Assembly (NCBI RefSeq): GCF_900880625.1
Contig: NZ_CAAHFB010000001.1
Location: forward strand, 186,001-250,000
From: Halorhabdus rudnickae
GTDB lineage: Archaea; Halobacteriota; Halobacteria; Halobacteriales; Haloarculaceae
Direction of reading: 5' to 3'
Length of the DNA stretch: 64,000 nucleotides
Positions 1 to 64,000 of this stretch are shown here, piece after piece. How positions within the stretch are numbered: position 1 is the first letter of the stretch; each line of letters starts with the position of its first letter. The position numbers and the translations under genes were made by a program. The notes under the pieces were generated by a model. The model was given only the letters and a program-made list of their open reading frames with translations. It was not told where the DNA came from and searched no databases.

Positions 1-684
1 CCGGTGGACGTGATCGTCGGCCCCGGCAACCGGTGGGTCACCGCCGCGAAAGCCGAAGTGCGGGGCGACGTCCGTATCGACATGCTCGCCGGTCCCAGTG
101 AGGTGCTGACGCTGACTGACGACATTGCGGACCCGGAGATCGTCGCCGCCGAGGTCGTCGCCCAGGCCGAACACGACCCCAACGCCGGCGTCGTCGCGGT
201 GACACCCGATGCCGACCACGCCGCGGCCGTCGCCGAGGAGATCGACCGACAGGTGCCACAACGCGAGCGTGAAGACATCGTCCGCGAGGCCCTGGCCAAC
301 GATGCCAGCGGTGTCTTCCTCGCCGAATCGATGGACGAAGCGGTCGCGTTCAGCGAGGACTACGCTCCGGAACACATCTTCGTCCACGCCGCGAACGAAC
401 GCGATCTGCTCGAACGGATCACCAACTACGGGTCGGCGTTCGTCGGCGAGTTCACGCCCGTCGCTGCCGGCGACTACGCCAGCGGGACTAATCACGTCCT
501 GCCGACCGGTGGCTCGGCGTCGATCGCTAGTGGCCTCTCCGTGGACGATTTCGTCCGCCCGGCGACCTACCAGCAACTCTCCGAAGAAGGGCTAGAAACG
601 CTCCGTGAGACGATCACGACGTTAGCCGAGGCGGAGGGACTCGAAGCACATGCCCACAGCGTCGAGACGCGCTTCGAGGAGTGA
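1..684 (+). CDS. hisD: Histidinol dehydrogenase, C-terminal part (5' end outside window)
   Basis: HisD carries out the last two steps of histidine synthesis, the NAD-dependent oxidation of histidinol to histidine. The open frame runs in from the left window edge, so the 5' half is missing. About 227 residues remain. They carry family signatures: a VGPGNRWVTAAK segment, DMLAGPSEVL, the APEHIFVHA block and the GTNHVLPTGG segment, followed by a long C-terminal helix region. The frame is open to a TGA at 682-684. No start can be assigned inside the window. The identification rests on several consecutive conserved blocks of the family. Confidence 0.95.
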   Translation, partial: PVDVIVGPGNRWVTAAKAEVRGDVRIDMLAGPSEVLTLTDDIADPEIVAAEVVAQAEHDPNAGVVAVTPDADHAAAVAEEIDRQVPQREREDIVREALANDASGVFLAESMDEAVAFSEDYAPEHIFVHAANERDLLERITNYGSAFVGEFTPVAAGDYASGTNHVLPTGGSASIASGLSVDDFVRPATYQQLSEEGLETLRETITTLAEAEGLEAHAHSVETRFEE

Positions 685-752
685 GAGAACCCGTCCGTGA
701 CCGGTGTTGGGATTGACAACCTATTTTGCGTTGGCTTTCGGATCCGTAAGGC

Positions 753-914
753 ATGGATGCTGATAGCCTGGGCTGGCGTCTCGACGCCGTGTTGTTCCTC
801 TCGGTGGTTAACTTGGCCGTCTTGGTGGGTATCGGATTCAAGTACGCGTTCGACGAAACTTTCGCGGTAGTCGTGTTCGCTGGACTGATCGGATACGGCC
901 TCTTTCGTCGCTGA
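753..914 (+). CDS. Small membrane protein, 53 aa
   Basis: An ATG at 753 opens a 53-residue frame ending at TGA 912-914. A hydrophilic start (MDADSLGWRLDAV) leads into a hydrophobic stretch at about residues 13-29. A short charged link (KYAFDE) follows, then a second hydrophobic stretch to residue 50, ending in two arginines. This predicts two membrane segments. An AT-rich element lies at 719-726, about 27-30 nt before the ATG, which fits a leaderless archaeal transcript. It lies between hisD and a convergent gene. Function unknown; coding status rests on frame, composition and promoter spacing. Confidence 0.6.
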   Translation: MDADSLGWRLDAVLFLSVVNLAVLVGIGFKYAFDETFAVVVFAGLIGYGLFRR

Positions 915-933
915 AACGGCCATCGAACGTCGC

Positions 934-1824
934 TCAGGGATTGTCGTTCGTCGACTCTTGTTCCCAGACACGGAACCCCTCGCCCGTCGCCTCGCCGAGT
1001 TGCCTGGCCTCGCCCTTCGCTTCCAGCACAGCCGGTGGCTCGAAGCGCGGGCCGAGTTCGTCAGCTAGCTCTTCCATGGCGACCAGGCGATCGTCCAGTC
1101 CCGATCGATCGGCACTGGCGAGCGGTCCTTCGACGTGACCGAACCCGGCCTCCATCACGGCATCTATCTCGGCGGGGGTCGCCACGTCAGCCTCGACCGC
1201 ACGCATAGCCTCCGCTTGCAGGGCCAGCTGGAGGCGCCGCGAGAGTAGCCCCGGAACGTCGTGGACGGCGACGGGCGTCTAGCCGAGTTCCCGGACGAAC
1301 CCGGCGGCGGTCTCGACCGTCCGATTGTCGGTCTGATCGGCGCGGACGATCTCGATCACGCCCGGCTCGCCGTCGGTCGTGACCGTCGATAGCCCCACGG
1401 CCCGCCCAGGCCGTTCGAGGCCGACCGCGATCGCTGTCATCTCCGCCCGGTCGACGCAGGTCCCGAGCATGGCGTCGGCACCGATTTCCTCCTCGATCGC
1501 GGCCAGTCGGTCCCGAACAGTTTCGATGTCGCCGCCCCGGGTTTCGATCACGACATCGGCCCCGTCGACGGCAGTTTCGAGGTCGGTCGTGCCGTCGATC
1601 CGATCGAGGCGGGCCGCAGGCTGGGGCTCGGCGGCCGCGCCGAGTGCCTCCTCGATCGCGTCGATGGCGTCCATGACGGCGGTCGCCTCCGATCCACAGA
1701 GGCTGATCGCGGGCGGATCCCCGGCGGCCTCACCGGTCCCGTGTCCGGATCGGGCCGTTCCCGAGACGGCCGCTTTCGCGAACTGTCTGGCAGCCTCCTC
1801 GGTGCCGATGATCGCGACGTTCAT
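934..1824 (-). pseudogene. 3-hydroxyacyl-CoA dehydrogenase-like gene with one in-frame TAG
   Basis: Read on the minus strand, ATG 1824 opens 181 codons ending in RELG, then a TAG (1279-1281). The same frame continues without another lesion through TPVAVHDVPGLLSRRL to TGA at 934-936. Together this gives about 296 codons, the usual length of the family, with an N-terminal NAD-binding domain and a C-terminal helical domain. Family members normally have a lysine before TPV, so AAG to TAG would explain the stop. The N-terminal part is divergent: the Gly-rich dinucleotide loop reads GTEEAA instead of GxGxxG, and the usual GLHFxNP catalytic-histidine segment reads GLSTVTT. It may have lost dehydrogenase activity before the stop arose. 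A sequencing error or readthrough cannot be excluded. Confidence 0.75.
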
Positions 1825-1863
1825 GGGCAGACAGTCGACGCGATTCCCGATAAGAGTTTGTCC

Positions 1864-2586
1864 TCACTCACTCACAGCTAGCGGGTGTACGAACGTCTCG
1901 GGGTCGACATCGGTCGATTGGAGCGCCCGAAGCCCGTTCAACGCGATCAGCCCGAAGCCGACCTTCGCCACCACGTCGATGTACGTGATGACCAGCGAAC
2001 TCGTCTCGGCGTCCATCAATCCGTACCCTGTCGGAGCCAGCACCCAGATGATCGGATAGACCAGCCAGAGGACGATGACGAAGTTCCGGAGCTTCCGGTA
2101 GAGGCCGGCCTGCACGACCGATAGGTCCTCGGCGCTGTCGGACGCCTCCACGACCAGCAGGTAGACGACGCCGACGAACGCCAGGCTGCCCGCAAGGAAG
2201 AATATCTCTTTTAACGGCGTGGCGAGCAGTGCCCCGATGAACCCGAACACAATTGTCGCAGCCTGCAGACCGACCGCCGCCCCGATCACCCGTCGGCTGG
2301 CACCGGCTATCACGGCGATGAACAGGACGTGCAGCGGCGTCGTCAGCAACCAGTCGACGTAGCGGGGGATGAACACTGCCGTCCCGGCGCTTGCATCGAG
2401 TGCGCCGATCCCGAGTGCCATCAGTCCGTAGGCGACCGTCGCGATGAGCGTGACGATCACCACGTCAGCGTACGTACGGTACCACTCGCGGGGCAGGACG
2501 ACGAACCCGTAGGCGAGTCCGATGCTTCCCAGTGCCATCCCGAGCGTGCCCAGCGTGAACCAGAGTGTGATGTCGATCTCGATCAT
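1864..2586 (-). CDS. sopII: Sensory rhodopsin II (phoborhodopsin)
   Basis: A seven-helix retinal protein of 240 aa that senses blue light and drives photorepellent behaviour through HtrII. Lys208 in helix G (IDVVAKVGFG) is the retinal Schiff-base site. Asp204 and Asp78 are the carboxylate residues near it, with Arg75. Helix C reads D78-W-L-L-T82 and has Phe89 where proton pumps carry the donor Asp, which marks a sensor, not a pump. Tyr177, Pro178 and Trp181 of helix F are kept, as is Tyr202, which matches a transducer-contact tyrosine. Odd: residue 207, next to the lysine, is Ala where the Natronomonas protein has functionally important Thr204. It follows htrII by 3 nt, so the two are co-transcribed. 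Confidence 0.93.
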   Translation of the reverse strand: MIEIDITLWFTLGTLGMALGSIGLAYGFVVLPREWYRTYADVVIVTLIATVAYGLMALGIGALDASAGTAVFIPRYVDWLLTTPLHVLFIAVIAGASRRVIGAAVGLQAATIVFGFIGALLATPLKEIFFLAGSLAFVGVVYLLVVEASDSAEDLSVVQAGLYRKLRNFVIVLWLVYPIIWVLAPTGYGLMDAETSSLVITYIDVVAKVGFGLIALNGLRALQSTDVDPETFVHPLAVSE

Positions 2587-2589
2587 GGG

Positions 2590-4884
2590 TTAGTCCTCCA
2601 TTGCGGTCGCCGTCCGGGCGTTATCGGCGCCGGAGCGATCGACCTCGAAGCGTGCGAGTAGCGACTCGAGTTCGTCGGATCGCTGGCGTAACTCACCGGC
2701 CGACTCAGAGACCTCCGCGATCGAATCGGTCTGTTCGTCGGCCGCCGACGCCACCGTGTCGGCCTCCCTGGTCGTCTGCTGGCTGATCGCCGCGAGGTCG
2801 TCGACCATCGTCATCACCTGCTGAGCGGTGTGTGCCTGATCTTCGGTCGCGTCGTCGATTTCCTGGATCCCCCGATCTGCTTCTTCGGCGTGTTCGACGA
2901 TCGTCTCTAAGGACTCGACGGCTTCAGTGACGGTTTCGACCCCTTCGCTCATCCGTTCACTCGTTGACTCCATCGTCTCGACTGTTTCGCCGGCCTGGTC
3001 CTGGATAGCCTCGATACGGGCCTCGATGTCGCCGGCAGCGTCTTTGGTCTCTTCGGCCAGTTCCTTGATCTCGTCGGCGACCACGGCGAAGCCTTCGCCG
3101 CCGCCCGAGTGGGCCGCCTCGATCGAGGCGTTGATCGCCAGCATGTTCGTCTGGTCGACGATCTGTGTGATCAGGTCGACGATCTCGCTGATCTCCTCGA
3201 CGTCGTCGTCGAGTTCGTTGATCGCCTGTCTGGTGCGTTCGGTCTCTTCCTCGATGGCGTTCATCTCCGTGATGGCCTCCTTGGCGGCCTGTTGACCGGT
3301 CTCGCCGACCTCGGCGGCCTCCCGGGAGGTGGAAGCGACCTCCTGGGCGGAACTGGCGACTTGCTGGGCCGACGCCGAAAGGTTCTCCATCTCGTCCGCG
3401 ATGTCCTGGAGGCGCTCGCTCTGTTCGCTGGCGCCGTCGAAGATCTCCTCGATCGACTGGCTGACTTGCTCGCTGGCTTCGCTCACCTGGTCGGCGTTGC
3501 GCCGGACCGTGTCACTCGAACGAGCTACCTCGTCGGCGAATGCCTCGACGTCCGCGACAGTCGCCTCGAGAGCCGCGAGCGCCTCGTTGAGCTCTTCCCC
3601 GACGGTCTGCATCGCCTCGTTGTCGCTTTCGGGGTCCACTCGGCGGGTGAGATCACCGTCGGCGACATCGTCGAGGACGGCCCCGTACTCGGCGGCTTTG
3701 GTCTCCAAGTGTGAAGACAGTGCCTCCATTTCCTCGCGTTCTCGTTCGGCCTCCTTTCGGGCCGATTCGGCGTCCTCTTGGGCGGATTCGGCTTCCTCCC
3801 GGGCCGACTCGGCTGCAGCGATCTGCTCGCGTAACGAGTCGCGCATGTCCGAAAGGGCTGCGTACAGCGATCCGATCTCGTCGTCGCGTTCGCTCGTGAG
3901 GTCGACGTCGAGATCGCCCCTGCCCATCGCTTCCGCCCGATTGGCCAGCTGTCGGAGAGAAAGCGCCGTGTTCGATCCGACGGTGACGCCGATCAGCCCG
4001 AGGTTGATGATCGCCAGCAACACCAGACCGAGCAGGTCGGCGTTGATCTGGTTCGTGAGCGCGTACGCCCGATCGGCGGGCATGTGCGTCATTACCGTCC
4101 ACTCCAGCGTCGACAGCTTTGCCATCCCCATGACCGTCTCGCCCTCGCGGTCGAAGGCAACGTCGCCGGCCGAGAGGCTTCCGACGTCGTGTCCCGATGT
4201 GGTCAAGATCTTGCTCGCATTGGGGTGGGCCACGTACTCGCCTGCCTCATTGACGACGACAGTCGACGTGTCGTTCTCACCGGCGAGTCCTTCCGCGCGT
4301 TTCTCCAGGTCGACCATGTAGACGAGTGCGCGGTCCTCGGCCCCCTCGACGGGCGAGATCACGGCGACGATCGGGTGATCGACGATCGGGACCGAGAACG
4401 GGTCAGTGACGTGGACGTCGTCGGGTCCATCGAACGTCGGCGGGTCGGTGGCGAATGCGGCACCCTGCTGGGCCGGATCGAGGCCGACCATCTCGTCGCT
4501 CGAACTGGTCAGAAATTCCATCTCGGCCGTGTTCAGATAGTGGACGGCGACCACGTCTTTCGGGACGTTCTCGCTCTCGATCATCCGATCGAGAGCCGGC
4601 TTGATCCGGTCGACGTCGTCGGACGCAAACACGGGCAGTTTCGATGTCGTCCGCACGTCATCCGTCACGGCCGACACCCACGTGTCGAGGTGGGCAGCCT
4701 GGGCGTTGGCCTGACCCGTGAGATCGCGTTCGACATCGTCCCGGAGTTCACCCGATGTCTGCGCGCTGATCACCACGCCAAACGCGAGCATTACGAGGAT
4801 CGCAAACGCGAGCGCGACACCCAATCGCGCGGTGTATCGCTCGCGGACGATGGCGGGGAGTAAACCAGAGCTATCGCCTGACAT
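2590..4884 (-). CDS. htrII: Sensory rhodopsin II transducer HtrII (methyl-accepting)
   Basis: Signal transducer for sensory rhodopsin II, about 764 aa. The chosen ATG at 4884 (MSGDSSGLLP) gives the standard short cytoplasmic start; the frame stays open 33 codons further upstream. TM1 lies at about residues 20-41 and TM2 at about 283-306, with some 240 residues outside the membrane between them. A HAMP domain follows, then a long coiled-coil signalling region with the conserved hairpin tip (around TNMLAINASIEAAH). The large external domain resembles the Halobacterium HtrII type, which also senses serine, and is absent from the short Natronomonas form. First gene of an operon with sopII; its 3' end is 3 nt from the rhodopsin start. 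The ligand is inferred, not shown. Confidence 0.93.
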   Translation of the reverse strand: MSGDSSGLLPAIVRERYTARLGVALAFAILVMLAFGVVISAQTSGELRDDVERDLTGQANAQAAHLDTWVSAVTDDVRTTSKLPVFASDDVDRIKPALDRMIESENVPKDVVAVHYLNTAEMEFLTSSSDEMVGLDPAQQGAAFATDPPTFDGPDDVHVTDPFSVPIVDHPIVAVISPVEGAEDRALVYMVDLEKRAEGLAGENDTSTVVVNEAGEYVAHPNASKILTTSGHDVGSLSAGDVAFDREGETVMGMAKLSTLEWTVMTHMPADRAYALTNQINADLLGLVLLAIINLGLIGVTVGSNTALSLRQLANRAEAMGRGDLDVDLTSERDDEIGSLYAALSDMRDSLREQIAAAESAREEAESAQEDAESARKEAEREREEMEALSSHLETKAAEYGAVLDDVADGDLTRRVDPESDNEAMQTVGEELNEALAALEATVADVEAFADEVARSSDTVRRNADQVSEASEQVSQSIEEIFDGASEQSERLQDIADEMENLSASAQQVASSAQEVASTSREAAEVGETGQQAAKEAITEMNAIEEETERTRQAINELDDDVEEISEIVDLITQIVDQTNMLAINASIEAAHSGGGEGFAVVADEIKELAEETKDAAGDIEARIEAIQDQAGETVETMESTSERMSEGVETVTEAVESLETIVEHAEEADRGIQEIDDATEDQAHTAQQVMTMVDDLAAISQQTTREADTVASAADEQTDSIAEVSESAGELRQRSDELESLLARFEVDRSGADNARTATAMED

Positions 4885-5071
4885 TATCGTGTTTCTCGGG
4901 GCAGTTGCCCGTAAAGGTCCGCACCCAATTTTCACGGGTGATAACCCGCGGCTGGCCGAATCCAGCTCCGTGACGGTTTCCACGCGGGATCGTTCCGTCG
5001 AACACAGTCCGTCGGGGCGGCTATCTGACCCAAACAGTCATTGTGGCTGGCTGTGACCGTCATACCGAACG

Positions 5072-6517
5072 ATGGCGGACGCAGGTGACCACCCCAGTGG
5101 GGATCCGTTCGATCCAGTTCGGGAGGTCATGGCGGAGCCCTCGGAGGCGACCGACTCCGTGCCGAGGCTGTTGGGTCTTCTCGACACCGGGGAGCCGACG
5201 GTCCGGCTTGCCGGGACGTTCGGACTCTGTCTCGTGGCTGTCGCCGATCCCGATTCGATCCCGACTATCGTCACCCGTCTGGCCGATCGACTCGAGGGAG
5301 AGGGTCGCGCCGAAGCGACGGTCGCTTACGAGTACCTCGTTTCGCAGTATCCCCGTCGCGTCGACGAGGTACTGCGAGAGCGCGACGACTCCGGCCAAGC
5401 GACCCCTCCCGGTCGCGGGAACGACAGCACGACCGACAGAGACGACGTCGGTCGCGTTCGTCCGCCGGGGGTCGGCGCCTACGATCCGCGGACGGTCGAA
5501 CCGAACCGGAGTGTCATCGATCCTGCTGATCCACAGCGCCACCCGGAGGCGGACGAGCCCGACTCCCCATCGAACGGACCGGAGACGGCGGCAGATGATC
5601 CGTCCGGGCCGACGCCGGGCAGATTCCGATCCGAGCCGACCGACAGACAGCAGTGGAACCGACTGTACGAGCGTCTCTCGGCGATCGTCGACCACAGCCG
5701 CTTCGAGGACCTGATGGTCCTCTCCGGACGGACGCGGGATCGGTACGCCGACGTCTCTCGCGTCCTTGCCGTGAAAGATTCTGCGGAACGTGCGATCGCG
5801 TTGCGACTGTTCCACCCTCCTCGTGAGGATCGAGACGCTTTCGTCGCGGATCTTTCAGACGCGCTGGCCGAGTGGCGGGCGGTCGGTGACCACTCGAACA
5901 TCGTGACGGTGTTCGACGTCGGGGACCGTCCACAGCCTTGGGCGGCGACCGAGCCCATTGTCGAGACGCTGGCCGACCGGGCCGGGCGCCTGGAGCCACC
6001 CGCTGCCGTCTCGCTCGCGATCGACCTCGCCGATGGCCTGGCCTACGCCCACCAGCACGGCGTGATCCACGGCGGCCTCGATCCGGAGAACGTTGCTCTG
6101 CCCGGCGCTGACGAAACGCCGGAAACCGGCGCGCTGGACAACTTCGCCCTGCTGGGCGTCTACCGGTGGTACGTGACACCGGCGACTTGTCTCGACCCTC
6201 GCTATGCAGCCCCGGAGTACTACGACCGTCGCTTCGGCCGCATCGACCACGCCACGGACGTCTATCACCTTGGGGCGGTCCTCTATCGGCTCTTGACGGG
6301 CCGACCGCCGTTCGTCGGTCCCTTCGACGCGATACGGGAAAGCGTCATGCAGGACGAACCGCCGGAACCGTCGTCAGTGGCCGATCTCCCGAACAGACTG
6401 GATCGGATCGTCACCAAGGCAATGGGCAAACACACCCTGGGGCGATACGAAACAATCAATGATCTCCGGGGAGACCTGGCTCGCGTGCACGAGGAGTTGA
6501 CTACGGATGCTGAGTGA
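5072..6517 (+). CDS. HEAT-repeat protein with degenerate Ser/Thr kinase domain (pseudokinase)
   Basis: 481 aa. Residues about 25-100 look like HEAT/ARM helical repeats. Residues about 100-190 form a Pro/Asp-rich linker. Residues about 195-475 have the order of a eukaryotic-type protein kinase. Fold-keeping motifs remain: an APE-like AAPEYY at 379-384, the DVYHLGAVLYRLLTG helix at 396-410 and a C-terminal RYETI segment. Catalytic positions do not: the VAIK lysine is Arg245 (IALRLF), the HRDLKPEN loop reads HGGLDPEN (333-340) with Gly for the catalytic Asp and Asp for Lys, and DFG reads DNF (356-358). It is therefore probably a pseudokinase scaffold. It is transcribed divergently from htrII and overlaps the next gene by 11 nt. 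Confidence 0.8.
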   Translation: MADAGDHPSGDPFDPVREVMAEPSEATDSVPRLLGLLDTGEPTVRLAGTFGLCLVAVADPDSIPTIVTRLADRLEGEGRAEATVAYEYLVSQYPRRVDEVLRERDDSGQATPPGRGNDSTTDRDDVGRVRPPGVGAYDPRTVEPNRSVIDPADPQRHPEADEPDSPSNGPETAADDPSGPTPGRFRSEPTDRQQWNRLYERLSAIVDHSRFEDLMVLSGRTRDRYADVSRVLAVKDSAERAIALRLFHPPREDRDAFVADLSDALAEWRAVGDHSNIVTVFDVGDRPQPWAATEPIVETLADRAGRLEPPAAVSLAIDLADGLAYAHQHGVIHGGLDPENVALPGADETPETGALDNFALLGVYRWYVTPATCLDPRYAAPEYYDRRFGRIDHATDVYHLGAVLYRLLTGRPPFVGPFDAIRESVMQDEPPEPSSVADLPNRLDRIVTKAMGKHTLGRYETINDLRGDLARVHEELTTDAE

Positions 6518-7265
6518 CGGCGGCCTGGGCACGGCGTCCGACGTCGCAATCGGGCTGACCGAGATCGGCGGCAATCCGAACCTGACGTTCGTCTACTTCA
6601 TCGCGTTCGTCCTGATCGGCGCGCTCGGCGTCCGCTTTTGCGTTTACGCGCTCTGGAACCGGCGGGCGAGTGACCTCCCCTCCCAGGCGTCGATCTGGGC
6701 GTCGCTCGCGTTGGTCGGCGGCGCCGCGGCGATCTACGGGATCGTCGGCGTCCTCGACATCGTCGTCGATGGGATTCCCTCCGTCCGGACGGCCGTCTTC
6801 CTCGGATTCGTCCTCCTGCTCGCGTTGACGATGCGCTCGATCGCCCGCGAGGGCTCGCTCGATAACGCCGACGCTGACGAGGGAAGGGGGTCCGGTCGGG
6901 CCGTCGTTGGCGTCTTCGTCATCGCCGTCGTGGGCGTCCTCGTCGGGGAAGTGCTCGGCCTCGAGCGCCGACCGATCGTGGTGCTGGCCGGCGTCGGTGC
7001 GATCGTCTTCGCCACCTACGGCTACTGGTACGGCCGGTCACAGCTCTCCCGGTCGATGGTTCAGGGGACGATGCTCGATACGCTGTTGCGTCACCTGCTC
7101 CCCGTCCTTGCCTTTGGCGCCGCCGTTCCGGCGATCGAACTGGTGATCCTCGGCGGGATCGACCGCACGATCGTCCTCCACGTCCAGGTCGTCTTCGTCA
7201 TCATGACCGCGACGGCATTGATGACTGCAAACATCAAACTCCGGCAGAACCTCGCGCGGTTGTGA
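6507..7265 (+). CDS. Seven-helix membrane protein of unknown function
   Basis: 252 aa with seven hydrophobic segments at about residues 28-52, 60-86, 94-113, 130-152, 155-178, 190-214 and 218-245. An acidic loop (NADADEGRGSGR) lies between the third and fourth. There is no retinal-binding lysine motif in the last helix, so this is not a rhodopsin, although it sits near sopII. The ATG overlaps the last codons of the pseudokinase gene by 11 nt, so the two are almost certainly translated from one message. They may form a membrane-anchored regulatory pair; that is inference. I recognise no named family. Confidence 0.75.
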   Translation: MLSDGGLGTASDVAIGLTEIGGNPNLTFVYFIAFVLIGALGVRFCVYALWNRRASDLPSQASIWASLALVGGAAAIYGIVGVLDIVVDGIPSVRTAVFLGFVLLLALTMRSIAREGSLDNADADEGRGSGRAVVGVFVIAVVGVLVGEVLGLERRPIVVLAGVGAIVFATYGYWYGRSQLSRSMVQGTMLDTLLRHLLPVLAFGAAVPAIELVILGGIDRTIVLHVQVVFVIMTATALMTANIKLRQNLARL

Positions 7266-7276
7266 GCGCCCTGCGA

Positions 7277-7933
7277 TCACGGACAGGCCGCCGGCTCGTC
7301 AGCGATGATCCCGTCGACGCCCATTTTCGCCATGTTTTCGGCCCGGCCGGTGTCGTTGACTGTCCAGGGATAGACCGCGAGGTCAGACCGATGGGCGCGC
7401 TCAAGCAGCGCGAAGTCGACGAGCCGCCAGTGGGGAGCTAGCCCGGCACAGGAAAGCCCCGCTGCGCGTTCGATCCCGGCCTCCGCCGAATCGTCAACGA
7501 TCAGTACCGTCGGCAGGTCAGTCTCTTCGCTCGCCGTCGCGATCACGTCCACGTCGAAAGACGACAGCCAGACCTCGTTGTCGACGCCCTTGATGAGTTT
7601 ACGGACGTCTCTTATCAGCCCGGCCTCTTTCAATTCGAGGTCGAGACCGACGTCTGCAGGGACTGCCTCCAGCACCGATGAAAGCGTCGGGATGCCTTCT
7701 CCCGAACCAGCGACGTCGAGATCCGCTAGTTCCGTGGCGGTCAGGTCGTCAACACGGCCCGTCGCGTCGGTCAGGCGTTCGACGGTCTCGTCGTGGTGGA
7801 CGACGAGTTCTCCCGAGCCACACCGGCGGACGTCGACCTCGATCAGGTCCGCCGTCGGGGCCGCCTGACGGACTGCTACGAGCGTGTTTTCGGGATACAA
7901 CCCGGCGAAGCCACGGTGGGCGATACAGCGCAT
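7277..7933 (-). CDS. Glycerophosphodiester phosphodiesterase family protein
   Basis: 218 aa from ATG 7933 (MRCIAHRGFAGLYPENT). The frame stays open further upstream, but only this start begins at the conserved domain edge. GDPD motifs in order: HRG and PENT at the N-terminus, IEVDVRRCGSGELVVHHDETVERLT with the metal-binding Glu/Asp and catalytic second His, LDLELKEAG, and the C-terminal VYPWTVND with GVDGIIADEP. These form a TIM barrel that hydrolyses glycerophosphodiesters to glycerol-3-phosphate and an alcohol. It has no signal peptide, so it is cytoplasmic. It converges with the 7-TM gene, 11 nt apart. Confidence 0.9.
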   Translation of the reverse strand: MRCIAHRGFAGLYPENTLVAVRQAAPTADLIEVDVRRCGSGELVVHHDETVERLTDATGRVDDLTATELADLDVAGSGEGIPTLSSVLEAVPADVGLDLELKEAGLIRDVRKLIKGVDNEVWLSSFDVDVIATASEETDLPTVLIVDDSAEAGIERAAGLSCAGLAPHWRLVDFALLERAHRSDLAVYPWTVNDTGRAENMAKMGVDGIIADEPAACP

Positions 7934-8077
7934 ATGCTCCGCGAGGCCCGCCGAGCGGTTAGACCTTTGGCCTCCTGACGGTCGGAGTTCCGCGGACAGG
8001 ATCGAACGGCCGACCGGACGAGGAACACAATGGCCGCGGGGCAAACTTACAAGCCGACGGCGCGCGACCACTCGATC

Positions 8078-8260
8078 ATGGCCACGGCGAGTACAGCCGA
8101 AAAAGGGTTCGGGCTATCGATCCTCTTCGTCGTCGTCGCACTGCTGGGTGCGCTCGGGATGTTGCTGGGTGCCGAGGATCAACTGATCGCCGCGACCGGC
8201 TTCGCGGTTGCCATCGTCGCCGGGTCACTCTCGATCGCTGTCCGGCACGTTTTCGATTGA
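8078..8260 (+). CDS. Small membrane protein, 60 aa (DUF7525-like)
   Basis: ATG 8078 (MATASTAEKGFGLSI) gives 60 residues with two hydrophobic segments, about 10-28 and 35-53, and a short charged turn GAEDQ between them. The frame extends upstream to 8030, but the later ATG gives the compact family-like form, and AT-rich sequence around 8041-8051 lies at promoter distance. It looks like the small two-helix proteins common in haloarchaea; the family name is from memory. Function unknown. Confidence 0.65.
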   Translation: MATASTAEKGFGLSILFVVVALLGALGMLLGAEDQLIAATGFAVAIVAGSLSIAVRHVFD

Positions 8261-8267
8261 ACCAACG

Positions 8268-8276
8268 GTTTTTATC
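8268..8276 (+). promoter_or_regulatory. TATA box for leaderless transcription of the DUF7123-type gene
   Basis: The AT-rich run GTTTTTATC lies about 27 nt before the ATG at 8299, the usual distance from archaeal TATA box to transcription start. The message would therefore begin at or next to the start codon. This spacing also decides the start codon over the upstream in-frame ATG at 8257. Confidence 0.6.
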
Positions 8277-8298
8277 GCTCGGCACCCAACGGGCAGGC

Positions 8299-8523
8299 AT
8301 GGCGGAGTTCAGCGAGGAAGAACGGGCTATCCTTGAGTACCTTCACGAGCGCGTGACGGGCGAAGAAGGGTACTTCCGGGCGAAGGGGATCGCCGAGAGC
8401 ATCGGGCTCTCGGCCAAGCAGGTCGGCGTCAGACTCCCCCGTCTCGCCGAGAAGGCCGACGAGGTCGACATCGAGAAGTGGGGTCGGACACGTTCGACAA
8501 CGTGGCGGGTCACCCGAACCTAG
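8299..8523 (+). CDS. Small winged-helix-like protein (DUF7123-like)
   Basis: 74 aa from ATG 8299 (MAEFSEEERAILEYLHERV). The predicted helix order, the AESIGLSAKQVGVRLPRL segment that reads like a recognition helix, and a closing TTWRVTR strand fit a winged-helix DNA-binding fold. The start is set by the TATA box at 8268-8276. A T6 run just after the stop (8531-8536) may end transcription. This matches a widespread haloarchaeal small protein; a regulatory role is inferred from the fold only. Confidence 0.75.
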   Translation: MAEFSEEERAILEYLHERVTGEEGYFRAKGIAESIGLSAKQVGVRLPRLAEKADEVDIEKWGRTRSTTWRVTRT

Positions 8524-8560
8524 CGGCGCCTTTTTTGCCGTTGCGGCGCTGTATCACGGT

Positions 8561-8989
8561 ATGGCCATCCGTCTGGAGCGGGTGATCGATGTCTCGGCCC
8601 CGCCGGAGGACGTCTGGACGTTCATCTCCGATCCCGAACAGCGGGCGAGACATATCAGCGTCGTCGAGGACTTCTCGATCGACGGGGACGGCAGTGCAAC
8701 CTGGCACCTCTCGTTACCTATCCCGATCCTCGATCGGACCATCGCCGTCGAAACCGAGGACGTCGAGGTCCGATCACCCGAACACGTCAAGTTCGTCGGG
8801 CGATCGCGGGCGATGCGCGTGGTCGGCGAGCAGGATCTAGCAGAGACCGAGACCGGCACCCGGCTCACCAATCGCTTCACCGTCGAAGGCCGCATCCCCG
8901 GGATCGAGCGCTTCTTCAAGAAGAACCTCGAGGACGAGTTCGACAACCTCGAGGCCGGCCTCCGGGAGTTCCTCGATGGTCGAGGCTGA
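8561..8989 (+). CDS. SRPBCC (START/polyketide-cyclase-like) family protein
   Basis: 142 aa. The N-terminal RVIDVSAPPEDVWTFISDPE segment, the central strands and the C-terminal amphipathic helix (NLEDEFDNLEAGLREFL) are typical of the helix-grip fold that binds small hydrophobic ligands. It resembles the CoxG/carbon-monoxide-dehydrogenase-subunit-G-like branch by pattern, but no cox genes are near. The stop overlaps the remnant start of the nitrilase pseudogene (CTGA, probably once ATGA), so the two genes were once translationally coupled. Substrate unknown. Confidence 0.8.
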   Translation: MAIRLERVIDVSAPPEDVWTFISDPEQRARHISVVEDFSIDGDGSATWHLSLPIPILDRTIAVETEDVEVRSPEHVKFVGRSRAMRVVGEQDLAETETGTRLTNRFTVEGRIPGIERFFKKNLEDEFDNLEAGLREFLDGRG

Positions 8990-9393
8990 AACTCCCACCC
9001 GCCCAACTGCAAATCGAATCAGCTGCCGTCAGGACGAATCGTGACCGTGCACGCAATGGGATCCGGACGGCCGCGGAGGCGGGCGCTGATCTGGTCGCAC
9101 TTCCCGAATCATTCACGGTCGGATACTTCGCGTTCGAGACCGGCGAGCCCAGCCCAGAGAGTCTCAGAGGGCCGACGCTCGAAGCCATCCCGGAGATGGC
9201 TATCGAGCACGACGTCGCTGTGCTTGCCGGCAGCCTCGTCGAGGATCTCGCCGCGACGGCCGACTGTCGTGGAGCCGATCCACCCGCAAGCGAGAGACTG
9301 GCGAAGACGTCGGTCCTCACGGCCGAGGTCGATCCGGAGACTGTCGCCGACGTTCGAGGCTCTTTCCCAGCCGTTCGTGATCGAGACGAGTGA
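8986..9393 (+). pseudogene. Carbon-nitrogen hydrolase (nitrilase family), internally deleted
   Basis: The frame from CTG 8986 encodes an N-terminal nitrilase segment (AQLQIESAAV...GADLVALPESFTVGYFAFE, with the catalytic-Glu block ALPES). It reaches about residue 80 (VLAGSLVED). A short unrelated stretch follows, then the family's C-terminal tail (SVLTAEVDPETVADVR, FPAVRDR). The central part with the catalytic Lys and Cys is missing: 135 codons remain against about 260 in the family. The expected ATG, overlapping the previous stop as ATGA, is now CTG. This is a decayed gene with an in-frame internal deletion. It once sat in an operon with the SRPBCC gene. Confidence 0.75.
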
Positions 9394-9486
9394 CAGACTG
9401 GGGTGACGGAAACGAGTGACGGACCGCAGTGCTTGAGACGAGTGACGGGTCAGTGTGACAGAGACGAGTGATCGCCCGAACACTCG
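9383..9486. repeat. Four-copy 26-bp tandem repeat
   Basis: The 12-mer GAGACGAGTGAC recurs at 9383, 9409 (GAAACGAGTGAC), 9435 and 9461 (last base T), with an exact 26-bp period. The remaining 14 bp of each unit vary but share GTG-containing cores. The array starts inside the last codons of the nitrilase pseudogene and runs into non-coding DNA. Because 26 is not a multiple of three it is unlikely to encode a peptide repeat. Confidence 0.85.
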
Positions 9487-9750
9487 GGTGAGAGAGCGCC
9501 GCGATCGATAGCCGTCTGGCGATCCTGTGGTTCGGTCATCGGTGTCACACCTGGCATTTATTACGCTGACGGCCGAACGGTTTTTCGCCGGCACGACGCT
9601 TTTCTCGTCGGAGCCGGCAAACAACGCCCGTCCCTCGTCCACGTCCATGGGTAGGTCGCCCGGACGACCTGCCCAACTCCTCGCCCGGCCATTCGGTCCC
9701 GCCCGGCTTTCGTTCACGCGGACGTCTCCTCGGACGTCCAGAGACTGCAC
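9487..9750. other. Non-coding stretch with one strong hairpin
   Basis: No gene seen. At 9587-9618 an inverted repeat pairs GCCGGC with GCCGGC and CGACG with CGTCG around a 7-nt loop, 11 bp in all. It lies downstream of the CDC48 gene on that gene's strand and may stabilise or end its message. The sequence between the hairpin and the CDC48 stop shows no further structure that I can support. Confidence 0.5.
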
Positions 9751-11847
9751 TTATCGGAGCGACGGCTCGATCCCCTCGAGTGCGGCCTCGAAGTGCTCGC
9801 GAGTAATCGTCACATCCCCGGCATGCTCGTTTGCGGCCTCCGGATCGTTTGCAGTGGCGATCTCGCGGATGGCCCGCAACGAGGCATCACGGACGAGCGC
9901 GTCCATGTCAGCCCCGGAGAATCCTTCCGTTTCGGCAGCGATCGCGTCGAGATCGACGTTCTCGCCGAGCGGCTTCCCATCAGTGTGGATTGCGAGGATG
10001 GCTCGTCTGCCGGCTTGATTCGGCGGGGGGACTTTCACGTGAGATTCGAGCCGACCCGGGCGCAAGAGTGCGGGATCGATCGCATCCCGGCGGTTGGTCG
10101 CCGCCAGGACGACCAGGTTCGGGTCGGCCGCCGCGCCGTCGAGTTCAGTCAGCAACTGGGAAACGACCCGTTCGGTCACCTCCTGGCTGTCGCCACGGCG
10201 GGCGGCGATCGCGTCGATTTCGTCGAGGAAGACGATCGTCGGGGCCGTCTGGCGCGCTCGCTCGAACAGCTCGCGGACAGCTTTCTCACTTTCGCCGACG
10301 TACCGGTCTAGCAGTTCCGGACCGGCCACTCGGATGAAGTTAACGCCGCTCTCACCGGCCAGTGCGCGGGCCAGCAACGTCTTGCCCGTTCCCGGCGGCC
10401 CATGGAGCAAGACGCCGGTGAGTGGTTCGGTCTCCGTCGCCTCGAACAGCGGTCCGTATTCGAGTGGCCACTCGACGGTCTCCCGGAGCGTATCCTTGGT
10501 ATCCCCCAGCCCGCCGACGTCTTCGAAGTCGACTTCGGGCGACTCGGCGACGTAGGCACGCATCGCAGAGGGTTCGACGCCGGAAAGCGCTCGTTTGAAG
10601 TCTTCGCGGGTGACTGTTGGACGATCCCGTTCGCGTCGGAGCGCGGCCATCGCGGATTCAGTGGCGGCGGTGGCAATATCGGCTCCGACGAAGCCGTGCA
10701 TCTGCCCGGCCAGTCGGTCGAGGTCGACGCCCTCGCTCAGGGGCATCCCGCGGGTGTGGACCTCCAGAATCTCTCGGCGCCCGTCCCGGTCGGGTACGCC
10801 GATCTCGATCTCCCGGTCGAAGCGGCCACCGCGACGCAACGCGGGGTCGACCGAATCGACACGGTTGGTCGCACCGATGACTGCAACCTGGCCACGCTCG
10901 GCTAAGCCGTCCATTAACGTCAGCAACTGGGCGACGACGCGGTTCTCCATGTCGGCGTCGTCGTCTCGCGCGCCGGCGATCGAATCGATCTCGTCGATGA
11001 AGAGGATCGACGGCGCCGACTCCTCGGCGCGTTCGAAAGCCGCCCGAAGCTGTTGTTCGCTCTCGCCTTTGTATTTCGAGACGATCTCCGGCCCCGAGAT
11101 CGACTCGAAGTAGGCGTCGACCTCGTTGGCGACCGCCTTCGCGATCAGGGTCTTGCCGGTCCCTGGCGGCCCGTACAGCAACACGCCTTTCGGGGGGGTG
11201 ATCCCGAGTCGGTCGAAGACATCCGGATCCGAGAGCGGGAGTTCGATCATCTCCCGGACGCGGTCGAGTTCCTCGTCGAGGCCACCGATGTCTTCGTAGG
11301 TGACTGCGCCCGGCCCAGTCGATCCGTCTCCGTCTTGGCCCTCCTCGAGTGTATCGGCTTCATCGATCGGTAACCCGACCCGGATCTCGGTGTCGTCGTT
11401 CACCCGGACAGTCCCCGACGGGTCGGTTTCCCCCACCGAAAAGGTAGCGATCTCCGGAACAGTGACCCGATCACCCGCACGGAGCGGGGTTCCACGGAGG
11501 CGACTCTCGATCGTCGATTCTACGTCACCCTCGACCTCACCGTCGATGGGACACAGCAAAACTCGTTCCGCGTCGGTCAGGTTGGCGGGCTTGAGCATCA
11601 CCGTCGTACCGACCGTCACGTCCGCGTTCGTTCGCGTGTCGGCGTCGATCCGAACGTACTCGCCTGTGCCGTCCTCGGGCCAGACTTTCGCGACTGTCTC
11701 GCGCTCACCCTCGATGACGATCGGATCGCCGCTGAGAATCCCCAGACGGTCCCGGATGCTCTCGGGTACCCTGGCGATCCCACGACCAGCATCCCGCTTG
11801 TGGGCCCCTTCGACTCTGACCTCGACAGCCCGCTGGGCTGCGACCAT
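9751..11847 (-). CDS. CDC48/VCP-like AAA+ ATPase
   Basis: 698 aa from ATG 11847 (MVAAQRAVEVRVEGA); the frame is open further upstream, but this start matches the N-domain edge. It has an N-terminal double-psi/4-helix substrate domain (about 1-175) and then two AAA modules. D1 has Walker A GPPGTGKT (226-233) and Walker B ILFIDE (281-286). D2 has GPPGTGKT again at about residue 500 and IVFLDEID. Both have the arginine-rich second region of homology. It forms hexamers that unfold proteins, in archaea often feeding the proteasome. A divergent small gene shares its upstream region. Confidence 0.92.
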   Translation of the reverse strand: MVAAQRAVEVRVEGAHKRDAGRGIARVPESIRDRLGILSGDPIVIEGERETVAKVWPEDGTGEYVRIDADTRTNADVTVGTTVMLKPANLTDAERVLLCPIDGEVEGDVESTIESRLRGTPLRAGDRVTVPEIATFSVGETDPSGTVRVNDDTEIRVGLPIDEADTLEEGQDGDGSTGPGAVTYEDIGGLDEELDRVREMIELPLSDPDVFDRLGITPPKGVLLYGPPGTGKTLIAKAVANEVDAYFESISGPEIVSKYKGESEQQLRAAFERAEESAPSILFIDEIDSIAGARDDDADMENRVVAQLLTLMDGLAERGQVAVIGATNRVDSVDPALRRGGRFDREIEIGVPDRDGRREILEVHTRGMPLSEGVDLDRLAGQMHGFVGADIATAATESAMAALRRERDRPTVTREDFKRALSGVEPSAMRAYVAESPEVDFEDVGGLGDTKDTLRETVEWPLEYGPLFEATETEPLTGVLLHGPPGTGKTLLARALAGESGVNFIRVAGPELLDRYVGESEKAVRELFERARQTAPTIVFLDEIDAIAARRGDSQEVTERVVSQLLTELDGAAADPNLVVLAATNRRDAIDPALLRPGRLESHVKVPPPNQAGRRAILAIHTDGKPLGENVDLDAIAAETEGFSGADMDALVRDASLRAIREIATANDPEAANEHAGDVTITREHFEAALEGIEPSLR

Positions 11848-12025
11848 GTCCGCGCCTTGGGTCCACCCCGCCTTGAGAATTCTCCCACTGGATGATCGGA
11901 TCGCCTGGACCAGGTCGACTTCCCATAGTCGCCCGGTATACATTCCCTGTGACTGTGTGCGTGCCGTCTTAAACCACGAAGTATATCGAAGCAAAAACTA
12001 TCCGCCAGGACATACTAGGGCGAGT

Positions 12026-12196
12026 ATGGACGCCAATGAGAGTCCCCAGGCGCATACTCCCGCCGGAAAAAGAGCAGCAGTCTCCGTCGAAGACCATCTC
12101 CGGCATGCACTGGACGCGGCAGACGACGAAAACGCCGAGTATCACATCCATACGGCTCTCCAGATGCTCGTCGGTGACGACTCATCGGAGCACTAG
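12026..12196 (+). CDS. Small acidic soluble protein, 56 aa
   Basis: ATG 12026 opens 56 codons to TAG 12194-12196. The N-terminus is polar; residues 20-48 (SVEDHLRHALDAADDENAEY...HTALQML) look like a two-helix unit, and the end is acidic (GDDSSEH). An AT-rich element at 11980-11988 (AAGTATATC) lies upstream, shared with the divergent CDC48 gene. No named family is recognised; the pattern resembles small haloarchaeal proteins of unknown role. Composition and frame support real coding. Confidence 0.6.
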   Translation: MDANESPQAHTPAGKRAAVSVEDHLRHALDAADDENAEYHIHTALQMLVGDDSSEH

Positions 12197-12374
12197 GCGA
12201 TCGGCCGCCGGTGTCTGGTAAGTCGTCTTTGTGCGGACGCGCGAGACAACGCTGCATCAGAGCCCACAGTCCATATACTCACTTGCGGACCGTAGCATTG
12301 TAGTCTTGTAGTCCGTGTTCTCTCTCCTGGCAGTCGGTTCGATTGCGTGACTGGGCTGGTCGGCGCACCGTCTT

Positions 12375-12803
12375 CTATCGTGTCCCACGCATTGCGGTCC
12401 AGTCGGCACTCGCTTCGACGGCGTTGTGGATCGTCAGCCGGGCGACCTCCGGTCGGGCGTTTTTCTCCCCGCCGGCAGGGAGAAAATCGAACGTCGTTGG
12501 GTCGCCTCGATCGCCGAGGCGTGCCGTGAGCGTAACGACCGCGCCCGCGTCGGCGGCCACAAACCCGCGCCGGACGTGTGTTTCGCCACCCGAAACTGTC
12601 GTTTCGAGCGACGCATCGTACTCGTCTTCGGCGACCGTGACAGAGACAGCGAGTGACCGTTCGGCGGCGTTTTCGACGAGGATCGTTCCACCAGGATACG
12701 ACTGAGCGGTGCTGTCGATCGAAAGGATCTCGAGACAGCCCGAGACGGAAGCGACACCGAACGTGGATCCGACCGTCGCGAGGAACTGCCGTCTGTCAGG
12801 CAT
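12375..12803 (-). CDS. Tat-exported lipoprotein, 142 aa
   Basis: The N-terminus MPDRRQFLATVGS is a twin-arginine signal, followed by a lipobox VSGC with Cys22-23. The protein is therefore expected to be exported folded and held at the membrane by a lipid on the cysteine. The mature part is a small beta-rich domain (IVVEN-like strands, ETTVSGGETHVRRGF) without recognised catalytic residues. It lies 20 nt downstream of another Tat lipoprotein gene on the same strand, so the two probably share a transcript. Confidence 0.75.
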   Translation of the reverse strand: MPDRRQFLATVGSTFGVASVSGCLEILSIDSTAQSYPGGTILVENAAERSLAVSVTVAEDEYDASLETTVSGGETHVRRGFVAADAGAVVTLTARLGDRGDPTTFDFLPAGGEKNARPEVARLTIHNAVEASADWTAMRGTR

Positions 12804-12823
12804 CGATCCGTATCCTCCCCTCG

Positions 12824-13441
12824 TTACGATGATTTGCCACGGTTGTGTCCGCCGTTTTTCCCGTCGGCGAGTATTGGATACTCCAGGCGTAACTCGCCGT
12901 CTGCGGTATATTCACGGCCGAGCAGTTTGTTCTCCGTCAGCTCGATCGTCGCGTGGATTGCGAGCGCCGTGGCCGTTTCCGAACCAGGTTCGACGTTCAG
13001 CTCCAGTGTACTGATCGTCTCGTCGGCGAGGTCGTCCAGATCGGTGATCGCGATGGTCGTTCCTGGTTTCCGATCGGGTGTGTAAAGCGCCACCGCCGGC
13101 GGCGGTGAGCTGTCGCCTTCGACCGGCGAGACCACGGCGACCTCGGCGGGTGACTGTTCCATCTCTGGCATCCAGAGTCTGAGTTCGATCGCGGTAACCC
13201 GCGTCCCCTCGCGGTGCCAGATCTCACTCGAAAGGTCGATCACGCCGGAATCGACCCGCCCGTCTACCCCGAAGTGCCCGAGTTCGTCGCCGCCCTGTTT
13301 GAACACGAGCGTCTGTCTGCCGGCTGAATCCTTCCTCACCGTCGGTTCGGAGAGAGTCCGCTCGCCCGAGACGGTCGCACACCCCGGCATAACGATCGCC
13401 CCCGCGCTACAGAGTCCGGTGAGGAAACGTCGGCGGTCCAT
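12824..13441 (-). CDS. Tat-exported lipoprotein, 205 aa
   Basis: The start MDRRRFLTGLCSAG is a twin-arginine signal and MPGC at about residues 18-21 a lipobox. The mature part is predicted mainly beta (VFKQGGDELGHFGVDGRVDSG, VTAIELRLWMP, STLELNVEPGSETATALAIH) and ends hydrophilic with NGGHNRGKSS. No enzymatic motif is visible. It is first of a probable two-gene unit with the following lipoprotein. The family is unknown to me. Confidence 0.75.
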   Translation of the reverse strand: MDRRRFLTGLCSAGAIVMPGCATVSGERTLSEPTVRKDSAGRQTLVFKQGGDELGHFGVDGRVDSGVIDLSSEIWHREGTRVTAIELRLWMPEMEQSPAEVAVVSPVEGDSSPPPAVALYTPDRKPGTTIAITDLDDLADETISTLELNVEPGSETATALAIHATIELTENKLLGREYTADGELRLEYPILADGKNGGHNRGKSS

Positions 13442-13710
13442 TCGTGCCGAGGATCACTCCGGGAGGAAAAAAGGCAAGTGGTAGATCAAATCGGTGTTTG
13501 TTCGACTGTCTTTCATGACCACCACGCGGGGTCCAGGGCGGACATTCCCTCGCCGACACAGGGCGGATCGTCGCAAGCGTACGAACGAATGCGAAATCGA
13601 CGTTCCAGTCCGTCCTTTGCAGTTGAAGCGTGGTTTCTCTGTCTCCACCCGGGCCCGTCGGATTGAGATGTCGGGGCGATCGACCGTCCGACGAACTTTC
13701 GATGCGTGAT

Positions 13711-14268
13711 CTAGCAATCGTACGATCGCGTGGCGTTCTGGACGGACACGGCTGCGGTCCGATCGGCCAGCATCGAGTCCGCTGTCAGTAACGTGATCTG
13801 GACGGTCGCCGTATCGTTCACCGATAGCGTTTCGTCGTCCTCGAACACCCAGAAGACGTCTGTCGTTACATCACCAGTCCGCGAAAGTGTCTGAGTGGTG
13901 CGTTCGTCCGTGTGGGCGAGACTCACTGCGAGTTCCACCCGTCGAATTTCGGCGGCATTTCGATCGTTTCTGGTCGGAATCTGGACACTGACGTTCCCTC
14001 GGACCGTGATCCTGTCGCCCGGTGTCCCGCTGGCGAGACACGTTCCCATCGAGTCGGACCCCACGTCCGGCATCGTGATTTCGTCGTTCAACTTGACCGT
14101 GAAATCGGTCGATTCGATCGACGCATTGTCGTAAGTTATCTCGTCGGTCACGCCGCCGAGGACCACCAGCGTCCCGACGCTGAACGCCGAAAGCAGGACG
14201 AAGACGGCAACAGTGCCGCGGCTCGGGGGCCAATCGAGCAACCAGGGCAGCACGTCCATGGGTACCAC
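13711..14268 (-). CDS. Membrane-anchored exported protein, 185 aa
   Basis: One hydrophobic segment near the N-terminus (about residues 18-39, GTVAVFVLLSAFSVGTLVVLGG) precedes about 145 residues predicted outside the cell. The outer part is Thr/Asp-rich with several N-x-S/T sites (NVS, NDT, NAT), consistent with a glycosylated surface protein. Its last residues (RSYDC) include a cysteine that could pair with Cys75-76. It lies on the same strand as the two lipoproteins, 269 nt upstream of them; that gap shows no gene I can support. Function unknown. Confidence 0.65.
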   Translation of the reverse strand: MVPMDVLPWLLDWPPSRGTVAVFVLLSAFSVGTLVVLGGVTDEITYDNASIESTDFTVKLNDEITMPDVGSDSMGTCLASGTPGDRITVRGNVSVQIPTRNDRNAAEIRRVELAVSLAHTDERTTQTLSRTGDVTTDVFWVFEDDETLSVNDTATVQITLLTADSMLADRTAAVSVQNATRSYDC

Positions 14269-14500
14269 CGAGGATCAGCGCCAGCCGATTGGGCGTTTCG
14301 ATTCGGAGAATCCGCCGGTAGAGCGGTCTCGTGGCATTTCGGTCGCGATCTCGCTGCGGACGCTCACGAGTGGATCGGAGACCTCGTTGACATCGATGCT
14401 GCCGAACAAAATCGGGACGGCGTCTGGCCTTGCCGAAGTCAACACATCGAACCAGGAAACCGGGAAAGTTGGTTTTCTGGCACTGAACGTATCGTTCTAA

Positions 14501-14573
14501 GCCAGGGGTGGGATTTGAACCCACGAATTCTCGATTACAAGTCGAGTGCTTGCACCGCCCAAGCTCCCCTGGC
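14501..14573 (-). tRNA. tRNA-Thr (anticodon UGU)
   Basis: On the minus strand the 7-bp acceptor stem pairs GCCAGGG with CCCTGGC. The D-arm uses GCTT/AAGC, the anticodon stem CTCGA/TCGAG encloses loop CTTGTAA with anticodon TGT, and the T-arm GTGGG/CCCAC encloses TTCAAAT. 73 nt including all four arms, no intron, and no encoded CCA. It reads ACA codons. No att-like duplication of its 3' end is seen nearby, unlike the tRNA-Leu at 54470. Confidence 0.95.
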
Positions 14574-14598
14574 GCATTCGATGGTTAGTCGTCACCCT

Positions 14599-15045
14599 TT
14601 AGTGCGTATCGCTTTCGATCGCTTTCTCGACGGTGAGTCGGTGGGGGTCGTACCCGTGGGTGTCATAGAACGACCGTGCGGAGTCGTTGTCGGCAAGCAC
14701 CTCCAGCGTGACGGTATCGACACCTGACTCGGCCAGTGCCTTCTCGGCCGCTTCGAGTAACGCCGTCCCGATCCCATGGCGGCGTCGCTCCGGGATCACG
14801 TAGAGGTTTTCGATCAGGCCACGAGTTACGGTCCGTTCGAGCGTGCCGGATTCAACACTGAACATGACGAACCCCAGCAATCGGCCGTCTCCCCGGGCGA
14901 CACGGACGCGGCCGCTGACGATGTGTCGGGCGATCGTCGAGCGAAGGGGACCTCGGTTTTCCTCCGTCGCGAGGTGCGAGCCATGTTGCCATTGGCCCTC
15001 GGCGAGGTCGATCCACATATCGGTGAGGGCGTCGGCGGAACTCAT
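14599..15045 (-). CDS. GNAT family N-acetyltransferase
   Basis: 148 aa from ATG 15045 (MSSADALTDMWIDLAEGQ). The acetyl-CoA site is clear in the segment NLYVIPERRRHGIGTALLEAAE, with the Q/RxxGxG/A loop as RRRHGIGTAL, followed by VTLEVLADNDSARSFYDTHGY, the fourth conserved GNAT block. It transfers an acetyl group to an unidentified amine. The frame extends upstream to 15117, overlapping the CBS gene, so the shorter start is preferred. It lies just upstream of tRNA-Thr on the same strand. Confidence 0.88.
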   Translation of the reverse strand: MSSADALTDMWIDLAEGQWQHGSHLATEENRGPLRSTIARHIVSGRVRVARGDGRLLGFVMFSVESGTLERTVTRGLIENLYVIPERRRHGIGTALLEAAEKALAESGVDTVTLEVLADNDSARSFYDTHGYDPHRLTVEKAIESDTH

Positions 15046-15113
15046 CGATGGTGTTTCGATGCGCACGGCGGACCTACGGGAGCAACGACCTAAGGGTATC
15101 GCGTTCGCGGGGA

Positions 15114-15665
15114 TCAAATGTCACGGCAGTCGCTACACAGCAGCTGTCCGTTGAAAGAGACGAGTTCGCTCGTCAAGGCACCACAGCGCTCGCAGATCCC
15201 TTGATTAGAGTAACTATCGCCGGCGCTAGCTGTGCCCTCGGTCCGGTTCGGTTCGAGGTTTCCGGTAGTGTCCTGTTCGGGTTCGCGACCCAGCGCCATC
15301 GCACGGACAAGGTCCGAGGCCGTCACGACGCCGACAGTGTCTCCGCCCTCGTCGGTGACTACCAGCAGGGACCCCTCGATGCCGACCAGGCGGTCGGCTG
15401 CGACCTCGATCGGTTCCCCCGCGTCTACTCGCTCGATGGAATCAGCCATTACGTCGCTCACCGTCCCGGCCGTTCCGTCCTTGAGGATCGCATCGAGGAC
15501 GGCGTCAACCTCGAGCATACCGACCGGTTTGTTCCCACGCAGGACGACAGCGCCGTCGACCCCCTCCTCGCGAAGCAATCGACCCGCTTCCAGGAGGTCG
15601 TCGGACTCGCTGACGCCCACGTAGTCCCTGGTCATCACCTCCCTGATCGTGTTACTAACACTCAT
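15114..15665 (-). CDS. CBS-domain pair protein with C-terminal zinc ribbon
   Basis: 183 aa. Two CBS motifs occupy about residues 5-125 (VMTRDYVGVSES, EGVDGAVVLRGNKPVGML; VMADSIERVDAGEPI, LVVTDEGGDTVGVVTASDLV). Such a pair usually binds adenosine nucleotides. A polar linker follows, then a zinc ribbon with CERCG and CSDC at about residues 158-181. The combination suggests a sensor of energy state that also contacts a nucleic acid or protein. Target unknown. Confidence 0.85.
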   Translation of the reverse strand: MSVSNTIREVMTRDYVGVSESDDLLEAGRLLREEGVDGAVVLRGNKPVGMLEVDAVLDAILKDGTAGTVSDVMADSIERVDAGEPIEVAADRLVGIEGSLLVVTDEGGDTVGVVTASDLVRAMALGREPEQDTTGNLEPNRTEGTASAGDSYSNQGICERCGALTSELVSFNGQLLCSDCRDI

Positions 15666-15786
15666 ATATACTCGTACGTCGCGTCTACTCTAAAAGATAC
15701 CTCCGCCACGCTTAAGGGCTGTTATGTCCAAAATCGTGGGTCGTCGTAGCGCCGGAGAAACCACCGATAGTGGCGCTGTGTGCGTC

Positions 15787-16083
15787 TCAGGCGTGTTCGA
15801 GTTCGAGAGGCCAGAGGCCGGCCTCACGCATCGCCTCGCCAACGGCCGTGTGAAAGGTCGGGAAGTCCTCGAAGTCCGAGCGGTTTACGTGTTCGAAGAT
15901 CTCTGCCACGCTGACGATGCGCTCGTGGTCGATACGAACCGGATGATCGCCGTACTCCTCGACGAACGTCTCGGCCGAGACGGGGAAGTCTTCGTCGTCG
16001 ACTTTCTTGGCGATGATCGCCTGTCCGTACTTTCGCCTCCCTTCGCTTCCGTGTTCGCCGTCGGGATCGTGCGGCCAGTCCAT
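15787..16083 (-). CDS. DUF5785-type haloarchaeal protein
   Basis: 98 aa from ATG 16083 (MDWPHDPDGEHGSEGRRKYG); the upstream in-frame ATG at 16155 adds a tail not expected in the family. The segment AIIAKKVDDEDFPVSAETFV and the end FPTFHTAVGEAMREAGLWPL are compact and acidic, with no membrane segment and no catalytic motif I can name. The family assignment is from memory of its typical start. Function unknown. Confidence 0.75.
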   Translation of the reverse strand: MDWPHDPDGEHGSEGRRKYGQAIIAKKVDDEDFPVSAETFVEEYGDHPVRIDHERIVSVAEIFEHVNRSDFEDFPTFHTAVGEAMREAGLWPLELEHA

Positions 16084-16241
16084 ACCCGGAAGTGTGTACT
16101 CCCGGGCAAAAGAACTGTCCCCACCGGCTATCGTTCTGGTGTTGATCCTGACCACGAAAGGTATTAATGGGAGATGGGCGAGGCATCAAACAACGTCTCA
16201 GTGCCGACTGGCGGTGACGTCGTCGGTGCGGAGTGATACAC

Positions 16242-17462
16242 ATGGCCGAAGATAACGATACTACCATAGACGGTGGGCGCAGTGACGGCGGGGCCCACAG
16301 AAACGGGTCTGAATCGGGTGAGGAAATCGATCGATCAGTCGGTTCCGGCGAGCCATCGACAGGTGGCCCGTCGATCCAGGAGCAACCTGGACAGCCAGGT
16401 GACCCGTCGGGGGGTGGCGGCGGCTCGTGGCTTCCCGGCGGTGCCCGATGGACGCCACTGACGATCCTGGCCGTCGTGGTCGTCATTGGCGGTGTGGCAG
16501 CCGCGGGCGCGTTCGTCGCAACGGGGGGAGATCTCCCGCTGGTCGGCGGTGACAGCGGATCAGCCTCGCTTGGTGCCGTTCCGGAAGACGTCGATATCGT
16601 ACTGTACGCCGATGGGGGAATCATCGACGACCAGACGACTCAAACGATGATGGATGGTGTTCTCGAGGCCAGTAGCCAGGATCTCGGGTATTCTGGCGTG
16701 CCGAGTTACGACGCGTTACTATCGGAAATAAATAGTGAGACTAACCTCGATGTCGACGCATTCGGTTCCGCGACGATGTTCGCCACTTACCCCGAGGGTT
16801 CGGCCGCGACGGCCGAGTACGCCGGGGTCATCGTCGAGTCCGAGTGGTCGACAGACGAGATGGTGAACTCCATCGAGGACACCAGCGGGAGTGTCGACGA
16901 GCAGACCTATGCCGGGACGACGGTATACGTCCAGTCCTCCGAATTCGGGACCGATAGCTGGCTGGCACCGCTCGGCGACGGTACCTTCGCTATGGGGTCC
17001 CAAGCAGCCGTCACCGACGCCATCGATGTCGAGAACGGAGACACGAACGCATTGAGTGGTGATATCCGGAATTCGTTCACCGACCTGCGGGACGGCTACG
17101 TCAAGTTCGCAGCGACCCTTCCCGAGAACATCGGCGAGCAAGCCGGACCGGTTCCCCAGGGCGGGCAGATGACCCAGAACGTCCGGGCTGCCTCAGGTGT
17201 CTATTACACCAGCGGTGACAACGTTGGGATGAAACTCCACCTGACTGGGACCGACCAGAGCAGTGCCGACTCCGTCAAGGAGTCGATCGATGGACTGGTC
17301 TCGTTCGCGGCGGTCGGGTCCCAAGACAGCCCGACGGCCGATCTGATCGACGCCGTGGCGGTTAGCCAGGACGGGCAACAGGTCACGATTTCGTTCGAAT
17401 ACGCGGCCGAGGAACTCGTGACCGTCATCGAACAGCTGTCCGGATCGGGCATGGCTGCCTGA
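16242..17462 (+). CDS. Membrane-anchored extracellular protein upstream of ABC exporter
   Basis: 406 aa from ATG 16242. Residues 1-70 are disordered, rich in Gly, Ser, Asp and Pro and presumably cytoplasmic. One membrane segment follows at about 75-96 (LTILAVVVVIGGVAAAGAFVA). Beyond it are about 310 residues outside, a repeated alpha/beta layout beginning SLGAVPEDVDIVLYADGG. No catalytic signature is seen. It ends 30 nt before an ABC permease gene on the same strand, so the three genes probably form one operon and the protein may help the exporter. AT-rich GGTATTAATGG at 16156-16166 is a possible promoter. Family unknown. Confidence 0.75.
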   Translation: MAEDNDTTIDGGRSDGGAHRNGSESGEEIDRSVGSGEPSTGGPSIQEQPGQPGDPSGGGGGSWLPGGARWTPLTILAVVVVIGGVAAAGAFVATGGDLPLVGGDSGSASLGAVPEDVDIVLYADGGIIDDQTTQTMMDGVLEASSQDLGYSGVPSYDALLSEINSETNLDVDAFGSATMFATYPEGSAATAEYAGVIVESEWSTDEMVNSIEDTSGSVDEQTYAGTTVYVQSSEFGTDSWLAPLGDGTFAMGSQAAVTDAIDVENGDTNALSGDIRNSFTDLRDGYVKFAATLPENIGEQAGPVPQGGQMTQNVRAASGVYYTSGDNVGMKLHLTGTDQSSADSVKESIDGLVSFAAVGSQDSPTADLIDAVAVSQDGQQVTISFEYAAEELVTVIEQLSGSGMAA

Positions 17463-17492
17463 CGCTCTAACGACAATATCCCCGCTCTCTCT

Positions 17493-18566
17493 ATGCGCAT
17501 CCGTCCGCTCCTCGTCAAAGAACTCATCTGGAGTAAGCGTAACGTCCTTGCCCTCATCGTGTTGCTGGTGGCAGTCCCGGCGGTGTTCGCCGGTGCCAGC
17601 GTGGGCTTTCAAACAGTGATTCCTACCGACATGCCGATCGGGGTCGTCGGTGCCGGGGAGAACGTTACTACCGACGACCTGACGATCACGGAGGGAGCCG
17701 TCACGTTCTTCTCCGATCCCGTCAGATACGGGTCAAAACAGGCGGCGCTTGACGATCTCCGCCGGGAGCAGGTCTATGCCGTCCTCGAAGTGCCGCCGAA
17801 CGTCGGCACACAGTCGGCCGAACCTCTGGAGTTCACACTGCACGTCGACGGAAGCTTGGTCCCGTTCCGGGAGACGTCGAAGGTAATCACCAACAACCTC
17901 AATGCACGCCTGTCCGATTCCCTCCCGATAGATGTCCGGGTCTCCAGAACGGTGGTCGAACCCACTCACACGCTTCCGGAGTACCTGATTCCGCTGCTGT
18001 TGTTCGGGGTCGTGGCACTGTTTGCGTTCACGTTCGTCCCCTACAACCTCGCGAGCGAACGGGCCGCACTCGATCGGATCCGAACCGAGTCCTCTTTGGA
18101 GGCGCTGGCGATCGCGAAGCTTGCGTTCTTCACTGCCCTGATGGGGGTCCCCGTTGCCGTCTTCTGGCTGGCGATCGGCCACTTCGGGTACGACATCGAC
18201 GTGCTGGCTCCGGGAGCTCTCGCAGCGTTGCTGCTGTCGTTTCTCCTCATGGCGACCGTGGCGATGGCGATCATGTTCCTGACTCGGTTCTCGACGAGTG
18301 GCCGGTTCGTCAACGTCATCCTGCTGTTCGGATTGTTCGCCTTCGGGGGACTGATCTATCCGGTCGGCTTCTTTTCGTCGATCCGGCGGGCGATTGCCCG
18401 GTTGCTCCCCGTCCACTACGGCATGATCGTCCTCCGCAGTGCGATGCTCAAAGACGTCCCCCTCGATCTCTTTGCCGAGTGGATCGCTGGCCTCCTGGCG
18501 CTGGTCGTACTGGCCGGGGTTGGCCTGGAACTGACGATCGTCTCGTACAGACGGAGGAGCACATGA
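17493..18566 (+). CDS. ABC-2 type exporter permease
   Basis: 357 aa. TM1 lies at about residues 18-40, followed by a large extracytoplasmic loop (about 45-165) and five further membrane segments in the C-terminal half. This is the ABC-2 layout (YhaP/NatB-like). The GLIYPVGFFSSIRRAIARLLPVHYG segment before the last helices is typical of these permeases. The ATPase gene follows 31 nt later. Exported substrate unknown. Confidence 0.85.
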   Translation: MRIRPLLVKELIWSKRNVLALIVLLVAVPAVFAGASVGFQTVIPTDMPIGVVGAGENVTTDDLTITEGAVTFFSDPVRYGSKQAALDDLRREQVYAVLEVPPNVGTQSAEPLEFTLHVDGSLVPFRETSKVITNNLNARLSDSLPIDVRVSRTVVEPTHTLPEYLIPLLLFGVVALFAFTFVPYNLASERAALDRIRTESSLEALAIAKLAFFTALMGVPVAVFWLAIGHFGYDIDVLAPGALAALLLSFLLMATVAMAIMFLTRFSTSGRFVNVILLFGLFAFGGLIYPVGFFSSIRRAIARLLPVHYGMIVLRSAMLKDVPLDLFAEWIAGLLALVVLAGVGLELTIVSYRRRST

Positions 18567-18597
18567 CCGGCGAGCGCTTCGGCGCACGGAGGGCCAT

Positions 18598-19299
18598 ATG
18601 AACTCGCGTATCGACGGTGAACAACCGGCCCTGGCGGTCGAGGACCTTCGTCGCGAGTACGGTCCGATCACGGCTCTGAGCGGTGTCTCCTTGGCGATCC
18701 GTCCAGGCGATCTCCACTGTCTGGTTGGGCCAAACGGGTCGGGCAAGACCACGCTGTTCCGGACGTTGCTGGGACTGACGACCCCGACGGACGGGCGCGT
18801 CCGTCGACCCGAGGCGACCGTCGGCGTCGGATTCCAGCGACCGGTGTACTATCCCGACTTGACCGTCGCGGAGAACCTCAAGGTGTTCGGGCGACTGATG
18901 GACGCGTCGAATGGGGAGTGGCGCGAGCGTCTCGTCACCGTGCTTGGTCTGGAGCGGGTCGATCACCGCCGGGCTGGGGCCCTCTCGGGCGGGTACAGAA
19001 AGAAACTCGACCTCGCGCTGGCGCTGCTCAAGCGACCGCGGTTCCTCTTGCTCGACGAGCCCCTATCGGACTTAGATGACGTTACTGAGAACAGACTTCT
19101 GGAGTTCCTCTCACAATATGCCGAGGCAGGCAACGCGGTACTCGTTTCGACTCACCGCATCGAGGGCTTCGGGTCCGACCTCGATCGATTGACTGTCATG
19201 GACGGGGGCCAGATCGTCTTCGACCGCACCAGGGCCGATCTGGATGGCCAAGCCGAATCGATATCCGCAATCTACGCCGACCTCGTCGGATCTGAGTGA
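18598..19299 (+). CDS. ABC transporter ATP-binding protein
   Basis: 233 aa ATPase. Walker A is GPNGSGKT at about residues 43-50. The Q-loop lies in VGVGFQRPVYY, the signature reads LSGGYRKKLDLAL, Walker B is FLLLDEPLSDLDD and the H-loop is STHR. Lower part of the exporter operon with the preceding permease. The D-loop and signature are standard, so the protein should be active. It forms a dimer that powers the permease. Confidence 0.9.
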   Translation: MNSRIDGEQPALAVEDLRREYGPITALSGVSLAIRPGDLHCLVGPNGSGKTTLFRTLLGLTTPTDGRVRRPEATVGVGFQRPVYYPDLTVAENLKVFGRLMDASNGEWRERLVTVLGLERVDHRRAGALSGGYRKKLDLALALLKRPRFLLLDEPLSDLDDVTENRLLEFLSQYAEAGNAVLVSTHRIEGFGSDLDRLTVMDGGQIVFDRTRADLDGQAESISAIYADLVGSE

Positions 19300-19467
19300 T
19301 TGAGCAGGATAGTGGTGTACTATTTTCGTATTTTAATTTTTGAACAATACAGTATATTTCACGAACAAGACGATAGTTTTTTGCTCCCGTGTGTGGATCA
19401 GTCTGTTGTAGCGCTCGTCGCGACTGGCGGCGTGAACGACGATTACACGAGAGGGGAAACTACAACA

Positions 19468-19617
19468 ATGGATTCATCGGGTGGCACACCGGAATCGGAT
19501 GGCCCGCGTATCGACGCGGAACATACCAGCGAACAGTTTTACATCATCTACGATCGGGCGAACTCCGACGCCTGGATCCAGTCGGACTACCACGTCGATC
19601 GTACCGGCTGGCGTTGA
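19468..19617 (+). CDS. DUF7331-like small protein, 49 aa
   Basis: ATG 19468 to TGA 19615-19617. The N-terminal half is polar; the C-terminal half carries the pattern YDRANSDAWIQSDYHVD, which I associate with a short haloarchaeal family. Upstream 19310-19380 is markedly AT-rich (TATTTTCGTATTTTAATTTT) and can supply a promoter, but sits about 90 nt or more ahead. No function is known. Confidence 0.65.
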   Translation: MDSSGGTPESDGPRIDAEHTSEQFYIIYDRANSDAWIQSDYHVDRTGWR

Positions 19618-19819
19618 TTCGAACCGTGCGGGGGACGACGATTTCTGCGTACTGATCACTCACAACGCACGCATCGGCCGATTCAGACGAACAGTATTCA
19701 TTGGCGTGTCGGTTTCGAACCGGCCGCCTCTCGCGATCTGACCGGATACTGTTCGTCAGTGTGAACGAACCGCAGTCTCCAGCCGTAACGCCCTTGTCTC
19801 CGGCCGGATAGGTGTATCC

Positions 19820-20383
19820 ATGCGATCGACGGTCCGTAGACATGTCCCACTCCTGACTGCGGTGCTCTCGGCGGTCTCGCTCGCACTGGTTTTTGGCGTC
19901 GTTGGTGGGCTCGTTCCTTCGGGTATGCTCCCCCGCACCTCGGACGCCGTGATCGAGGCGCTCCCACACCTCAATGCACTGCTCAGCACCCTCGCGCTGG
20001 TCGCGATTGGGACCGGACTGGTAGCGATCCGTCGCGGTGACGTGCGTGCACACCAGCGCTGGATGGGGACTGCATTCCTCCTCTTCGTGGGCTTTCTATG
20101 TAGCTACCTCTACCGGATCGCCATCGAGGGATCGACGACCTTCAGGGGACCGGCGGCGATCGCGCCGTTGTATTACCTCTTGCTCGCGATCCACGTCTCG
20201 CTGGCGATCCTCTGTCTCCCCTTGCTCTATTACGTCCTCTTGCTGGCCTACGGGTACGATGCGGCCGAACTCTCGGAGACCAACCATCCCCGCGTCGGGC
20301 GGATCGCCGCACCACTGTGGGCCACCTCCTTTGCGCTCGGCATCGTCGTCTATCTCGCGCTGTACGTTGTCTTCCCGGCCTGA
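19820..20383 (+). CDS. DUF420 family membrane protein
   Basis: 187 aa with five predicted membrane helices. Conserved histidines sit where the family has them: PHLNALLS, VRAHQRWMG, AIHVSLAIL and NHPRVGRIAAPLW. This is the pattern of DUF420 (YozB), whose members often lie near haem-copper oxidase genes and may bind haem or a metal. Here the neighbours are purF and a small orphan gene, so context adds nothing. The start ATG 19820 gives a normal first helix. Confidence 0.85.
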   Translation: MRSTVRRHVPLLTAVLSAVSLALVFGVVGGLVPSGMLPRTSDAVIEALPHLNALLSTLALVAIGTGLVAIRRGDVRAHQRWMGTAFLLFVGFLCSYLYRIAIEGSTTFRGPAAIAPLYYLLLAIHVSLAILCLPLLYYVLLLAYGYDAAELSETNHPRVGRIAAPLWATSFALGIVVYLALYVVFPA

Positions 20384-20423
20384 CAAAAGAGAAGTTCTTT
20401 CCCCTCCGAAGAGAGGCCAGCGG

Positions 20424-21851
20424 TCAGTCGTCGGCGACTTCGGGGACGCCGATCGCCTGTGAGTCGATTTCCCGGTCGGCGGTTTCGCCGTCGATGTCGT
20501 AGGGATACTCGCCGGTGACACACCCGAGACAGAGATCCGAACGATCAGTCTCCAGTGTCTCGGCGATGGCGTCGATCGAGAGGTACGAGAGACTGTCGGC
20601 ACCGATCTCTTCGCGGATTTCCTCGACGGACCGATCGCCCGCGATGAGTTCCTCACGGGAGGCCATGTCGATCCCCATGTAACACGGCGCGACGATCGGC
20701 GGCGCGCCGATCCGCATGTGGATCTCTTCGGCTCCGGCGTCTCGCAATAGTTCAATCAACTGCGTCGAGGTCGTCCCGCGGACGATCGAATCGTCGATGA
20801 GCGTGACGCTTTTGCCCTCGATCGTGTTCTTGATCGGATTGAGCTTCAGCCGAACGGCCCGCTCGCGCTCGTCCTGGGTCGGCATGATGAAGGTTCGTCC
20901 GACGTAGCGGTTCTTCATCAGCCCTTCTGCGAACTCGACATCTTCGGCGGCCGTCGCATATCCCGAAGCGAACGCCCGCCCCGAGTCGGGAACCGGAAGC
21001 ACGACGTCGGTGTCGATACCCGATTCCTCGTAGAGCTTCCGTCCGAGGTCCCGCCGCGCGTCGTAAACGAGCTGGCCGTCGATGATCGAGTCCGGGCGGG
21101 CGAAGTAGACGTACTCGAAGAAACAGTTCGCCGTCCGGTCGGTCTCGACGAGCTGGTACGTGTCGTAGCCCTCGCCGTCCGGATGGAGGACGACCAGCTC
21201 GCCCGGTCGGACGTCACGGATCAATTCACCTCCGAGCGTGTCGATCGCGACGGATTCGGAAGCGAGAATGTATCCGTCCTCGAGTTCGCCGATACACAGC
21301 GGCCGATTGCCCTGTGGATCTCGGACGCCCAGAACGGTATCGTCGTGCGTGATCGTCAGCGAGTAAGAGCCGTGAATCCGCTCCATGGTGCGCTTGACCG
21401 CCCGGACGAGATCGGATTCCAGGAGATTTCGCGCCAGGTCGTGGGCAATAACCTCTGTGTCGCCGTCCGAGGTGAATGCGTGACCCAGCTCGGCGAGTTC
21501 CTCCCGGACGGCGTCGGCATTAACCAGATTGCCGTTGTGACTCAAACCGAGCGAACCACTCTTGAACGATACTGTAAAGGGCTGTGCGCAGTCCTTGTCG
21601 ACACTCCCGGCAGTCGGGTATCGGACGTGGCCGATTCCGACAGGACCCGCGAGTCCCGCCAAATCGTCGGCGTCGAAGGCGTCCCCGACCAGCCCCATCT
21701 CCACGTGGCTGTGCTGCTGGAAGCCGTCGTGTGTGACGATCCCGGCCGATTCCTGGCCGCGATGCTGGAGGGCATACAGCGAGTAGTAAAGCGGTCGAGC
21801 GGCCTCGCGGTCGGCGAGTGAGACGCCGACGACGCCGCACTTCTCTTCCAT
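20424..21851 (-). CDS. purF: Amidophosphoribosyltransferase
   Basis: First committed step of purine synthesis: PRPP plus glutamine gives phosphoribosylamine. 475 aa from ATG 21851 (MEEKCGVVGVSL). Cys5 becomes the N-terminal nucleophile after loss of a four-residue propeptide, which fixes the start despite an open frame reaching to 21962. The glutaminase domain shows QHRGQESAGI and SHNGNLVN. The PRPP domain shows the loop VTLIDDSIVRGTTS at about residues 350-363. C-terminal cysteines (CLGC) are present. It ends the lsm-rpl37e-purF gene set. Confidence 0.96.
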   Translation of the reverse strand: MEEKCGVVGVSLADREAARPLYYSLYALQHRGQESAGIVTHDGFQQHSHVEMGLVGDAFDADDLAGLAGPVGIGHVRYPTAGSVDKDCAQPFTVSFKSGSLGLSHNGNLVNADAVREELAELGHAFTSDGDTEVIAHDLARNLLESDLVRAVKRTMERIHGSYSLTITHDDTVLGVRDPQGNRPLCIGELEDGYILASESVAIDTLGGELIRDVRPGELVVLHPDGEGYDTYQLVETDRTANCFFEYVYFARPDSIIDGQLVYDARRDLGRKLYEESGIDTDVVLPVPDSGRAFASGYATAAEDVEFAEGLMKNRYVGRTFIMPTQDERERAVRLKLNPIKNTIEGKSVTLIDDSIVRGTTSTQLIELLRDAGAEEIHMRIGAPPIVAPCYMGIDMASREELIAGDRSVEEIREEIGADSLSYLSIDAIAETLETDRSDLCLGCVTGEYPYDIDGETADREIDSQAIGVPEVADD

Positions 21852-21855
21852 AGGC

Positions 21856-22029
21856 CTATTCGCCGGCTTTGTCCTGCCACTCGTAGTCGCGTCGCTTGGC
21901 CGACTTGCCGAAGCCACACGACGAGCAGACGCCCTTCGAGGCGTGATAGGACTTCTCGCCACAGCGCCGACACTTGACGTGTGTCGTCTTGTTCTTCTTC
22001 CCTTGACTCGGCGTACCTTTTCCGGTCAT
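21856..22029 (-). CDS. rpl37e: 50S ribosomal protein L37e
   Basis: 57 aa, the family's normal length. It is strongly basic ([17 protein letters not shown]) with a zinc-binding CxxC...CxxC arrangement: CRRC and CSSC. The archaeal/eukaryotic large-subunit protein sits in rRNA near the exit tunnel. The start overlaps the Lsm stop as ATGA (22026-22029) and purF begins 5 nt after its stop, so the three are co-translated. Confidence 0.96.
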
Positions 22030-22217
22030 GGACGTATCGAGACGACGTTGTCGCCGCGTATAATCGTTGTGTCTTGGGCGTCTTCCAGCACCAGATTCAT
22101 GTGCTGGTCGTAGCCGGAGAGTTCGCCGACGCGCTCGGTCCCGTCTTTGAGGGCGACGATTACTTCGGTTCCCAGCGACGCCTCCAGTACGTCAAGCGGT
22201 TTCTCGCTCTCGCTCAT
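22026..22217 (-). CDS. Sm-like (LSm) RNA-binding protein
   Basis: 63 aa from ATG 22217 ([16 protein letters not shown]). Sm1 motif: [29 protein letters not shown]; Sm2: [10 protein letters not shown]. It forms a heptameric ring that binds U-rich RNA. It overlaps rpl37e by 4 nt (ATGA). The lsm-L37e order is widely kept in archaea, supporting both calls. An upstream ATG at 22244 would add nine residues but no family sequence. Confidence 0.93.
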
Positions 22218-22256
22218 ACGGAGGGAACTGTGCGACGGGGTCATAAACGTACCGTT

Positions 22257-23339
22257 TTATTGATCATTTACGCCTTTCTCGGGACTGACAGCAAACGGCG
22301 CATGCTCGCCGGCGGAGGCGGCGAAAGCACCGAGCAGGTCAGCGGCCCGGTCCAGATCGTCGGTGTCGATAACCTCGACGGGCGTGTGCATATACCGGTT
22401 GGGAAGGCCCAGATTCACCGTTGGGACGCCGCCCCGCTGGGTGTAGAACGCGTCGGCATCGGTGCCGGTTGAGCTGCCGGTCGCCTCCAACTGGGGAGGG
22501 ATCCCCTCATCGTCGCCCACGGATCGGAGTGCCTCCACGAGGCGGGGATGGTTTGCGCTCCCGCGGGCGACGACCGGGCCGCCGCCGAGCTCGATCCCGT
22601 TCGATCGCTTCCCAGGTACACCGGGGGTATCCGTCGCGTGGGTGACGTCCACGGCGATGATCGCGTCCGGATCCAGATCGAACCCCACCATCTTCGCGCC
22701 TTGCGTCCCGAGTTCTTCCTGGACGGTGCTGACGGCGTATATCGTCGCGTCGGCGTCGGCCGCCTTCGCCCGCCGGAGCGCCTCCGCGGCCGTCCAGATC
22801 CCCACGCGGTTGTCCATCCCCCGGGCTGCCAGTCGCGTCTCTGCAAGCGATTCCAGTCCTGATGCGAACGTCACCGGGTCGCCGATCTCGACGAGGTCAC
22901 GAGCGGCGTCGCCGTCGTCGACGCCGATGTCGACAAACTGCTCGGCCACGTCTTCGAGGCGCTCGTCCTCACGATCGCGCAGGTGGATCGCGGTCTGGCC
23001 GACGACGCCGGCAACGGGGCCGTCGTCCGTGTGGACAGTGACGTGTTGCCCGCGGGTGACGGTCCGGTCGGAACCACCGATTCGGGACAGCCTGAGATAG
23101 CCATCCTCGGTAATGTCACGGATCATGAACCCGATCTCGTCGCCGTGTCCTGCGATCGCGATCGCTGTCCCGTCTCCGCCCTCGTGGACAGCCACGGCGT
23201 TGCCGTACTCGTCTGTCCGCACCTCGTCGGCGAACCCTGAGACGTATTCGATCCAGACGCGTTGACTCGGCGTTTCAAAGCCTGAGGGGCTCGAGGTCTC
23301 CAGAAGCGAGTCGAGAAACTCCCGCTGTGTGTCCTGCAT
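22257..23339 (-). CDS. M42 family metallopeptidase (TET-type aminopeptidase)
   Basis: 360 aa. Dizinc ligands and catalytic residues appear in order: GHGDEIGFM (His and catalytic Asp), ARGMDNRVGIW (bridging Asp), STVQEELGTQGA (catalytic Glu pair), AVDVTHATDTPG (Asp) and the C-terminal NRYMHTPVEVID (His). Members cut short peptides from the N-terminus, often as dodecameric shells, downstream of the proteasome; some are endoglucanase-annotated by error. No signal peptide, so cytosolic. It lies 40 nt from the lsm gene on the same strand. Confidence 0.92.
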   Translation of the reverse strand: MQDTQREFLDSLLETSSPSGFETPSQRVWIEYVSGFADEVRTDEYGNAVAVHEGGDGTAIAIAGHGDEIGFMIRDITEDGYLRLSRIGGSDRTVTRGQHVTVHTDDGPVAGVVGQTAIHLRDREDERLEDVAEQFVDIGVDDGDAARDLVEIGDPVTFASGLESLAETRLAARGMDNRVGIWTAAEALRRAKAADADATIYAVSTVQEELGTQGAKMVGFDLDPDAIIAVDVTHATDTPGVPGKRSNGIELGGGPVVARGSANHPRLVEALRSVGDDEGIPPQLEATGSSTGTDADAFYTQRGGVPTVNLGLPNRYMHTPVEVIDTDDLDRAADLLGAFAASAGEHAPFAVSPEKGVNDQ

Positions 23340-23419
23340 ACAATCGCTCCGAACGGCCGGGTCAAGAAAACACCGCTCGGCGGCGGAACTTCTTTGGGGT
23401 CGGCCTCCGACCAGTCTGT

Positions 23420-23632
23420 ATGACCGAGTTCACGGTTCTCGAACTACACTTCGAAAACGGGTCGATTCCAGCACTCGACGGACTCGAAACGGGTGACACC
23501 GGCGAGCACGATGACGATCACGAGACCGGCAGTCCTTGCCCCGCCAAATTCCTCCCCCTGTTGGTGGTCCTTGTCGTCGCGATCGCACTCGCCCGCAAGT
23601 TTCTCGACGACGGCCAGAGAGACGGAACGTAA
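23420..23632 (+). CDS. Small single-span membrane protein, 70 aa
   Basis: ATG 23420 (MTEFTVLELHFENGSIPALDGL) starts a mostly acidic, His/Asp-rich N-terminal part (GEHDDDHETG). One hydrophobic segment follows at about residues 44-60 (FLPLLVVLVVAIALARKFL), then a charged tail. The region before the ATG at 23386-23400 (TTCTTTGGGG) has a weak promoter-like stretch. No family recognised. Confidence 0.65.
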   Translation: MTEFTVLELHFENGSIPALDGLETGDTGEHDDDHETGSPCPAKFLPLLVVLVVAIALARKFLDDGQRDGT

Positions 23633-23740
23633 CGATTGGACGTCGGTTGAGTCCTTGCAAGAATCGCCCACGTTCCGTCGGTCGGCGCTCGCCGGTCCGG
23701 CCAGGGGAAGTCCTTTCTTCGCCGACCGGATACCGGGGGT

Positions 23741-24688
23741 ATGAACCTCATCGAAAGCGTTCGGACGGTTGCGGACGCGTCGGGGACGGGACCGATCGAC
23801 TGGGAGTCAGCGGCCGAGGCGGCGACGGCCGCGACCGATCCCGGTGATCTTTCGCTCGCCGAAGCCGAACGGGACGCCTACGCGGCAGACGTTCGGGCCG
23901 CTACCGAGGCGGTCGGGGCCGTCACCGACGCTCGCTTCGACGTGCCCGAATCGATCCAGATTCTCAACCGTCACCACTGGATCGAGGCGAACGTCGAGAC
24001 CTTCGAGCGCGTCATGGCCCCAGTCCAAGCCCAGGCAGATACTATCCCAGGGGTCGCACGGACGCTGAACACCGGCACCATGGCCGTCACGCTCGGATTT
24101 CTCGGCCGACACGTCCTCGGGCAGTACGATCCCGTCTTGCTCGCCGAAGACCCACACGAACTGTACTTCGTCCACCCCAACATCGTCCAGGGGGCCAAGA
24201 CACTCGATGTACCGATCGGGCGCTTCCGGCGCTGGATTGCCTTCCACGAGGTGACTCACGCAGCGGAGTTCGGCGCCGCCCCCTGGCTGCCGGAGTACCT
24301 CGAGTCCCGCCTCGAAGGTGCCGTCGAGGATCTCTCGACCGGGACGCTGGATCGGGAGGCCTTTCGGGAACTCGACGCCGCGATGACCGCTGTCGAGGGG
24401 TACGCGGAGCTGCTGATGGATCGGGCGTTCGACCGCCCACACGCCGATCTCCGGGACGCACTCGACCGACGGCGTCAAAATCGGGGGCCGATCGCGGCGG
24501 TGATGGTCCGGGTGCTTGGCCTGGGGATGAAACGGCGCCAATACGAGCGTGGAAAGGCCTTCTTCGAGGCTGTTGAGGCAGCCCGGGGGATCGAGGGCGC
24601 AAGCGCCGTCTGGGAGGATCCGTCCAATCTGCCCACTGACGAGGAACTGGATACCCCCGCGGAGTGGCTCGGGCGTGTCGATCCCTAA
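23741..24688 (+). CDS. Zinc-dependent metalloprotease-like protein (DUF2342 family)
   Basis: 315 aa. The zinc signature HEVTHAAEF lies at about residues 168-176, with a downstream Glu (EGYAELLMD) in the place of a third ligand. The family (often labelled coenzyme F420 biosynthesis-associated) also has the NRHHWIEANVETFERVM segment near residue 80, present here. Proteolytic activity is unproven for the family. No signal peptide. It stands alone between small genes, so context does not help. Confidence 0.85.
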   Translation: MNLIESVRTVADASGTGPIDWESAAEAATAATDPGDLSLAEAERDAYAADVRAATEAVGAVTDARFDVPESIQILNRHHWIEANVETFERVMAPVQAQADTIPGVARTLNTGTMAVTLGFLGRHVLGQYDPVLLAEDPHELYFVHPNIVQGAKTLDVPIGRFRRWIAFHEVTHAAEFGAAPWLPEYLESRLEGAVEDLSTGTLDREAFRELDAAMTAVEGYAELLMDRAFDRPHADLRDALDRRRQNRGPIAAVMVRVLGLGMKRRQYERGKAFFEAVEAARGIEGASAVWEDPSNLPTDEELDTPAEWLGRVDP

Positions 24689-24705
24689 CTGGTCACCTCA
24701 GGCGC

Positions 24706-25251
24706 TCAGTAAAACCCACGTTCGACGCTGTCGTCGATCAAGTCATCGAGTTCCGCGTCTAGCAACTCCTCGGCCTCCTCGAAGGCATCTGTGAGATCGT
24801 CCATGGCCTCCGGTCGACCGTATGTGTCGAACTCCATCGGCCCGTAGGCCGGACTGTCCAGAGCGTCCATCACGTCCTCGAAGAAGGCATCAGACGTTGT
24901 CGGTGCTTCGGCGTGGGCCTTGACGACTTGTTCTAGCTCGCTGGCCGTTTGCTCGGCCTCGTTCTCGTCTTCGGGTGGCGTCTGGACCCCAAACAGGCCG
25001 GACCCCTCATCGGGGAACAGCGGTTCGATCTCGTCGTCGAGTTTGCGGGCGACCTCCGCGCCGACCCCCTGCACCTCGTAGGGGTTCTTCGCGTAGGTCT
25101 TGAGTTGGTAAACCCCGACGGAGGGATGGCCCAAGTATATGTCTTCGCCGATCCCGCCAGCACGATCGCCGCCGACGGCGCGCCACCCGTCGGGGTCTCG
25201 ATCGTTCTCGACTACCTCCGCGAGGATGTCCTGCCAGTCTCGAACGCGCAT
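24706..25251 (-). CDS. Conserved haloarchaeal hypothetical protein, 181 aa
   Basis: Strongly acidic soluble protein starting MRVRDWQDILAEVVENDRDP. The N-terminal half has a compact GGDRAGGIGEDIYLGHPSVG segment. The C-terminal third is helical and Asp/Glu-rich (EEAEELLDAELDDLIDD). No membrane segment, no catalytic motif. It converges with the metalloprotease gene 17 nt away. It is the last ordinary gene before the mobile region. Function unknown. Confidence 0.75.
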   Translation of the reverse strand: MRVRDWQDILAEVVENDRDPDGWRAVGGDRAGGIGEDIYLGHPSVGVYQLKTYAKNPYEVQGVGAEVARKLDDEIEPLFPDEGSGLFGVQTPPEDENEAEQTASELEQVVKAHAEAPTTSDAFFEDVMDALDSPAYGPMEFDTYGRPEAMDDLTDAFEEAEELLDAELDDLIDDSVERGFY

Positions 25252-25328
25252 AGCTGTCGGTAATCGATTCGTCAGGATGAACGTGACGGTCCAGGCCGTC
25301 GAGTGAACCGCCTCGGGGTCAAGTGGTT

Positions 25329-25541
25329 CGAGACGCGGAGCGTCTCGTCATCACGGAAATCAAGGATTTCCGTACGACCTCGAGGCTTCCCGTGGATTAG
25401 TCGGACACGCCTCGGATACTATTGGGATGATGCCCTCTCGCGGTATCCGAGGTCACGGTCGGGGCGTCCACGGCCCCCGATGCCTGCCGTCATCGTTCGA
25501 AAATCGAAGATTTTCGGGATCACGAGAGACTTCGTCTCTCG
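25329..25541 (-). other. Hairpin-rich block at tnpB 3' end (candidate right-end/guide-RNA region)
   Basis: Five perfect inverted repeats lie in 213 bp: 25329-25347 (8-bp stem, loop GGA), 25353-25373 (9 bp, loop AAG), 25410-25452 (10-bp stem, 23-nt loop), 25498-25516 (8 bp, loop GAA) and 25523-25541 (8 bp, loop TTC). The outer two pairs mirror each other: GAGAC-type outside and AAATC-type inside on both flanks. The rightmost hairpin spans the tnpB stop codon (25520-25522). In IS200/IS605 elements the 3' end of tnpB and the right end encode the guide (omega) RNA, so this is a candidate. That role is inference. Confidence 0.45.
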
Positions 25542-25846
25542 GTCGACACCTTCCGTACTTGGGGAAGGCTGTTGAGAGCAGGCACATTCCAGTCTTGGTG
25601 CTTCTCGATGCCTTTGACGGCGATGTTGATGCTCGCACCCCGGTCGCTGTGGTCTTGATGCCCACAGTCGCGGCATTTGAACCGCTTTTTGTGGCGGTTC
25701 GCTCGTTCCGTGTGCCCACACATCGGACACTGCTGACTCGTGTATTCAGGGTCAATCCACGCTGTTGGAACGCCCTCGAAAGCGGCTTTGTACGACGTGT
25801 AGTATTGGAGGGCACGGAACGGGAGGTGGTGCAAACGTCGGTTCAT
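25520..25846 (-). pseudogene. TnpB, C-terminal fragment (separated by insertion)
   Basis: 108 codons beginning MNRRLHHLPFRALQYY. It carries the TnpB zinc finger (CPMCG and CRDCG) and the last RuvC aspartate region (HSDRGASINIAVKG), ending RRSLS then TGA. It lacks the first two RuvC motifs. These lie in the same orientation at 27255-28136, whose conserved sequence stops at SIDYGTR. Joining the two (GTR then MNRRLHH) restores a continuous TnpB. This fragment is therefore the displaced 3' part of one gene, not an independent gene. Confidence 0.85.
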
Positions 25847-25864
25847 CTTTCTACAAGCGGGAAA

Positions 25865-25884
25865 CCCCGCCGTTTACGGCGGGG
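25865..25884 (+). repeat. Left-end hairpin of inner element
   Basis: CCCCGCCG pairs with CGGCGGGG around loop TTTA, 18 nt inside the left boundary. Preceding bases CTACAAG resemble those before the right-end hairpin (CTACCGACAAG), so both ends share a layout. Subterminal hairpins of this kind are what TnpA binds in IS200/IS605 elements. Confidence 0.75.
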
Positions 25885-25981
25885 AGGAACGCGACACGGT
25901 GAGAAACAACCGCCGTTCGGTGGCCGACCGATTCCCCACACCAAACACAATCAATATAAATGTAAGGCCTGCATATGAAGT

Positions 25982-27196
25982 ATGGCGGAAGTGCGTCGAA
26001 CGGTCGTCGTCAAACTCGACATGGACGACAGCGACGCAACTCTCCTCCACGAAACCGTCGAGGAGTACCTGTGGGCCTGCAACTACGTCGTCCGCGACGC
26101 ATGGCAGGACGACTACAAGCCCACCTCGAAAACGAAACTCCACGACCGGACGTACTCCGACGTGCGCAAACAGACACGCCTGCAAGCGAATCTTGTTCAA
26201 TCCGCACGCAACCGGGCGGCCGAAGCCATCAAAGGCGTCGTCGCCCGCTGGCAGAACGGCAAGAAAGCCTCACAACCGCACTTCACGACGCCATCCGTTC
26301 GATACGACAAACGGAGTGCGACGTTCCACGACGACCACGTATCCCTCTCCACGGTGAACGGGCGTATCGAAGCCGAGTACGTTCTGCCGCCAGAGGGAGA
26401 TAATCCTCACACGAAGTACCTCCGCGACGACGACTACGAGGTCACGGGTGCGACGCTTCAGTACCGCGACGCGACGGACACCTTTTATCTCCACATCGGA
26501 ACGAAGGCCGACGTGGAGTCCGAGATACCGGACGAAGGCGACGCCGAGAACAGTACAGTCCTCGGCGTCGACCTCGGTATCGAACAGATAGCCGTCACGT
26601 CAACCGGGATGTTCTGGAGCGGTGGATACCTCAACCACCGTCGCCGGGAGTACGAACGGGTCCGTGGCGACCTACAACGGACGGGCACGGAATCGGCCCA
26701 TCGAACCATCGAACGGATGGGCGACCGAGAGACGCGGTGGGTCGAAGATTACCTACACCGTATCTCAAAAGCCCTCGTCCAAGAAGCCGTCTCGCACGGG
26801 TGCGACCGGATAGCGTTCGAGGAGTTGACGGACATCCGCGACCGGATGCCGGGCGCAAAGAAGTTCCATGCGTGGGCGTTCCGCCGGCTGTACGACTACA
26901 CGGCGTACAAGGCCGAAACGGAGGGTATCGACGCCACGCAGGTAGACCCGGCGTACACGTCCAAGCGGTGTTCGAAGTGCGGGACGACGCTGGACGAGAA
27001 CCGTCCGTCGCAAGAGAAGTTCTGTTGCCAGAAGTGTGGGTACGAAGTCAACGCGGACTACAACGCGGCGAAGAACATCGGCTTTCGGCTACTCCGTGCG
27101 GGGCAAAAGTCTCCACACGGAGGGGCGACCCGTCACCTCGCCCTGAACTCGGGGACGCTGAACGTGAATGGCGGCTACTCGCCTGCCACCCAGTAG
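25982..27196 (+). CDS. TnpB, RNA-guided nuclease of IS200/IS605 family, intact
   Basis: 404 aa, normal for the family. RuvC-like catalytic residues are all present: Asp at about 196 (GVDLGIEQ), Glu at about 280 (IAFEELTDIRDR) and Asp at about 358 (VNADYNAAKN). A zinc finger lies between the last two (CSKCG...CQKCG, about 330-352). TnpB homologues cut DNA guided by an RNA from the element's right end and help keep the element in place. TATA-like AATATAAATG at 25953-25962 stands about 25 nt before the ATG, so expression from its own promoter is likely. The C-terminal tail (NSGTLNVNGGYSPATQ) extends close to the right end. Confidence 0.9.
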   Translation: MAEVRRTVVVKLDMDDSDATLLHETVEEYLWACNYVVRDAWQDDYKPTSKTKLHDRTYSDVRKQTRLQANLVQSARNRAAEAIKGVVARWQNGKKASQPHFTTPSVRYDKRSATFHDDHVSLSTVNGRIEAEYVLPPEGDNPHTKYLRDDDYEVTGATLQYRDATDTFYLHIGTKADVESEIPDEGDAENSTVLGVDLGIEQIAVTSTGMFWSGGYLNHRRREYERVRGDLQRTGTESAHRTIERMGDRETRWVEDYLHRISKALVQEAVSHGCDRIAFEELTDIRDRMPGAKKFHAWAFRRLYDYTAYKAETEGIDATQVDPAYTSKRCSKCGTTLDENRPSQEKFCCQKCGYEVNADYNAAKNIGFRLLRAGQKSPHGGATRHLALNSGTLNVNGGYSPATQ

Positions 27197-27226
27197 GGTC
27201 GGCCAGAACGGGAGTCTACCGACAAG

Positions 27227-27246
27227 CTCCGCCCTTTAGGGCGGAG
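27227..27246 (+). repeat. Right-end hairpin of inner element
   Basis: CTCCGCCC pairs with GGGCGGAG around loop TTTA, 8 nt inside the right boundary and 30 nt after the tnpB stop. The loop matches that of the left-end hairpin. The guide portion of a TnpB omega RNA would begin just beyond this end, in the interrupted tnpB sequence. Confidence 0.75.
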
Positions 27247-27254
27247 AAGGTGAC

Positions 27255-28136
27255 CCGCGTGCCGTAGTCGATACTGTCGCGCATCTCTTTGAGGTCTTCA
27301 AAGACGAGGCACGGTGTCTCGAACTGTTGGCTCCACTCCACGATGTGCCGACTCACCTTGTGGAGCCGGTCACGGACGAACCGTTCTTCCCGTCCTTTAA
27401 GCGTCTCGTGTATACTCGGTTTCTCGGCGGTCTGCACCCGCTTTCGCATCGTGAAGTAGCGGTGGCGCTCGAACTTGATTTCAGGGAAGTCGATAACCAG
27501 CGTATCCTCGACGCCATCTGCTGACAGTGCCGACAGTGCCACGTTGTCTTCGTTCACGTCCACGCCAATGACTGTCTGAGAATCGTGTTTGTCACGGACA
27601 GTGCGCTCGGTATTCGTGACGTTGACGTGCAACTCGGGCGTCCCATCGTGGAACAATGCTTCTGCCGTTCCGATGTTCCACTCGTCACCAGCGAGCGCGG
27701 CTCGGAGAATGTCAAGATGGGCGTCGTCACCTTCCAGCACGCCCTTAACGTGCTTGTAGGGTTTCGCGCTGATACGGAACGCCACAGTTCCGTCGTCTCG
27801 AAGCGCGAGGTTGTAGCCTTCTTCGTAGTTGGCTCGAAGCGGGTACGCGCCGTCTTTGGTGTGACTCGGCAGGCCGAAGTCGTCGTACTCGTGGTAGTTT
27901 TCCATCGCACCCAGTGCTTTCGCAACGACGCGTTGTGTCGTGTTCTTCACGAGGTCGGCGTCGTCGGCTACGCGGTCGGGAATGGCGTCCCAGTCCACAC
28001 CCTGCTTGGCGAGACGAATCGTTTCGTTGTATGCCCATCGGGATTCGAGCGTGGCGTCTGTCAACAGACTCTCATTGTCACTCTGAATGTCGAGTTGGAA
28101 GTCCAGAGTCTTGATGAGAGCCTGTGAGTCGGTCAT
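27255..28136 (-). pseudogene. TnpB, N-terminal fragment (interrupted by insertion)
   Basis: 294 codons of a second tnpB, starting MTDSQALIKTLDFQLDIQ. It contains RuvC Asp (IGVDVNEDNVAL) and Glu (CLVFEDLKEMRDS) motifs and ends at SIDYGTR. The frame then runs 13 codons into the inner element (to 27216). Its missing zinc finger and last Asp are at 25520-25846. The start overlaps the DUF2080-type gene as ATGA (28133-28136). It is from a different TnpB lineage than the inserted copy: the sequences share motifs only. Confidence 0.85.
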
Positions 28137-28285
28137 TCTTCGTCCTGTTCGGTGGGCTCTGAGGTTCGGACGACTTTCACGTCGGCCCCGCGCCAGCGCT
28201 TGGGAACGATGACGTGGGCACTGTTGCCCGAGGGTTTTGCAGTTCTCCCAAGCACTTCTTCGCCTTCGATTTCGTACCTATCCAT
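28133..28285 (-). CDS. DUF2080-type transposon-associated small protein, 50 aa
   Basis: ATG 28285 (MDRYEIEGEEVLGRTAKP) to TGA 28133-28135, overlapping tnpB by ATGA. A central segment SGNSAHVIVPKRWRGADVKVV looks like an AbrB/SpoVT-type swapped-hairpin DNA-binding strand set; the tail is acidic. DUF2080 proteins regularly precede tnpB in haloarchaeal elements and probably regulate it. Two GTCTATACA copies lie just before the ATG. Confidence 0.8.
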   Translation of the reverse strand: MDRYEIEGEEVLGRTAKPSGNSAHVIVPKRWRGADVKVVRTSEPTEQDEE

Positions 28286-28291
28286 CTTCTT

Positions 28292-28311
28292 TGTATAGAC
28301 TATGTATAGAC
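28292..28311 (-). promoter_or_regulatory. Direct repeat before the DUF2080-tnpB genes
   Basis: On the minus strand GTCTATACA occurs twice (28303-28311, then 28292-28300), 11 bp apart start to start, ending 6 nt before the ATG at 28285. One helical-turn spacing suits an operator for a dimeric DNA-binding protein, possibly the DUF2080 product itself. The role is inferred from position. Confidence 0.4.
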
Positions 28312-28460
28312 ATAAGTGCTGCGGTCGGTGGATTGGTCAGTAGGTGTCGGCTTCACCCTCGGGGTCAAGCCCCGAGGCACTCGCCTTGCTTATCTGTAGA
28401 ACCAGCGACAGTCCCGTGTGGAAACGATGTTCGCCCTCTGGGTTCTACCCGCGCGGCAAC

Positions 28461-28856
28461 TCAGTCAGCGGCTTTCGGCCCGTCCTCGGCTGCAGGGAGA
28501 TCGCGAGTCGCGACGATGTCGACACCAGTGCCACACACGTTTTCGACGATCACGTCGCCGAGTTCGATCGGGGCCTGGACCTCCACAGCCGCGATCTCGC
28601 GCATGGCGGCCTCCAGTTCGGGCTTTGGCATCGGCTCGGCCGATTTGACCGGCACTCGCGGGAGCACGCCACCACTGACGCGGGCGGTCGTCGGCAGGAT
28701 CCGGGTCGGGTTGCGGTACTCCTCTTTGGCGTACTCCGCCCCTCGAGGGCAGGTATTCCCTTCGATGGACTGGATCTCGCCGTCTTCGACTTCCAGGGAC
28801 ACGTCACAGCCGACCGGGCAGGCGATACAGGTGAGTTCGACGGTTTCGGTGCTCAT
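28461..28856 (-). CDS. DUF1667 protein (flavoprotein-associated, cysteine-rich)
   Basis: 131 aa. The N-terminal CIACPVGCDV and later NTCPRGAEYA give four cysteines able to bind an iron-sulfur cluster or zinc. The rest (LPTTARVSGGVLPRVPVK, PELEAAMREIAAVEV) follows the DUF1667 pattern. In bacteria this protein is coded next to the two flavoproteins found directly upstream here, and is thought to be a small subunit of a glycerol-3-phosphate dehydrogenase-like complex. It begins directly after the stop of the previous gene. The transposon lies immediately beyond its 3' end. Confidence 0.85.
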   Translation of the reverse strand: MSTETVELTCIACPVGCDVSLEVEDGEIQSIEGNTCPRGAEYAKEEYRNPTRILPTTARVSGGVLPRVPVKSAEPMPKPELEAAMREIAAVEVQAPIELGDVIVENVCGTGVDIVATRDLPAAEDGPKAAD

Positions 28857-30197
28857 CTAGATCTCCTCCTTCGGAACAACGTCGACCGTGAGACGATTCT
28901 CCGGGAGGTCTGCAAGCGCGTCGGCATCGACATGGACGGTAATCATCTCGCCGGGTTCGGCACGACGCTCGAATTCCTGGGCCAACTGCTCGTCACCACT
29001 CTCGACCGTGACGAAGACCTCGTCCATCGGCGCGTAGACCCGCAGATACAGTGGGATCTCCTCCCGTTCGTCGTCCACCTTGCTGATCCGTTCGGGGACG
29101 ACGTAGCTCACCGAGCCGGTGGATTCGATCTCGATTGGCTCCTCGCGGACCTCGATCTCGTCGTTGAGCTGTTTGGCGACCGACCGACCGGCGATCATGC
29201 TCTCCTCGGTCACCCAGTCGACCAGGTCATGGACGTGCAGGACGTTCCCACAGGCGTAGATGTCATCGACGCTGGTCTCCCGGCCGTCGTCGACGACCGG
29301 GCCGCCCGTTACGGGATGCATGTCCACGCCAGCGTCTTCGGAGAGTTCGTTTTCGGGGATCAAACCGACCGACAGCAGGACGGTGTCACACTCGATGTCG
29401 TACTCGGTGCCGGGGATCGGCTCGAAGTCGTCGTCGACTTCCTGAACGGTGACGCCTTCGACGCGTTCGTCGCCGTAAATCTCGGTGATGGTCTGTTGGG
29501 TCCGTAATGGGATGTCGAAGTCTTCCAGACACTGGACGACGTTGCGGGTCAGCCCGCCAGTGTAGGGCAAAATCTCCAGGACTGCCTCGACGTCGGCACC
29601 CTCGAGATACATCCGTCGCGCCATGATGAGGCCGATGTCTCCCGAGCCGAGAATGACTGCCTTCTCGCCGGGCATCTTCCCTTCCATGTTGATGTAGCGC
29701 TGGGCGGTCCCGGCGCTGAAGACGCCGGCCGGGCGATCCCCCGGAATGTCCAACGCCTCTCGCGTTCGCTCTCGACAGCCCATCGCCAGAACGACAGCTT
29801 CGGCGTCGATCTCGGTCAGCCCGTCGTCCTCGCTGACGGCGTAGACCGTCTTCTCGTCGGTTACCTCCTGGACCATCGTGTTCAGCCGGATGTCTACGCC
29901 GCGGTCAGCGACGTTCTCGATGAACTCCTGGGCGTATTCAGGCCCCGTCAACTCCTCGTCGAAGTAGTGCAGGCCAAAGCCGTTGTGGATGCACTGCTGG
30001 AGGATGCCCCCGAGTTCGAAGTCCCGTTCGAGAATGACGATGTCCTCGACGCCGTGATCGTAGGCTTCCTGGGCCGCCGCAAGTCCGGCCGGCCCGCCGC
30101 CGACGACCACCAGATCGTGGGCCTCTTGACGGATCGCACTCTCGGCTGTCCCGGCTGACTGGGTCGATTCGATAGCATCGGCCTCGGTTTCAGTCAT
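28857..30197 (-). CDS. FAD/NAD-dependent oxidoreductase of GlpA-DUF1667 cluster
   Basis: 446 aa from ATG 30197; a GTG at 30203 is an alternative. FAD-binding VVVGGGPAGLAAA lies near residue 30 and a second dinucleotide loop VILGSGDIGLIMARR near residue 165, as in the NADH-dependent disulfide-reductase-like family. CIHNGFGLHY contains a cysteine but no redox-active CxxC. The C-terminal ~80 residues form a beta-rich domain (LYLRVYAPMDEVFVTVESG). It overlaps the upstream gene by 8 nt. Likely passes electrons between the GlpA-like subunit and a carrier; the acceptor is unknown. Confidence 0.88.
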   Translation of the reverse strand: MTETEADAIESTQSAGTAESAIRQEAHDLVVVGGGPAGLAAAQEAYDHGVEDIVILERDFELGGILQQCIHNGFGLHYFDEELTGPEYAQEFIENVADRGVDIRLNTMVQEVTDEKTVYAVSEDDGLTEIDAEAVVLAMGCRERTREALDIPGDRPAGVFSAGTAQRYINMEGKMPGEKAVILGSGDIGLIMARRMYLEGADVEAVLEILPYTGGLTRNVVQCLEDFDIPLRTQQTITEIYGDERVEGVTVQEVDDDFEPIPGTEYDIECDTVLLSVGLIPENELSEDAGVDMHPVTGGPVVDDGRETSVDDIYACGNVLHVHDLVDWVTEESMIAGRSVAKQLNDEIEVREEPIEIESTGSVSYVVPERISKVDDEREEIPLYLRVYAPMDEVFVTVESGDEQLAQEFERRAEPGEMITVHVDADALADLPENRLTVDVVPKEEI

Positions 30198-31680
30198 CGG
30201 CACTCACCTCCTCGCCGCTCTCGGTCAGCAGCAGTTCTTTGGTGTCACCGATCAGGACCTCCGAGCCGTCACCCTCGAGTTTGATCTCGGTTTCGTCGAC
30301 GCCGCGCTCTTCGGCCAGGATTTCGACGACGCGCGGTTGGCAAAAGCCACCCTGACAGCGACCGGCCCCGGGGCGAACTCGTCGCTTGATAGCGTTGATC
30401 GTTCGGGCACCGACTGGTTCGTTGATGGCGTCCCGGATTTCGCCCTCGGTGATCATCTCACACCGACAGATGATCTGGCCGTACGCTGAATCTTCTTCGA
30501 TCAATGCGGCTCGTTCCGCGTGGCTCATGTGTCTGGTCTTGGGCGGTGGTGAATAGTGTGGATCGAACAGCGGATCCTCGGTCAGTCCGCCTTCGAGATC
30601 GCTGACGAGATCGACCACGTGCTCGGCGACCGCCGGTGCCGAGGCCAGGCCCGGCGACTGGATCCCGGCGACGTTGATGAATCCCGGGTCGCGTCGTTCG
30701 ATCTGGATCCGGAAGTCGCCAGTCTCTTTGATGGCCGGTCGAAGGCCCGCGAACTCCCGAATGACATCGTCTTTCGAGAGTTCAGGGATGGTCTCTTGGG
30801 CCCCTGAAAGGACCTCGTCTAAGCCTTCGCGGGTGGTGGCCTTGTTCGTCGGACTATCGACCTCTTCGGCGTTCGGGCCGATCATCACGTTACCCTCGTC
30901 GGTCGGTGTCACGACGATTCCCTTGGTAACCTCGGTGGGGACGGGGAAGACGGTCCGCTGGACGTCGATGTCCGTCTCCTTGTCGTAGAGGTAGTACTCG
31001 CCGCGACGCGGCGTGATCTCGAAGTCATCAACGCCGACCATTTCGGAGACGACATCTGCGTACAACCCGGCTGCGTTGACGACAATCTTGGCCTCGATGT
31101 CGCCCCGCTCTGTCTCAACGTGGAACCCGTCGGTAGTCTCCTCGATGTCCGTCACTTCGGCATCGAGTTCGACCGTCGCGCCGTTGCTGACGGCGTTGTT
31201 GGCGAACCCGACCGTGAGTTCGAAGGGGTTGACGATTCCGGCTGTTGGGGCCCAGAGGGCAGCGATCGCGTCGTCGGTGAGGTGTGGTTCCAACTCGTCG
31301 AGCCGATCGCCCTCGACGATTTCGAGGTCTTCGATGCCGTTCTCGCGGCCCTGTTGCAGTAGCGAGTCGAGTTTCGGGCGTTCGGCTTCCTCAGTTGCGA
31401 CCACGAGAGCGCCACGCCACTCGATTGGGACATCGAGTTCGTGCTGGATCCGTTCGTGGTAGAGTTCGTTACCTCTGACGTTCAGCCGCCCCTTCTGTTT
31501 ATCCGGGTCTGCGTTGAACCCAGCGTGCAGAAGGGCCGTGTTCGCCTTGCTCGTCCCAGTACAGACGTCTGGGGCTGCTTCAAGCAACGTAATATCCAGT
31601 TCGTACCGGGAAAGTTCACGAGCGATAGCTGTGCCGCTGACGCCGCCGCCGATGACTGCTACGTCCGTCTGGTGGTTCAT
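30190..31680 (-). CDS. GlpA-like FAD-dependent dehydrogenase with [2Fe-2S] (BFD-like) domain
   Basis: 496 aa. The N-terminal FAD site is VAVIGGGVSGTAIARELSRY, followed by a DAO-type domain (GRLNVRGNELYHE, NAAGLYADVVSE, AGLRPAI). A cysteine-rich segment at about residues 396-445 (CRCEMIT ... GAGRCQGGFCQP) matches the BFD-like [2Fe-2S] fold. The likely substrate is glycerol-3-phosphate or a related 2-hydroxy compound, by family. First gene of a three-gene operon with overlapping borders. No glycerol kinase is nearby. The set resembles bacterial (Firmicutes/Thermotoga-type) clusters more than the usual haloarchaeal GlpABC, which hints at transfer. Confidence 0.85.
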   Translation of the reverse strand: MNHQTDVAVIGGGVSGTAIARELSRYELDITLLEAAPDVCTGTSKANTALLHAGFNADPDKQKGRLNVRGNELYHERIQHELDVPIEWRGALVVATEEAERPKLDSLLQQGRENGIEDLEIVEGDRLDELEPHLTDDAIAALWAPTAGIVNPFELTVGFANNAVSNGATVELDAEVTDIEETTDGFHVETERGDIEAKIVVNAAGLYADVVSEMVGVDDFEITPRRGEYYLYDKETDIDVQRTVFPVPTEVTKGIVVTPTDEGNVMIGPNAEEVDSPTNKATTREGLDEVLSGAQETIPELSKDDVIREFAGLRPAIKETGDFRIQIERRDPGFINVAGIQSPGLASAPAVAEHVVDLVSDLEGGLTEDPLFDPHYSPPPKTRHMSHAERAALIEEDSAYGQIICRCEMITEGEIRDAINEPVGARTINAIKRRVRPGAGRCQGGFCQPRVVEILAEERGVDETEIKLEGDGSEVLIGDTKELLLTESGEEVSADD

Positions 31681-32125
31681 TGGTGGACTCCGTGCGCCCT
31701 AGACAGCGAACAGTCGCCGCCTCACGCCGGAAGCAGCGACCCGAATCGACAATCAACAACGGCTGGGAATGCTTCCCATCAGTGCCGATCGGTCCGGGAG
31801 TGGGCTGGCAAGGGCGTCGTGTGATTTGTCTGTTACTGACTGCCACTCTGTGAAACGTGCTACGATATATTAGTCTTTCTCAGGTTTCCCATCCCCTGTG
31901 AATCCCTTTCGCGGCGTTTCAATGGGTGTTGTATTTTCGACCGCCATCGTGGACAATACATTACCCGAGTGTTCGATCTGTCGACGGGTGAGTTTCGCTG
32001 GTTTTGGTCCGTTCCTGATACGCTCTTTGCACCCGTCTCACTTGATCGGGTTGTCACAGCTCTGTGGTTTTATATAATGCGGTAGTATTAGTTGGTTATA
32101 AGACGATCGAGTCCTAGCTGTCACC
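31681..32125. other. Intergenic region between two divergent operons
   Basis: 445 bp without a gene that I can support. It becomes AT-richer to the right and holds the promoter for the tenA operon. ACGATATATTAG at 31860-31871 is TATA-like on both strands but stands about 180 nt from the flavoprotein start. I looked for a thiamine-pyrophosphate riboswitch upstream of tenA and did not find its conserved segments. Confidence 0.6.
32094..32102 (+). promoter_or_regulatory. TATA box of the tenA operon
   Basis: GGTTATAAG is centred about 27 nt before the ATG at 32126, predicting a leaderless transcript. A second AT-rich box (TTTATATAATG, 32070-32080) lies 24 nt earlier and would give a short leader. 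Either could act; both lie in a locally AT-rich stretch. Confidence 0.5.
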
Positions 32126-32791
32126 ATGAGCTTCACCGACGAGCTTGAACCAGTCGCCGACGAGTACTGGAAGGCAATCGTCGACCATCCGATGGTCTCA
32201 CAACTGGGAGACGGGACGCTCGAAGAAGCGCCATTCAAATATTGGGTTCGCCAGGATTACATCTATCTGATCGAGTATGGACGCGTCTTCGCACTGGGAG
32301 CCGCGAACGCCCCGTCACTCGGTCAGATGGGTCGGTTCGCGGAGTTACTCGACGCGACGATCAACACCGAGATGGACCTTCACCGGGAGTACGCTACCGA
32401 GTTCGACATCAATGAGACCGAACTCGAAGCGACGACCCCGTCTCCGACGACCCGTGGGTACACGGACTTTCTCGTCCGGACGGCCTCTGTTGGGACGTTC
32501 GGTGACACGGTCGCCGCGTTGCTACCCTGCATGTGGGGATTCAACGAGACGGCAAAGCGACTCAACGCAACGGGTCGTCCGGACGAGGAGCGCTACGCCG
32601 CCTGGATCGACACCTATGCGGGCGCGGAATTTACGGAACTCACCGAGTGGTGTTTAGACTTGATGGATGCTGTCGCTGCGGAGGCGACGAAACCGGACCG
32701 CGAGCGGTACCGTGACTTGTTCGAAACGTCGGCCCGCTACGAGTATCGGTTCTGGGACGCCGCCTGGCGCCAGGAGGAGTGGTCGGTATGA
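32126..32791 (+). CDS. tenA: TenA family thiaminase II, Cys-type
   Basis: 221 aa. The active-site residues fall at the same numbers as in Bacillus TenA: Asp44 (RQDYIYL), Tyr47 and Cys135 (LLPCMWGF), with the C-terminal Glu206 (YEYRFW). TenA hydrolyses damaged thiamine pyrimidines such as aminopyrimidine to HMP for reuse. The helical-bundle pattern is complete. First of three overlapping genes, followed by a TenA paralogue (ATGA overlap) and a sodium/solute symporter. The start is fixed by the promoter distance. Confidence 0.9.
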   Translation: MSFTDELEPVADEYWKAIVDHPMVSQLGDGTLEEAPFKYWVRQDYIYLIEYGRVFALGAANAPSLGQMGRFAELLDATINTEMDLHREYATEFDINETELEATTPSPTTRGYTDFLVRTASVGTFGDTVAALLPCMWGFNETAKRLNATGRPDEERYAAWIDTYAGAEFTELTEWCLDLMDAVAAEATKPDRERYRDLFETSARYEYRFWDAAWRQEEWSV

Positions 32792-33540
32792 GCGACGCCG
32801 ATCGCACGGAAGCAGTCCCGGATACCTTTCGGACGTACGCGGCCGATCGGCCAGACGCCCGGTTCACCGAGTGGCTCCGCGCTCGGGCTGAGCCCGACTG
32901 GTCATCGGCTGTCGAACATCCCTTCGTCAAGGAACTCGCCGGGGGCACGATAGACGATGGCGTCTTCCGCCGGTACCTGTTGCAGGATTACGCCTTTCTC
33001 GACGCCCTCGTCGGGGCGTTCGGCTACGCGGTCGGTGACGCTGCGGGCATGGATGCGCGCTCGCAGCTCGTCGATTTCCTCGCCGTGTTGACCGACGACG
33101 AAGACGGCTACTTCGAGCGCTCCTTCGAGGCACTGGAGGTGTCCGAGTCGGTGTATGCCCACCCCGAACCGACCGATACCACACGGGCCTTCGAGGATCT
33201 GCTCGGGCGGGCGGCCCGTGAAGGTGGTTACGCCGAGACGTTGGCCGTACTCGTCCCGGCGGAGTGGGTCTACCTCTCGTGGGCTGAGGCCCACGTCGAT
33301 GCCGAACCCGGCGCGTTCTACCTGCGGGAGTGGATCGACCTCCACGCCAACGATGGGTTCCGGTCGTTCGTCGGCTGGCTGCGGGAGGAACTCGATCGGG
33401 AGGGAGCCGCGGCCTCGCCCCGTCGACAGGCACGTCTCGATCGATCCTTCCGACGGACGGTCGAACTCGAAGTCGACTTCTTCGAGACTGCCTACAGGGA
33501 CGATTCCAGGCAGTCCTCGGGAGGGGAGCGCGAATGGTGA
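32788..33540 (+). CDS. TenA-like protein lacking the catalytic cysteine (TenA_E type)
   Basis: 250 aa from ATG 32788, overlapping the tenA stop as ATGA. The fold segments match TenA (YLLQDYAFLDALVGAFGYAVG; Asp before Tyr kept). The cysteine loop reads LVPAEWVYLSW, with Ala-Glu in place of Cys, as in the TenA_E branch. Plant/bacterial TenA_E proteins deformylate or deaminate formylaminopyrimidine, so this may do the step before TenA. A long N-terminal extension (about 30 residues) is unusual. Substrate is inferred from the family and the operon. Confidence 0.82.
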   Translation: MSDADRTEAVPDTFRTYAADRPDARFTEWLRARAEPDWSSAVEHPFVKELAGGTIDDGVFRRYLLQDYAFLDALVGAFGYAVGDAAGMDARSQLVDFLAVLTDDEDGYFERSFEALEVSESVYAHPEPTDTTRAFEDLLGRAAREGGYAETLAVLVPAEWVYLSWAEAHVDAEPGAFYLREWIDLHANDGFRSFVGWLREELDREGAAASPRRQARLDRSFRRTVELEVDFFETAYRDDSRQSSGGEREW

Positions 33541-35057
33541 GTTCCATGCTCGCGCTCGGGTTGACAGTCCTGACGCTGGTCGCGTTCTCGGGATTGGGGC
33601 TGTGGCACTCCCGAGGGCGCGTCGGCTCGGTGGAAGATCTGATCACGGCCCGGGATTCCGTCGGTCCCCGTCGGCTGACGGCCACGCTCCTCGCGTCGGT
33701 CATGGGCGTCTGGATCCTGCTCTCGGCGCCCGAGGCCGGTGCAAGCTTCGGTATCGCGGCCGTGGTCGGCTACGCAATCGGGGAGGCCCTGCCCATGCTC
33801 GCCTACGCGAAGATCGGTCCCCGCGTCCGCGAGGTCATCCCCGACGGCCACTCGCTGACGGAGTACGCCCACGCGCGGTACGGCGCGGCGATGTACGCGT
33901 TCGTCCTGCTCGTCAGCGCACTCTACATGTTCGTCTTTCTCGCGGCCGAGTTGACGGGAATCTCGCGGGCACTCGCACTCATCGCCGAAGTTCCGCAGTG
34001 GCAGACAGCCGTCCTCGTCGGTGGGTTCGTCCTGCTGTATACGGGCTATGGCGGTCTCCGGGCGAGTATCTTCACCGACACGATCCAAGCGATCATCGTC
34101 CTGCCGCTGGTGGTGCTGGCGGCGGCCGGCGCGATACTCGCGCTGGGTGGCCCCGGTGCCGTCTACACCGGAATTGCGAGTACGAACCCGACGCTGCTCG
34201 ATCCCGGGTTCTGGCCCGGCTTGCAGTTCGGACTCGCGCTCGCGTTCGCCATTCTGGGTGCGGAACTCATCAATCAGACCTGGTGGCAACGGATCTACGC
34301 CGGTGCAGACGACGAAACCGTCCGCAGAGGATTTCTCAGAGCCGCTATCGGGAACGGCCTGATCATCCTGGTCGCGGCGCTGTTCGGCGTCATCGCCGCT
34401 GGCCACACGAACGTCGTGACTGACCCGGCGAGTGCGGGATACAACGCCGATGTCTCCTTTTTCCTACTGCTGGGTGAGACGTTCCCCGAGTGGCTCGTCC
34501 TGGTCGTGGTTCTGCTTGCACTACTTCTGGTAATGAGTTCCGTTGACACGCTGTTCAACGCCCTGTCGAGTCTCGTGACCGCCGACCTCCCACGCCTGCT
34601 GGAGGAGCCAACCGATCGGACGCTCGCACTCGGTTCGCGGGTGTTCACAGTCGCCGTCGCCATCGCCGCGATCTACGTCAGTCTGGAAGCTCGTAGCGTC
34701 CTCCGGCTGTTCTTCCTGGCCGATCTGTTGGGGGCCGCAGTGGCGTTTCCGCTGATCTACGGTCTGTTCTCCCGGCGGTTGACCGGCCCCGGTGCGCTGG
34801 TCAGTAGCCTTGCCGGCCTCGCGTTCGGCCTCGCGTACTTCCCGGACCTCCGGGAGTACATCACTGCGATCCCGATCGTTGGCGACGCACTGCCGGTTGC
34901 AGATCCGTTCTATCTCACTTCCTTTGGCGGTGCGTTCCTGATCTCGACCCTGCTGACGCTGTCCGCCTCTCGTCTCTCTCGTTCGACGTTCGATCACGAT
35001 GGGCTCTCCGAGACAGTTCGTCGACTCGATGACGGATCCGGAGAACGAGCCGACTGA
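33534..35057 (+). CDS. Sodium:solute symporter (SSS family), probable thiamine-precursor importer
   Basis: 507 aa from ATG 33534, overlapping the TenA-like gene by 7 nt; the open frame goes further up but in coding sequence of the other frame. Thirteen or so hydrophobic segments, with SSS-type landmarks: the early GVWILLSAPEAGASFGIAAVVGY helix, YTGYGGLRASIFTDTIQ and SSVDTLFNALSSLVTADL. SSS transporters use the sodium gradient, well suited to a halophile. Its coupling to two TenA genes suggests uptake of thiamine, HMP or breakdown products. No binding-protein gene is in this operon. Confidence 0.85.
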   Translation: MVSSMLALGLTVLTLVAFSGLGLWHSRGRVGSVEDLITARDSVGPRRLTATLLASVMGVWILLSAPEAGASFGIAAVVGYAIGEALPMLAYAKIGPRVREVIPDGHSLTEYAHARYGAAMYAFVLLVSALYMFVFLAAELTGISRALALIAEVPQWQTAVLVGGFVLLYTGYGGLRASIFTDTIQAIIVLPLVVLAAAGAILALGGPGAVYTGIASTNPTLLDPGFWPGLQFGLALAFAILGAELINQTWWQRIYAGADDETVRRGFLRAAIGNGLIILVAALFGVIAAGHTNVVTDPASAGYNADVSFFLLLGETFPEWLVLVVVLLALLLVMSSVDTLFNALSSLVTADLPRLLEEPTDRTLALGSRVFTVAVAIAAIYVSLEARSVLRLFFLADLLGAAVAFPLIYGLFSRRLTGPGALVSSLAGLAFGLAYFPDLREYITAIPIVGDALPVADPFYLTSFGGAFLISTLLTLSASRLSRSTFDHDGLSETVRRLDDGSGERAD

Positions 35058-35122
35058 CAGTCTGGGACAGGTGTACAGATCGGTTCGGCTCGCGTGCCAT
35101 CTCATCGGGACGGGAAAGCCGA

Positions 35123-35395
35123 TTACGCTTCGGCAAGGTGGTCGGCGATGGCGTGCAGTTCACTCTTCCGGAACGGGCGACTATCGTCACGGTCAGTCTC
35201 CACTTCGGGCACGTGGGCCGCGATCGTCGAGCGCATGTCGGATTTTGGCGGGAGACGGGCGGCGTCAACTGGATCGCCCACGGTGTCACAGATCGCTGCG
35301 AGGGACTCCTTGGTGAAGTCGGTCGACACCTGTCGTTCGAATCGTCCGACGGCGACCCGGATCTCGTTGCGGAGGTCGTCGACAGTTTTGGCCAT
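35123..35395 (-). CDS. Small haloarchaeal hypothetical protein, 90 aa
   Basis: From ATG 35395 (MAKTVDDLRNEIRVAVGRFE). Two likely helices at the start are followed by ESLAAICDTVGDP, RLPPKSDMRSTIAAHV and SRPFRKSELHAIADHL, a pattern of short helices suggesting a DNA- or protein-binding module. The frame opens further upstream to 35491 but the shorter start removes a weakly composed tail. It converges with the symporter gene. Function unknown. Confidence 0.6.
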   Translation of the reverse strand: MAKTVDDLRNEIRVAVGRFERQVSTDFTKESLAAICDTVGDPVDAARLPPKSDMRSTIAAHVPEVETDRDDSRPFRKSELHAIADHLAEA

Positions 35396-35515
35396 GTCTG
35401 GGGAGAGGTGCGGCCCCGTCCTGTAGATTGCGGTCAGTGGTGTGCCCTCTCTCGTCGCCCACGACACATGTCTCCTCTTGAATACATCCACTGGCGCTCT
35501 CCCCGCAAAACTAAG

Positions 35516-35534
35516 GTATTACGACGCGTATTAC
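35516..35534 (+). promoter_or_regulatory. Paired GTATTAC repeats before the antitoxin gene
   Basis: GTATTAC occurs at 35516-35522 and 35528-35534, 12 bp apart, ending 5 nt before the ATG of the AbrB-type gene at 35540. Type II antitoxins usually repress their own operon by binding such repeats, so this is the likely operator, perhaps overlapping the promoter. Confidence 0.45.
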
Positions 35535-35539
35535 CACTC

Positions 35540-35800
35540 ATGAGTGAGGCCACCCGTGTCACGGAGAAGGGACAGGCGACGATCCCGAAGGATCTCCGTG
35601 AGAAGTACGATCTCGAACCGGGCGACGAAGTCGTGTGGTTGGACACAGACGACGGTATCGTCGTGAAAAAGCGAACGCGCACGACCGGACGCGGTCTGCT
35701 CGTGCCCGAGGAGACCGCCGAGGAGAAACGCACAGAGATTTCCGCGGAGCTACAGCGTCGTCTTCGTGATCGACGAGACCGCAACTACGAGGACGGCTGA
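35540..35800 (+). CDS. AbrB/MazE-type antitoxin
   Basis: 86 aa from ATG 35540. The swapped-hairpin AbrB signature is clear: RVTEKGQATIPKDLREKYDLEPGDEVVWLDTDDGIVV in pieces over residues 6-45. The C-terminal half is charged (EETAEEKRTEISAELQRRLRDRRDRN), suitable to wrap the toxin. The toxin gene starts 1 nt after its stop. It binds DNA and neutralises the PIN ribonuclease. Confidence 0.88.
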   Translation: MSEATRVTEKGQATIPKDLREKYDLEPGDEVVWLDTDDGIVVKKRTRTTGRGLLVPEETAEEKRTEISAELQRRLRDRRDRNYEDG

Positions 35801-35801
35801 G

Positions 35802-36209
35802 ATGGCGACCTACACTGCAGATGCTGTTTCCCTCCTGGTGTATCTCGTCGATGCGCTTCCCACACGAGCGGACCGTCTCTTTGCCGAAGCCGAAGCAGGT
35901 GAGACGGTCATCCACACCCCGAGCACAGCTTTCGCGGAAGTTCTCTACGCTGTGGCGCACGACAAGGACGTTCGAGGCGTCACGCTCACAGGAACGCCGG
36001 AGGAAACGAGAGAGGCACTGGTAGGGAGTGGTCCGATCTCGATCGCACCGATGACGGGACCCACAGTGACCGAATACGCCCAGATTGTCGACGAATTTAC
36101 CATCCATGATGGACTTGTCGTTGCGAGTCATCGGGCACGGAACACCGACGCGATCATCACCACGGATGGAACCATTCGCGAGGCCGGGTACGATATTGTC
36201 TGGGGGTGA
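35802..36209 (+). CDS. PIN-domain toxin (VapC-like ribonuclease)
   Basis: 135 aa from ATG 35802 (MATYTADAVSLLVYLVDALP). Acidic residues of the PIN active site: Asp7 (YTADAVSLLVYL), Glu at about 44 (TAFAEVLYAV), Asp at about 101 (FTIHDGLVVASHR) and Asp at about 113 (AIITTDGTI). These hold Mg for RNA cleavage. The chain is complete. Second gene of the pair. Its stop is followed at once by the ATG of the Dna2-like gene, so readthrough or coupling is possible. Confidence 0.87.
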   Translation: MATYTADAVSLLVYLVDALPTRADRLFAEAEAGETVIHTPSTAFAEVLYAVAHDKDVRGVTLTGTPEETREALVGSGPISIAPMTGPTVTEYAQIVDEFTIHDGLVVASHRARNTDAIITTDGTIREAGYDIVWG

Positions 36210-39047
36210 ATGGCTGGGGTGGTTCCCGATTGCTACCCATCTACCGACAGCGTTTTTCCCGCCCCAGCCCAGTCAGATGATGTGCAATTCCGCGGGCCAG
36301 TCCTCGACGTAAGTGCGACGAAAACCGTGAGCACGCAGTACGGCGAGCGGGACCTCTCGGAAGTCACGATTCGTCCAGACGAGGGCCGCGCGGACCCCGT
36401 CACGGTCACCTTGTGGGGGAAGTGGACCGAGACGGCCGACGTGCTGGAAGAAGGCATGGAACTCGCTGTCTACGACGCCGAGCAGCGCGAGTACCGCGGC
36501 GAGACCCAATACACGACGGGCGATGAGACGATGGTCGTCGTCGAACCCGAGTTCATCGTTGACGTGACCGACGTCCGCTCGTGGGTGCAGTGTCCCCGGA
36601 TGTACTACCTGAACAAACTCTCGGGGACGCCGCTGGCGTACCCGGTCGTCAAGGGGACGATCGTCCACGAGGTCTTTGGGGATCTCCTGCGCGGTCGTGA
36701 CGTCGAGGACGCCGTCGCCGAGCGCGTCGAGGAGGTCGGTCTCGAACTCGGCCTCCTGGGACGGGACGCCGAGACGGTTCGAGCGGACGCCCTGGATCAC
36801 GCCAGCGCGATCGAGGGCTGGCTCCAGCAAGGCCAGTTGACCGACGGCGGCCAGACCACCTTCGGCCCGACCGAAAGCGAGTGGCGCTCGGAGCAGACGC
36901 TCATCAGCCAGCGCTACGGGCTGAAAGGGCGGGCCGACGCGGTTCGGCGCGGGATGCCGGTCGAACTCAAGACCGGCAAGAACACGAACCGGGAACCCCG
37001 ATTCCAGGACAAGATCCAGGCTGCGGCCTACGCCCTCATTCTGGGTGAACACGGCGATGAGCCACCGAACACCGGGACCCTGCTCTATACCAAAAACGCC
37101 GCCGTCGAACGGACCGAAGAGGGTGGCGACCTCTCGCCGGCCAAGGAGTTCTCGATCGGTTCGGGGCTACTGGAGTTCGTCCTCCGGACGCGCAACGAGA
37201 TCGCCGCCATGGAACACGGGATGGACGTTCCGACGGGCTATGAGGCCGACGCGAAGTGCGAGTACTGCTTCGAGCAGGACACGTGCATGGCCGTCTCGGG
37301 CCGGCTCGACCAGGAATCGAAAGCCGGCCAGGTTGGCAATCCGATTCCCGAGGACGAACGCGAGTACTTCGAACGAAATTATCGCGCGATCGAGGCCGAA
37401 CGTCGGGCTGCCCATCGGGAGTACGCGAAGCTCTGGCGACAGGACGCCGACGAACGAGCCGACGATGATCGGGCGTTGATCGACCTCGAACCCACCGGAC
37501 AGCAGGAACTCGACGACGGTGGGTGGGAACTCCGGGCGAAAGCGACCGGCGCAACGTCGAAGATCCGCGAGGGCGACGTCGTGCTGGCGAGCGATGGCGA
37601 TCCGATCGAGGGCGATGCGGAACTCGGGCGAGTGCAACGACTGGGTGGCGAGGTCGAGAGGAGCGAGACCTCGGAGAGTTCGAGCGGCCCAACCACAAGA
37701 AGAGGCGAGATTGTCGTCACCGCCGACGAACCGGTCGACCTCCGCCGGCTCGACGTCTATCCCTCTGAACTCTCGACCGACCGGATGCTGACGGCCATTC
37801 ACGACGCACTGCTCCGCCAATCGAGCGAGGAGAAAGCCGTACTCTTTGGCCGCCGCGAGCCGGAGTTCCGCGAAATCGAGAAGACGTTCGTCGAGAACAA
37901 CCCCGCCCAGGACCAGGCTGTCGGGCGGGCAGTCGGCGCAGAAGACTTCGCACTGATCCACGGCCCGCCGGGGACTGGCAAGACTTACACGTTGGCGACG
38001 CTCGTCGATGTGCTGGTCGATCGCGGCGAGCGCGTCCTCTTATCGGCCTTTACGAACCGTGCGGTGGACAACGCCGTCGAGGCACTGCTGGAGCACGGAT
38101 TCGAGGACATCATTCGGATGGGCACCGAGACTGGTGTACGCGAGGACCTCGCCCACGTCCGTCTCGATCCGGCAGGTGATCCCGACGAGCGAGCGAGCCA
38201 GTTGACTGAGGCACCCGTCGTCGCCGCGACGACCGCCACCTGCGCATCGCGGATCTTGCGCGATCAGGACTTCGACGTGGCGGTCATCGACGAGGCGGGG
38301 CAGTTGACCGAACCTGGCGCACTCGCAGCGGTCGCTCGGGCCGATCGGTTCGTGTTGGTTGGCGATCACCAGCAACTCCCGCCGGTCGTCCGCAGTGAAG
38401 ACGACGTCACCGGCAGAGAGACGGTAGCGGACCTCTCGAAGTCGCTATTCGAGCGACTGATCGACGCCCACCCCGAGGCTGGTGTTCTACTCGACCGGCA
38501 GTACCGGATGGCCCAGCGCATCCAGGCGTTCTCTTCCCGGGAGTTCTACGACGGGCAGTTGCGTCCGGCGACCGGTGAGATCGCCGGCCAGACCCTCGCC
38601 GACCTCGATGGAGTCGATCCGGCGGCGTTGCCTGCCCACCTTCGCGGACGGGTGACCTTCCTCGATCCCGACGGGCAGGCAAATGGGAACACCAATCCCG
38701 ACGAGGCCGCGGCCGTCGCCGAGACTGTCGAATCGTATCTGCAAGCGGGAGTCGATCCAGCGGACATCGGCGTGATCGCGCCCTATCGCGCCCAGGTCGC
38801 CGAAATCGGCCAGCGCATCCCCGCGGGCGTGACTGTCGATACGGTCGATCGGTTCCAGGGGTCGAGCAAGGAGGTCGTTCTCGTTTCGTTCGTCGCGACG
38901 GGGAGTCTCGATGGGCCGATCTTCGAGGACTACCGGCGCATCAACGTCGCGCTGACTCGGGCGAAGCGTGCGCTCGTGCTGATCGGCGATGCCGACGCGC
39001 TCTCGACGGACGAGCGCTACCAGCGGATGGTCGAGTGGGCGCGGTGA
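36210..39047 (+). CDS. Dna2-like nuclease-helicase (OB fold, Cas4-like nuclease, SF1 helicase)
   Basis: 945 aa. Domains in order: an OB-fold-like part (about 25-110), a Cas4/RecB-type PD-(D/E)xK nuclease (about 115-365) and a superfamily 1 helicase (about 560-945). Nuclease landmarks: Cys127 (VQCPRMYYL), GRADAV, PVELKTGKN and the cysteines CEYC and C at about 350-360, so a 4Fe-4S cluster is likely. Helicase: GPPGTGKT near residue 583, VIDEAGQ, GDHQQLPPV, QYRM, VDRFQGSSK and NVALTRAKR. It processes flaps and DNA ends. ATG 36210 abuts the toxin stop; a GTG at 36282 at the OB-fold edge, 26 nt after a T-rich box, is an alternative start. Confidence 0.9.
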   Translation: MAGVVPDCYPSTDSVFPAPAQSDDVQFRGPVLDVSATKTVSTQYGERDLSEVTIRPDEGRADPVTVTLWGKWTETADVLEEGMELAVYDAEQREYRGETQYTTGDETMVVVEPEFIVDVTDVRSWVQCPRMYYLNKLSGTPLAYPVVKGTIVHEVFGDLLRGRDVEDAVAERVEEVGLELGLLGRDAETVRADALDHASAIEGWLQQGQLTDGGQTTFGPTESEWRSEQTLISQRYGLKGRADAVRRGMPVELKTGKNTNREPRFQDKIQAAAYALILGEHGDEPPNTGTLLYTKNAAVERTEEGGDLSPAKEFSIGSGLLEFVLRTRNEIAAMEHGMDVPTGYEADAKCEYCFEQDTCMAVSGRLDQESKAGQVGNPIPEDEREYFERNYRAIEAERRAAHREYAKLWRQDADERADDDRALIDLEPTGQQELDDGGWELRAKATGATSKIREGDVVLASDGDPIEGDAELGRVQRLGGEVERSETSESSSGPTTRRGEIVVTADEPVDLRRLDVYPSELSTDRMLTAIHDALLRQSSEEKAVLFGRREPEFREIEKTFVENNPAQDQAVGRAVGAEDFALIHGPPGTGKTYTLATLVDVLVDRGERVLLSAFTNRAVDNAVEALLEHGFEDIIRMGTETGVREDLAHVRLDPAGDPDERASQLTEAPVVAATTATCASRILRDQDFDVAVIDEAGQLTEPGALAAVARADRFVLVGDHQQLPPVVRSEDDVTGRETVADLSKSLFERLIDAHPEAGVLLDRQYRMAQRIQAFSSREFYDGQLRPATGEIAGQTLADLDGVDPAALPAHLRGRVTFLDPDGQANGNTNPDEAAAVAETVESYLQAGVDPADIGVIAPYRAQVAEIGQRIPAGVTVDTVDRFQGSSKEVVLVSFVATGSLDGPIFEDYRRINVALTRAKRALVLIGDADALSTDERYQRMVEWAR

Positions 39048-39775
39048 GCGAGATCGACACTGGCAAGGCGAACCCAGTCCGATCGCCTGGCGTGACGATT
39101 TCCACTGATGGAGTGACGGTCGCTGGCAAGTGCCCGCCCGAGGCCGACGCACTCCAGGCGGCCGCCGATCGTGGGTTCGACGCCGTCGAACTCTACCTCG
39201 AACGCGACCACCTGGAGGACATCCCGGCGGTTGCCCGGACGGTTCGGCAATCGCCGATCGCGGCCGCCTCGGTCCACACCCCACACGTCACGCCGGACGA
39301 ACACGCATACTACGAACGGGCCGACGACCTCGCGGTCGCGCTCGATGCCTATCTCGTGTTGCACTCGAAGTACGTCATGCACGTCTTTGCCCCTGACGTG
39401 GAGGCGATTGGCTTTTCGGCCCCCCACGGCCACGAGAACAATACCGGCGCCAGCGTGCTGCATCTCGAAGAAATGATTCTCGACCGTGGCACCGACCTGG
39501 TGCTCGATACGGCCCACCTCTACACCGCCGAACGCGAGTATCAGAGCGCCCTGGAGCATCTCCTCACGTCGTATCCCGACCAGGTTGGCCTGATCCACCT
39601 CACGGACAGCACGCGACGCGACGACGGACTGCCCTTCGGCGAGGGCGATATCGACCTCGAAGCCACAGTCGAGACCATCCGCGAGTCCGCCTTTGACGGC
39701 CCAATCGTCCTCGAAGTCAGCCAGGACGCCCAGGCGGCTGCACTGGACGCCTTCGAGCGGTACTGGACGGGGTGA
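39044..39775 (+). CDS. Xylose-isomerase-like TIM-barrel protein
   Basis: 243 aa from GTG 39044, which overlaps the preceding stop (GTGA). Repeated beta-alpha units (GFDAVELYLERDHL, AAASVHTPHV, LVLDTAHLYTA, VGLIHLTDST, IVLEVSQD) fit the sugar-phosphate isomerase/epimerase (AP endonuclease 2-like) barrel. Metal-binding candidates are the His of HTPH, Glu of HLEEM, Asp-His of DTAH, His of IHLTD and the C-terminal Glu. Substrate unknown. Coupling with the nuclease-helicase gene raises a DNA-repair role (endonuclease IV fold), but the sequence does not decide this. Confidence 0.8.
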   Translation: MSEIDTGKANPVRSPGVTISTDGVTVAGKCPPEADALQAAADRGFDAVELYLERDHLEDIPAVARTVRQSPIAAASVHTPHVTPDEHAYYERADDLAVALDAYLVLHSKYVMHVFAPDVEAIGFSAPHGHENNTGASVLHLEEMILDRGTDLVLDTAHLYTAEREYQSALEHLLTSYPDQVGLIHLTDSTRRDDGLPFGEGDIDLEATVETIRESAFDGPIVLEVSQDAQAAALDAFERYWTG

Positions 39776-39846
39776 CGGCGACTTCACGTGTGTTCCCAAA
39801 CTATTTACTACAGTTAGCACCGATTATTGCATACGAGGACAAAGAT

Positions 39847-40071
39847 ATGGGGACGACTGCACGAGAAGCCGATCTCCCGGACGATCACGAACAAATCCTC
39901 ACGCTCGTCGACGACGAAGCGCTTCGCGTCGAAGAGATCGCCGAACGTGAAGACATGGATTTCGAGGCAGTACGGGACGCGATTCAGGATCTCTGGGAGC
40001 GGAATCTCGTTGTTTCGGGCCCCGATTTCGAATTCGAGGCCGATCGTGATCTGCCGCCGAATCTCGAGTAA
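39847..40071 (+). CDS. Small winged-helix protein upstream of dGTPase
   Basis: 74 aa from ATG 39847 (MGTTAREADLPDDHEQILTL). The helices VDDEALRVEEIAERED and FEAVRDAIQDLWERNLVVSGPDFEF give a helix-turn-helix with a short wing, a MarR/ArsR-like layout but smaller. AT-rich CTATTTACT at 39802-39810 upstream serves as a promoter. The next gene starts 16 nt on, so it probably regulates or assists the HD phosphohydrolase. The frame opens earlier (39772), but the first part overlaps the previous stop and lacks family character. Confidence 0.68.
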   Translation: MGTTAREADLPDDHEQILTLVDDEALRVEEIAEREDMDFEAVRDAIQDLWERNLVVSGPDFEFEADRDLPPNLE

Positions 40072-40087
40072 CTCTCTGATTTCACGA

Positions 40088-41563
40088 ATGACTGGTACGC
40101 TAAGTTACGCCCAGCGAATGGAACGTGGACAGTCCGTGCCGGAGGGGCATTTTCGCAATCCAGCCCGTCGGGATCGAGACAGGATCCGATATACGAGGTA
40201 TTTTCGACGTCTCTCGGGCGTGACGCAGGTCGCACACTCCGAAGAAGCACAGCTCTATCACAACCGGCTGACCCACTCGATGAAAGTCGCACAGGTCGCG
40301 AGTGCGCTGGCCCGGATCTTTCTCATCCGACACGATATCGAGCCGGAATACGCGACCGGACGCCGGCTCGGCCAGTCCAATCAGCCAGGGTCGTCTTCGC
40401 TGGCGACTTCTCTGGACCCCTACGTCGTCGAGGCTGCCGCCCACGCACACGATCTGGGCCACCCGCCGTTCGGCCACTGTGGCGAAAAGACGCTCGACGA
40501 TCTCGTTGAGGAAGCAAGCGATCGACCTGCAGGATTCGAAGGGAACGCCCAGTCGTTTCGCATCGTGACGTCCCTCGCCGCACGCAACCCTGACTGGGGA
40601 TGTAACGTGACGCGAGCGACCCTCAAGTATCCCTGGGACCGGAACGATCCGGCAGCCGAAGACGATGACGGCGAACCCGACAAGTGGGGGTATTACACTG
40701 ACCCCGGGACAAACGACGCGTCCGCGTTCCACTGGGCACGCCGGCCACTGGAGGGACGAACTGGCCAAAAGGTCCTCGAGGCCCAGATCATGGACTGGGC
40801 TGACGACGTGACCTACGCAGTCCACGATTTACAGGACTTCTTCCGGAGCGGATTGATCCCACTCGACGAACTCCTTCGGGAGGCAATCGGTGATGCAGGC
40901 TCGCCGGATCCACGCCTCGAACAGTTCGGCCTCGCAACTAACGAGGAACTCGGTCCGTTCCGGGACTATCTCGAGGAAAAAACGGACGTGGACACGTCGA
41001 CGTTCGACGTCGCCGGATTCTTTACTGATATCCTGCAGATTTTCGACGGGAGTCCGGCTTCGTTGCTCACCCCGTTCGAAAATACCGACGCAGAACGACG
41101 GGATCTGAAACGATTCACGTCGATGCTCGTTAGCCGGTATCTTGAGGCCAAACGGTCACAGAATCCAAAGTACGTCAAGCTCTCACAGAACGGCCCGCAC
41201 TGGGACCTCCTGATCGACCCGGCCTTCGAGAACGAGGTGGAGACGCTCAAGGCGCTCACTGAGTTCTACGTCATCTCGAATCCCGTCTTGATGCAACAAC
41301 AGGAGGGACAGGAGGAAATTCTCCGGAACGTCTTCAGGAAACTACTTGAGGAAGCTAAAGACGCGAGGGCAAAAGATTTCCCTGCCGCCGCAATCCCGTC
41401 GCCATATCTCGAACGTGTCCGTTCATCGAGTACAACCGACACGCCGTTGTACCGGATCGTGGCCGACCTGATCGCGTCGCTGACCGAGCAGCAAGTCATT
41501 TCGCTTCACGAACGGTTACACGGGTGGACGCCGGGAACGATCCAGCAGAACCTCATCGGATGA
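40088..41563 (+). CDS. HD-domain dGTP triphosphohydrolase-like protein
   Basis: 491 aa from ATG 40088; an in-frame ATG at 40118 is possible. HD metal ligands: HNRLTHSMKVAQVA, AHAHDLGHPPFGHCGE, then IMDWADDVTYAVHD. The initial DRDRIRYTRYFRRLSGVTQV segment is the typical dGTPase start. The family cleaves dGTP to deoxyguanosine and triphosphate and so sets dNTP pools, and in some cases limits viruses. The C-terminal part is long and helical. It is transcribed with a small winged-helix gene. Confidence 0.88.
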   Translation: MTGTLSYAQRMERGQSVPEGHFRNPARRDRDRIRYTRYFRRLSGVTQVAHSEEAQLYHNRLTHSMKVAQVASALARIFLIRHDIEPEYATGRRLGQSNQPGSSSLATSLDPYVVEAAAHAHDLGHPPFGHCGEKTLDDLVEEASDRPAGFEGNAQSFRIVTSLAARNPDWGCNVTRATLKYPWDRNDPAAEDDDGEPDKWGYYTDPGTNDASAFHWARRPLEGRTGQKVLEAQIMDWADDVTYAVHDLQDFFRSGLIPLDELLREAIGDAGSPDPRLEQFGLATNEELGPFRDYLEEKTDVDTSTFDVAGFFTDILQIFDGSPASLLTPFENTDAERRDLKRFTSMLVSRYLEAKRSQNPKYVKLSQNGPHWDLLIDPAFENEVETLKALTEFYVISNPVLMQQQEGQEEILRNVFRKLLEEAKDARAKDFPAAAIPSPYLERVRSSSTTDTPLYRIVADLIASLTEQQVISLHERLHGWTPGTIQQNLIG

Positions 41564-41649
41564 TTCGCTGACCCACGTTCGATTCCCGTAGTCCTGAATC
41601 GCGGTGGACAATCCATTTGTGGCCTGCGTCCGTCAGACACGGTTAACGA

Positions 41650-42873
41650 ATGTCCTTCGAGGTACCACGCGGAGACGACTACGTCGAGGTCGATCTTCCC
41701 GAGTGCGACGTAACGATCGCCGAACTCCCCGGCGGTGAACCAGTCGATGTGCGCGAGGCGGCAGAGGCGGCCGTCGCCGATCCCCACGGCCCGCCACTGC
41801 GAGAGCGCGCAAGCGCCGACGACGAGGTCGCGATCGTCATCACAGACGTCACCCGGGATGCACCCGACGGCATTCTGGTCGATGTTCTCTTCGAGGAACT
41901 CGACGCCGCCGGCATCGATCGCGAGCAAGTTACTATCGTCCTCGGACTTGGACTCCATCGCCCGATGGACGACGCGGAAATCGAGGCCGAACTCGGTGAG
42001 TACGCCGACCTTGCGGAGAATCACGATCCCGACGACACCGTCACGCTCGGCGAAGTGAACGACGTCCCGATCGAGATATACTCCCCTGTCGCCGAGGCCG
42101 ATCTCGTGCTGACGACTGGCCAGAGCGAACCCCACCAGTACGCGGGCTTTTCCGGCGGCGCGAAGACGGTCATCATCGGCGCGGGCGGCGAATCCTTCAT
42201 CAAGTACACCCACGGACCGGACATGCTCAGCCAGGACGAAGTCAAGTTGGGCAAGATCGACGGCAACCCCTTCCGGGAGGCCGTCGAGGAGGCCGGCGAG
42301 TTGGTCGGCCTGGACTTCTGTCTGAACGTCACGCCCGGCCCCGACGGGTTCCTGGACGCCTCAGCGGGCGACTCGGGCGCTGTTGTCCGTGACCTCGCCG
42401 AGACCGCGCGCGAGGCCCTGGCCTTCGAGGTTGAGGGCGAATACGACGCCGTCGTCTCGGGCGTCGGCGCACCAAAGGACGCCCAGCTGTACCAGACGAC
42501 CCGCGGGATCACCTACGTCGTGCTCTCGGACGGTGCGCCTGTGAAGGAAGGGGGCCGAGTCGTCGTCCCCGCCGTGCTCGACGAGGGCTACGGCGCGGGC
42601 CGGGGCGAGGAACGCTTCTACGAGTGGCTCTCGGGGGCCGAGGACGCCGAGTCGGCCTATCAAGCGATGCTCGAAGGCTACGAACCCGGTGCCCAGCGGG
42701 GGTTCGTCACCGTTCGCTCGCTCCGACACGCCGACGCCTACATCACCAACAGCGAGGACCCCGAACTCGTCGAGGAGTGTCTGATGCACGCCGCCGAGTC
42801 CGTCGAGGACGCGATCGAACCCGGCAGCGACGTGCTCGTGGTCCCGAAGGCGCCAAAGACGCTGCTGGTCTGA
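41650..42873 (+). CDS. LarA-family nickel-dependent racemase/epimerase
   Basis: 407 aa. LarA landmarks are present: LGLHRPM (His that binds substrate), TGQSEPHQYAGFSGGAKTVI with the His and the lysine that holds the nickel-pincer cofactor, and the second His in IKYTHGP. The fold has the two Rossmann-like halves seen in DUF2088. LarA racemises lactate; relatives act on other hydroxy acids. The cofactor needs LarB, LarC and LarE, none of which are in the window. It stands alone, so the substrate is open. Confidence 0.85.
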   Translation: MSFEVPRGDDYVEVDLPECDVTIAELPGGEPVDVREAAEAAVADPHGPPLRERASADDEVAIVITDVTRDAPDGILVDVLFEELDAAGIDREQVTIVLGLGLHRPMDDAEIEAELGEYADLAENHDPDDTVTLGEVNDVPIEIYSPVAEADLVLTTGQSEPHQYAGFSGGAKTVIIGAGGESFIKYTHGPDMLSQDEVKLGKIDGNPFREAVEEAGELVGLDFCLNVTPGPDGFLDASAGDSGAVVRDLAETAREALAFEVEGEYDAVVSGVGAPKDAQLYQTTRGITYVVLSDGAPVKEGGRVVVPAVLDEGYGAGRGEERFYEWLSGAEDAESAYQAMLEGYEPGAQRGFVTVRSLRHADAYITNSEDPELVEECLMHAAESVEDAIEPGSDVLVVPKAPKTLLV

Positions 42874-42876
42874 GCG

Positions 42877-45627
42877 TTACTCCGCTGCGAACGCTTCCTC
42901 GGCGCCGTCCCCCTCGATCGCCTCCTGAACCCGTTCGTGGAACTCCTTGAGCACGGCCGACTCGTCTTCGGCCAGCACCACGTCGCTGGCCATCAGCGTC
43001 GCCAGGCCGAACGCACGCGGCGTCGGCGAGTCGACGCGGTGGTGGGCGATCTCGATCTCGCCGCGCTGTACGTCACCGAGCACGTCCTCGATTGCGTCGA
43101 CGTTGAGCTTGTCCTCGGTGATCTCTCGATAGGTCTCTTCGATGACGGCGAACTCCTTGAGGTCCTGGGCAAATCCGAGTAGCATCTCGCTGTTGACCTG
43201 CTGTTCGCTGGCGGACTTCTCGTAGCCCTTGTAGCGTTTGAGAATCATCAGCGAGCGCGTCGCGTTGATTCGGAAGTACCGCTGGAGAAGGTCAGTGCCG
43301 TCGAGGCTGACCCGAAGATCCGCCCGCACGGCCGCGGGATCGATCGATTCGAGCACGCCCACCACGTCGACCTTCCGGTTGAGCGGCATCGAGAGGGTGA
43401 AGCCGTGATCGGCGACGGCGACCTGGACGTTTGCGGTAGCCTCCTGGGCGACGCGGTAGGCCAGCAGCCGCGAGAGCCCGTCGTTGAACCGCCGACCGTA
43501 GTTAGAGTGAACGTAGTAGCGTCGCTCGTACTCCTCGCGGTCGCGTTCCTCCTCGATGACGAGCCGATCGCCTGTGCTGACACTCTCTTCCCCGCCGTAT
43601 CGGACCTGCTGGTCGAACATCGTGACGATAGCGCGGACGCTGTGCTCGTCGAGCGGAAACTCCCGCAGCCAGAGTCGAGCCGCCGACTGGCCGCCATTGT
43701 CGAGTTTCGCCAGCAACTCCCGCTGGAAGGTTAGGATTTCCCGGCCCAGATCGTAACTCAGCGGGAGGCGTTCGGAGTACCACGAGGGAACGGTCGGGCG
43801 CGCGCTCGTGTGATCGACGTAAACCTTCGATCCGCGGCGATAGCGGTACTCGAAGCGATCCCCGCCCAGCACGAACACGTCGCCCGATTCCAGCGTATCG
43901 AGATAGGATTCGTCGAGTTGGCCGACCCACTCGCTACCTCCCCTGGTGAGTACGTCACAGGTGAACGAGTCGGGTATCGTCCCGATGTTAGTCATGTAGA
44001 TGACCCGGGCGAGTCGGCCGCGCTTGCCGATCAGCGACTCGCCGACCGGATATTCCTCGTAGTGGTGCTCGCCGTCTGGTGGATCGTTCGTATCCCGCCA
44101 GATCTTCGCGTAGACGTTTTTGTCTTCCATTCCGGGGTAGTCGGCAGTGAGATAGCGGACCAGTTGCTCCCAGTCGTCGTCAGTGTAGTTCCGGTAGGGA
44201 TACGCTCGCCGGAGGATACCCGTGATTTCGGACTCCGGGCGGACCTCGTTGATTGCCATGCCGTAAACCTGCTGGGCGGCGACATCTTGTGCGCTTTCGG
44301 GGACAAACACTCGGTCGACGAACCCTTCCTCGGCCTTCTTGAGCATCACTGCACACTCGAGCAGTTCGTCGCGATCGAGCGCGATCACCCGGCCGGCGAC
44401 CGTCTCGCCGAGCTGGTGGCCGGCCCGTCCAACCCGCTGGAGCAGGGCCGCTACGGATTTGGGAGATCCTACCTGGACCACCAGATCGATGTGGGGCATA
44501 TCGATCCCGAGTTCGAGGCTGGTCGAGGTCGTCACCACGTCGACGTCGCCCGATTTCAGGTCGGACTCGATGGCCTCGCGTTTGTCCTTCGAGAGGCTGC
44601 CGTGATGACAGCCCGAGTTGGCCTGGTCGTAGGCGTCGAAGCGCTCCCGGAGGTTGTGGAGGACGCGTTCGGCCCCAGATCGGGTGTTCGTGAACACGAG
44701 CGTGTTCGTGTGGTCCTGAATGAGGCCGTGCAACTTGTCGTAGAAACGGTCGTTGATCGTCGATTGTGGCGTGTGGATGAGGTCGTCCGTCGGCGTCGTG
44801 AGCTCGATGTCGAACTCCCGGGCGAAACGCGCGTCGACGATCTCGTACTCCCGGCGTTCGCCGCCCGGCTGCTCGCGTCCGACGAGGAACTCCGCCATCG
44901 TCTCCAGGGGTTCGACCGTCGCCGAACACCCGATCCGCGTCGGGGAGTTCTCGGCCATCGCTTCCAGGCGCTCCAGGGAGACCGAGAGATGGGTTCCCCG
45001 CTTGTTGGCAGCGAGGCTGTGGATCTCGTCGACGATGACGTACTCGACGGTCTCGAGTTTTTGCTTGAATTTCGGGGAGTTCAACAAAATAGCGAGCGTC
45101 TCGGGCGTCGTATTGAGAATATGCGGCGTCTCGTCGAGCATCGCCTGTCGCTCGCTGTCGTCGGTATCGCCGTGGCGGATCGCGTGACGGAGTTCGACGT
45201 CCTCACCGCGATTGTCGAGTTTAGCCGTGATCTGCGAGAGGGGGACTTCGAGGTTGCGGTGGATGTCGTTGGCGAGACTCTTCAGTGGCGAGATATACAG
45301 ACAGTAGACGGAGTTCTCCAGCCCGTCTTCGCGATCCCGGTCGAACAGTTCGTTGATGATCGCGGCGAAGCTGGCCTGGGTCTTGCCCGAACCCGTCGGT
45401 GCGGCGATCAGCGCGTTCTCGCCCTCATGGATGTACGGGATTGCCTCCTTCTGTGGTGGGGTGAAAAAGCCGCCATTGTCGGGGATGTACGGGCCAAACG
45501 CTTCGATCCACCACTCCCCGACGACCGGCTCGAACAGCTCCAGGACGTCACCGTCGTCGATCGGCACGGCCTCGGGATCGAACCCGAGATCGACGCCCGC
45601 GTCTGCGAGCCGTTCCCGTCCTCTCAT
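42877..45627 (-). CDS. Lhr-type superfamily 2 helicase
   Basis: 916 aa from ATG 45627 (MRGRERLADAG); an upstream start adds 13 residues. Motifs: Q-like FFTPPQKEAIP, Walker A APTGSGKT, DEIH box (VIVDEIHSLAANKRG), SATVEPL, the motif IV-VI block TNTRSGAERVLHNLRER, TSLELGIDMP and QRVGRAGHQ. A winged-helix and Lhr-specific C-terminal part follow (about 450 onward). It unwinds DNA at stalled forks in archaea. Converges with larA, 3 nt apart. Confidence 0.92.
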   Translation of the reverse strand: MRGRERLADAGVDLGFDPEAVPIDDGDVLELFEPVVGEWWIEAFGPYIPDNGGFFTPPQKEAIPYIHEGENALIAAPTGSGKTQASFAAIINELFDRDREDGLENSVYCLYISPLKSLANDIHRNLEVPLSQITAKLDNRGEDVELRHAIRHGDTDDSERQAMLDETPHILNTTPETLAILLNSPKFKQKLETVEYVIVDEIHSLAANKRGTHLSVSLERLEAMAENSPTRIGCSATVEPLETMAEFLVGREQPGGERREYEIVDARFAREFDIELTTPTDDLIHTPQSTINDRFYDKLHGLIQDHTNTLVFTNTRSGAERVLHNLRERFDAYDQANSGCHHGSLSKDKREAIESDLKSGDVDVVTTSTSLELGIDMPHIDLVVQVGSPKSVAALLQRVGRAGHQLGETVAGRVIALDRDELLECAVMLKKAEEGFVDRVFVPESAQDVAAQQVYGMAINEVRPESEITGILRRAYPYRNYTDDDWEQLVRYLTADYPGMEDKNVYAKIWRDTNDPPDGEHHYEEYPVGESLIGKRGRLARVIYMTNIGTIPDSFTCDVLTRGGSEWVGQLDESYLDTLESGDVFVLGGDRFEYRYRRGSKVYVDHTSARPTVPSWYSERLPLSYDLGREILTFQRELLAKLDNGGQSAARLWLREFPLDEHSVRAIVTMFDQQVRYGGEESVSTGDRLVIEEERDREEYERRYYVHSNYGRRFNDGLSRLLAYRVAQEATANVQVAVADHGFTLSMPLNRKVDVVGVLESIDPAAVRADLRVSLDGTDLLQRYFRINATRSLMILKRYKGYEKSASEQQVNSEMLLGFAQDLKEFAVIEETYREITEDKLNVDAIEDVLGDVQRGEIEIAHHRVDSPTPRAFGLATLMASDVVLAEDESAVLKEFHERVQEAIEGDGAEEAFAAE

Positions 45628-45686
45628 CGGATCAGTCGATCTAACGAACCGGATCGCCTTGTGCACTCGGGTCGATCGTGGTCGGA

Positions 45687-46628
45687 TCAGGCCAGCGCCA
45701 CGTATGCGACAGCGAACGCGAACAGTGCCAGGGTGATCGCCGCCAATCCTGTCAGCACGAACGTCAGTCCACCGGTGATGGTCCAGGGTCGATCGCGGCT
45801 GATCACGCCTGTGAGTCCGACTGGGAGGATAGTCGCGACGAAGGGGACGGCATTATCGACGCTGGCTCCGTTCAGGACGAACGCCATCGGTGCATAGACG
45901 ACGCCGAGAACGGCACCGACGTGGACGTGGCGCCGTGGATCGATGCCGAGTGCCGCAACGGCGACCACCAGCCCGAACCAGATGACCGCCAGTTCCGTTC
46001 CGAACGCCAGCAGGAGGTTCGATGTCGGGTCCACGAACGGTTCGACACGGTTCGCGATCGGCACGATGTCAAGTGGGGCGAAAAAGGCCGGCGGCTCACC
46101 CGTCAACAGGTCGGTGAACGGATGGACGACCAGACCGAGCAGAGAAGCCCCGAAAATTTCTCGCGGGGAGAGTCCCACTTCGTCGGCGACCGTAGCGACG
46201 ACGACCCCGAAGGTGGCGAACAGCACCATCACGGTGCCACCGACTGGACCGTCCGCTACCGCGGCGAAGAGGACGATTCCGGACAGGGCTAGCCAGCCCA
46301 TCCAGCGACGGACTGCCCACAGGGCGAACCCGAGACTGGCGACGACTGCGACGAGCAGCGAGTGTGTCGTCGTCCGGTGGCGGTCACTTGTGGCGGCCCA
46401 GAAGTGATCGAACGCCGTCGACCCGTCCGGGAGCGAGACGACCTGGAACGCGGCGTGAACGACGTCGATGTCCGGTAACGAGGCGAACAGCGCCGCTGCG
46501 AGGCCGACGGCGACGGCATACCGGAGTGGAATCCTCCCCGAGATGATAGACGGTCCGGCCTCGGATCCGAAGCGTCGTGCGAGTATCGTCGCGAGACCGA
46601 ACGCGAGGAAGGCGTGACCGACGAACAC
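45687..46628 (-). CDS. Membrane-bound metal-dependent hydrolase-like protein (YdjM-type)
   Basis: 313 aa from GTG 46628 (VFVGHAFLAFGLAT); the frame continues up to 46703, but that would run into the preceding gene. It has several membrane segments. The metal-site pattern of YdjM/LexA-binding membrane hydrolases is present: an early GHAF, PDIDVVHA, and DRHRTTTHSLL; later VHPFTDLLTGEP. In bacteria these proteins are SOS-linked or phospholipase-like; the reaction is not established. Third of three membrane genes on this strand. Confidence 0.78.
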   Translation of the reverse strand: MFVGHAFLAFGLATILARRFGSEAGPSIISGRIPLRYAVAVGLAAALFASLPDIDVVHAAFQVVSLPDGSTAFDHFWAATSDRHRTTTHSLLVAVVASLGFALWAVRRWMGWLALSGIVLFAAVADGPVGGTVMVLFATFGVVVATVADEVGLSPREIFGASLLGLVVHPFTDLLTGEPPAFFAPLDIVPIANRVEPFVDPTSNLLLAFGTELAVIWFGLVVAVAALGIDPRRHVHVGAVLGVVYAPMAFVLNGASVDNAVPFVATILPVGLTGVISRDRPWTITGGLTFVLTGLAAITLALFAFAVAYVALA

Positions 46629-46659
46629 GGCGGGACTTGGCGGCCGGGGTATATGAACG

Positions 46660-47334
46660 TCACTCCCGGGGCGATCCGGAATCGACGTCGATACCCGCTG
46701 CATCGAGGATCTGCGTGACGAAATCGTTGAGATAGACCGTGCCCCACGCCGCCACGATAGCCGCCCCGATCGTATTGAATATCAGATCCTTCATCGTGTC
46801 CTCCAGGCCGTACTGGGTCAACACCGGCGAGCCGCCGATGACGGTGGCGGCAGCGCTCGTCGTGAATTCGATGATCTCCCAGACGACACCGAAGGCCAGC
46901 ACGAACATGAGGATGAACACGAAGACGAACCGGTCGGGTAGGTGGACATCCGGCCAGTGTTCGTCGAGCGCCCGTGTCGTGGCGTACCCGACCCCGGCGA
47001 CGATCGACGCCGATAGCGCGTGAGTGACGTGGTCGTATCCGGGAATGGACCGGTAGAAACCTTCCCCGCCCGGAATACCGACAGTTCCCAGTGAGTGAAG
47101 GAAGACGGCGGTCGTGATCCAGAGCGTCAGCCGGGGATCCATCGAAACGCTGTAGTCTCGTTCGAGCAGCGGCGGGATCTGCAGGACGGCCAGCCCGATC
47201 GCGGCGTTGACCGAGATGCCCACCGAGCGTCGTTCGAGGCCGATGAACAGCAGGCCGATCAGAACGATCTCCATCGCCCAGGTGAGCTGCCGTTGTCGTC
47301 GTTCTTCGAGGCGGAGCCGTCGGAGGATGCTCAC
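46660..47334 (-). CDS. DUF2238/YjdF-like membrane protein
   Basis: 224 aa, six predicted helices. The family pattern DHVTHALSASIVAGVGY and FGVVWEIIEFTTS is kept, with Asp/His and Trp-Glu in the membrane. It overlaps the upstream gene by ATGA (47331-47334), and both appear related in layout. Function unknown. Confidence 0.75.
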   Translation of the reverse strand: MSILRRLRLEERRQRQLTWAMEIVLIGLLFIGLERRSVGISVNAAIGLAVLQIPPLLERDYSVSMDPRLTLWITTAVFLHSLGTVGIPGGEGFYRSIPGYDHVTHALSASIVAGVGYATTRALDEHWPDVHLPDRFVFVFILMFVLAFGVVWEIIEFTTSAAATVIGGSPVLTQYGLEDTMKDLIFNTIGAAIVAAWGTVYLNDFVTQILDAAGIDVDSGSPRE

Positions 47335-47951
47335 GCGTTCTCACCCTCCGGTTGCCGGACGCCGACGTATCGTCGGACGTACAGTTCGAAGACGAGACCG
47401 GCGAGGAGGCCGGCGACAGCCGAAGCGACGAACTCCCACATGAGGGATTCCTCGATGACGCCCTCACTGCGTGTGGGATCGAGCAGGAGCGTGGTTCCGA
47501 GGTACAGGTCAGACAACCACCGTGAGACAGCCCACAACCCGGCGAAAGCGAGCGTCGACACGACGACGAACAGCAGCGCGAACTGGTAGTTCATATCGAC
47601 CTCCGTGAACAGTTGTAGCTCCACGGCGACGATCAACGCGAGTGCGGCCACCGAGAGGTACGTGGCGACTTCCCGGAAGGCGACGTTCACCCCAAAGGTA
47701 TAGCCAAGCAGTGGCAACGCGGCGAGGACGAACACTTCCCAGGGGATCATCACGAGTGGGTCACGCCGAACGGCAGGCGGCAGGATCGCCAACCCGCCGA
47801 CGACTGCGGCGAAGACTGCCCACAGCAGGTTCCCGAGTAGAACGTTCCCCAGAGCCGTCAGTGCGATGATCCCGACCAGGCCCCATCCAAGTGCAGCGTT
47901 GATCCGTGACCGTCGTAATAGTGACGCCAGATCAGAGGCAGGCGATTCCAT
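47331..47951 (-). CDS. Membrane protein, YjdF-like paralogue
   Basis: 206 aa with six hydrophobic segments. It shares with its downstream neighbour the order of helices and the MNYQFALLFVVVSTLAFAGLW and LMWEFVASAVAGLL segments (Trp-Glu pair), but with no DxxxH motif. This suggests an old duplication in which one copy diverged. Translationally coupled to that neighbour (ATGA overlap). Function unknown. Confidence 0.7.
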   Translation of the reverse strand: MESPASDLASLLRRSRINAALGWGLVGIIALTALGNVLLGNLLWAVFAAVVGGLAILPPAVRRDPLVMIPWEVFVLAALPLLGYTFGVNVAFREVATYLSVAALALIVAVELQLFTEVDMNYQFALLFVVVSTLAFAGLWAVSRWLSDLYLGTTLLLDPTRSEGVIEESLMWEFVASAVAGLLAGLVFELYVRRYVGVRQPEGENA

Positions 47952-48022
47952 GTCCGGTGATCGAACGCCGGTAGGGAAAAACTACCTCTCTGTTCGGTGG
48001 TCGTGGCGACGGGCGTGAGGAC

Positions 48023-48301
48023 TCACTCCCGGAGATCGTTCAGCCGCTCGGCGAGTTCGATGTCGGCGGCGGTGATCCCGCCGGCGTCGTGAGTCGTCAG
48101 TCGGACATCGACCTCCCGCCAGCCGATCGTCATCTCCGGGTGGTGAAACGCTTCCTGGGCGAGACCGCCAGCGGCTGCCGCAAAGCCGACACCGTCAAGG
48201 TAGGCGTCGAACTCGAACGTCCGAACGATCTCGTCGCCGTCGCGCTCCCAGTCGGTCGGGAGCTGTGCTTCGATCTCTTCGTCGGCAAGCAGGTCTGTCA
48301 T
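48023..48301 (-). CDS. Pterin-4a-carbinolamine dehydratase (PCD/DCoH)
   Basis: 92 aa from ATG 48301 (MTDLLADEEIEAQLPTDW). The active-site motif appears as EAFHHPEMTIGWREVDVRLTTHD, with the H-H-P-x(n)-W and T-H pattern. PCD dehydrates the hydroxylated pterin made by aromatic amino-acid hydroxylases or acts in molybdopterin-linked pathways. Full length for the family. A single gene; the ~130 bp before hemA hold nothing else. Confidence 0.92.
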   Translation of the reverse strand: MTDLLADEEIEAQLPTDWERDGDEIVRTFEFDAYLDGVGFAAAAGGLAQEAFHHPEMTIGWREVDVRLTTHDAGGITAADIELAERLNDLRE

Positions 48302-48432
48302 ACGTAGACGCACGTCATTCGGCCAAAAGAACGTTCTGACGGGGGCGAAAGCGCCCGGATCGTCTCTGCTCCCGGGATTCCAGCCCGGTTGGGCACCGGT
48401 GGATCTCAGTTAGCGACGGACCCGCTCGCAGA

Positions 48433-49749
48433 TCAGTCGTCGTCGGCGATGGCCGAGAGCCGCTCGTGGATTTTTCCCTCGGTCGTTGATATCGACGGCG
48501 GTGCGTCCTCACCGCCGAAGTTGGGGTCGAACAGCCGCAGGGCGGTGTCGATCGTTGTCCAGTCGTCCTCTTCGGCGGCGTCCCGAAGGGACTCGGTCGG
48601 CGCGGCGAGCAACTGGTTGACCAGCGAGTCGGCCATCGCCTCGACAACCTCGCGTTGTTCGGCGTCGAGGTCCAGTTTGCCGAAAGCGTCCTGTAGCTCC
48701 CGTGATTTCACCCGTTCGGCACCCTCGTACATACTCGAGATGACATCGTCGGCTCGGGTACGCTTATATCTGGTGAGCAGATGTTCGTACTCGGTTTCGA
48801 TGATAGTCTCGACCTTCTCTGCGGCCACCTCGCGGCTGGCTCGCGTCTCGGCGGTCACGGCCTCGAGGTCGTCGAGGTCGAAGACGTCGATCCCGTCGAA
48901 GTCATCCGCTTCTGGGGTGACGTCCCGCGGCTGTCCAATGTCGACGATGACTGTCTGGCCGGCCCCCGCGAAGGCGTCGGTCTCGAGGATCGGCTCTGGG
49001 CTGGCGGTCGCCGTGACAACGAGATCGACACCTTCGAGTGCTGACTGAAGCGCGTCCAGTCCGATCGCAGTCCCCGAAACGTCGACAGTCGAGGTGACGT
49101 GTTCGGCGTGGGGCACCGTCCGGTTGGCCACCATCATGTCCTCGATGCCAGCCCGTGCGTCGAGGGCTTTGGCCGCCAGCGTGGCGATCTCTCCGGCGCC
49201 GACGATCAGTGCCGTCGCCCCGTTCAGGTCACACTCTCGGTCGGCGAGTTCGACGGCTGCGCTCCCCAGCGAGACGACTCCCTCGTTGATGGCCGTCTCC
49301 GTACGGGCGCGCTCGCCGACGTGGATCGCCTTCGTGACGGCTTCCTCGAGGACTGGCCCGAGCCCGTCGACGTGCCGGGCGTCCTCGTAGGCGTCTCGTA
49401 CTTGTCCGAGTATCTGATCCTCGCCCGGCACGAGTGATTCCAGTCCGGCGGCGACGCTCAGGAGATGGCGCAGACTCTCTTCGTGTCCCATCTCGACAAT
49501 TGCTGACTTTGGAACGTCTGATATCGGCGTTTCGAGTGCTTTCGACCCTACGTTTGGGTCCTCGGTAACGACGTATCGCTCGGCCCGGTTGCACGTCTGG
49601 ATCACGAAGGCCTCGGCTACTTCCGGGGTTTCGAGAAGTCTCTCGACAGCCGAACGTTGGTTGTCGGCCGACGCCGAATCAATGTCCTCGACATCCGCGT
49701 GTTGATGGGCGACGCTGATGCCGGAAACGACGGCTGGCTCTCGCGTCAC
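48433..49749 (-). CDS. hemA: Glutamyl-tRNA reductase
   Basis: 438 aa. Catalytic Cys lies in VIQTCNRAERY (about residue 52). The substrate helix segment ESLVPGEDQILGQVRDAYEDA and the NADPH loop ALIVGAGEIATLAAKAL follow, and a C-terminal dimerisation helix ends the chain. It makes glutamate-1-semialdehyde from glutamyl-tRNA, the first step in haem synthesis. The start overlaps the stop of the upstream gene by ATGA, a coupling common in archaea that join early tetrapyrrole synthesis to sirohaem formation. Confidence 0.95.
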   Translation of the reverse strand: MTREPAVVSGISVAHQHADVEDIDSASADNQRSAVERLLETPEVAEAFVIQTCNRAERYVVTEDPNVGSKALETPISDVPKSAIVEMGHEESLRHLLSVAAGLESLVPGEDQILGQVRDAYEDARHVDGLGPVLEEAVTKAIHVGERARTETAINEGVVSLGSAAVELADRECDLNGATALIVGAGEIATLAAKALDARAGIEDMMVANRTVPHAEHVTSTVDVSGTAIGLDALQSALEGVDLVVTATASPEPILETDAFAGAGQTVIVDIGQPRDVTPEADDFDGIDVFDLDDLEAVTAETRASREVAAEKVETIIETEYEHLLTRYKRTRADDVISSMYEGAERVKSRELQDAFGKLDLDAEQREVVEAMADSLVNQLLAAPTESLRDAAEEDDWTTIDTALRLFDPNFGGEDAPPSISTTEGKIHERLSAIADDD

Positions 49750-50399
49750 GCTGTATCACCGATCGCGTCAGAGATCACGCTTACTGCTCTCTTCCGTGGG
49801 TTGGACCCGCTGGTATCTAAAGCCTTCCAAACCCCCTCCGTCTTGACGATGTCGCGGAGCACTTCACGCCGGGTCGCTGGATCGACGTCCCGATCGTGCA
49901 ATTCCGTCCGCAACTCACCCGACAGGTCGGCCATCGCCCCTGCCTGGTCGACGTACGGATCGTCCTCGAGATGTTCACGGAGGACGCGGCTCAGCGCTGG
50001 ACTCGTCCCCCCCGTTGCGATGGCCACGGTGACGGGATCGCGCCGGATCGTCGCCGGGACGACGACACTCCCTCTCCTACGAGGCCCGCTCTCGTCGGTC
50101 CGGTTGACCAGAATATCCCGATCGCGTGCGGCCGACTCGATCGTAGCGTTGAGTGGTTCGTCGTCTGTGGCGGCGACGACGAGTACTGGTTCGAGGCGAT
50201 CGAGCCACGCTGTCACGGCCTCCGCATCGGGTTCGGCTCGTACCAATTGCGCATCGCCGAAGTCGGTGTCGGCGAATGCCGGACTGAGAACGGTCACCTC
50301 GGCTTCGCTGGCGAACCGTCGGGCTTTCCTGGCACCGACGCTGCCGCCGCCGAAGACCAGCACTCGTTCGCCCGTAAAATCGTGAAACAATGGGATCAT
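49746..50399 (-). CDS. Precorrin-2 dehydrogenase / sirohydrochlorin ferrochelatase-like (MET8 family)
   Basis: 217 aa. NAD-binding start VLVFGGGSVGARKARRF, then TVLSPAF, VVAATDDEPLN, VNRTDES and the symmetric dimer part (SVVVPATIRRDPVTVAIATGGTSPALSRVLREHLE). It oxidises precorrin-2 to sirohydrochlorin, feeding sirohaem and, in archaea, haem through the alternative pathway. It precedes hemA with an ATGA overlap. Confidence 0.92.
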   Translation of the reverse strand: MIPLFHDFTGERVLVFGGGSVGARKARRFASEAEVTVLSPAFADTDFGDAQLVRAEPDAEAVTAWLDRLEPVLVVAATDDEPLNATIESAARDRDILVNRTDESGPRRRGSVVVPATIRRDPVTVAIATGGTSPALSRVLREHLEDDPYVDQAGAMADLSGELRTELHDRDVDPATRREVLRDIVKTEGVWKALDTSGSNPRKRAVSVISDAIGDTA

Positions 50400-50494
50400 T
50401 CGTCACCTAGATGATTGTGCGGGGGAGTCCGTACGTCCCGAACGCTTTGGCTTACTGTCTGAGTCCGACCATCATAAGACTCGTGGCGAACGTC

Positions 50495-50893
50495 TCAGGG
50501 TGCTTCGATGTCGATGACTTCGTGGCCAGCCTCGCGGAGATCCGAGAGGATCGCGTCCGTTTCGGCACTGTCCTCGTAGTAGAAGACGACGTCGAAGGTT
50601 CCCTCCCGCAGGAGCTGCTGGCACTCCCAGACGAACTCGTCGCCTTCGATCGTCAGTCCCTGGTGTTGGTTGAGGCCGAACTCCGGGTCGTCGGTGCCCG
50701 AGTAGACGTACGTATCGGCGTCCGTCTCTGCGTGTTCGGCGATGGTGTCGCCGACCTGGAGGGTCACCCGGTTGAGTTGGGCCTCCTGGTCGCCTGTCAG
50801 GTCAGTCTCGACGATCAGGCCCCGAAGTTCGATCTCACCGGGTTCGAGAAGTTGTCTCGTCCGTTCGACGAGATCGCCGTCAGTACCGTTCAT
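50495..50893 (-). CDS. DUF5778-type haloarchaeal protein
   Basis: 132 aa from ATG 50893 (MNGTDGDLVERTRQLLEP). A strand-rich protein with conserved-looking ELRGLIVETDLTGDQEAQLNR and EFVWECQQLLREGTFDVVFYYED parts. The family name is from memory of this layout. No signal, no membrane segment. Function unknown. The 180 bp between this and the csp pair has no gene. Confidence 0.7.
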   Translation of the reverse strand: MNGTDGDLVERTRQLLEPGEIELRGLIVETDLTGDQEAQLNRVTLQVGDTIAEHAETDADTYVYSGTDDPEFGLNQHQGLTIEGDEFVWECQQLLREGTFDVVFYYEDSAETDAILSDLREAGHEVIDIEAP

Positions 50894-51075
50894 ACTTGTC
50901 TTGTCCGCCCCGTGAGTAATACGACTCACGATCCGACGCCGGGTTCCGCCTGTCGGGACATCTCGGTCGCCAACCGCCAGCGACAGAGCTACCGCTGGTG
51001 GGTGTCGAGAGCGGAAGAAGGCGGGCGGAACCCGCCGTCAACCGTGTTTACTCGTGGGAACCGCCCCGACTGCGT

Positions 51076-51270
51076 TTACAGTCGCGTGAGGTTCGTCGCA
51101 CGCGGGCCTTTCTCGGCTTCCTCGATCTCGAATTCGACTTCCTGCCCCTCCTCGAGGTCAGGGCCGCCGATGTCTTCCATGTGGAAGAACACGTCGTCGT
51201 CGGCGTCGTCGGTCTCGATGAAGCCGTAGCCGCCCGTGTCGTTGAAGAAGTCCACGGTGCCTGTCGCCAT
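51076..51270 (-). CDS. cspA: Cold-shock protein, second tandem copy
   Basis: 64 aa. RNP1 ([19 protein letters not shown]) and RNP2 (DVFFHMEDI) motifs are complete; the rest follows the five-strand CSD barrel ([29 protein letters not shown]). It binds single-stranded nucleic acid as an RNA chaperone. It starts 2 nt after the stop of the first copy and differs at only a few residues, so they are a recent or constrained duplication. Confidence 0.94.
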   Translation of the reverse strand: MATGTVDFFNDTGGYGFIETDDADDDVFFHMEDIGGPDLEEGQEVEFEIEEAEKGPRATNLTRL

Positions 51271-51272
51271 GG

Positions 51273-51467
51273 TTACAGCCTCGTGAGGTTCGTCGCACGC
51301 GGGCCTTTCTCGGCCTGCTCGATCTCGAACTCAACCTCTTGGCCTTCCTCGAGGTCAGGACCACCGACGTCTTCCATGTGGAAGAACACGTCTTCGTCCG
51401 CGTCCTCAGTCTCGATGAAACCGTAACCGCCAGTGTCGTTGAAGAAATCAACCGTACCGGTCGCCAT
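51273..51467 (-). CDS. cspA: Cold-shock protein, first tandem copy
   Basis: 64 aa; as the following copy, but with ETEDADED where that has ETDDADDD, MEDVGG for MEDIGG and FEIEQ for FEIEE. The two genes are 2 nt apart and share most of the DNA sequence. AT-rich ATTTTAATG (minus strand, 51491-51500) lies 27 nt before the ATG, so the message is leaderless and probably carries both genes. Confidence 0.94.
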
Positions 51468-51489
51468 TGCAGTTCGCCAGTAGAGGTCT

Positions 51490-51500
51490 ACACATTAAAA
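51490..51500. promoter_or_regulatory. Bidirectional TATA element between csp pair and cis-prenyltransferase
   Basis: ACACATTAAAA (read on +) reads ATTTTAATGTG on the minus strand, centred about 27 nt before the csp ATG (51467). On the + strand a start near 51520 would give the prenyltransferase gene a leader of about 45 nt. One AT-rich element in a GC-rich gap of 100 bp could serve both genes. Confidence 0.5.
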
Positions 51501-51567
51501 TCCTGTGGGTCGACTACCGTTCGCTCGAACAGAAGACTCATGCGCGCCCGGAGTATCCATCTGATTG

Positions 51568-52497
51568 ATGCGTTCGTGGTTTCGTCGACACGCGACTCGC
51601 GTGTACGAGCGACTCTTAGAGCGGGAGCTGAGCGGCACGCCGACGCACGTCGCCGTCATCCAAGACGGGAATCGACGATATGCCCGCAAGCAAGGAGCTG
51701 ACGCCTCTGACGGACACCGCGCGGGTGCCCAGACAACGGAGTCCTTACTCGAGTGGTGTGACGAACTGGGGATCGAGGAACTGACGCTGTATGCCTTCTC
51801 GACGGAGAACTTCGAGCGACCGGCTGACCAGCGTGCGGCACTGTTCGACCTCATCGAAGACAAGCTCTATGACTTTGCCGACGCGGATCGCGTCCATGAG
51901 TCGGAGGTCCGAATCCGCGCAATCGGTGAGACCGATCGACTCCCTCGACGGGTCCGGGACGCGATCGCCTACGCCGACCGCCGGACCGAGGGGTACGACC
52001 GGTTCTATCTCAATGTCGCATTGGCATACGGTGGGCGGGCGGAACTGCTCGGAGCCGCGAGGGACATCGCCGAAGACGTCGATAGTGGTATGCTCGATCC
52101 CAACGCCATTGACGTCGAAGCGATCGAGAATCGGCTTTACGAGGGGCCGACCCGGGAAGTAGACTTGATCATCCGGACTGGCGGTGCCGAGCGCACCTCG
52201 AACTTCTTGCCCTGGCACGCCAACGGCAACGAGGCCGCGGCGTATTTCTGTGCGCCCTACTGGCCAGAGTTCCGGAAAATCGACTTTTTGCGGGCAATCC
52301 GCACGTACGAACACCGTGAGAACTCGTGGCGACGCAAGCGCGCACGGCGGGCACTGGCGCTGATCCGTGCCGCCAGCGGACAAGAACTCGAGGAGGCCAG
52401 ACGGATCCTGGGACGCTTCCGGGGATCACTCACCGATAGCGAACTCGAAGACATCGACGTTCCAGTCGAGTCTGATCACGGACTTGGTGGTGATTGA
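51568..52497 (+). CDS. uppS: cis-Prenyl diphosphate synthase (undecaprenyl-type)
   Basis: 309 aa from ATG 51568. Signature motifs: VAVIQDGNRRYARKQG (catalytic Asp, Arg), GHRAGAQTTESLLEWCDELG, LTLYAFSTENF(ERP), and the C-terminal DLIIRTGGAERTSNFLPWHA and SEL/PE-type (YWPEF). It condenses isopentenyl units to make the long lipid carrier for glycan transfer (dolichol phosphate in archaea). Normal length for haloarchaea. Divergent from the csp genes. Confidence 0.93.
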   Translation: MRSWFRRHATRVYERLLERELSGTPTHVAVIQDGNRRYARKQGADASDGHRAGAQTTESLLEWCDELGIEELTLYAFSTENFERPADQRAALFDLIEDKLYDFADADRVHESEVRIRAIGETDRLPRRVRDAIAYADRRTEGYDRFYLNVALAYGGRAELLGAARDIAEDVDSGMLDPNAIDVEAIENRLYEGPTREVDLIIRTGGAERTSNFLPWHANGNEAAAYFCAPYWPEFRKIDFLRAIRTYEHRENSWRRKRARRALALIRAASGQELEEARRILGRFRGSLTDSELEDIDVPVESDHGLGGD

Positions 52498-52548
52498 CGG
52501 ACCGTAGTCGGTGAGAGAGAACGTGCCAGGACTCGGGAGACGTTCCGT

Positions 52549-53685
52549 TCAGGCGCGTGCCGACTGGAGGCGACCGTGGGTCTCCTCGAGCAGCGAAATG
52601 ATCTCCAGGTTCTGTGGACAGGCCGTTTCACACTCCCCGCAAGCGACGCAAGCGTCAGCTCTCGCCGTCTCGTCCATGGAATCGTACTCTTCGAGGACTG
52701 CATCGGGTTCGTCCCCCATCTCGATGCGATTGTACAGATCGAAGTTGCGTGGGATCTCGACGCCAGTCGGACACGGCGTGCAGTAATCACAGCCGGTGCA
52801 GTCGACGGCCATCAACGCCTCGAACCGGTCACGGGCGCGTTCGATGGTCGCGTGGTCGTCGACCGAGAACTGTCCGACACCTGATTCCGCCGCGATCTCG
52901 ACGTTCTCCCGGACCTGATCTCGCGTGGACATTCCCGAAAGTACCGTCGATACTTCCGGCTGGTCCCACAGCCACTGCAGAGCCCACTCGACGGGAGACC
53001 GATCCGCGTCGGCATCCTCGAAGGCGTCTTGTACGGGATTGGGGAGATCACTCGCGAGCGTGCCACCGCGGAGCGGCTCCATGACTATGACGCCCAGTCC
53101 CCGCTGGGCTGCGTACACGAGTCCGTCCCGACCGGCCTGGAACTCCTCGTCGAGGTAGTTGTACTGGATCTGGCAGAAGTCCCAGTCGTAGGCGTCGACG
53201 ATCTCCTCGAAGAGGTCGAGATCGTCGTGAAAGGAGAACCCGATGTGGTCGATCTTCCCTGTGGCCTGTTTGCGTTCGAGCCACTCGAAGACGTCCAGTC
53301 GCTGGTAGGTCTCCCAGTACTCGTGATCGAGGGCGTGGAGGAGATAGCAATCGACGTGCTCCGTTCCGAGTCGGTCGAGCTGTTTCTCGAAGTACTCGTC
53401 CAGGTCGTCTCGCGTCTCGAGTTCCCAGGACGGCATCTTCGTCGCCAGTGTAACCTGTTCGCGGTAGCCGTCCTCCAGCGCCTCGCCGACGACACGCTCG
53501 CTTTCGCCGTCGTGATATGGCCACGCCGTGTCGATGTAGCTGACGCCCCCGTCGATCGCCGTCCGGATCATTTCGATAGCCCGCTCGCGATCGACCTCGC
53601 CGTCGTCAGTCGGTAAACGCATTGCGCCGAACCCCAGGGCCGAAGGCTCCCAGTCGATCGACGCCCCGAACTCTCGGTGTTCCAT
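52549..53685 (-). CDS. Aldo/keto reductase with C-terminal 4Fe-4S ferredoxin domain
   Basis: 378 aa. The N-terminal (ALGFGAMRLPTDDG, DTAWPYHDGESERVVGEAL with catalytic Tyr, LATKMPSWE, YLLHALDHEYW with His) is the AKR barrel, about 1-270. At the C-terminus CTGCDYCTPCPTG and CVACGECETACPQNL hold two 4Fe-4S clusters in a ferredoxin-like domain. Such fusion proteins link NADPH-type hydride transfer to ferredoxin. Substrate unknown. No neighbour helps to place it. Confidence 0.9.
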   Translation of the reverse strand: MEHREFGASIDWEPSALGFGAMRLPTDDGEVDRERAIEMIRTAIDGGVSYIDTAWPYHDGESERVVGEALEDGYREQVTLATKMPSWELETRDDLDEYFEKQLDRLGTEHVDCYLLHALDHEYWETYQRLDVFEWLERKQATGKIDHIGFSFHDDLDLFEEIVDAYDWDFCQIQYNYLDEEFQAGRDGLVYAAQRGLGVIVMEPLRGGTLASDLPNPVQDAFEDADADRSPVEWALQWLWDQPEVSTVLSGMSTRDQVRENVEIAAESGVGQFSVDDHATIERARDRFEALMAVDCTGCDYCTPCPTGVEIPRNFDLYNRIEMGDEPDAVLEEYDSMDETARADACVACGECETACPQNLEIISLLEETHGRLQSARA

Positions 53686-53836
53686 GTCACCGGATACTGA
53701 CGCAAGTACCGGTAATTATTGTTTGGTTATATTCTTCTTCACAATATCTGTAACGCGATGACGTGACCCCTTGCCGGTCAATAGGCTGGTTGACGTAGTC
53801 GTCTCCGAGACCGACGACGGGAACGCAGAAACGGGG

Positions 53837-54088
53837 TTAGATGTCCTGGCCGACGCTCCGACGGACACGATCGTACATCTCGTCGGGCGGATCTACATCT
53901 TTGGTAACGTCCGCGCCGTCGAAGTCCGAGACGCGGAGTAGCGCCGGCCCGTCTGCCCCAATCTGCCAGTAGAACGTGTACCGCTTAGTGCGGGTCTTGA
54001 CCGCCCCGTCCGGGGTTTCCTCCGTCGAAACCTCGTGTGTCGTGAACGACGTCCTCGAGGGGTTCGAAGATGACGTGTTGCAACTCAT
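53837..54088 (-). CDS. Small hypothetical protein in AT-rich locus, 83 aa
   Basis: ATG 54088 (MSCNTSSSNPSRTSFTTHEV) to TAG near 53837. A strand-rich, polar small protein: KRYTFYWQIGADGPALLRVSDFDGADV, ending in a short helix (PPDEMYDRVRRSVGQD). An upstream ATG at 54160 adds a hydrophobic, AT-coded stretch that is less likely real. No family recognised. It sits at the edge of the AT-rich stretch before the tRNA-Leu repeats, in keeping with foreign origin. Confidence 0.5.
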   Translation of the reverse strand: MSCNTSSSNPSRTSFTTHEVSTEETPDGAVKTRTKRYTFYWQIGADGPALLRVSDFDGADVTKDVDPPDEMYDRVRRSVGQDI

Positions 54089-54469
54089 ATTTCTAAGTAA
54101 GGCTAAACACTTCCAGACATATAAATACCTATATTTCAACAGTATTTGCTGCCGTGTCACCAGTGACCGTGGTATAGATTATACCGGAGACAAATCCGAC
54201 GATGACTAAATATTTACTGTGAATTGTTACCAGTGTTTGTCTAATTATCATGTACCTATACTAAATCAATCATGTCTAAAAGACAGTTATATACATTATT
54301 CTTATCTAATATAGATTGTATTTATTATGCAGCCGGGAAGCGGTTTTGGTGAACACCTGTCGAAGAAGTGCAAGCGATGAGTCGGTTGGACCTTCGTGGT
54401 TACGCGTCGAATCGACAGTCATTTTAATCCCCCTACGGAACAATGAGATGCGGGTTAATCGCAGGAAGC
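54089..54469. other. AT-rich intergenic island upstream of tRNA-Leu
   Basis: About 380 bp with far lower GC than the rest of the window, especially 54180-54330 (runs such as ATGACTAAATATTTACTG and AATATAGATTGTATTTATT). No gene that I can support. ATTTTAATCC at 54421-54430, 40 nt before the tRNA, may be its promoter. Such islands in haloarchaeal genomes often mark inserted DNA. Confidence 0.65.
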
Positions 54470-54532
<63 letters not shown>

Positions 54533-54554
<22 letters not shown>

Positions 54555-54921
54555 TTTTGTCACGAGCAAAACCGCGAGTGACAAACTCGGAAACAGATTT
54601 GAACCCTACCAGTCGCAACCCGGAAAGCGAGCGTTAGCGAGCGACCCGGTACGTCTGGTTCCGGTTCGAATCCGGTCCCACGCATTGTTGTCACGAGCAA
54701 ATCCGTGAGTGACAAAATCGTGATGAGGATTCAAAGTAGAGAAGACGCGCACAGCGGAGCGAGCACGTCTTCGCGTGGTTCGAATCCGGTCCCACGCATT
54801 TCTGTCGCTCGCAAACTCGCGAGCGACTGAAATCGTCAGCGGATTTGAACCCTGGAAGACGCAGTGCGCACAGCGAACGGAGTGAGCAAAGGTTTCTCGG
54901 AGTGGAATCCGTCCCGTAGCG
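54533..54921 (+). repeat. Array of tRNA-Leu 3' ends with hairpins (att-like)
   Basis: The 22-mer GGTTCGAATCCGGTCCCACGCA ending the tRNA (54533-54554) recurs exactly at 54663-54684 and 54777-54798. A degenerate fourth copy (GAATCCGTCCCGTAGC) starts at 54905. Steps are 130, 114 and 123 bp. Each of the first three is followed within about 10 nt by a perfect hairpin (54556-54585, 54688-54715, 54804-54827). Next comes a shared GAxTTGAACCC-like or GATTCAAAG segment and a GAAGACGC-type palindrome. These look like units left by repeated site-specific integration at the tRNA 3' end, but no integrase gene is seen. Confidence 0.75.
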
Positions 54922-55086
54922 TTAGGTTTCCGGCCCACCTACTGGGGCGTATAGTCATACGTCGAGGCGGTCGTCGACGAGATACCTGTGTCGGTGGCAG
55001 TCGTCTCCGAACACCTCCGCAGAGAGTAAAATGGATACGTCGGGTCTTCTTGCTCGGGTTGGGCTGTCTCGATAGCCCCAATCGCG
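54922..55086. other. Short non-coding stretch after the repeat array
   Basis: 165 bp between the last repeat and the rqcH stop. A weak open frame crosses it on the minus strand, but codon use is not like genes. I see no promoter or hairpin that I can support. Confidence 0.4.
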
Positions 55087-57192
55087 TCACTCCACCATAC
55101 GGCTACCGCCGGGCGGCAGGAACTCCTGGATCAGGTCGGGACTGGCGACTTTCCGGACGAGAGTGTCGTCGGCGAAGCGGGACTTGAACTCGCGATAGAG
55201 CTTCTTTCCGATGTCGTTCTGTGCGAAACGGCCGGGTTCGACTTCGATCGCCGTCTCCGCCCGGTCGACGATGGCGCTCGGTGGTCCGCCGATCACCTGC
55301 GTCTCGGGTTCGCAGGTGATTCCGACGGCGACGCCGACTGGCGTGTCGTCGTAGTAGGTTCGATCGCCCCGGATAGCGAAGCTGCCCTTCTCTAAGTACT
55401 CGCCGCTCTCGGGCGTCTTGGTCACCTGGTCGTGTTCGACGCAGTAGACGTCCCCGGCGTACTTCCCGTCCTTCCAGACCGTCGAGTAGGAGATCGCAAA
55501 CTGGGCGGCCTCCTCACGGCTCGTTTCGGGAATCGTCAGGTCGTCCGGTGCGGCCTCGCTCGGCCCGGTTGCCTTCAGGATCGTGGCGGGTGCGCCGTGG
55601 GCCTGCGTGTGGAAAAACAGGTCACCGCGATCGAGGTACTTCTTGACGAGCTCTTCGTTCTGGTCGGCGTTCCGGCCGCCGATGACGAGAAAGCCGTCGC
55701 TCGTGTGGAACCACCGGAACCGATCGTACCACTTTTCGCCCGATCGGACGGGGATCGACTCCCGTTCGAGCCAGTTGACGTCATCTTGGTCGTCCTCCTC
55801 TGGGCCTTCCCCCTCACCGTCGTCGGCTTCCCACTCCTCGCGGCGCTGCTTGACGGCTTCGAGTTGCTCGCGGGTGTTCTCGATCGCCTCCTCCGCGCCG
55901 GCCTTCTTCTCCTCGATTCGCTTTGCCTCCTGATAGAGACGGTCTGCGTTCTTCTCGACGCCCGTGTCGGCTTCGAGTTCGATCCGGTGATCTTCGAGTT
56001 CGATCGTGACCGTCCCCTCGCTGCCATCGACGTTCCGAACAGCGTCGGCGGCCGGGATCCCCTGCTCTTTGCCGGCTTCCAGCGTCGATTCGATCTCCTC
56101 CCACGGGGTGTCTGCTGCCCGTGCGTCTCCGATCGTCGAGAGGACCTCGTCGACGAGGTCGTAGTTCGCGTACAGGAGTTCGGCCTTCTCGCGTTCGGCC
56201 TCGGCGTCGGCCTCGAAGTCTTCGATGGCCTGTTCTTGCTGGGTGATGATCCGTTTCTGTTTCTCGATTTCGGCCGCGAAGTCCGGTCGATTGGACCCGG
56301 TTTCCGCCTCGTCCGGGTCCTGTTCGAGGCTGTGGAAGTACTCCTCGAGTGCTGCATTGAAGGTATCGAAGGGCTCGCTCGGGTGATCCTCGTACTCGAC
56401 TAGCGGCACTGGCGTCACGTCGATGACCGTCTCGCGGTCCTCGGTCTCGTAGTAGAGTCGTGGATCGAGGTCGCCCTCCCGGAGCCGTGTCGAGAGATCG
56501 CTGACCGCCTCGTACAGGGCCTCGAATTCCGCGTCGGCGGTCTCCTCGATGGCCTGATTGTAGGGCACACCGGCCCGCGAGCAGAGTTCCTCGCCGTAGA
56601 GGCCGCCGAAGTTGAGTTGCGTGGCCAGCGTCCGCACCACGTCGGCGTCCGACTGGGCCATTCGTTCGACGAACCCTTCGTAGTCGACAGTCAACGGGTT
56701 GAACCGTGCCGAGGGAAACTCGTAGCGCGACCCAGGCGTGACTGTTCTGGACTGGAGGCGAACTGTCTCCAGTGAGTCGATCACGGTGTCAGTCTCGTCG
56801 AGGACGGCGAGGTTACCGTCCCCGAACAGCTCGGCGACGATCGTCGTGTGATCGTCGCTCCGTTCGAAGCGCAACTGGAGGATGCGATCGAACTCGAACT
56901 GCTCGACGCTCGCGAGTTGGGCACCGTCCAGTCGGTTGCGCAGCATCATCGCGAAGTTCGGGGGGCGCTCCGGGGCGTCGGGGACCCGTTCGGGGGCGAC
57001 AGTGTGTACGCGCTTGGGATCGTCGACCTCGATCAGCAGTTCGAGCCGACCGAAGTTCGGGCCGCTCAGCTTGAGACGAAGCAAATCGTCGTCGTAGAGA
57101 TAGGATTTCTCGTGGTAGGCGCCGACGTACTCGTCCAGTTCCCCGGCGAGTGCGGCACAGTCCACGCTCGTCAGTTCCCGCTTGCGCTCCAT
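55087..57192 (-). CDS. rqcH: RqcH (NFACT family), ribosome-associated quality control
   Basis: 701 aa from ATG 57192 (MERKRELTSVDCAALAGEL), the usual NFACT start; the frame stays open about 55 codons upstream with poor composition. NFACT-N lies in about 1-200 (SGPNFGRLELLIEV), helix-hairpin-helix and a long coiled coil at about 310-470, and NFACT-R at about 500-620 (RWFHTSDGFLVIGGRNADQNEELVKKYL in parts, DLFFHTQAHGAPATILK). It binds split 60S/50S subunits and adds a C-terminal tail to stalled peptides. Long coiled coil is charged, as expected in a halophile. Confidence 0.93.
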   Translation of the reverse strand: MERKRELTSVDCAALAGELDEYVGAYHEKSYLYDDDLLRLKLSGPNFGRLELLIEVDDPKRVHTVAPERVPDAPERPPNFAMMLRNRLDGAQLASVEQFEFDRILQLRFERSDDHTTIVAELFGDGNLAVLDETDTVIDSLETVRLQSRTVTPGSRYEFPSARFNPLTVDYEGFVERMAQSDADVVRTLATQLNFGGLYGEELCSRAGVPYNQAIEETADAEFEALYEAVSDLSTRLREGDLDPRLYYETEDRETVIDVTPVPLVEYEDHPSEPFDTFNAALEEYFHSLEQDPDEAETGSNRPDFAAEIEKQKRIITQQEQAIEDFEADAEAEREKAELLYANYDLVDEVLSTIGDARAADTPWEEIESTLEAGKEQGIPAADAVRNVDGSEGTVTIELEDHRIELEADTGVEKNADRLYQEAKRIEEKKAGAEEAIENTREQLEAVKQRREEWEADDGEGEGPEEDDQDDVNWLERESIPVRSGEKWYDRFRWFHTSDGFLVIGGRNADQNEELVKKYLDRGDLFFHTQAHGAPATILKATGPSEAAPDDLTIPETSREEAAQFAISYSTVWKDGKYAGDVYCVEHDQVTKTPESGEYLEKGSFAIRGDRTYYDDTPVGVAVGITCEPETQVIGGPPSAIVDRAETAIEVEPGRFAQNDIGKKLYREFKSRFADDTLVRKVASPDLIQEFLPPGGSRMVE

Positions 57193-57423
57193 GTCTGGAC
57201 TGGTTGGGGCCGCGTGGTAAGCGTGTCGCTCGCGTATTAGCCGGCTGCGCCGAGAGGTGACACCTCGCCACAGGTCGTATCCGTTCCGTTTTCTTGTCCG
57301 TCGACGAAGATCCCGGTCTGTAGCTCGCACGTGTCGTCTAGGGGCCTCTTCGGGCACGTCGACGGTCAGATCGCCGAAGTCGACTATCAGTTTCAGCCGT
57401 ACCCGACGGTTCGGTGACCGTAA

Positions 57424-58437
57424 TCACTCGGAGAGACGTGCCATGGCGTCCCAGGCGGGATCGCCCGCCGGCGGCTCGATTCGCTCGCCGTCGAGGTGGA
57501 CGCCCCCCTCGCTGTCTGTCGCCTCGACCGTCCCGATGATTGCGGCCGATGTCCCGCTTGCCTCCATCGCCTTGACGACTGCCCTCGCCTCTTCAGGGGG
57601 TGCCGTCAACAGGAGACTCCCCGCGCTGGAGACGGTCCAGGGATCGATACTGACGGCCTCACAGACGGCTTGGACACCCGGCTGGATCGGAGCGGGGTCG
57701 CGCTTGACGACGAACCGGACGCCGGCCCCCGTCGCCATCTCTGCGAGCCCACCGACGACGCCGCCCTCGGTCGCGTCGTGCATCGCGTGCAGATCCCCAG
57801 CTTCGCTGGCTCGGGTAGCATCAGCCACGCCGAGGATGTCGCCGACCTGCTCCTGTGCCGTCGCGACGGTTGCGGCTGACAGGTCGAGGGCCGCCGGGAA
57901 CAGCGTCGCGAACAGTCCTGCGGTCTCCGTACCGGGGCCGGTCGTGAGGACGATAGCATCACCCGGCTGTGCCCCGTCCGGCCGGACCAAGTCGGCAGGG
58001 TCGCCGACGCCCAGGGCGGTCCCGCCGCCGACCCACGAGTAGTCGATTCCCTCGTAGCGCGCCGTGTGTCCGGCGACGACGCTCACACCGAGTGATTCGG
58101 CGTGGCTGGCCATGCCGTGCCAGGTCCGGGCGAGTTCCTCGTCGCTCATCTCCGTGGGCAGCGAGAGACTGACGGTGACGTGCGTCGGCTCGATTCCGGA
58201 GACGGCGACGTCCGTCAAGACGATGTCCAGCGCCATGCGCCCGGCACGCTCGAAACCAAGTGCAGGGAGGATCGAGATCGGATCGGTCGCCGTCACGATC
58301 GCGTGTTCGTCGACCGAGAGGACGCCGAAGTCGACGCCGTGCTGTGGGCCGAGCGTCACGTCATCGCGGTCGGCACCCAGTTGTGGCGCGATGATCTCTT
58401 CGAAGGTCGCGTCGTCTATCTTTCCGCGATCGGGCAT
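57424..58437 (-). CDS. AIR-synthase-like protein (PurM/HypE/ThiL superfamily)
   Basis: 337 aa from ATG 58437. Two halves of the AIRS fold: VTATDPISILPALGFERAG with ALDIVLTDVAVSGIEP, VAGHTARYEG, then GDAIVLTTGPGTE, HAMHDATEGGVVGGLAEMA and the C-terminal SAGSLLLTAPPEEARAVVKAM. Conserved Asp and Gly-rich segments bind ATP. It is nearest to HypE-like proteins by pattern, but no hydrogenase genes are present, and purM or thiL is not implied. Substrate unknown. Confidence 0.85.
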   Translation of the reverse strand: MPDRGKIDDATFEEIIAPQLGADRDDVTLGPQHGVDFGVLSVDEHAIVTATDPISILPALGFERAGRMALDIVLTDVAVSGIEPTHVTVSLSLPTEMSDEELARTWHGMASHAESLGVSVVAGHTARYEGIDYSWVGGGTALGVGDPADLVRPDGAQPGDAIVLTTGPGTETAGLFATLFPAALDLSAATVATAQEQVGDILGVADATRASEAGDLHAMHDATEGGVVGGLAEMATGAGVRFVVKRDPAPIQPGVQAVCEAVSIDPWTVSSAGSLLLTAPPEEARAVVKAMEASGTSAAIIGTVEATDSEGGVHLDGERIEPPAGDPAWDAMARLSE

Positions 58438-58521
58438 GCTCCCGGTAGTCCGGTCGCCGTCAAATCACCGGCGGTTTCGAGGGACTGTCGTAGGACCATC
58501 CTGCTGACGGCGTTCGGAACG

Positions 58522-59595
58522 TCAGTCGGTCTCGACGACGGTCACGTCCGCGGCGTCGAAGCCAAGCGTGACGTCCGTATCGTTCGGTGCGTTCTGCGTC
58601 CTTGCCAGCATCGAACGCCCGTTGGACGCGCAGTGGACGCGATAGGCGTCCCCGAGGAACTCGACGTGTTCGACGGTGGCTGGGAGTGTTACCTCCCCAG
58701 TCCCGAGATGGATGTCCTCGGGACGGACACAGATGGTCACCTCGCGACGGTCAGGGGGCGATTGCTGAAAGGGGATCGTCGCGTCGCCGATCGTCAGACT
58801 CCGGCCGTCGCTTTCGACTCGGGCGTCGAAAACGTTGTTCTCGCCGACGAACGACGCGACGAAACGCGTCGCGGGGTCGCGATAGACGTCCTCCGGCGTC
58901 CCGATCTGTTCGATCCGGCCGTCGTTGACCACGGCGATCCGGTCGCTGATCGCCAGCGCCTCCGCCTGGTCGTGAGTGACGTAGATCGTCGTGATCCCCA
59001 GTTCGCGCTGGATCTCCCGCACTTCGATGCGTAACTGTTCGCGCAGTCGCGCGTCCAGTGCCGAGAGCGGTTCGTCGAGCAAGAGCACCTCCGGACCAGG
59101 TGCGAGCGCTCGGGCGAGCGCAACGCGTTGTTGTTGCCCGCCGGACAGCGATTCGGGCTGGCGATCTTCCAGACCGGCCATGTCGACGAGTTCCAATAAC
59201 TCGGCGACGCGCTCGTCGGGATCGGCGTCGCCCGGCGGCGACCGGTACCGGAGGCCGTAGGCCACGTTCTCGCGAACAGTCATGTGCGGGAACAGGGCGT
59301 AGTTCTGGAAGACGATCCCCACGTCGCGCTGTTCGGGCGCCAGGCCGGCGACGTCCCGGCCCCCGATCCGGACCGACCCACTCGCGGGCGTCTCGAACCC
59401 GGCGACGGTCCGGAGGGTCGTCGTCTTGCCACACCCGGAGGGGCCGACGAGCGTGAAGAACTCCCCATCTGCGACCGACAGCGTCACGTCCGACAATGCG
59501 GGGACGTCGCCGAAGGTCACAGAGACGTCTTCGAGTGTCACGCCTGGCTCACTCGACTCACCCATTGCATCGCCCCCGATGCTCGACTTACCCAT
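58522..59595 (-). CDS. ABC transporter ATPase (thiamine/iron-type importer)
   Basis: 357 aa from ATG 59595; an in-frame ATG at 59565 is also possible, since MGKSS and MGESS repeat. Walker A GPSGCGKT (near residue 52), Q-loop FQNYALFPHMTV, signature LSGGQQQRVAL, Walker B VLLLDEPLSALD, H-loop THDQ. A C-terminal OB-like TOBE domain (ICVRPEDIHLG...) marks the MalK/PotA/FbpC class. Third gene of the importer operon; start overlaps the permease stop by 8 nt. Confidence 0.92.
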   Translation of the reverse strand: MGKSSIGGDAMGESSEPGVTLEDVSVTFGDVPALSDVTLSVADGEFFTLVGPSGCGKTTTLRTVAGFETPASGSVRIGGRDVAGLAPEQRDVGIVFQNYALFPHMTVRENVAYGLRYRSPPGDADPDERVAELLELVDMAGLEDRQPESLSGGQQQRVALARALAPGPEVLLLDEPLSALDARLREQLRIEVREIQRELGITTIYVTHDQAEALAISDRIAVVNDGRIEQIGTPEDVYRDPATRFVASFVGENNVFDARVESDGRSLTIGDATIPFQQSPPDRREVTICVRPEDIHLGTGEVTLPATVEHVEFLGDAYRVHCASNGRSMLARTQNAPNDTDVTLGFDAADVTVVETD

Positions 59596-61381
59596 CGTAT
59601 CGTCCCCCGACGCGATCGATGACCACGAAACTGGCGGCTGTCACCGCGAGCAGGACGGTCCCCATCGCGGTGGCGGGGCCGAGACTCGGCCCGATCGAGC
59701 GGTTGCCGACGTATCGTTCCAGGGCGACCGGCATCGTGTGGCTCGCCCCACCCTCGGCGAGCAGGACGGTCGAGTCGAACTCGCCGATGCTGATCGCAAA
59801 GGCAAAGGCTGCGCCGGCCACCAGTGGGGCGACGATCAGCGGCAGCGTCACCGTTAGCAATGCTCGGAATCGCGTCGCTCCCAGCGACCGCGCGGCGTCG
59901 ACGACACGGTCGTCGATACCGGCCAGAGCGGGAGTCACGTTGCGCGTCACGAACGGGTAGGCCGCGACGGCGTGGGCGGCAACGACTGCGATCCAGCCGG
60001 TCACGGTCAGCCGGTAGCCCAACACCTCGACCCCGAAGACGAGCGTTTGCAACAGTCCCAGGCCGACGACGATGCCACTGACGGCGATCGGCGCGGACAG
60101 CAGCGTTTCTGCGAGGCGACTTCCCCGTCCCCCGCGGGTCGCGACCAGCGAGACGATCACGCCCATCGGGACGGCGATCGCGAGCGTTCCCAGGGCGAAC
60201 AGCAGCGAGTTGCGGATCGCCGTGAGGGGCGCGATCGTCCCGATAGCACTCGAGGCCTGGCGGGCGAGCAGGAACTCGTAGTACGCCGTCGTGAACGCGC
60301 CCTCGGGTCCCGTGACGCTCTCGATCAGCAGGCTGAGGACCGGCCCGAGGAAGACGATCGCCGCGATACAGCCGTAGGCCAGCACCGCCAGTCGACCCGG
60401 ATCAGTCAGCGTCCGCCACCCGGCGAGCAGCGTCCGGCGCGCCCGGGAGTGACTGCCCGAGCGGGACGCGATCTGTCCGGCTTCGTACCGAAGATAGAGG
60501 TACATGATACCCAGCGAGAGTCCCGATTCGAGGACGGCGAGGCTGGCGGCCGTCTCGAGTTCCAGCGATTGGACCTTCGCGTAGAGCCACACCTCGACGG
60601 TCTGCAACTCGAGGCCGCCCAGTGCCAGCACGATCGGGAACGACATGAACGAGAACACGAACGCAAGCAGCGTTGCCGAGAGCAACGACGGGAGTAACTG
60701 GGGAACGACGACATCCCGAAACGCACGGATCGGCGTCGCGCCCATCGCCCGGGCCGACTCGATCTCGCGAGCGTCGATCCCCTCCCAGGCACCCGTCACG
60801 AAGCGGGTGACCAGCGGTGCGTTGTAAAAGGCGTGGGCGACCACGATCGCCGGCAGGGTATAGAGTACTTCAACCGGTCCGAGAGCGACGACTGCGAGAG
60901 CGTCGTTCAATAGTCCAGTCCGCCCGAACATCGCCTGAAAGCCGACCGCGACGAGGATAGACGGCAGGACGAACGGGACGATCGTCAGCGACGTGAGCGT
61001 TCGCCGCCCCGGGAAGTCGTAGCGGGCGAGGACGTACGCGCCGGGCAGGCCCAAGGCGACGCTTGCGAGGGCCGACAGCGCGGCCTGATAGGCCGTGAAG
61101 CCGAACAGTCCGAACTCGACAACGCCAAGAGGCGCGCCTGCGGCGAGCCACGAGAACAAGCCCGCGGGGACGCCTACCGGGTCGACGAAGACGTGGTGGG
61201 CGACGCCGACGTAGAACGGATCGGCGAGGATGTCCTTGATCGGTGCCAGTGGGGTCCCGCCGGGATCGATCGCAGCCAGGAGCACACGACCGACGGGATA
61301 GTAGAAGACGGTCACCAGTACCACCAGCGTGGCCAGCAGTCCGACCGGCAAGACGAGCCGATCCGACGACAGCCGGTCCAT
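59588..61381 (-). CDS. ABC permease, fused double-length (ThiP/FbpB-type)
   Basis: 597 aa from ATG 61381 (MDRLSSDRLVLPVGLL). The frame is open far upstream over the binding-protein gene, but only this start matches the family. It is two fused permease halves, each about six helices. Two EAA-type loops are seen: AREIESARAMGATPIRAFRDV and RVVDAARSLGATRFRALLTVTLP. This is the layout of ThiP and FbpB, where one chain forms the whole channel. It sits between the binding protein (2-nt gap) and the ATPase. Confidence 0.9.
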   Translation of the reverse strand: MDRLSSDRLVLPVGLLATLVVLVTVFYYPVGRVLLAAIDPGGTPLAPIKDILADPFYVGVAHHVFVDPVGVPAGLFSWLAAGAPLGVVEFGLFGFTAYQAALSALASVALGLPGAYVLARYDFPGRRTLTSLTIVPFVLPSILVAVGFQAMFGRTGLLNDALAVVALGPVEVLYTLPAIVVAHAFYNAPLVTRFVTGAWEGIDAREIESARAMGATPIRAFRDVVVPQLLPSLLSATLLAFVFSFMSFPIVLALGGLELQTVEVWLYAKVQSLELETAASLAVLESGLSLGIMYLYLRYEAGQIASRSGSHSRARRTLLAGWRTLTDPGRLAVLAYGCIAAIVFLGPVLSLLIESVTGPEGAFTTAYYEFLLARQASSAIGTIAPLTAIRNSLLFALGTLAIAVPMGVIVSLVATRGGRGSRLAETLLSAPIAVSGIVVGLGLLQTLVFGVEVLGYRLTVTGWIAVVAAHAVAAYPFVTRNVTPALAGIDDRVVDAARSLGATRFRALLTVTLPLIVAPLVAGAAFAFAISIGEFDSTVLLAEGGASHTMPVALERYVGNRSIGPSLGPATAMGTVLLAVTAASFVVIDRVGGRYDG

Positions 61382-61383
61382 GC

Positions 61384-62526
61384 TCACGCGCTGACTTCCC
61401 GAGCCCAGTCCTCGATCCATCCCTCGACGTTCCCTGCCAGTTCGTCGTACGTGAACGTGACGGGTTCGTCGGGTTCGTAGGCGTACTTCGAGAACTCGGC
61501 ACCAGGATCGACGCCTTCGACGGCCGGGAACTGGACGTTCCGGACGGCGATCTCGGCCTGCGCATCCGGCGAGAGCACGAAGTCCATGAACTGCCGGCCC
61601 AGTTCCGGCGCGTCGGCGTCGGCGAACAGCCCCATCATCTCCGGGTTGGCGTATCCCTGGTCGTTCAGGAAGCCGACCTGGTGGCGGGACATGTCGACGC
61701 CCTCGCCGTGGTAGTAGACCTGATCGGTCGAATAGGAGACGACCATCGGGGCCTCCTCGTTCTGGTAGGCCTGGTAGGCCGGCTCCCAGTCTGAAAGGAC
61801 CGTTACGTCGTTGTCGAGCAGGTTTCGCCAGTACTCGAGGTAGCCGTCCGACCCTTTTTGTGCGACCGTCCACAGGAGGAAGGCCCGGCCGGGATCGGAC
61901 TGCTGGGCGTTCTGGACGATGAGGTCACCACGGTACGGGTCGGTCGTCAGCGCGTCGAAGGTCGCTGGATTTTCGACCTCGTCCTGGTCGTAGACCAACG
62001 AGATGTACCCGGTATCGTAAGGGACCGCCCTGCCGCGCGGATCGGCCTGGAGTTCCGGTTTGATGGATCCAGCGCGCTTGAGGTCGGGCGCGGCGAACAG
62101 CGACCCCTCGAGTTCCTGATCGGCCCTGACGAGTTCGCTCGTGTTCAACCCGACGTAAGCGTCTACGTCAAGCGGGGCTCCCTGCTGGCGCCGGAGGATG
62201 TACTGGTTGAGCCCGCTCTCCGGGGTGACGAACTCGACTGTCACGCCGTCGTGAGCCGACTCGAAGGCCGATTTCAGCCAGTTCCCGGCGGTGTCCTCCC
62301 CGGTGAACGACGAGTACGTCGCTATCCGGAGTGTCTGCTCGGTGGGCGTGGATCCGGTGGTCGTCCCCGTTTGGGTTGTGGTGTCCGTTTCGGTCGCCGT
62401 CTCCGTCTCGGTATCGGATTCCGGTGACGACCCCGCGTCGGTCTGTTCTGCATCCGTACAGCCGGCCAGCGCCGTCGCACCGACGGCACCGACTCCGGCC
62501 GCTCGAAGGAACGTGCGTCGTTTCAC
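61384..62526 (-). CDS. Thiamine-type substrate-binding lipoprotein
   Basis: 380 aa from GTG 62526 (VKRRTFLRAAGVGAVG). A twin-arginine signal precedes the lipobox ALAGC (about residue 23). A Thr/Ser-rich linker follows, as is usual for halophile surface lipoproteins. The binding domain (TLRIATYSSFTGEDTAGNW to the end) has ThiB/TbpA features: DVYVGL-type, RAVPYDTGYISLVYD, DLIVQNAQQSDPGRAFLLW and VVSYSTDQVYY. Substrate thiamine is inferred from this similarity. An ACCACC-A-GGTGGT palindrome covers the start codon (62525-62537) and could be an operator. Confidence 0.85.
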   Translation of the reverse strand: MKRRTFLRAAGVGAVGATALAGCTDAEQTDAGSSPESDTETETATETDTTTQTGTTTGSTPTEQTLRIATYSSFTGEDTAGNWLKSAFESAHDGVTVEFVTPESGLNQYILRRQQGAPLDVDAYVGLNTSELVRADQELEGSLFAAPDLKRAGSIKPELQADPRGRAVPYDTGYISLVYDQDEVENPATFDALTTDPYRGDLIVQNAQQSDPGRAFLLWTVAQKGSDGYLEYWRNLLDNDVTVLSDWEPAYQAYQNEEAPMVVSYSTDQVYYHGEGVDMSRHQVGFLNDQGYANPEMMGLFADADAPELGRQFMDFVLSPDAQAEIAVRNVQFPAVEGVDPGAEFSKYAYEPDEPVTFTYDELAGNVEGWIEDWAREVSA

Positions 62527-62675
62527 CACCAGGTGGTTTGACTCGGTGGTGATGTCCCTTGCGGTTTCGGCCGGGAACACCGCTGTTCGATCGTCGAGAA
62601 CCCGACTCGGCTGCGCCACTGGGGACAAGCGACGCACGGAGCAAACACGCGGTCACATCGTCTGTCGGCTACAAA

Positions 62676-64000
62676 TCAGAGTCGCTTGCTCACGTACGGC
62701 CCGTCCTGGCGATAGCCCAGTTGTTCGCGGTAGTATTCCCGCGCACCGATCCCGCTGAGGACGGCGATCTTCCCGTAGCCAGCGTCAACGGCCAGTTCCT
62801 CGGCTCGCTCGATCAACTGCTGGCCGTAGCCCTGGTGTTGCCAGTCGTCGCCTGCTTCCCCGATGGGAATCTCGCTACCGTAGACGTGCAACTCCCGAAC
62901 GACGGCGGCGTCCTCAAGTTCGGGACGGACGACCTGCCCGGGGAAGCGCAGCCGCGAGAAGCCGACCAGCAGGTCCCGGTCGCGGTCCTCGAAGCTGATG
63001 AAGTGCTCTGTGCCGCCCGCAACGTCGTATCGTTCGACGTCCAGGGTCACGTCTTCGGGCTCCTCGTCGCTGTGACCGACTTCCCGACAGCGGATGCACG
63101 AACATGACTCGCCGCGAGATTCCATGCGCTGTCGAGCGAGTTGCCGCAGGTTTGACTTCTGCACCCCGGCCTCGATCAGGGGGGCCGGAATGTCACGCTG
63201 GACGCGCTGGAGACGAGTGTATTCGGGAATATCCGGTTTGACGTCGGCGACGAGTTCGGCAGCTTCCTCGCTGGTCAGGGGTTCGAATTCCTCCCGACGG
63301 TGCATGTCGTAGGTGACAGTCCCGCCGACGACGAGCGTGGGATAGATCTTCAGGTAGTCCGGCCGCCATTCGGGGCGCTCGAACAGTCGCCGGAAGTCTT
63401 CTCGGACCATTTCTGCGGACATTCCGGGCTGGCCGGGCATCATGTGGAAGCCGACCTTGAAGCCCGCATCGCGCAGGCGACGGTTGGCCTCGATGCTGGC
63501 GTCGACGCCGTGGCCCCGATGCATCTCGCGGTTGATCGACTCGAAGGTGGTCTGGACGCCGACCTCGACTTTCGTCCCGCCGAGCCGGAGCATGCGGTCG
63601 ACCTGCTCGGGCCCACACCAGTCGGGTTTGGTCTCGAAGGTCGTCGCGACGTTACGGATCGATCCGGTCTCGTTCTCGGCGATGACGTCCTCCAGGTAGC
63701 GAAAGTCGTACTCTGTGGGATCCTGCGCGAAGCTCTCGGTTTCAGAGGGATGGGGATCACAGTCGGGATCGTATTCGTTCATCGCCTGGATGGCCCGCTT
63801 GACGAACCACTCCTGGTAGTCGTGGCTCCGGGCGGTCATCGTCCCACCCATCAGGATGAGTTCGACTTTCCCGATCGGGTGACCGATCTGCCTGAGTTGG
63901 TGGAGCCGGAGGGTGACTTGCCCGTAGGGGTCGTAGTCGTTCTGGACGCCCCTGGCGGCTGCGGGTTCTTGGCCAGTGTAACTCTGTGAACTCTCGAACT
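62676..64000 (-). CDS. elp3: Elp3 (tRNA wobble-uridine radical SAM acetyltransferase), C-terminal part
   Basis: The frame enters at the right edge and ends at 62676; about 441 codons are visible. The SAM-domain cysteines are outside. Seen: GHPIGKVELILMGGTMTA, VEVGVQTTFESINREMHRGH, GFHMMPGQPGMS, then CSCIRCREVGH (zinc-like) and the GNAT domain (ISFEDRDRDLLVGFSRLRFP, GYGQQLIERAEELA, GIGAREYYREQLGY). It adds the carboxymethyl group to U34 of tRNA. The 5' end is cut by the window edge. Confidence 0.93.
   Translation of the reverse strand, partial: FESSQSYTGQEPAAARGVQNDYDPYGQVTLRLHQLRQIGHPIGKVELILMGGTMTARSHDYQEWFVKRAIQAMNEYDPDCDPHPSETESFAQDPTEYDFRYLEDVIAENETGSIRNVATTFETKPDWCGPEQVDRMLRLGGTKVEVGVQTTFESINREMHRGHGVDASIEANRRLRDAGFKVGFHMMPGQPGMSAEMVREDFRRLFERPEWRPDYLKIYPTLVVGGTVTYDMHRREEFEPLTSEEAAELVADVKPDIPEYTRLQRVQRDIPAPLIEAGVQKSNLRQLARQRMESRGESCSCIRCREVGHSDEEPEDVTLDVERYDVAGGTEHFISFEDRDRDLLVGFSRLRFPGQVVRPELEDAAVVRELHVYGSEIPIGEAGDDWQHQGYGQQLIERAEELAVDAGYGKIAVLSGIGAREYYREQLGYRQDGPYVSKRL

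Follow-up and report, generated by a model that had tools for sequence, protein, structure and literature searches.

Tandem two-hairpin units behind tRNA genes of Halobacteria are candidate tRNA-specific mobile mini-elements

Described systems resembling the tRNA-linked units

Integron arrays are ordered in tandem and receive new units at their proximal end. Their attC sites combine inverted and direct arms (RYYYAAC ... GTTRRRY), span about 50-80 nt and keep structure more than sequence. The units described here, which lie in tandem behind haloarchaeal tRNA genes, resemble integrons in each of these respects: their arms are GATTTGAAC ... GTTCAAATC, and species comparison, array order and decay of the repeated tRNA ends point to addition at the proximal end. 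They differ from integrons in that any tRNA gene serves as the platform, the arms vary with the tRNA, and neither an IntI nor cassette genes were found. The text of a paper on archaeal integrons (PMC9668308), when searched, contained no mention of Halobacteria. SNJ2-type (Arch2) tyrosine integrases are restricted to Halobacteria, and their elements insert at the tRNA 3' end and leave the tRNA whole (PMC8371274, PMC7911831, PMC8138268), as the units do. In contrast to the units, these elements carry genes, have a core of 13-15 bp at the acceptor end, and have an attP devoid of the inverted T-loop copy (I) and the following hairpin (R) of every unit. An integrase and genes of their own, as in SNJ2-type elements, were not found in the surveyed units.

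MITEs, PATEs and REP/BIME-type repeats are likewise short, non-coding and hairpin-rich, and are moved in trans if at all. Unlike them, the units are not dispersed but bound to tRNA ends, and they contain a target-matched internal arm and a direct copy (D) of about 20 bp; I and D are inverted copies within the unit, and no autonomous parent was found among the R-D sites examined. The ends of IS200/IS605 elements present a pairing guide, a hairpin and a paired site in an order that fits the units. The units differ in pairing over about 10-13 nt rather than 4, in containing a direct target copy and in having no linked transposase; a TnpB gene was seen at one locus only (L345). Tandem islands at tRNA genes, with their accreted att sites, also repeat tRNA 3' ends, whereas the units have no genes between the copies, a spacing of about 110-130 bp and the same two-hairpin anatomy in each spacer. 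In Methanopyrus kandleri, a palindrome lies 10 bp downstream of tRNAs (PMC5217627); its motif is different. No published description of the units was found in open-access full texts, and the family is apparently undescribed so far.

The array behind tRNA-Leu(GAG) and the anatomy of the units

The window is the whole stretch of 64,000 nucleotides that was analysed, G000:C1:186001-250000, where G000 is the 3.36-Mb genome of Halorhabdus rudnickae. The last 22 nt of its tRNA-Leu(GAG) (54533-54554) recur exactly at 54663-54684 and 54777-54798, at steps of 130 and 114, and once more in decayed form at about 54900-54921 (step ~123). A stem-loop stands directly 3' of the tRNA and of both exact copies, but not of the last copy. 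A first-pass annotation had described these repeats and stem-loops, and both descriptions were confirmed. It had missed a second hairpin (R) and a short inverted T-loop copy (I) in each unit, as well as growth at the tRNA-proximal end and a backbone common to different tRNAs. A unit contains a hairpin L, I (an inverted copy of positions ~54-64 of its own tRNA), a hairpin R and D (a direct copy of positions 54-73 of its own tRNA) (Table 1). The length including D is 81-264 bp with a median of 130 in Halorhabdus; without D, the median is 110 in other haloarchaea. A search of the window against Rfam matched no curated family besides tRNA.

Table 1. Features of the array behind tRNA-Leu(GAG), in window coordinates
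Feature	Coordinates	Strand	Sequence or description	Remarks
tRNA-Leu(GAG)	54470..54554	+	target gene; tRNA positions 53-73 = 54534-54554	ARAGORN; Rfam RF00005
Unit 1 hairpin L	54556..54585	+	TTTGTCAC / GTGACAAA; inner tandem GA + GC/GC pairs	arms 54556-54563/54578-54585
Unit 1 I	54596..54604	+	inverted T-loop copy GATTTGAAC	1 mismatch vs own TTCGAAT loop
Unit 1 hairpin R	54605..54663	+	CCAGTCGCAACCCGG ... CCCGGTACGTCTGG	class-A R motif
Unit 1 D	54664..54684	+	direct copy of tRNA positions 53-73	exact
Unit 2 hairpin L	54688..54715	+	TTGTCAC / GTGACAA	arms 54688-54694/54709-54715
Unit 2 I	54728..54735	+	inverted T-loop copy GATTCAAA	decayed
Unit 2 hairpin R	54736..54777	+	GAAGACG ... CGTCTTC	
Unit 2 D	54778..54798	+	direct copy of tRNA positions 53-73	exact
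Unit 3 hairpin L	54804..54827	+	GTCGCTCGC / GCGAGCGAC	arms 54804-54812/54819-54827
Unit 3 I	54842..54850	+	inverted T-loop copy GATTTGAAC	
Unit 3 hairpin R	54851..54899	+	core GCGAACGGAGTGAGC	
Unit 3 D	54900..54921	+	copy of tRNA 3' end, decayed	by eye; under threshold of own-tRNA-end search

DNA downstream of all tRNAs was taken from G000 and three Halorhabdus congeners, one genome per species. Copies of a tRNA's own end were called within 900 bp at up to 6 mismatches in 21, a setting at which some calls are decayed or chance matches. Such copies lie behind 23 of 42 tRNA genes in G000 and behind 25/43, 27/41 and 19/42 in the congeners. No unit was present in the four genomes at tRNA-Ala(TGC), Thr(CGT), Thr(TGT), His or Leu(CAG). 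At Leu(CAG) and Ser(GCT), conservation relative to the downstream gene sets in at base 1-2 past the tRNA. D is fully identical to its own tRNA from about position 53/54 to exactly position 73. Identity is at most 0.62 past position 73; upstream, it is 0.86, 0.52 and 0.59 at positions 52-50 (0.70, 0.27 and 0.36 when shuffled) and at background before that. Over positions 54-73, 94 D copies in the four genomes are exact or have one mismatch. The tRNA-Thr(GGT) of G005 and G006 has an uncommon T-stem pair, A53-T61, in place of G53-C61, and its D copies keep G53; in G006, both D copies at this A53 tRNA do so (n=2).

At each variable position between 57 and 64, the arm I agrees with its own tRNA more often than with randomly chosen ones: the match is 98% at positions 57 and 59 (71-74% for random tRNAs) and 83/74/58% at positions 62-64 (62/41/26%). 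In young units, I is near-perfect but not perfect, as in unit 1 of Arg-CCG in G005 (GGGATTTTGAA, with an extra T); this speaks for a pairing arm that existed beforehand rather than one newly copied. Of 25 cases in which D has mutated, I retains the tRNA base in 20, indicating that its match was set at insertion and not maintained later. An altered T-loop, TTCACAAT or TTCAACAT, is common to D copies at tRNA-Met (G005, G006) and Pro-TGG (G000, G005), suggesting that the units at these two tRNAs may have a common history.

L modules fold better than their shuffles (median z of -2.2 with DNA parameters and -2.6 with RNA parameters). A hairpin with tandem GA/GA pairs occurs in 33 of 88 L modules, on 21 distinct stems, compared with 0.2 in shuffles. 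R surrounds a fixed motif, GTCGCAGC...GACCGTCT, and its free positions are paired in 98% of cases (121 distinct sites), compared with 47-59% in shuffles. On these counts, the earlier argument that compensated stems imply selection holds. G-C, C-G, A-T and T-A pairs are all used at the variable positions of R; G-T (9/363 cells) and A-C (3/363 cells) are about equally rare in the covarying stems, and GNA loops are frequent. The scarcity of G-T and the frequent GNA loops would suit, though not prove, a structure formed by a DNA strand. Taken alone, R does not fold significantly better than its shuffled versions (median z of -0.33 for DNA and -0.69 for RNA), so the support for its structure comes from covariation. 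The complementarity of I and D, together with this covariation, describes a hairpin site whose outer arms are inverted and whose fold is conserved, at the level of structure rather than of activity. The hairpin core GCGANCGNAGNGAGC gave 21 matches and its reversed control 7; because this excess is modest and the core also occurs outside tRNA regions, it is no marker by itself.

Within the phylum, the family is almost wholly restricted to Halobacteria. A pattern with I, a spacer and D (GATTTGAA-N31..61-GTTCAAATC), which two facing tRNA genes cannot produce, matched 169 of 194 Halobacteria genomes, and the reversed-pattern control matched 0. Outside the class but within the same phylum, it was found in 4 of 164 genomes among those listed. 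All matches listed for G000 lie in tRNA downstream regions or in units displaced by an island at tRNA-Val. The same anatomy at 23 of the 42 tRNAs of G000, the class-wide I-D pattern and its empty control exclude chance for the Leu(GAG) repeat. A stricter pattern (R motif plus D) was searched in 84,980 species and gave at least 120 loci, and 80 of 80 titles among the matches listed are haloarchaeal. Among the matches listed, 108 of 126 R-D sites have a same-strand tRNA no more than 1.2 kb upstream; the pattern prescribes only nine bases, yet 78 of the 108 reproduce positions 54-73 of that tRNA without a mismatch. In viral contigs, the highest-G+C matches to the I-spacer-D pattern inspected among those listed contained no haloarchaeal units, and similarity searches of phages and plasmids returned tRNA genes or fragments of tRNA and nothing else.

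Gain, turnover and exchange of modules

Comparison of orthologous tRNAs shows that the downstream DNA aligns across species once exactly one or two whole tRNA-proximal units are skipped. At Arg-CCG, positions 131-281 of G005 correspond to positions 1-151 of G006 with 99% identity, and the skipped unit is 109+21=130 bp. The unit-sized difference is 160 bp at Asn, with 92% identity over the 2.4 kb beyond, and 127 bp at Pro-TGG, with 98% identity. Further single-unit differences were found at Arg-GCG (134 bp), Glu-CTC (115 bp), Lys-CTT (136 bp) and Thr-GGT (157 bp), and two-unit differences at Met (245 bp) and Ser-TGA (233 bp), the latter two with 97-98% identity. Turnover is high, the 147 units of the four congeners clustering into 126 families. 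The units that species have in common are distal ones, and those specific to a lineage are proximal. In the Met array, unit A is present in all four species, with F, G and H added in G000 and D and E added in G006; B is common in the Gly-GCC array, with D or C added, and in the Asn array, with A or C added. These differing additions on one common base indicate gains, not losses alone. Proximal units are surely also lost by D-D recombination, which mimics gain in a pairwise comparison. Decay of D increases outward: in successive pairs, the farther D is more decayed in 27, less decayed in 2 and equally decayed in 25.

The first-pass annotation had favoured a small repetitive element exploiting tRNA ends over simple stacked att scars, and had proposed looking for such units at other tRNAs and for integrase islands between the copies in relatives. 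Units are present at about half of the tRNA genes in the four Halorhabdus genomes and across the class, and in relatives the loci are distinguished by whole units alone, with no integrase island separating the copies. The many occupied tRNAs and the unit-sized differences therefore support its preference, and the units are very probably mobile mini-elements in some form.

Units are also modular, their L and R parts recombining at I. At Ser-TGA of G006, two units have a common L and different R, and the same is seen between species at Val-TAC and Glu-TTC. A single backbone recurs, at about 80-85% identity over ~110 bp, behind Lys, Ser, Val, Ala, Glu, Gly and Arg tRNAs, and several such families exist. 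In most units with a common backbone, I is the reverse complement of the local tRNA T-arm (GGGCAGATTTGAA at Val, GAAGGGATTTGAA at Lys and GAGGGATTTGAA at Arg). Of unit pairs at least 96% identical across loci, 73% are at the same tRNA, compared with 3.6% of random pairs; some may simply be orthologous units in related species, which weakens the same-tRNA excess under any model.

Insertion mechanism, alternatives and neighbouring elements

Mobility of the units is well supported; the mechanism we infer. We give about even weight to the reading that they are non-coding, tRNA-specific mobile mini-elements that insert behind the tRNA with a cassette-like topology and a folded I-R-D site. An array would then read tRNA(54-73) - L - I - R - D(54-73) - L - I - R - D and so on. 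The T-loop and 3' end of the tRNA would act as attI, and I-R-D as an attC-like folded hairpin site in which I pairs with the start of D. Each insertion would leave the tRNA with a complete 3' end; new units would join beside the tRNA and older ones would shift outward. The recombinase would be site-specific and act in trans, most likely a tyrosine recombinase, with the exchange point in the T-loop at about 53/54 and the hairpin recognised as a folded single strand. That units enter at the T-loop like cassettes is supported by the hairpin site, by growth at the proximal end, by a D that starts in the T-loop and by its G53 where the tRNA has A53. Apart from the two A53 copies, the crossover cannot be placed to the base, since the left edge of D falls within the universal GTTC. 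The folded-site, cassette-like mechanism itself has somewhat less than even weight in our judgement. The same product would result if the unit entered after position 73 and duplicated 20 bp of its target, and an I-guided version of this route would explain more directly the constant fit of D to the host tRNA. More tentatively, the system could be a tRNA integron, in which a resident recombinase puts folded single-stranded mini-cassettes into the tRNA T-loop, I pairs with and selects the target, and a change of ~10 nt re-sets it.

No recombinase gene linked to the units was found among the integrases listed for G000. There is no integrase gene beside the arrays, the sole one adjoining units being SNJ2-like, and no coding unit was found in the unit sets surveyed, whose lengths are mostly 80-260 bp. 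By distribution alone, the Halobacteria-specific Xer-like Arch1 group (PMC8138268) offers a lead to a candidate recombinase.

The units could instead be MITE-like remnants, the two ends of a double-stranded T-loop-integrase element that lost its interior, mobilised in trans as attP with no folded strand. The span from the T-loop to the 3' end is a normal integrase target, D acts like an att core, integrase islands do use these tRNAs, and the shuffling of L and R modules could reflect recombining att arms. However, a classical attP needs neither a target-matched inverted arm nor covarying hairpins, and no full-length parent with unit ends was found among the 126 R-D sites listed (108 of them no further than 1.2 kb from a tRNA) or along the 2.6 kb downstream of 168 tRNAs. 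We regard these remnants as an unlikely source of the units.

Guide-directed transposition, of a single strand or RNA-guided (IS200/IS605- or bridge-RNA-like), seems rather less likely still. I would guide the element to the T-arm and D would be a 20-bp target duplication. The order guide, hairpin, site corresponds to I-R-D, I is target-matched on a common backbone, and it is imperfect even in young units (Arg-CCG unit 1, G005), as expected of a guide and not of a fresh copy. IS200/IS605 insertion is not known to produce a target duplication, and one of 20 bp would be unusual. TnpB genes flank one R-D site (L345), which may be coincidence, and no TnpA or IS110 gene is tied to the units. At L345 itself, I-R-D stands with TnpB-like genes on both sides and no tRNA nearby in the stretch covered; the other distant R-D sites, apart from L370 and L383, are likewise without an upstream tRNA in the stretch covered.

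Two further explanations are somewhat less likely again, and equally so. In the first, the units are structured tRNA 3' trailers or terminators, selected at the RNA level and locally duplicated; in its favour, L opens with a T-rich tract directly past the tRNA and folds above shuffles (median z -2.2 to -2.6). Against this, many orthologous tRNAs are without units, turnover is extreme (126 families for the 147 units of the four congeners), I stays unchanged while D decays, and G-T pairs are scarce in the covarying R stems (9/363 cells). In the second, homologous recombination alone would bring in donor units, foreign haloarchaeal DNA recombining in the tRNA and D so that units enter beside the tRNA. 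The closest cross-locus units are mostly at the same tRNA, and D copies supply homology at both sides, but the first origin of units and of common backbones at many tRNAs would stay unexplained.

That the units are scars of known SNJ2-type proviruses or islands is very improbable: such integrases are common here and one adjoins displaced units at tRNA-Val, but they use a core of 13-15 bp that lies at the acceptor end and includes no T-loop, I or R. D, by comparison, begins in the T-loop and measures 20-21 bp, and the Arg-TCG island used a 13-bp core and displaced an intact unit by ~19 kb. The attP of pleolipoviruses consists of 13-15 bp of the acceptor end (PMC7911831). The pleolipovirus attP sequences examined contain no T-loop, I or R, and on these grounds SNJ2-type attP was rejected as a source of the units.

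The SNJ2-like integrases in islands of G000 are 38-44% identical to the SNJ2 and HRPV9 integrases. An island of ~19 kb at tRNA-Arg(TCG) (loci L413 and L029, G000:C1:378199-397116) has an SNJ2-like integrase near its far end; it was inserted via the 13-bp core CCCTCAGCGCCCG, and the intact old unit now lies ~19 kb from the tRNA. Where integrase islands are present, they lie between the tRNA and older units and have another, shorter core. Since the att cores of the islands are short, confined to the acceptor end and free of I and R, and since the Arg-TCG island displaced an old unit, the units form a layer apart from the islands. At tRNA-Val(GAC) (L050, G000:C6:207500-222500), ~11 kb of ABC-transporter and other genes are followed by two inverted units adjoining a partial tRNA-Val and an SNJ2-like integrase; this looks like an island or an inversion. 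At L370 and L383, the tRNA end and its unit are duplicated around 1.8-2.6 kb of DNA containing a methyltransferase-like ORF and a TnpB-like zinc-ribbon remnant. They represent small integrated elements whose repeat encloses the unit.

If the cassette-like reading of the units is right, they would represent a mobile-element family across a whole archaeal class, occupying ~20 or more tRNA genes per genome (four genomes examined). They would also be a naturally occurring means of site-specific insertion that leaves the target gene intact and could perhaps be re-targeted. How the hairpin arm and the tRNA T-loop are matched would be its testable claim. The ordered arrays would provide a lineage-resolved insertion record for haloarchaea, and the units would account for many of the tRNA-end repeats and false antisense ORFs that annotations contain. 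In the window, a minus-strand ORF of 110 aa (54606-54938) runs antisense across the array and encodes repeated 'AWDRIRTG/T' peptides. Antisense ORFs of this kind, derived from tRNA T-arms, are likely spurious annotations wherever such arrays occur. At locus L198 of the congener G001, ARAGORN reported a tRNA-Stop(TTA) with a glutamine-type 3' end, which is probably a misread tRNA-Gln(TTG).
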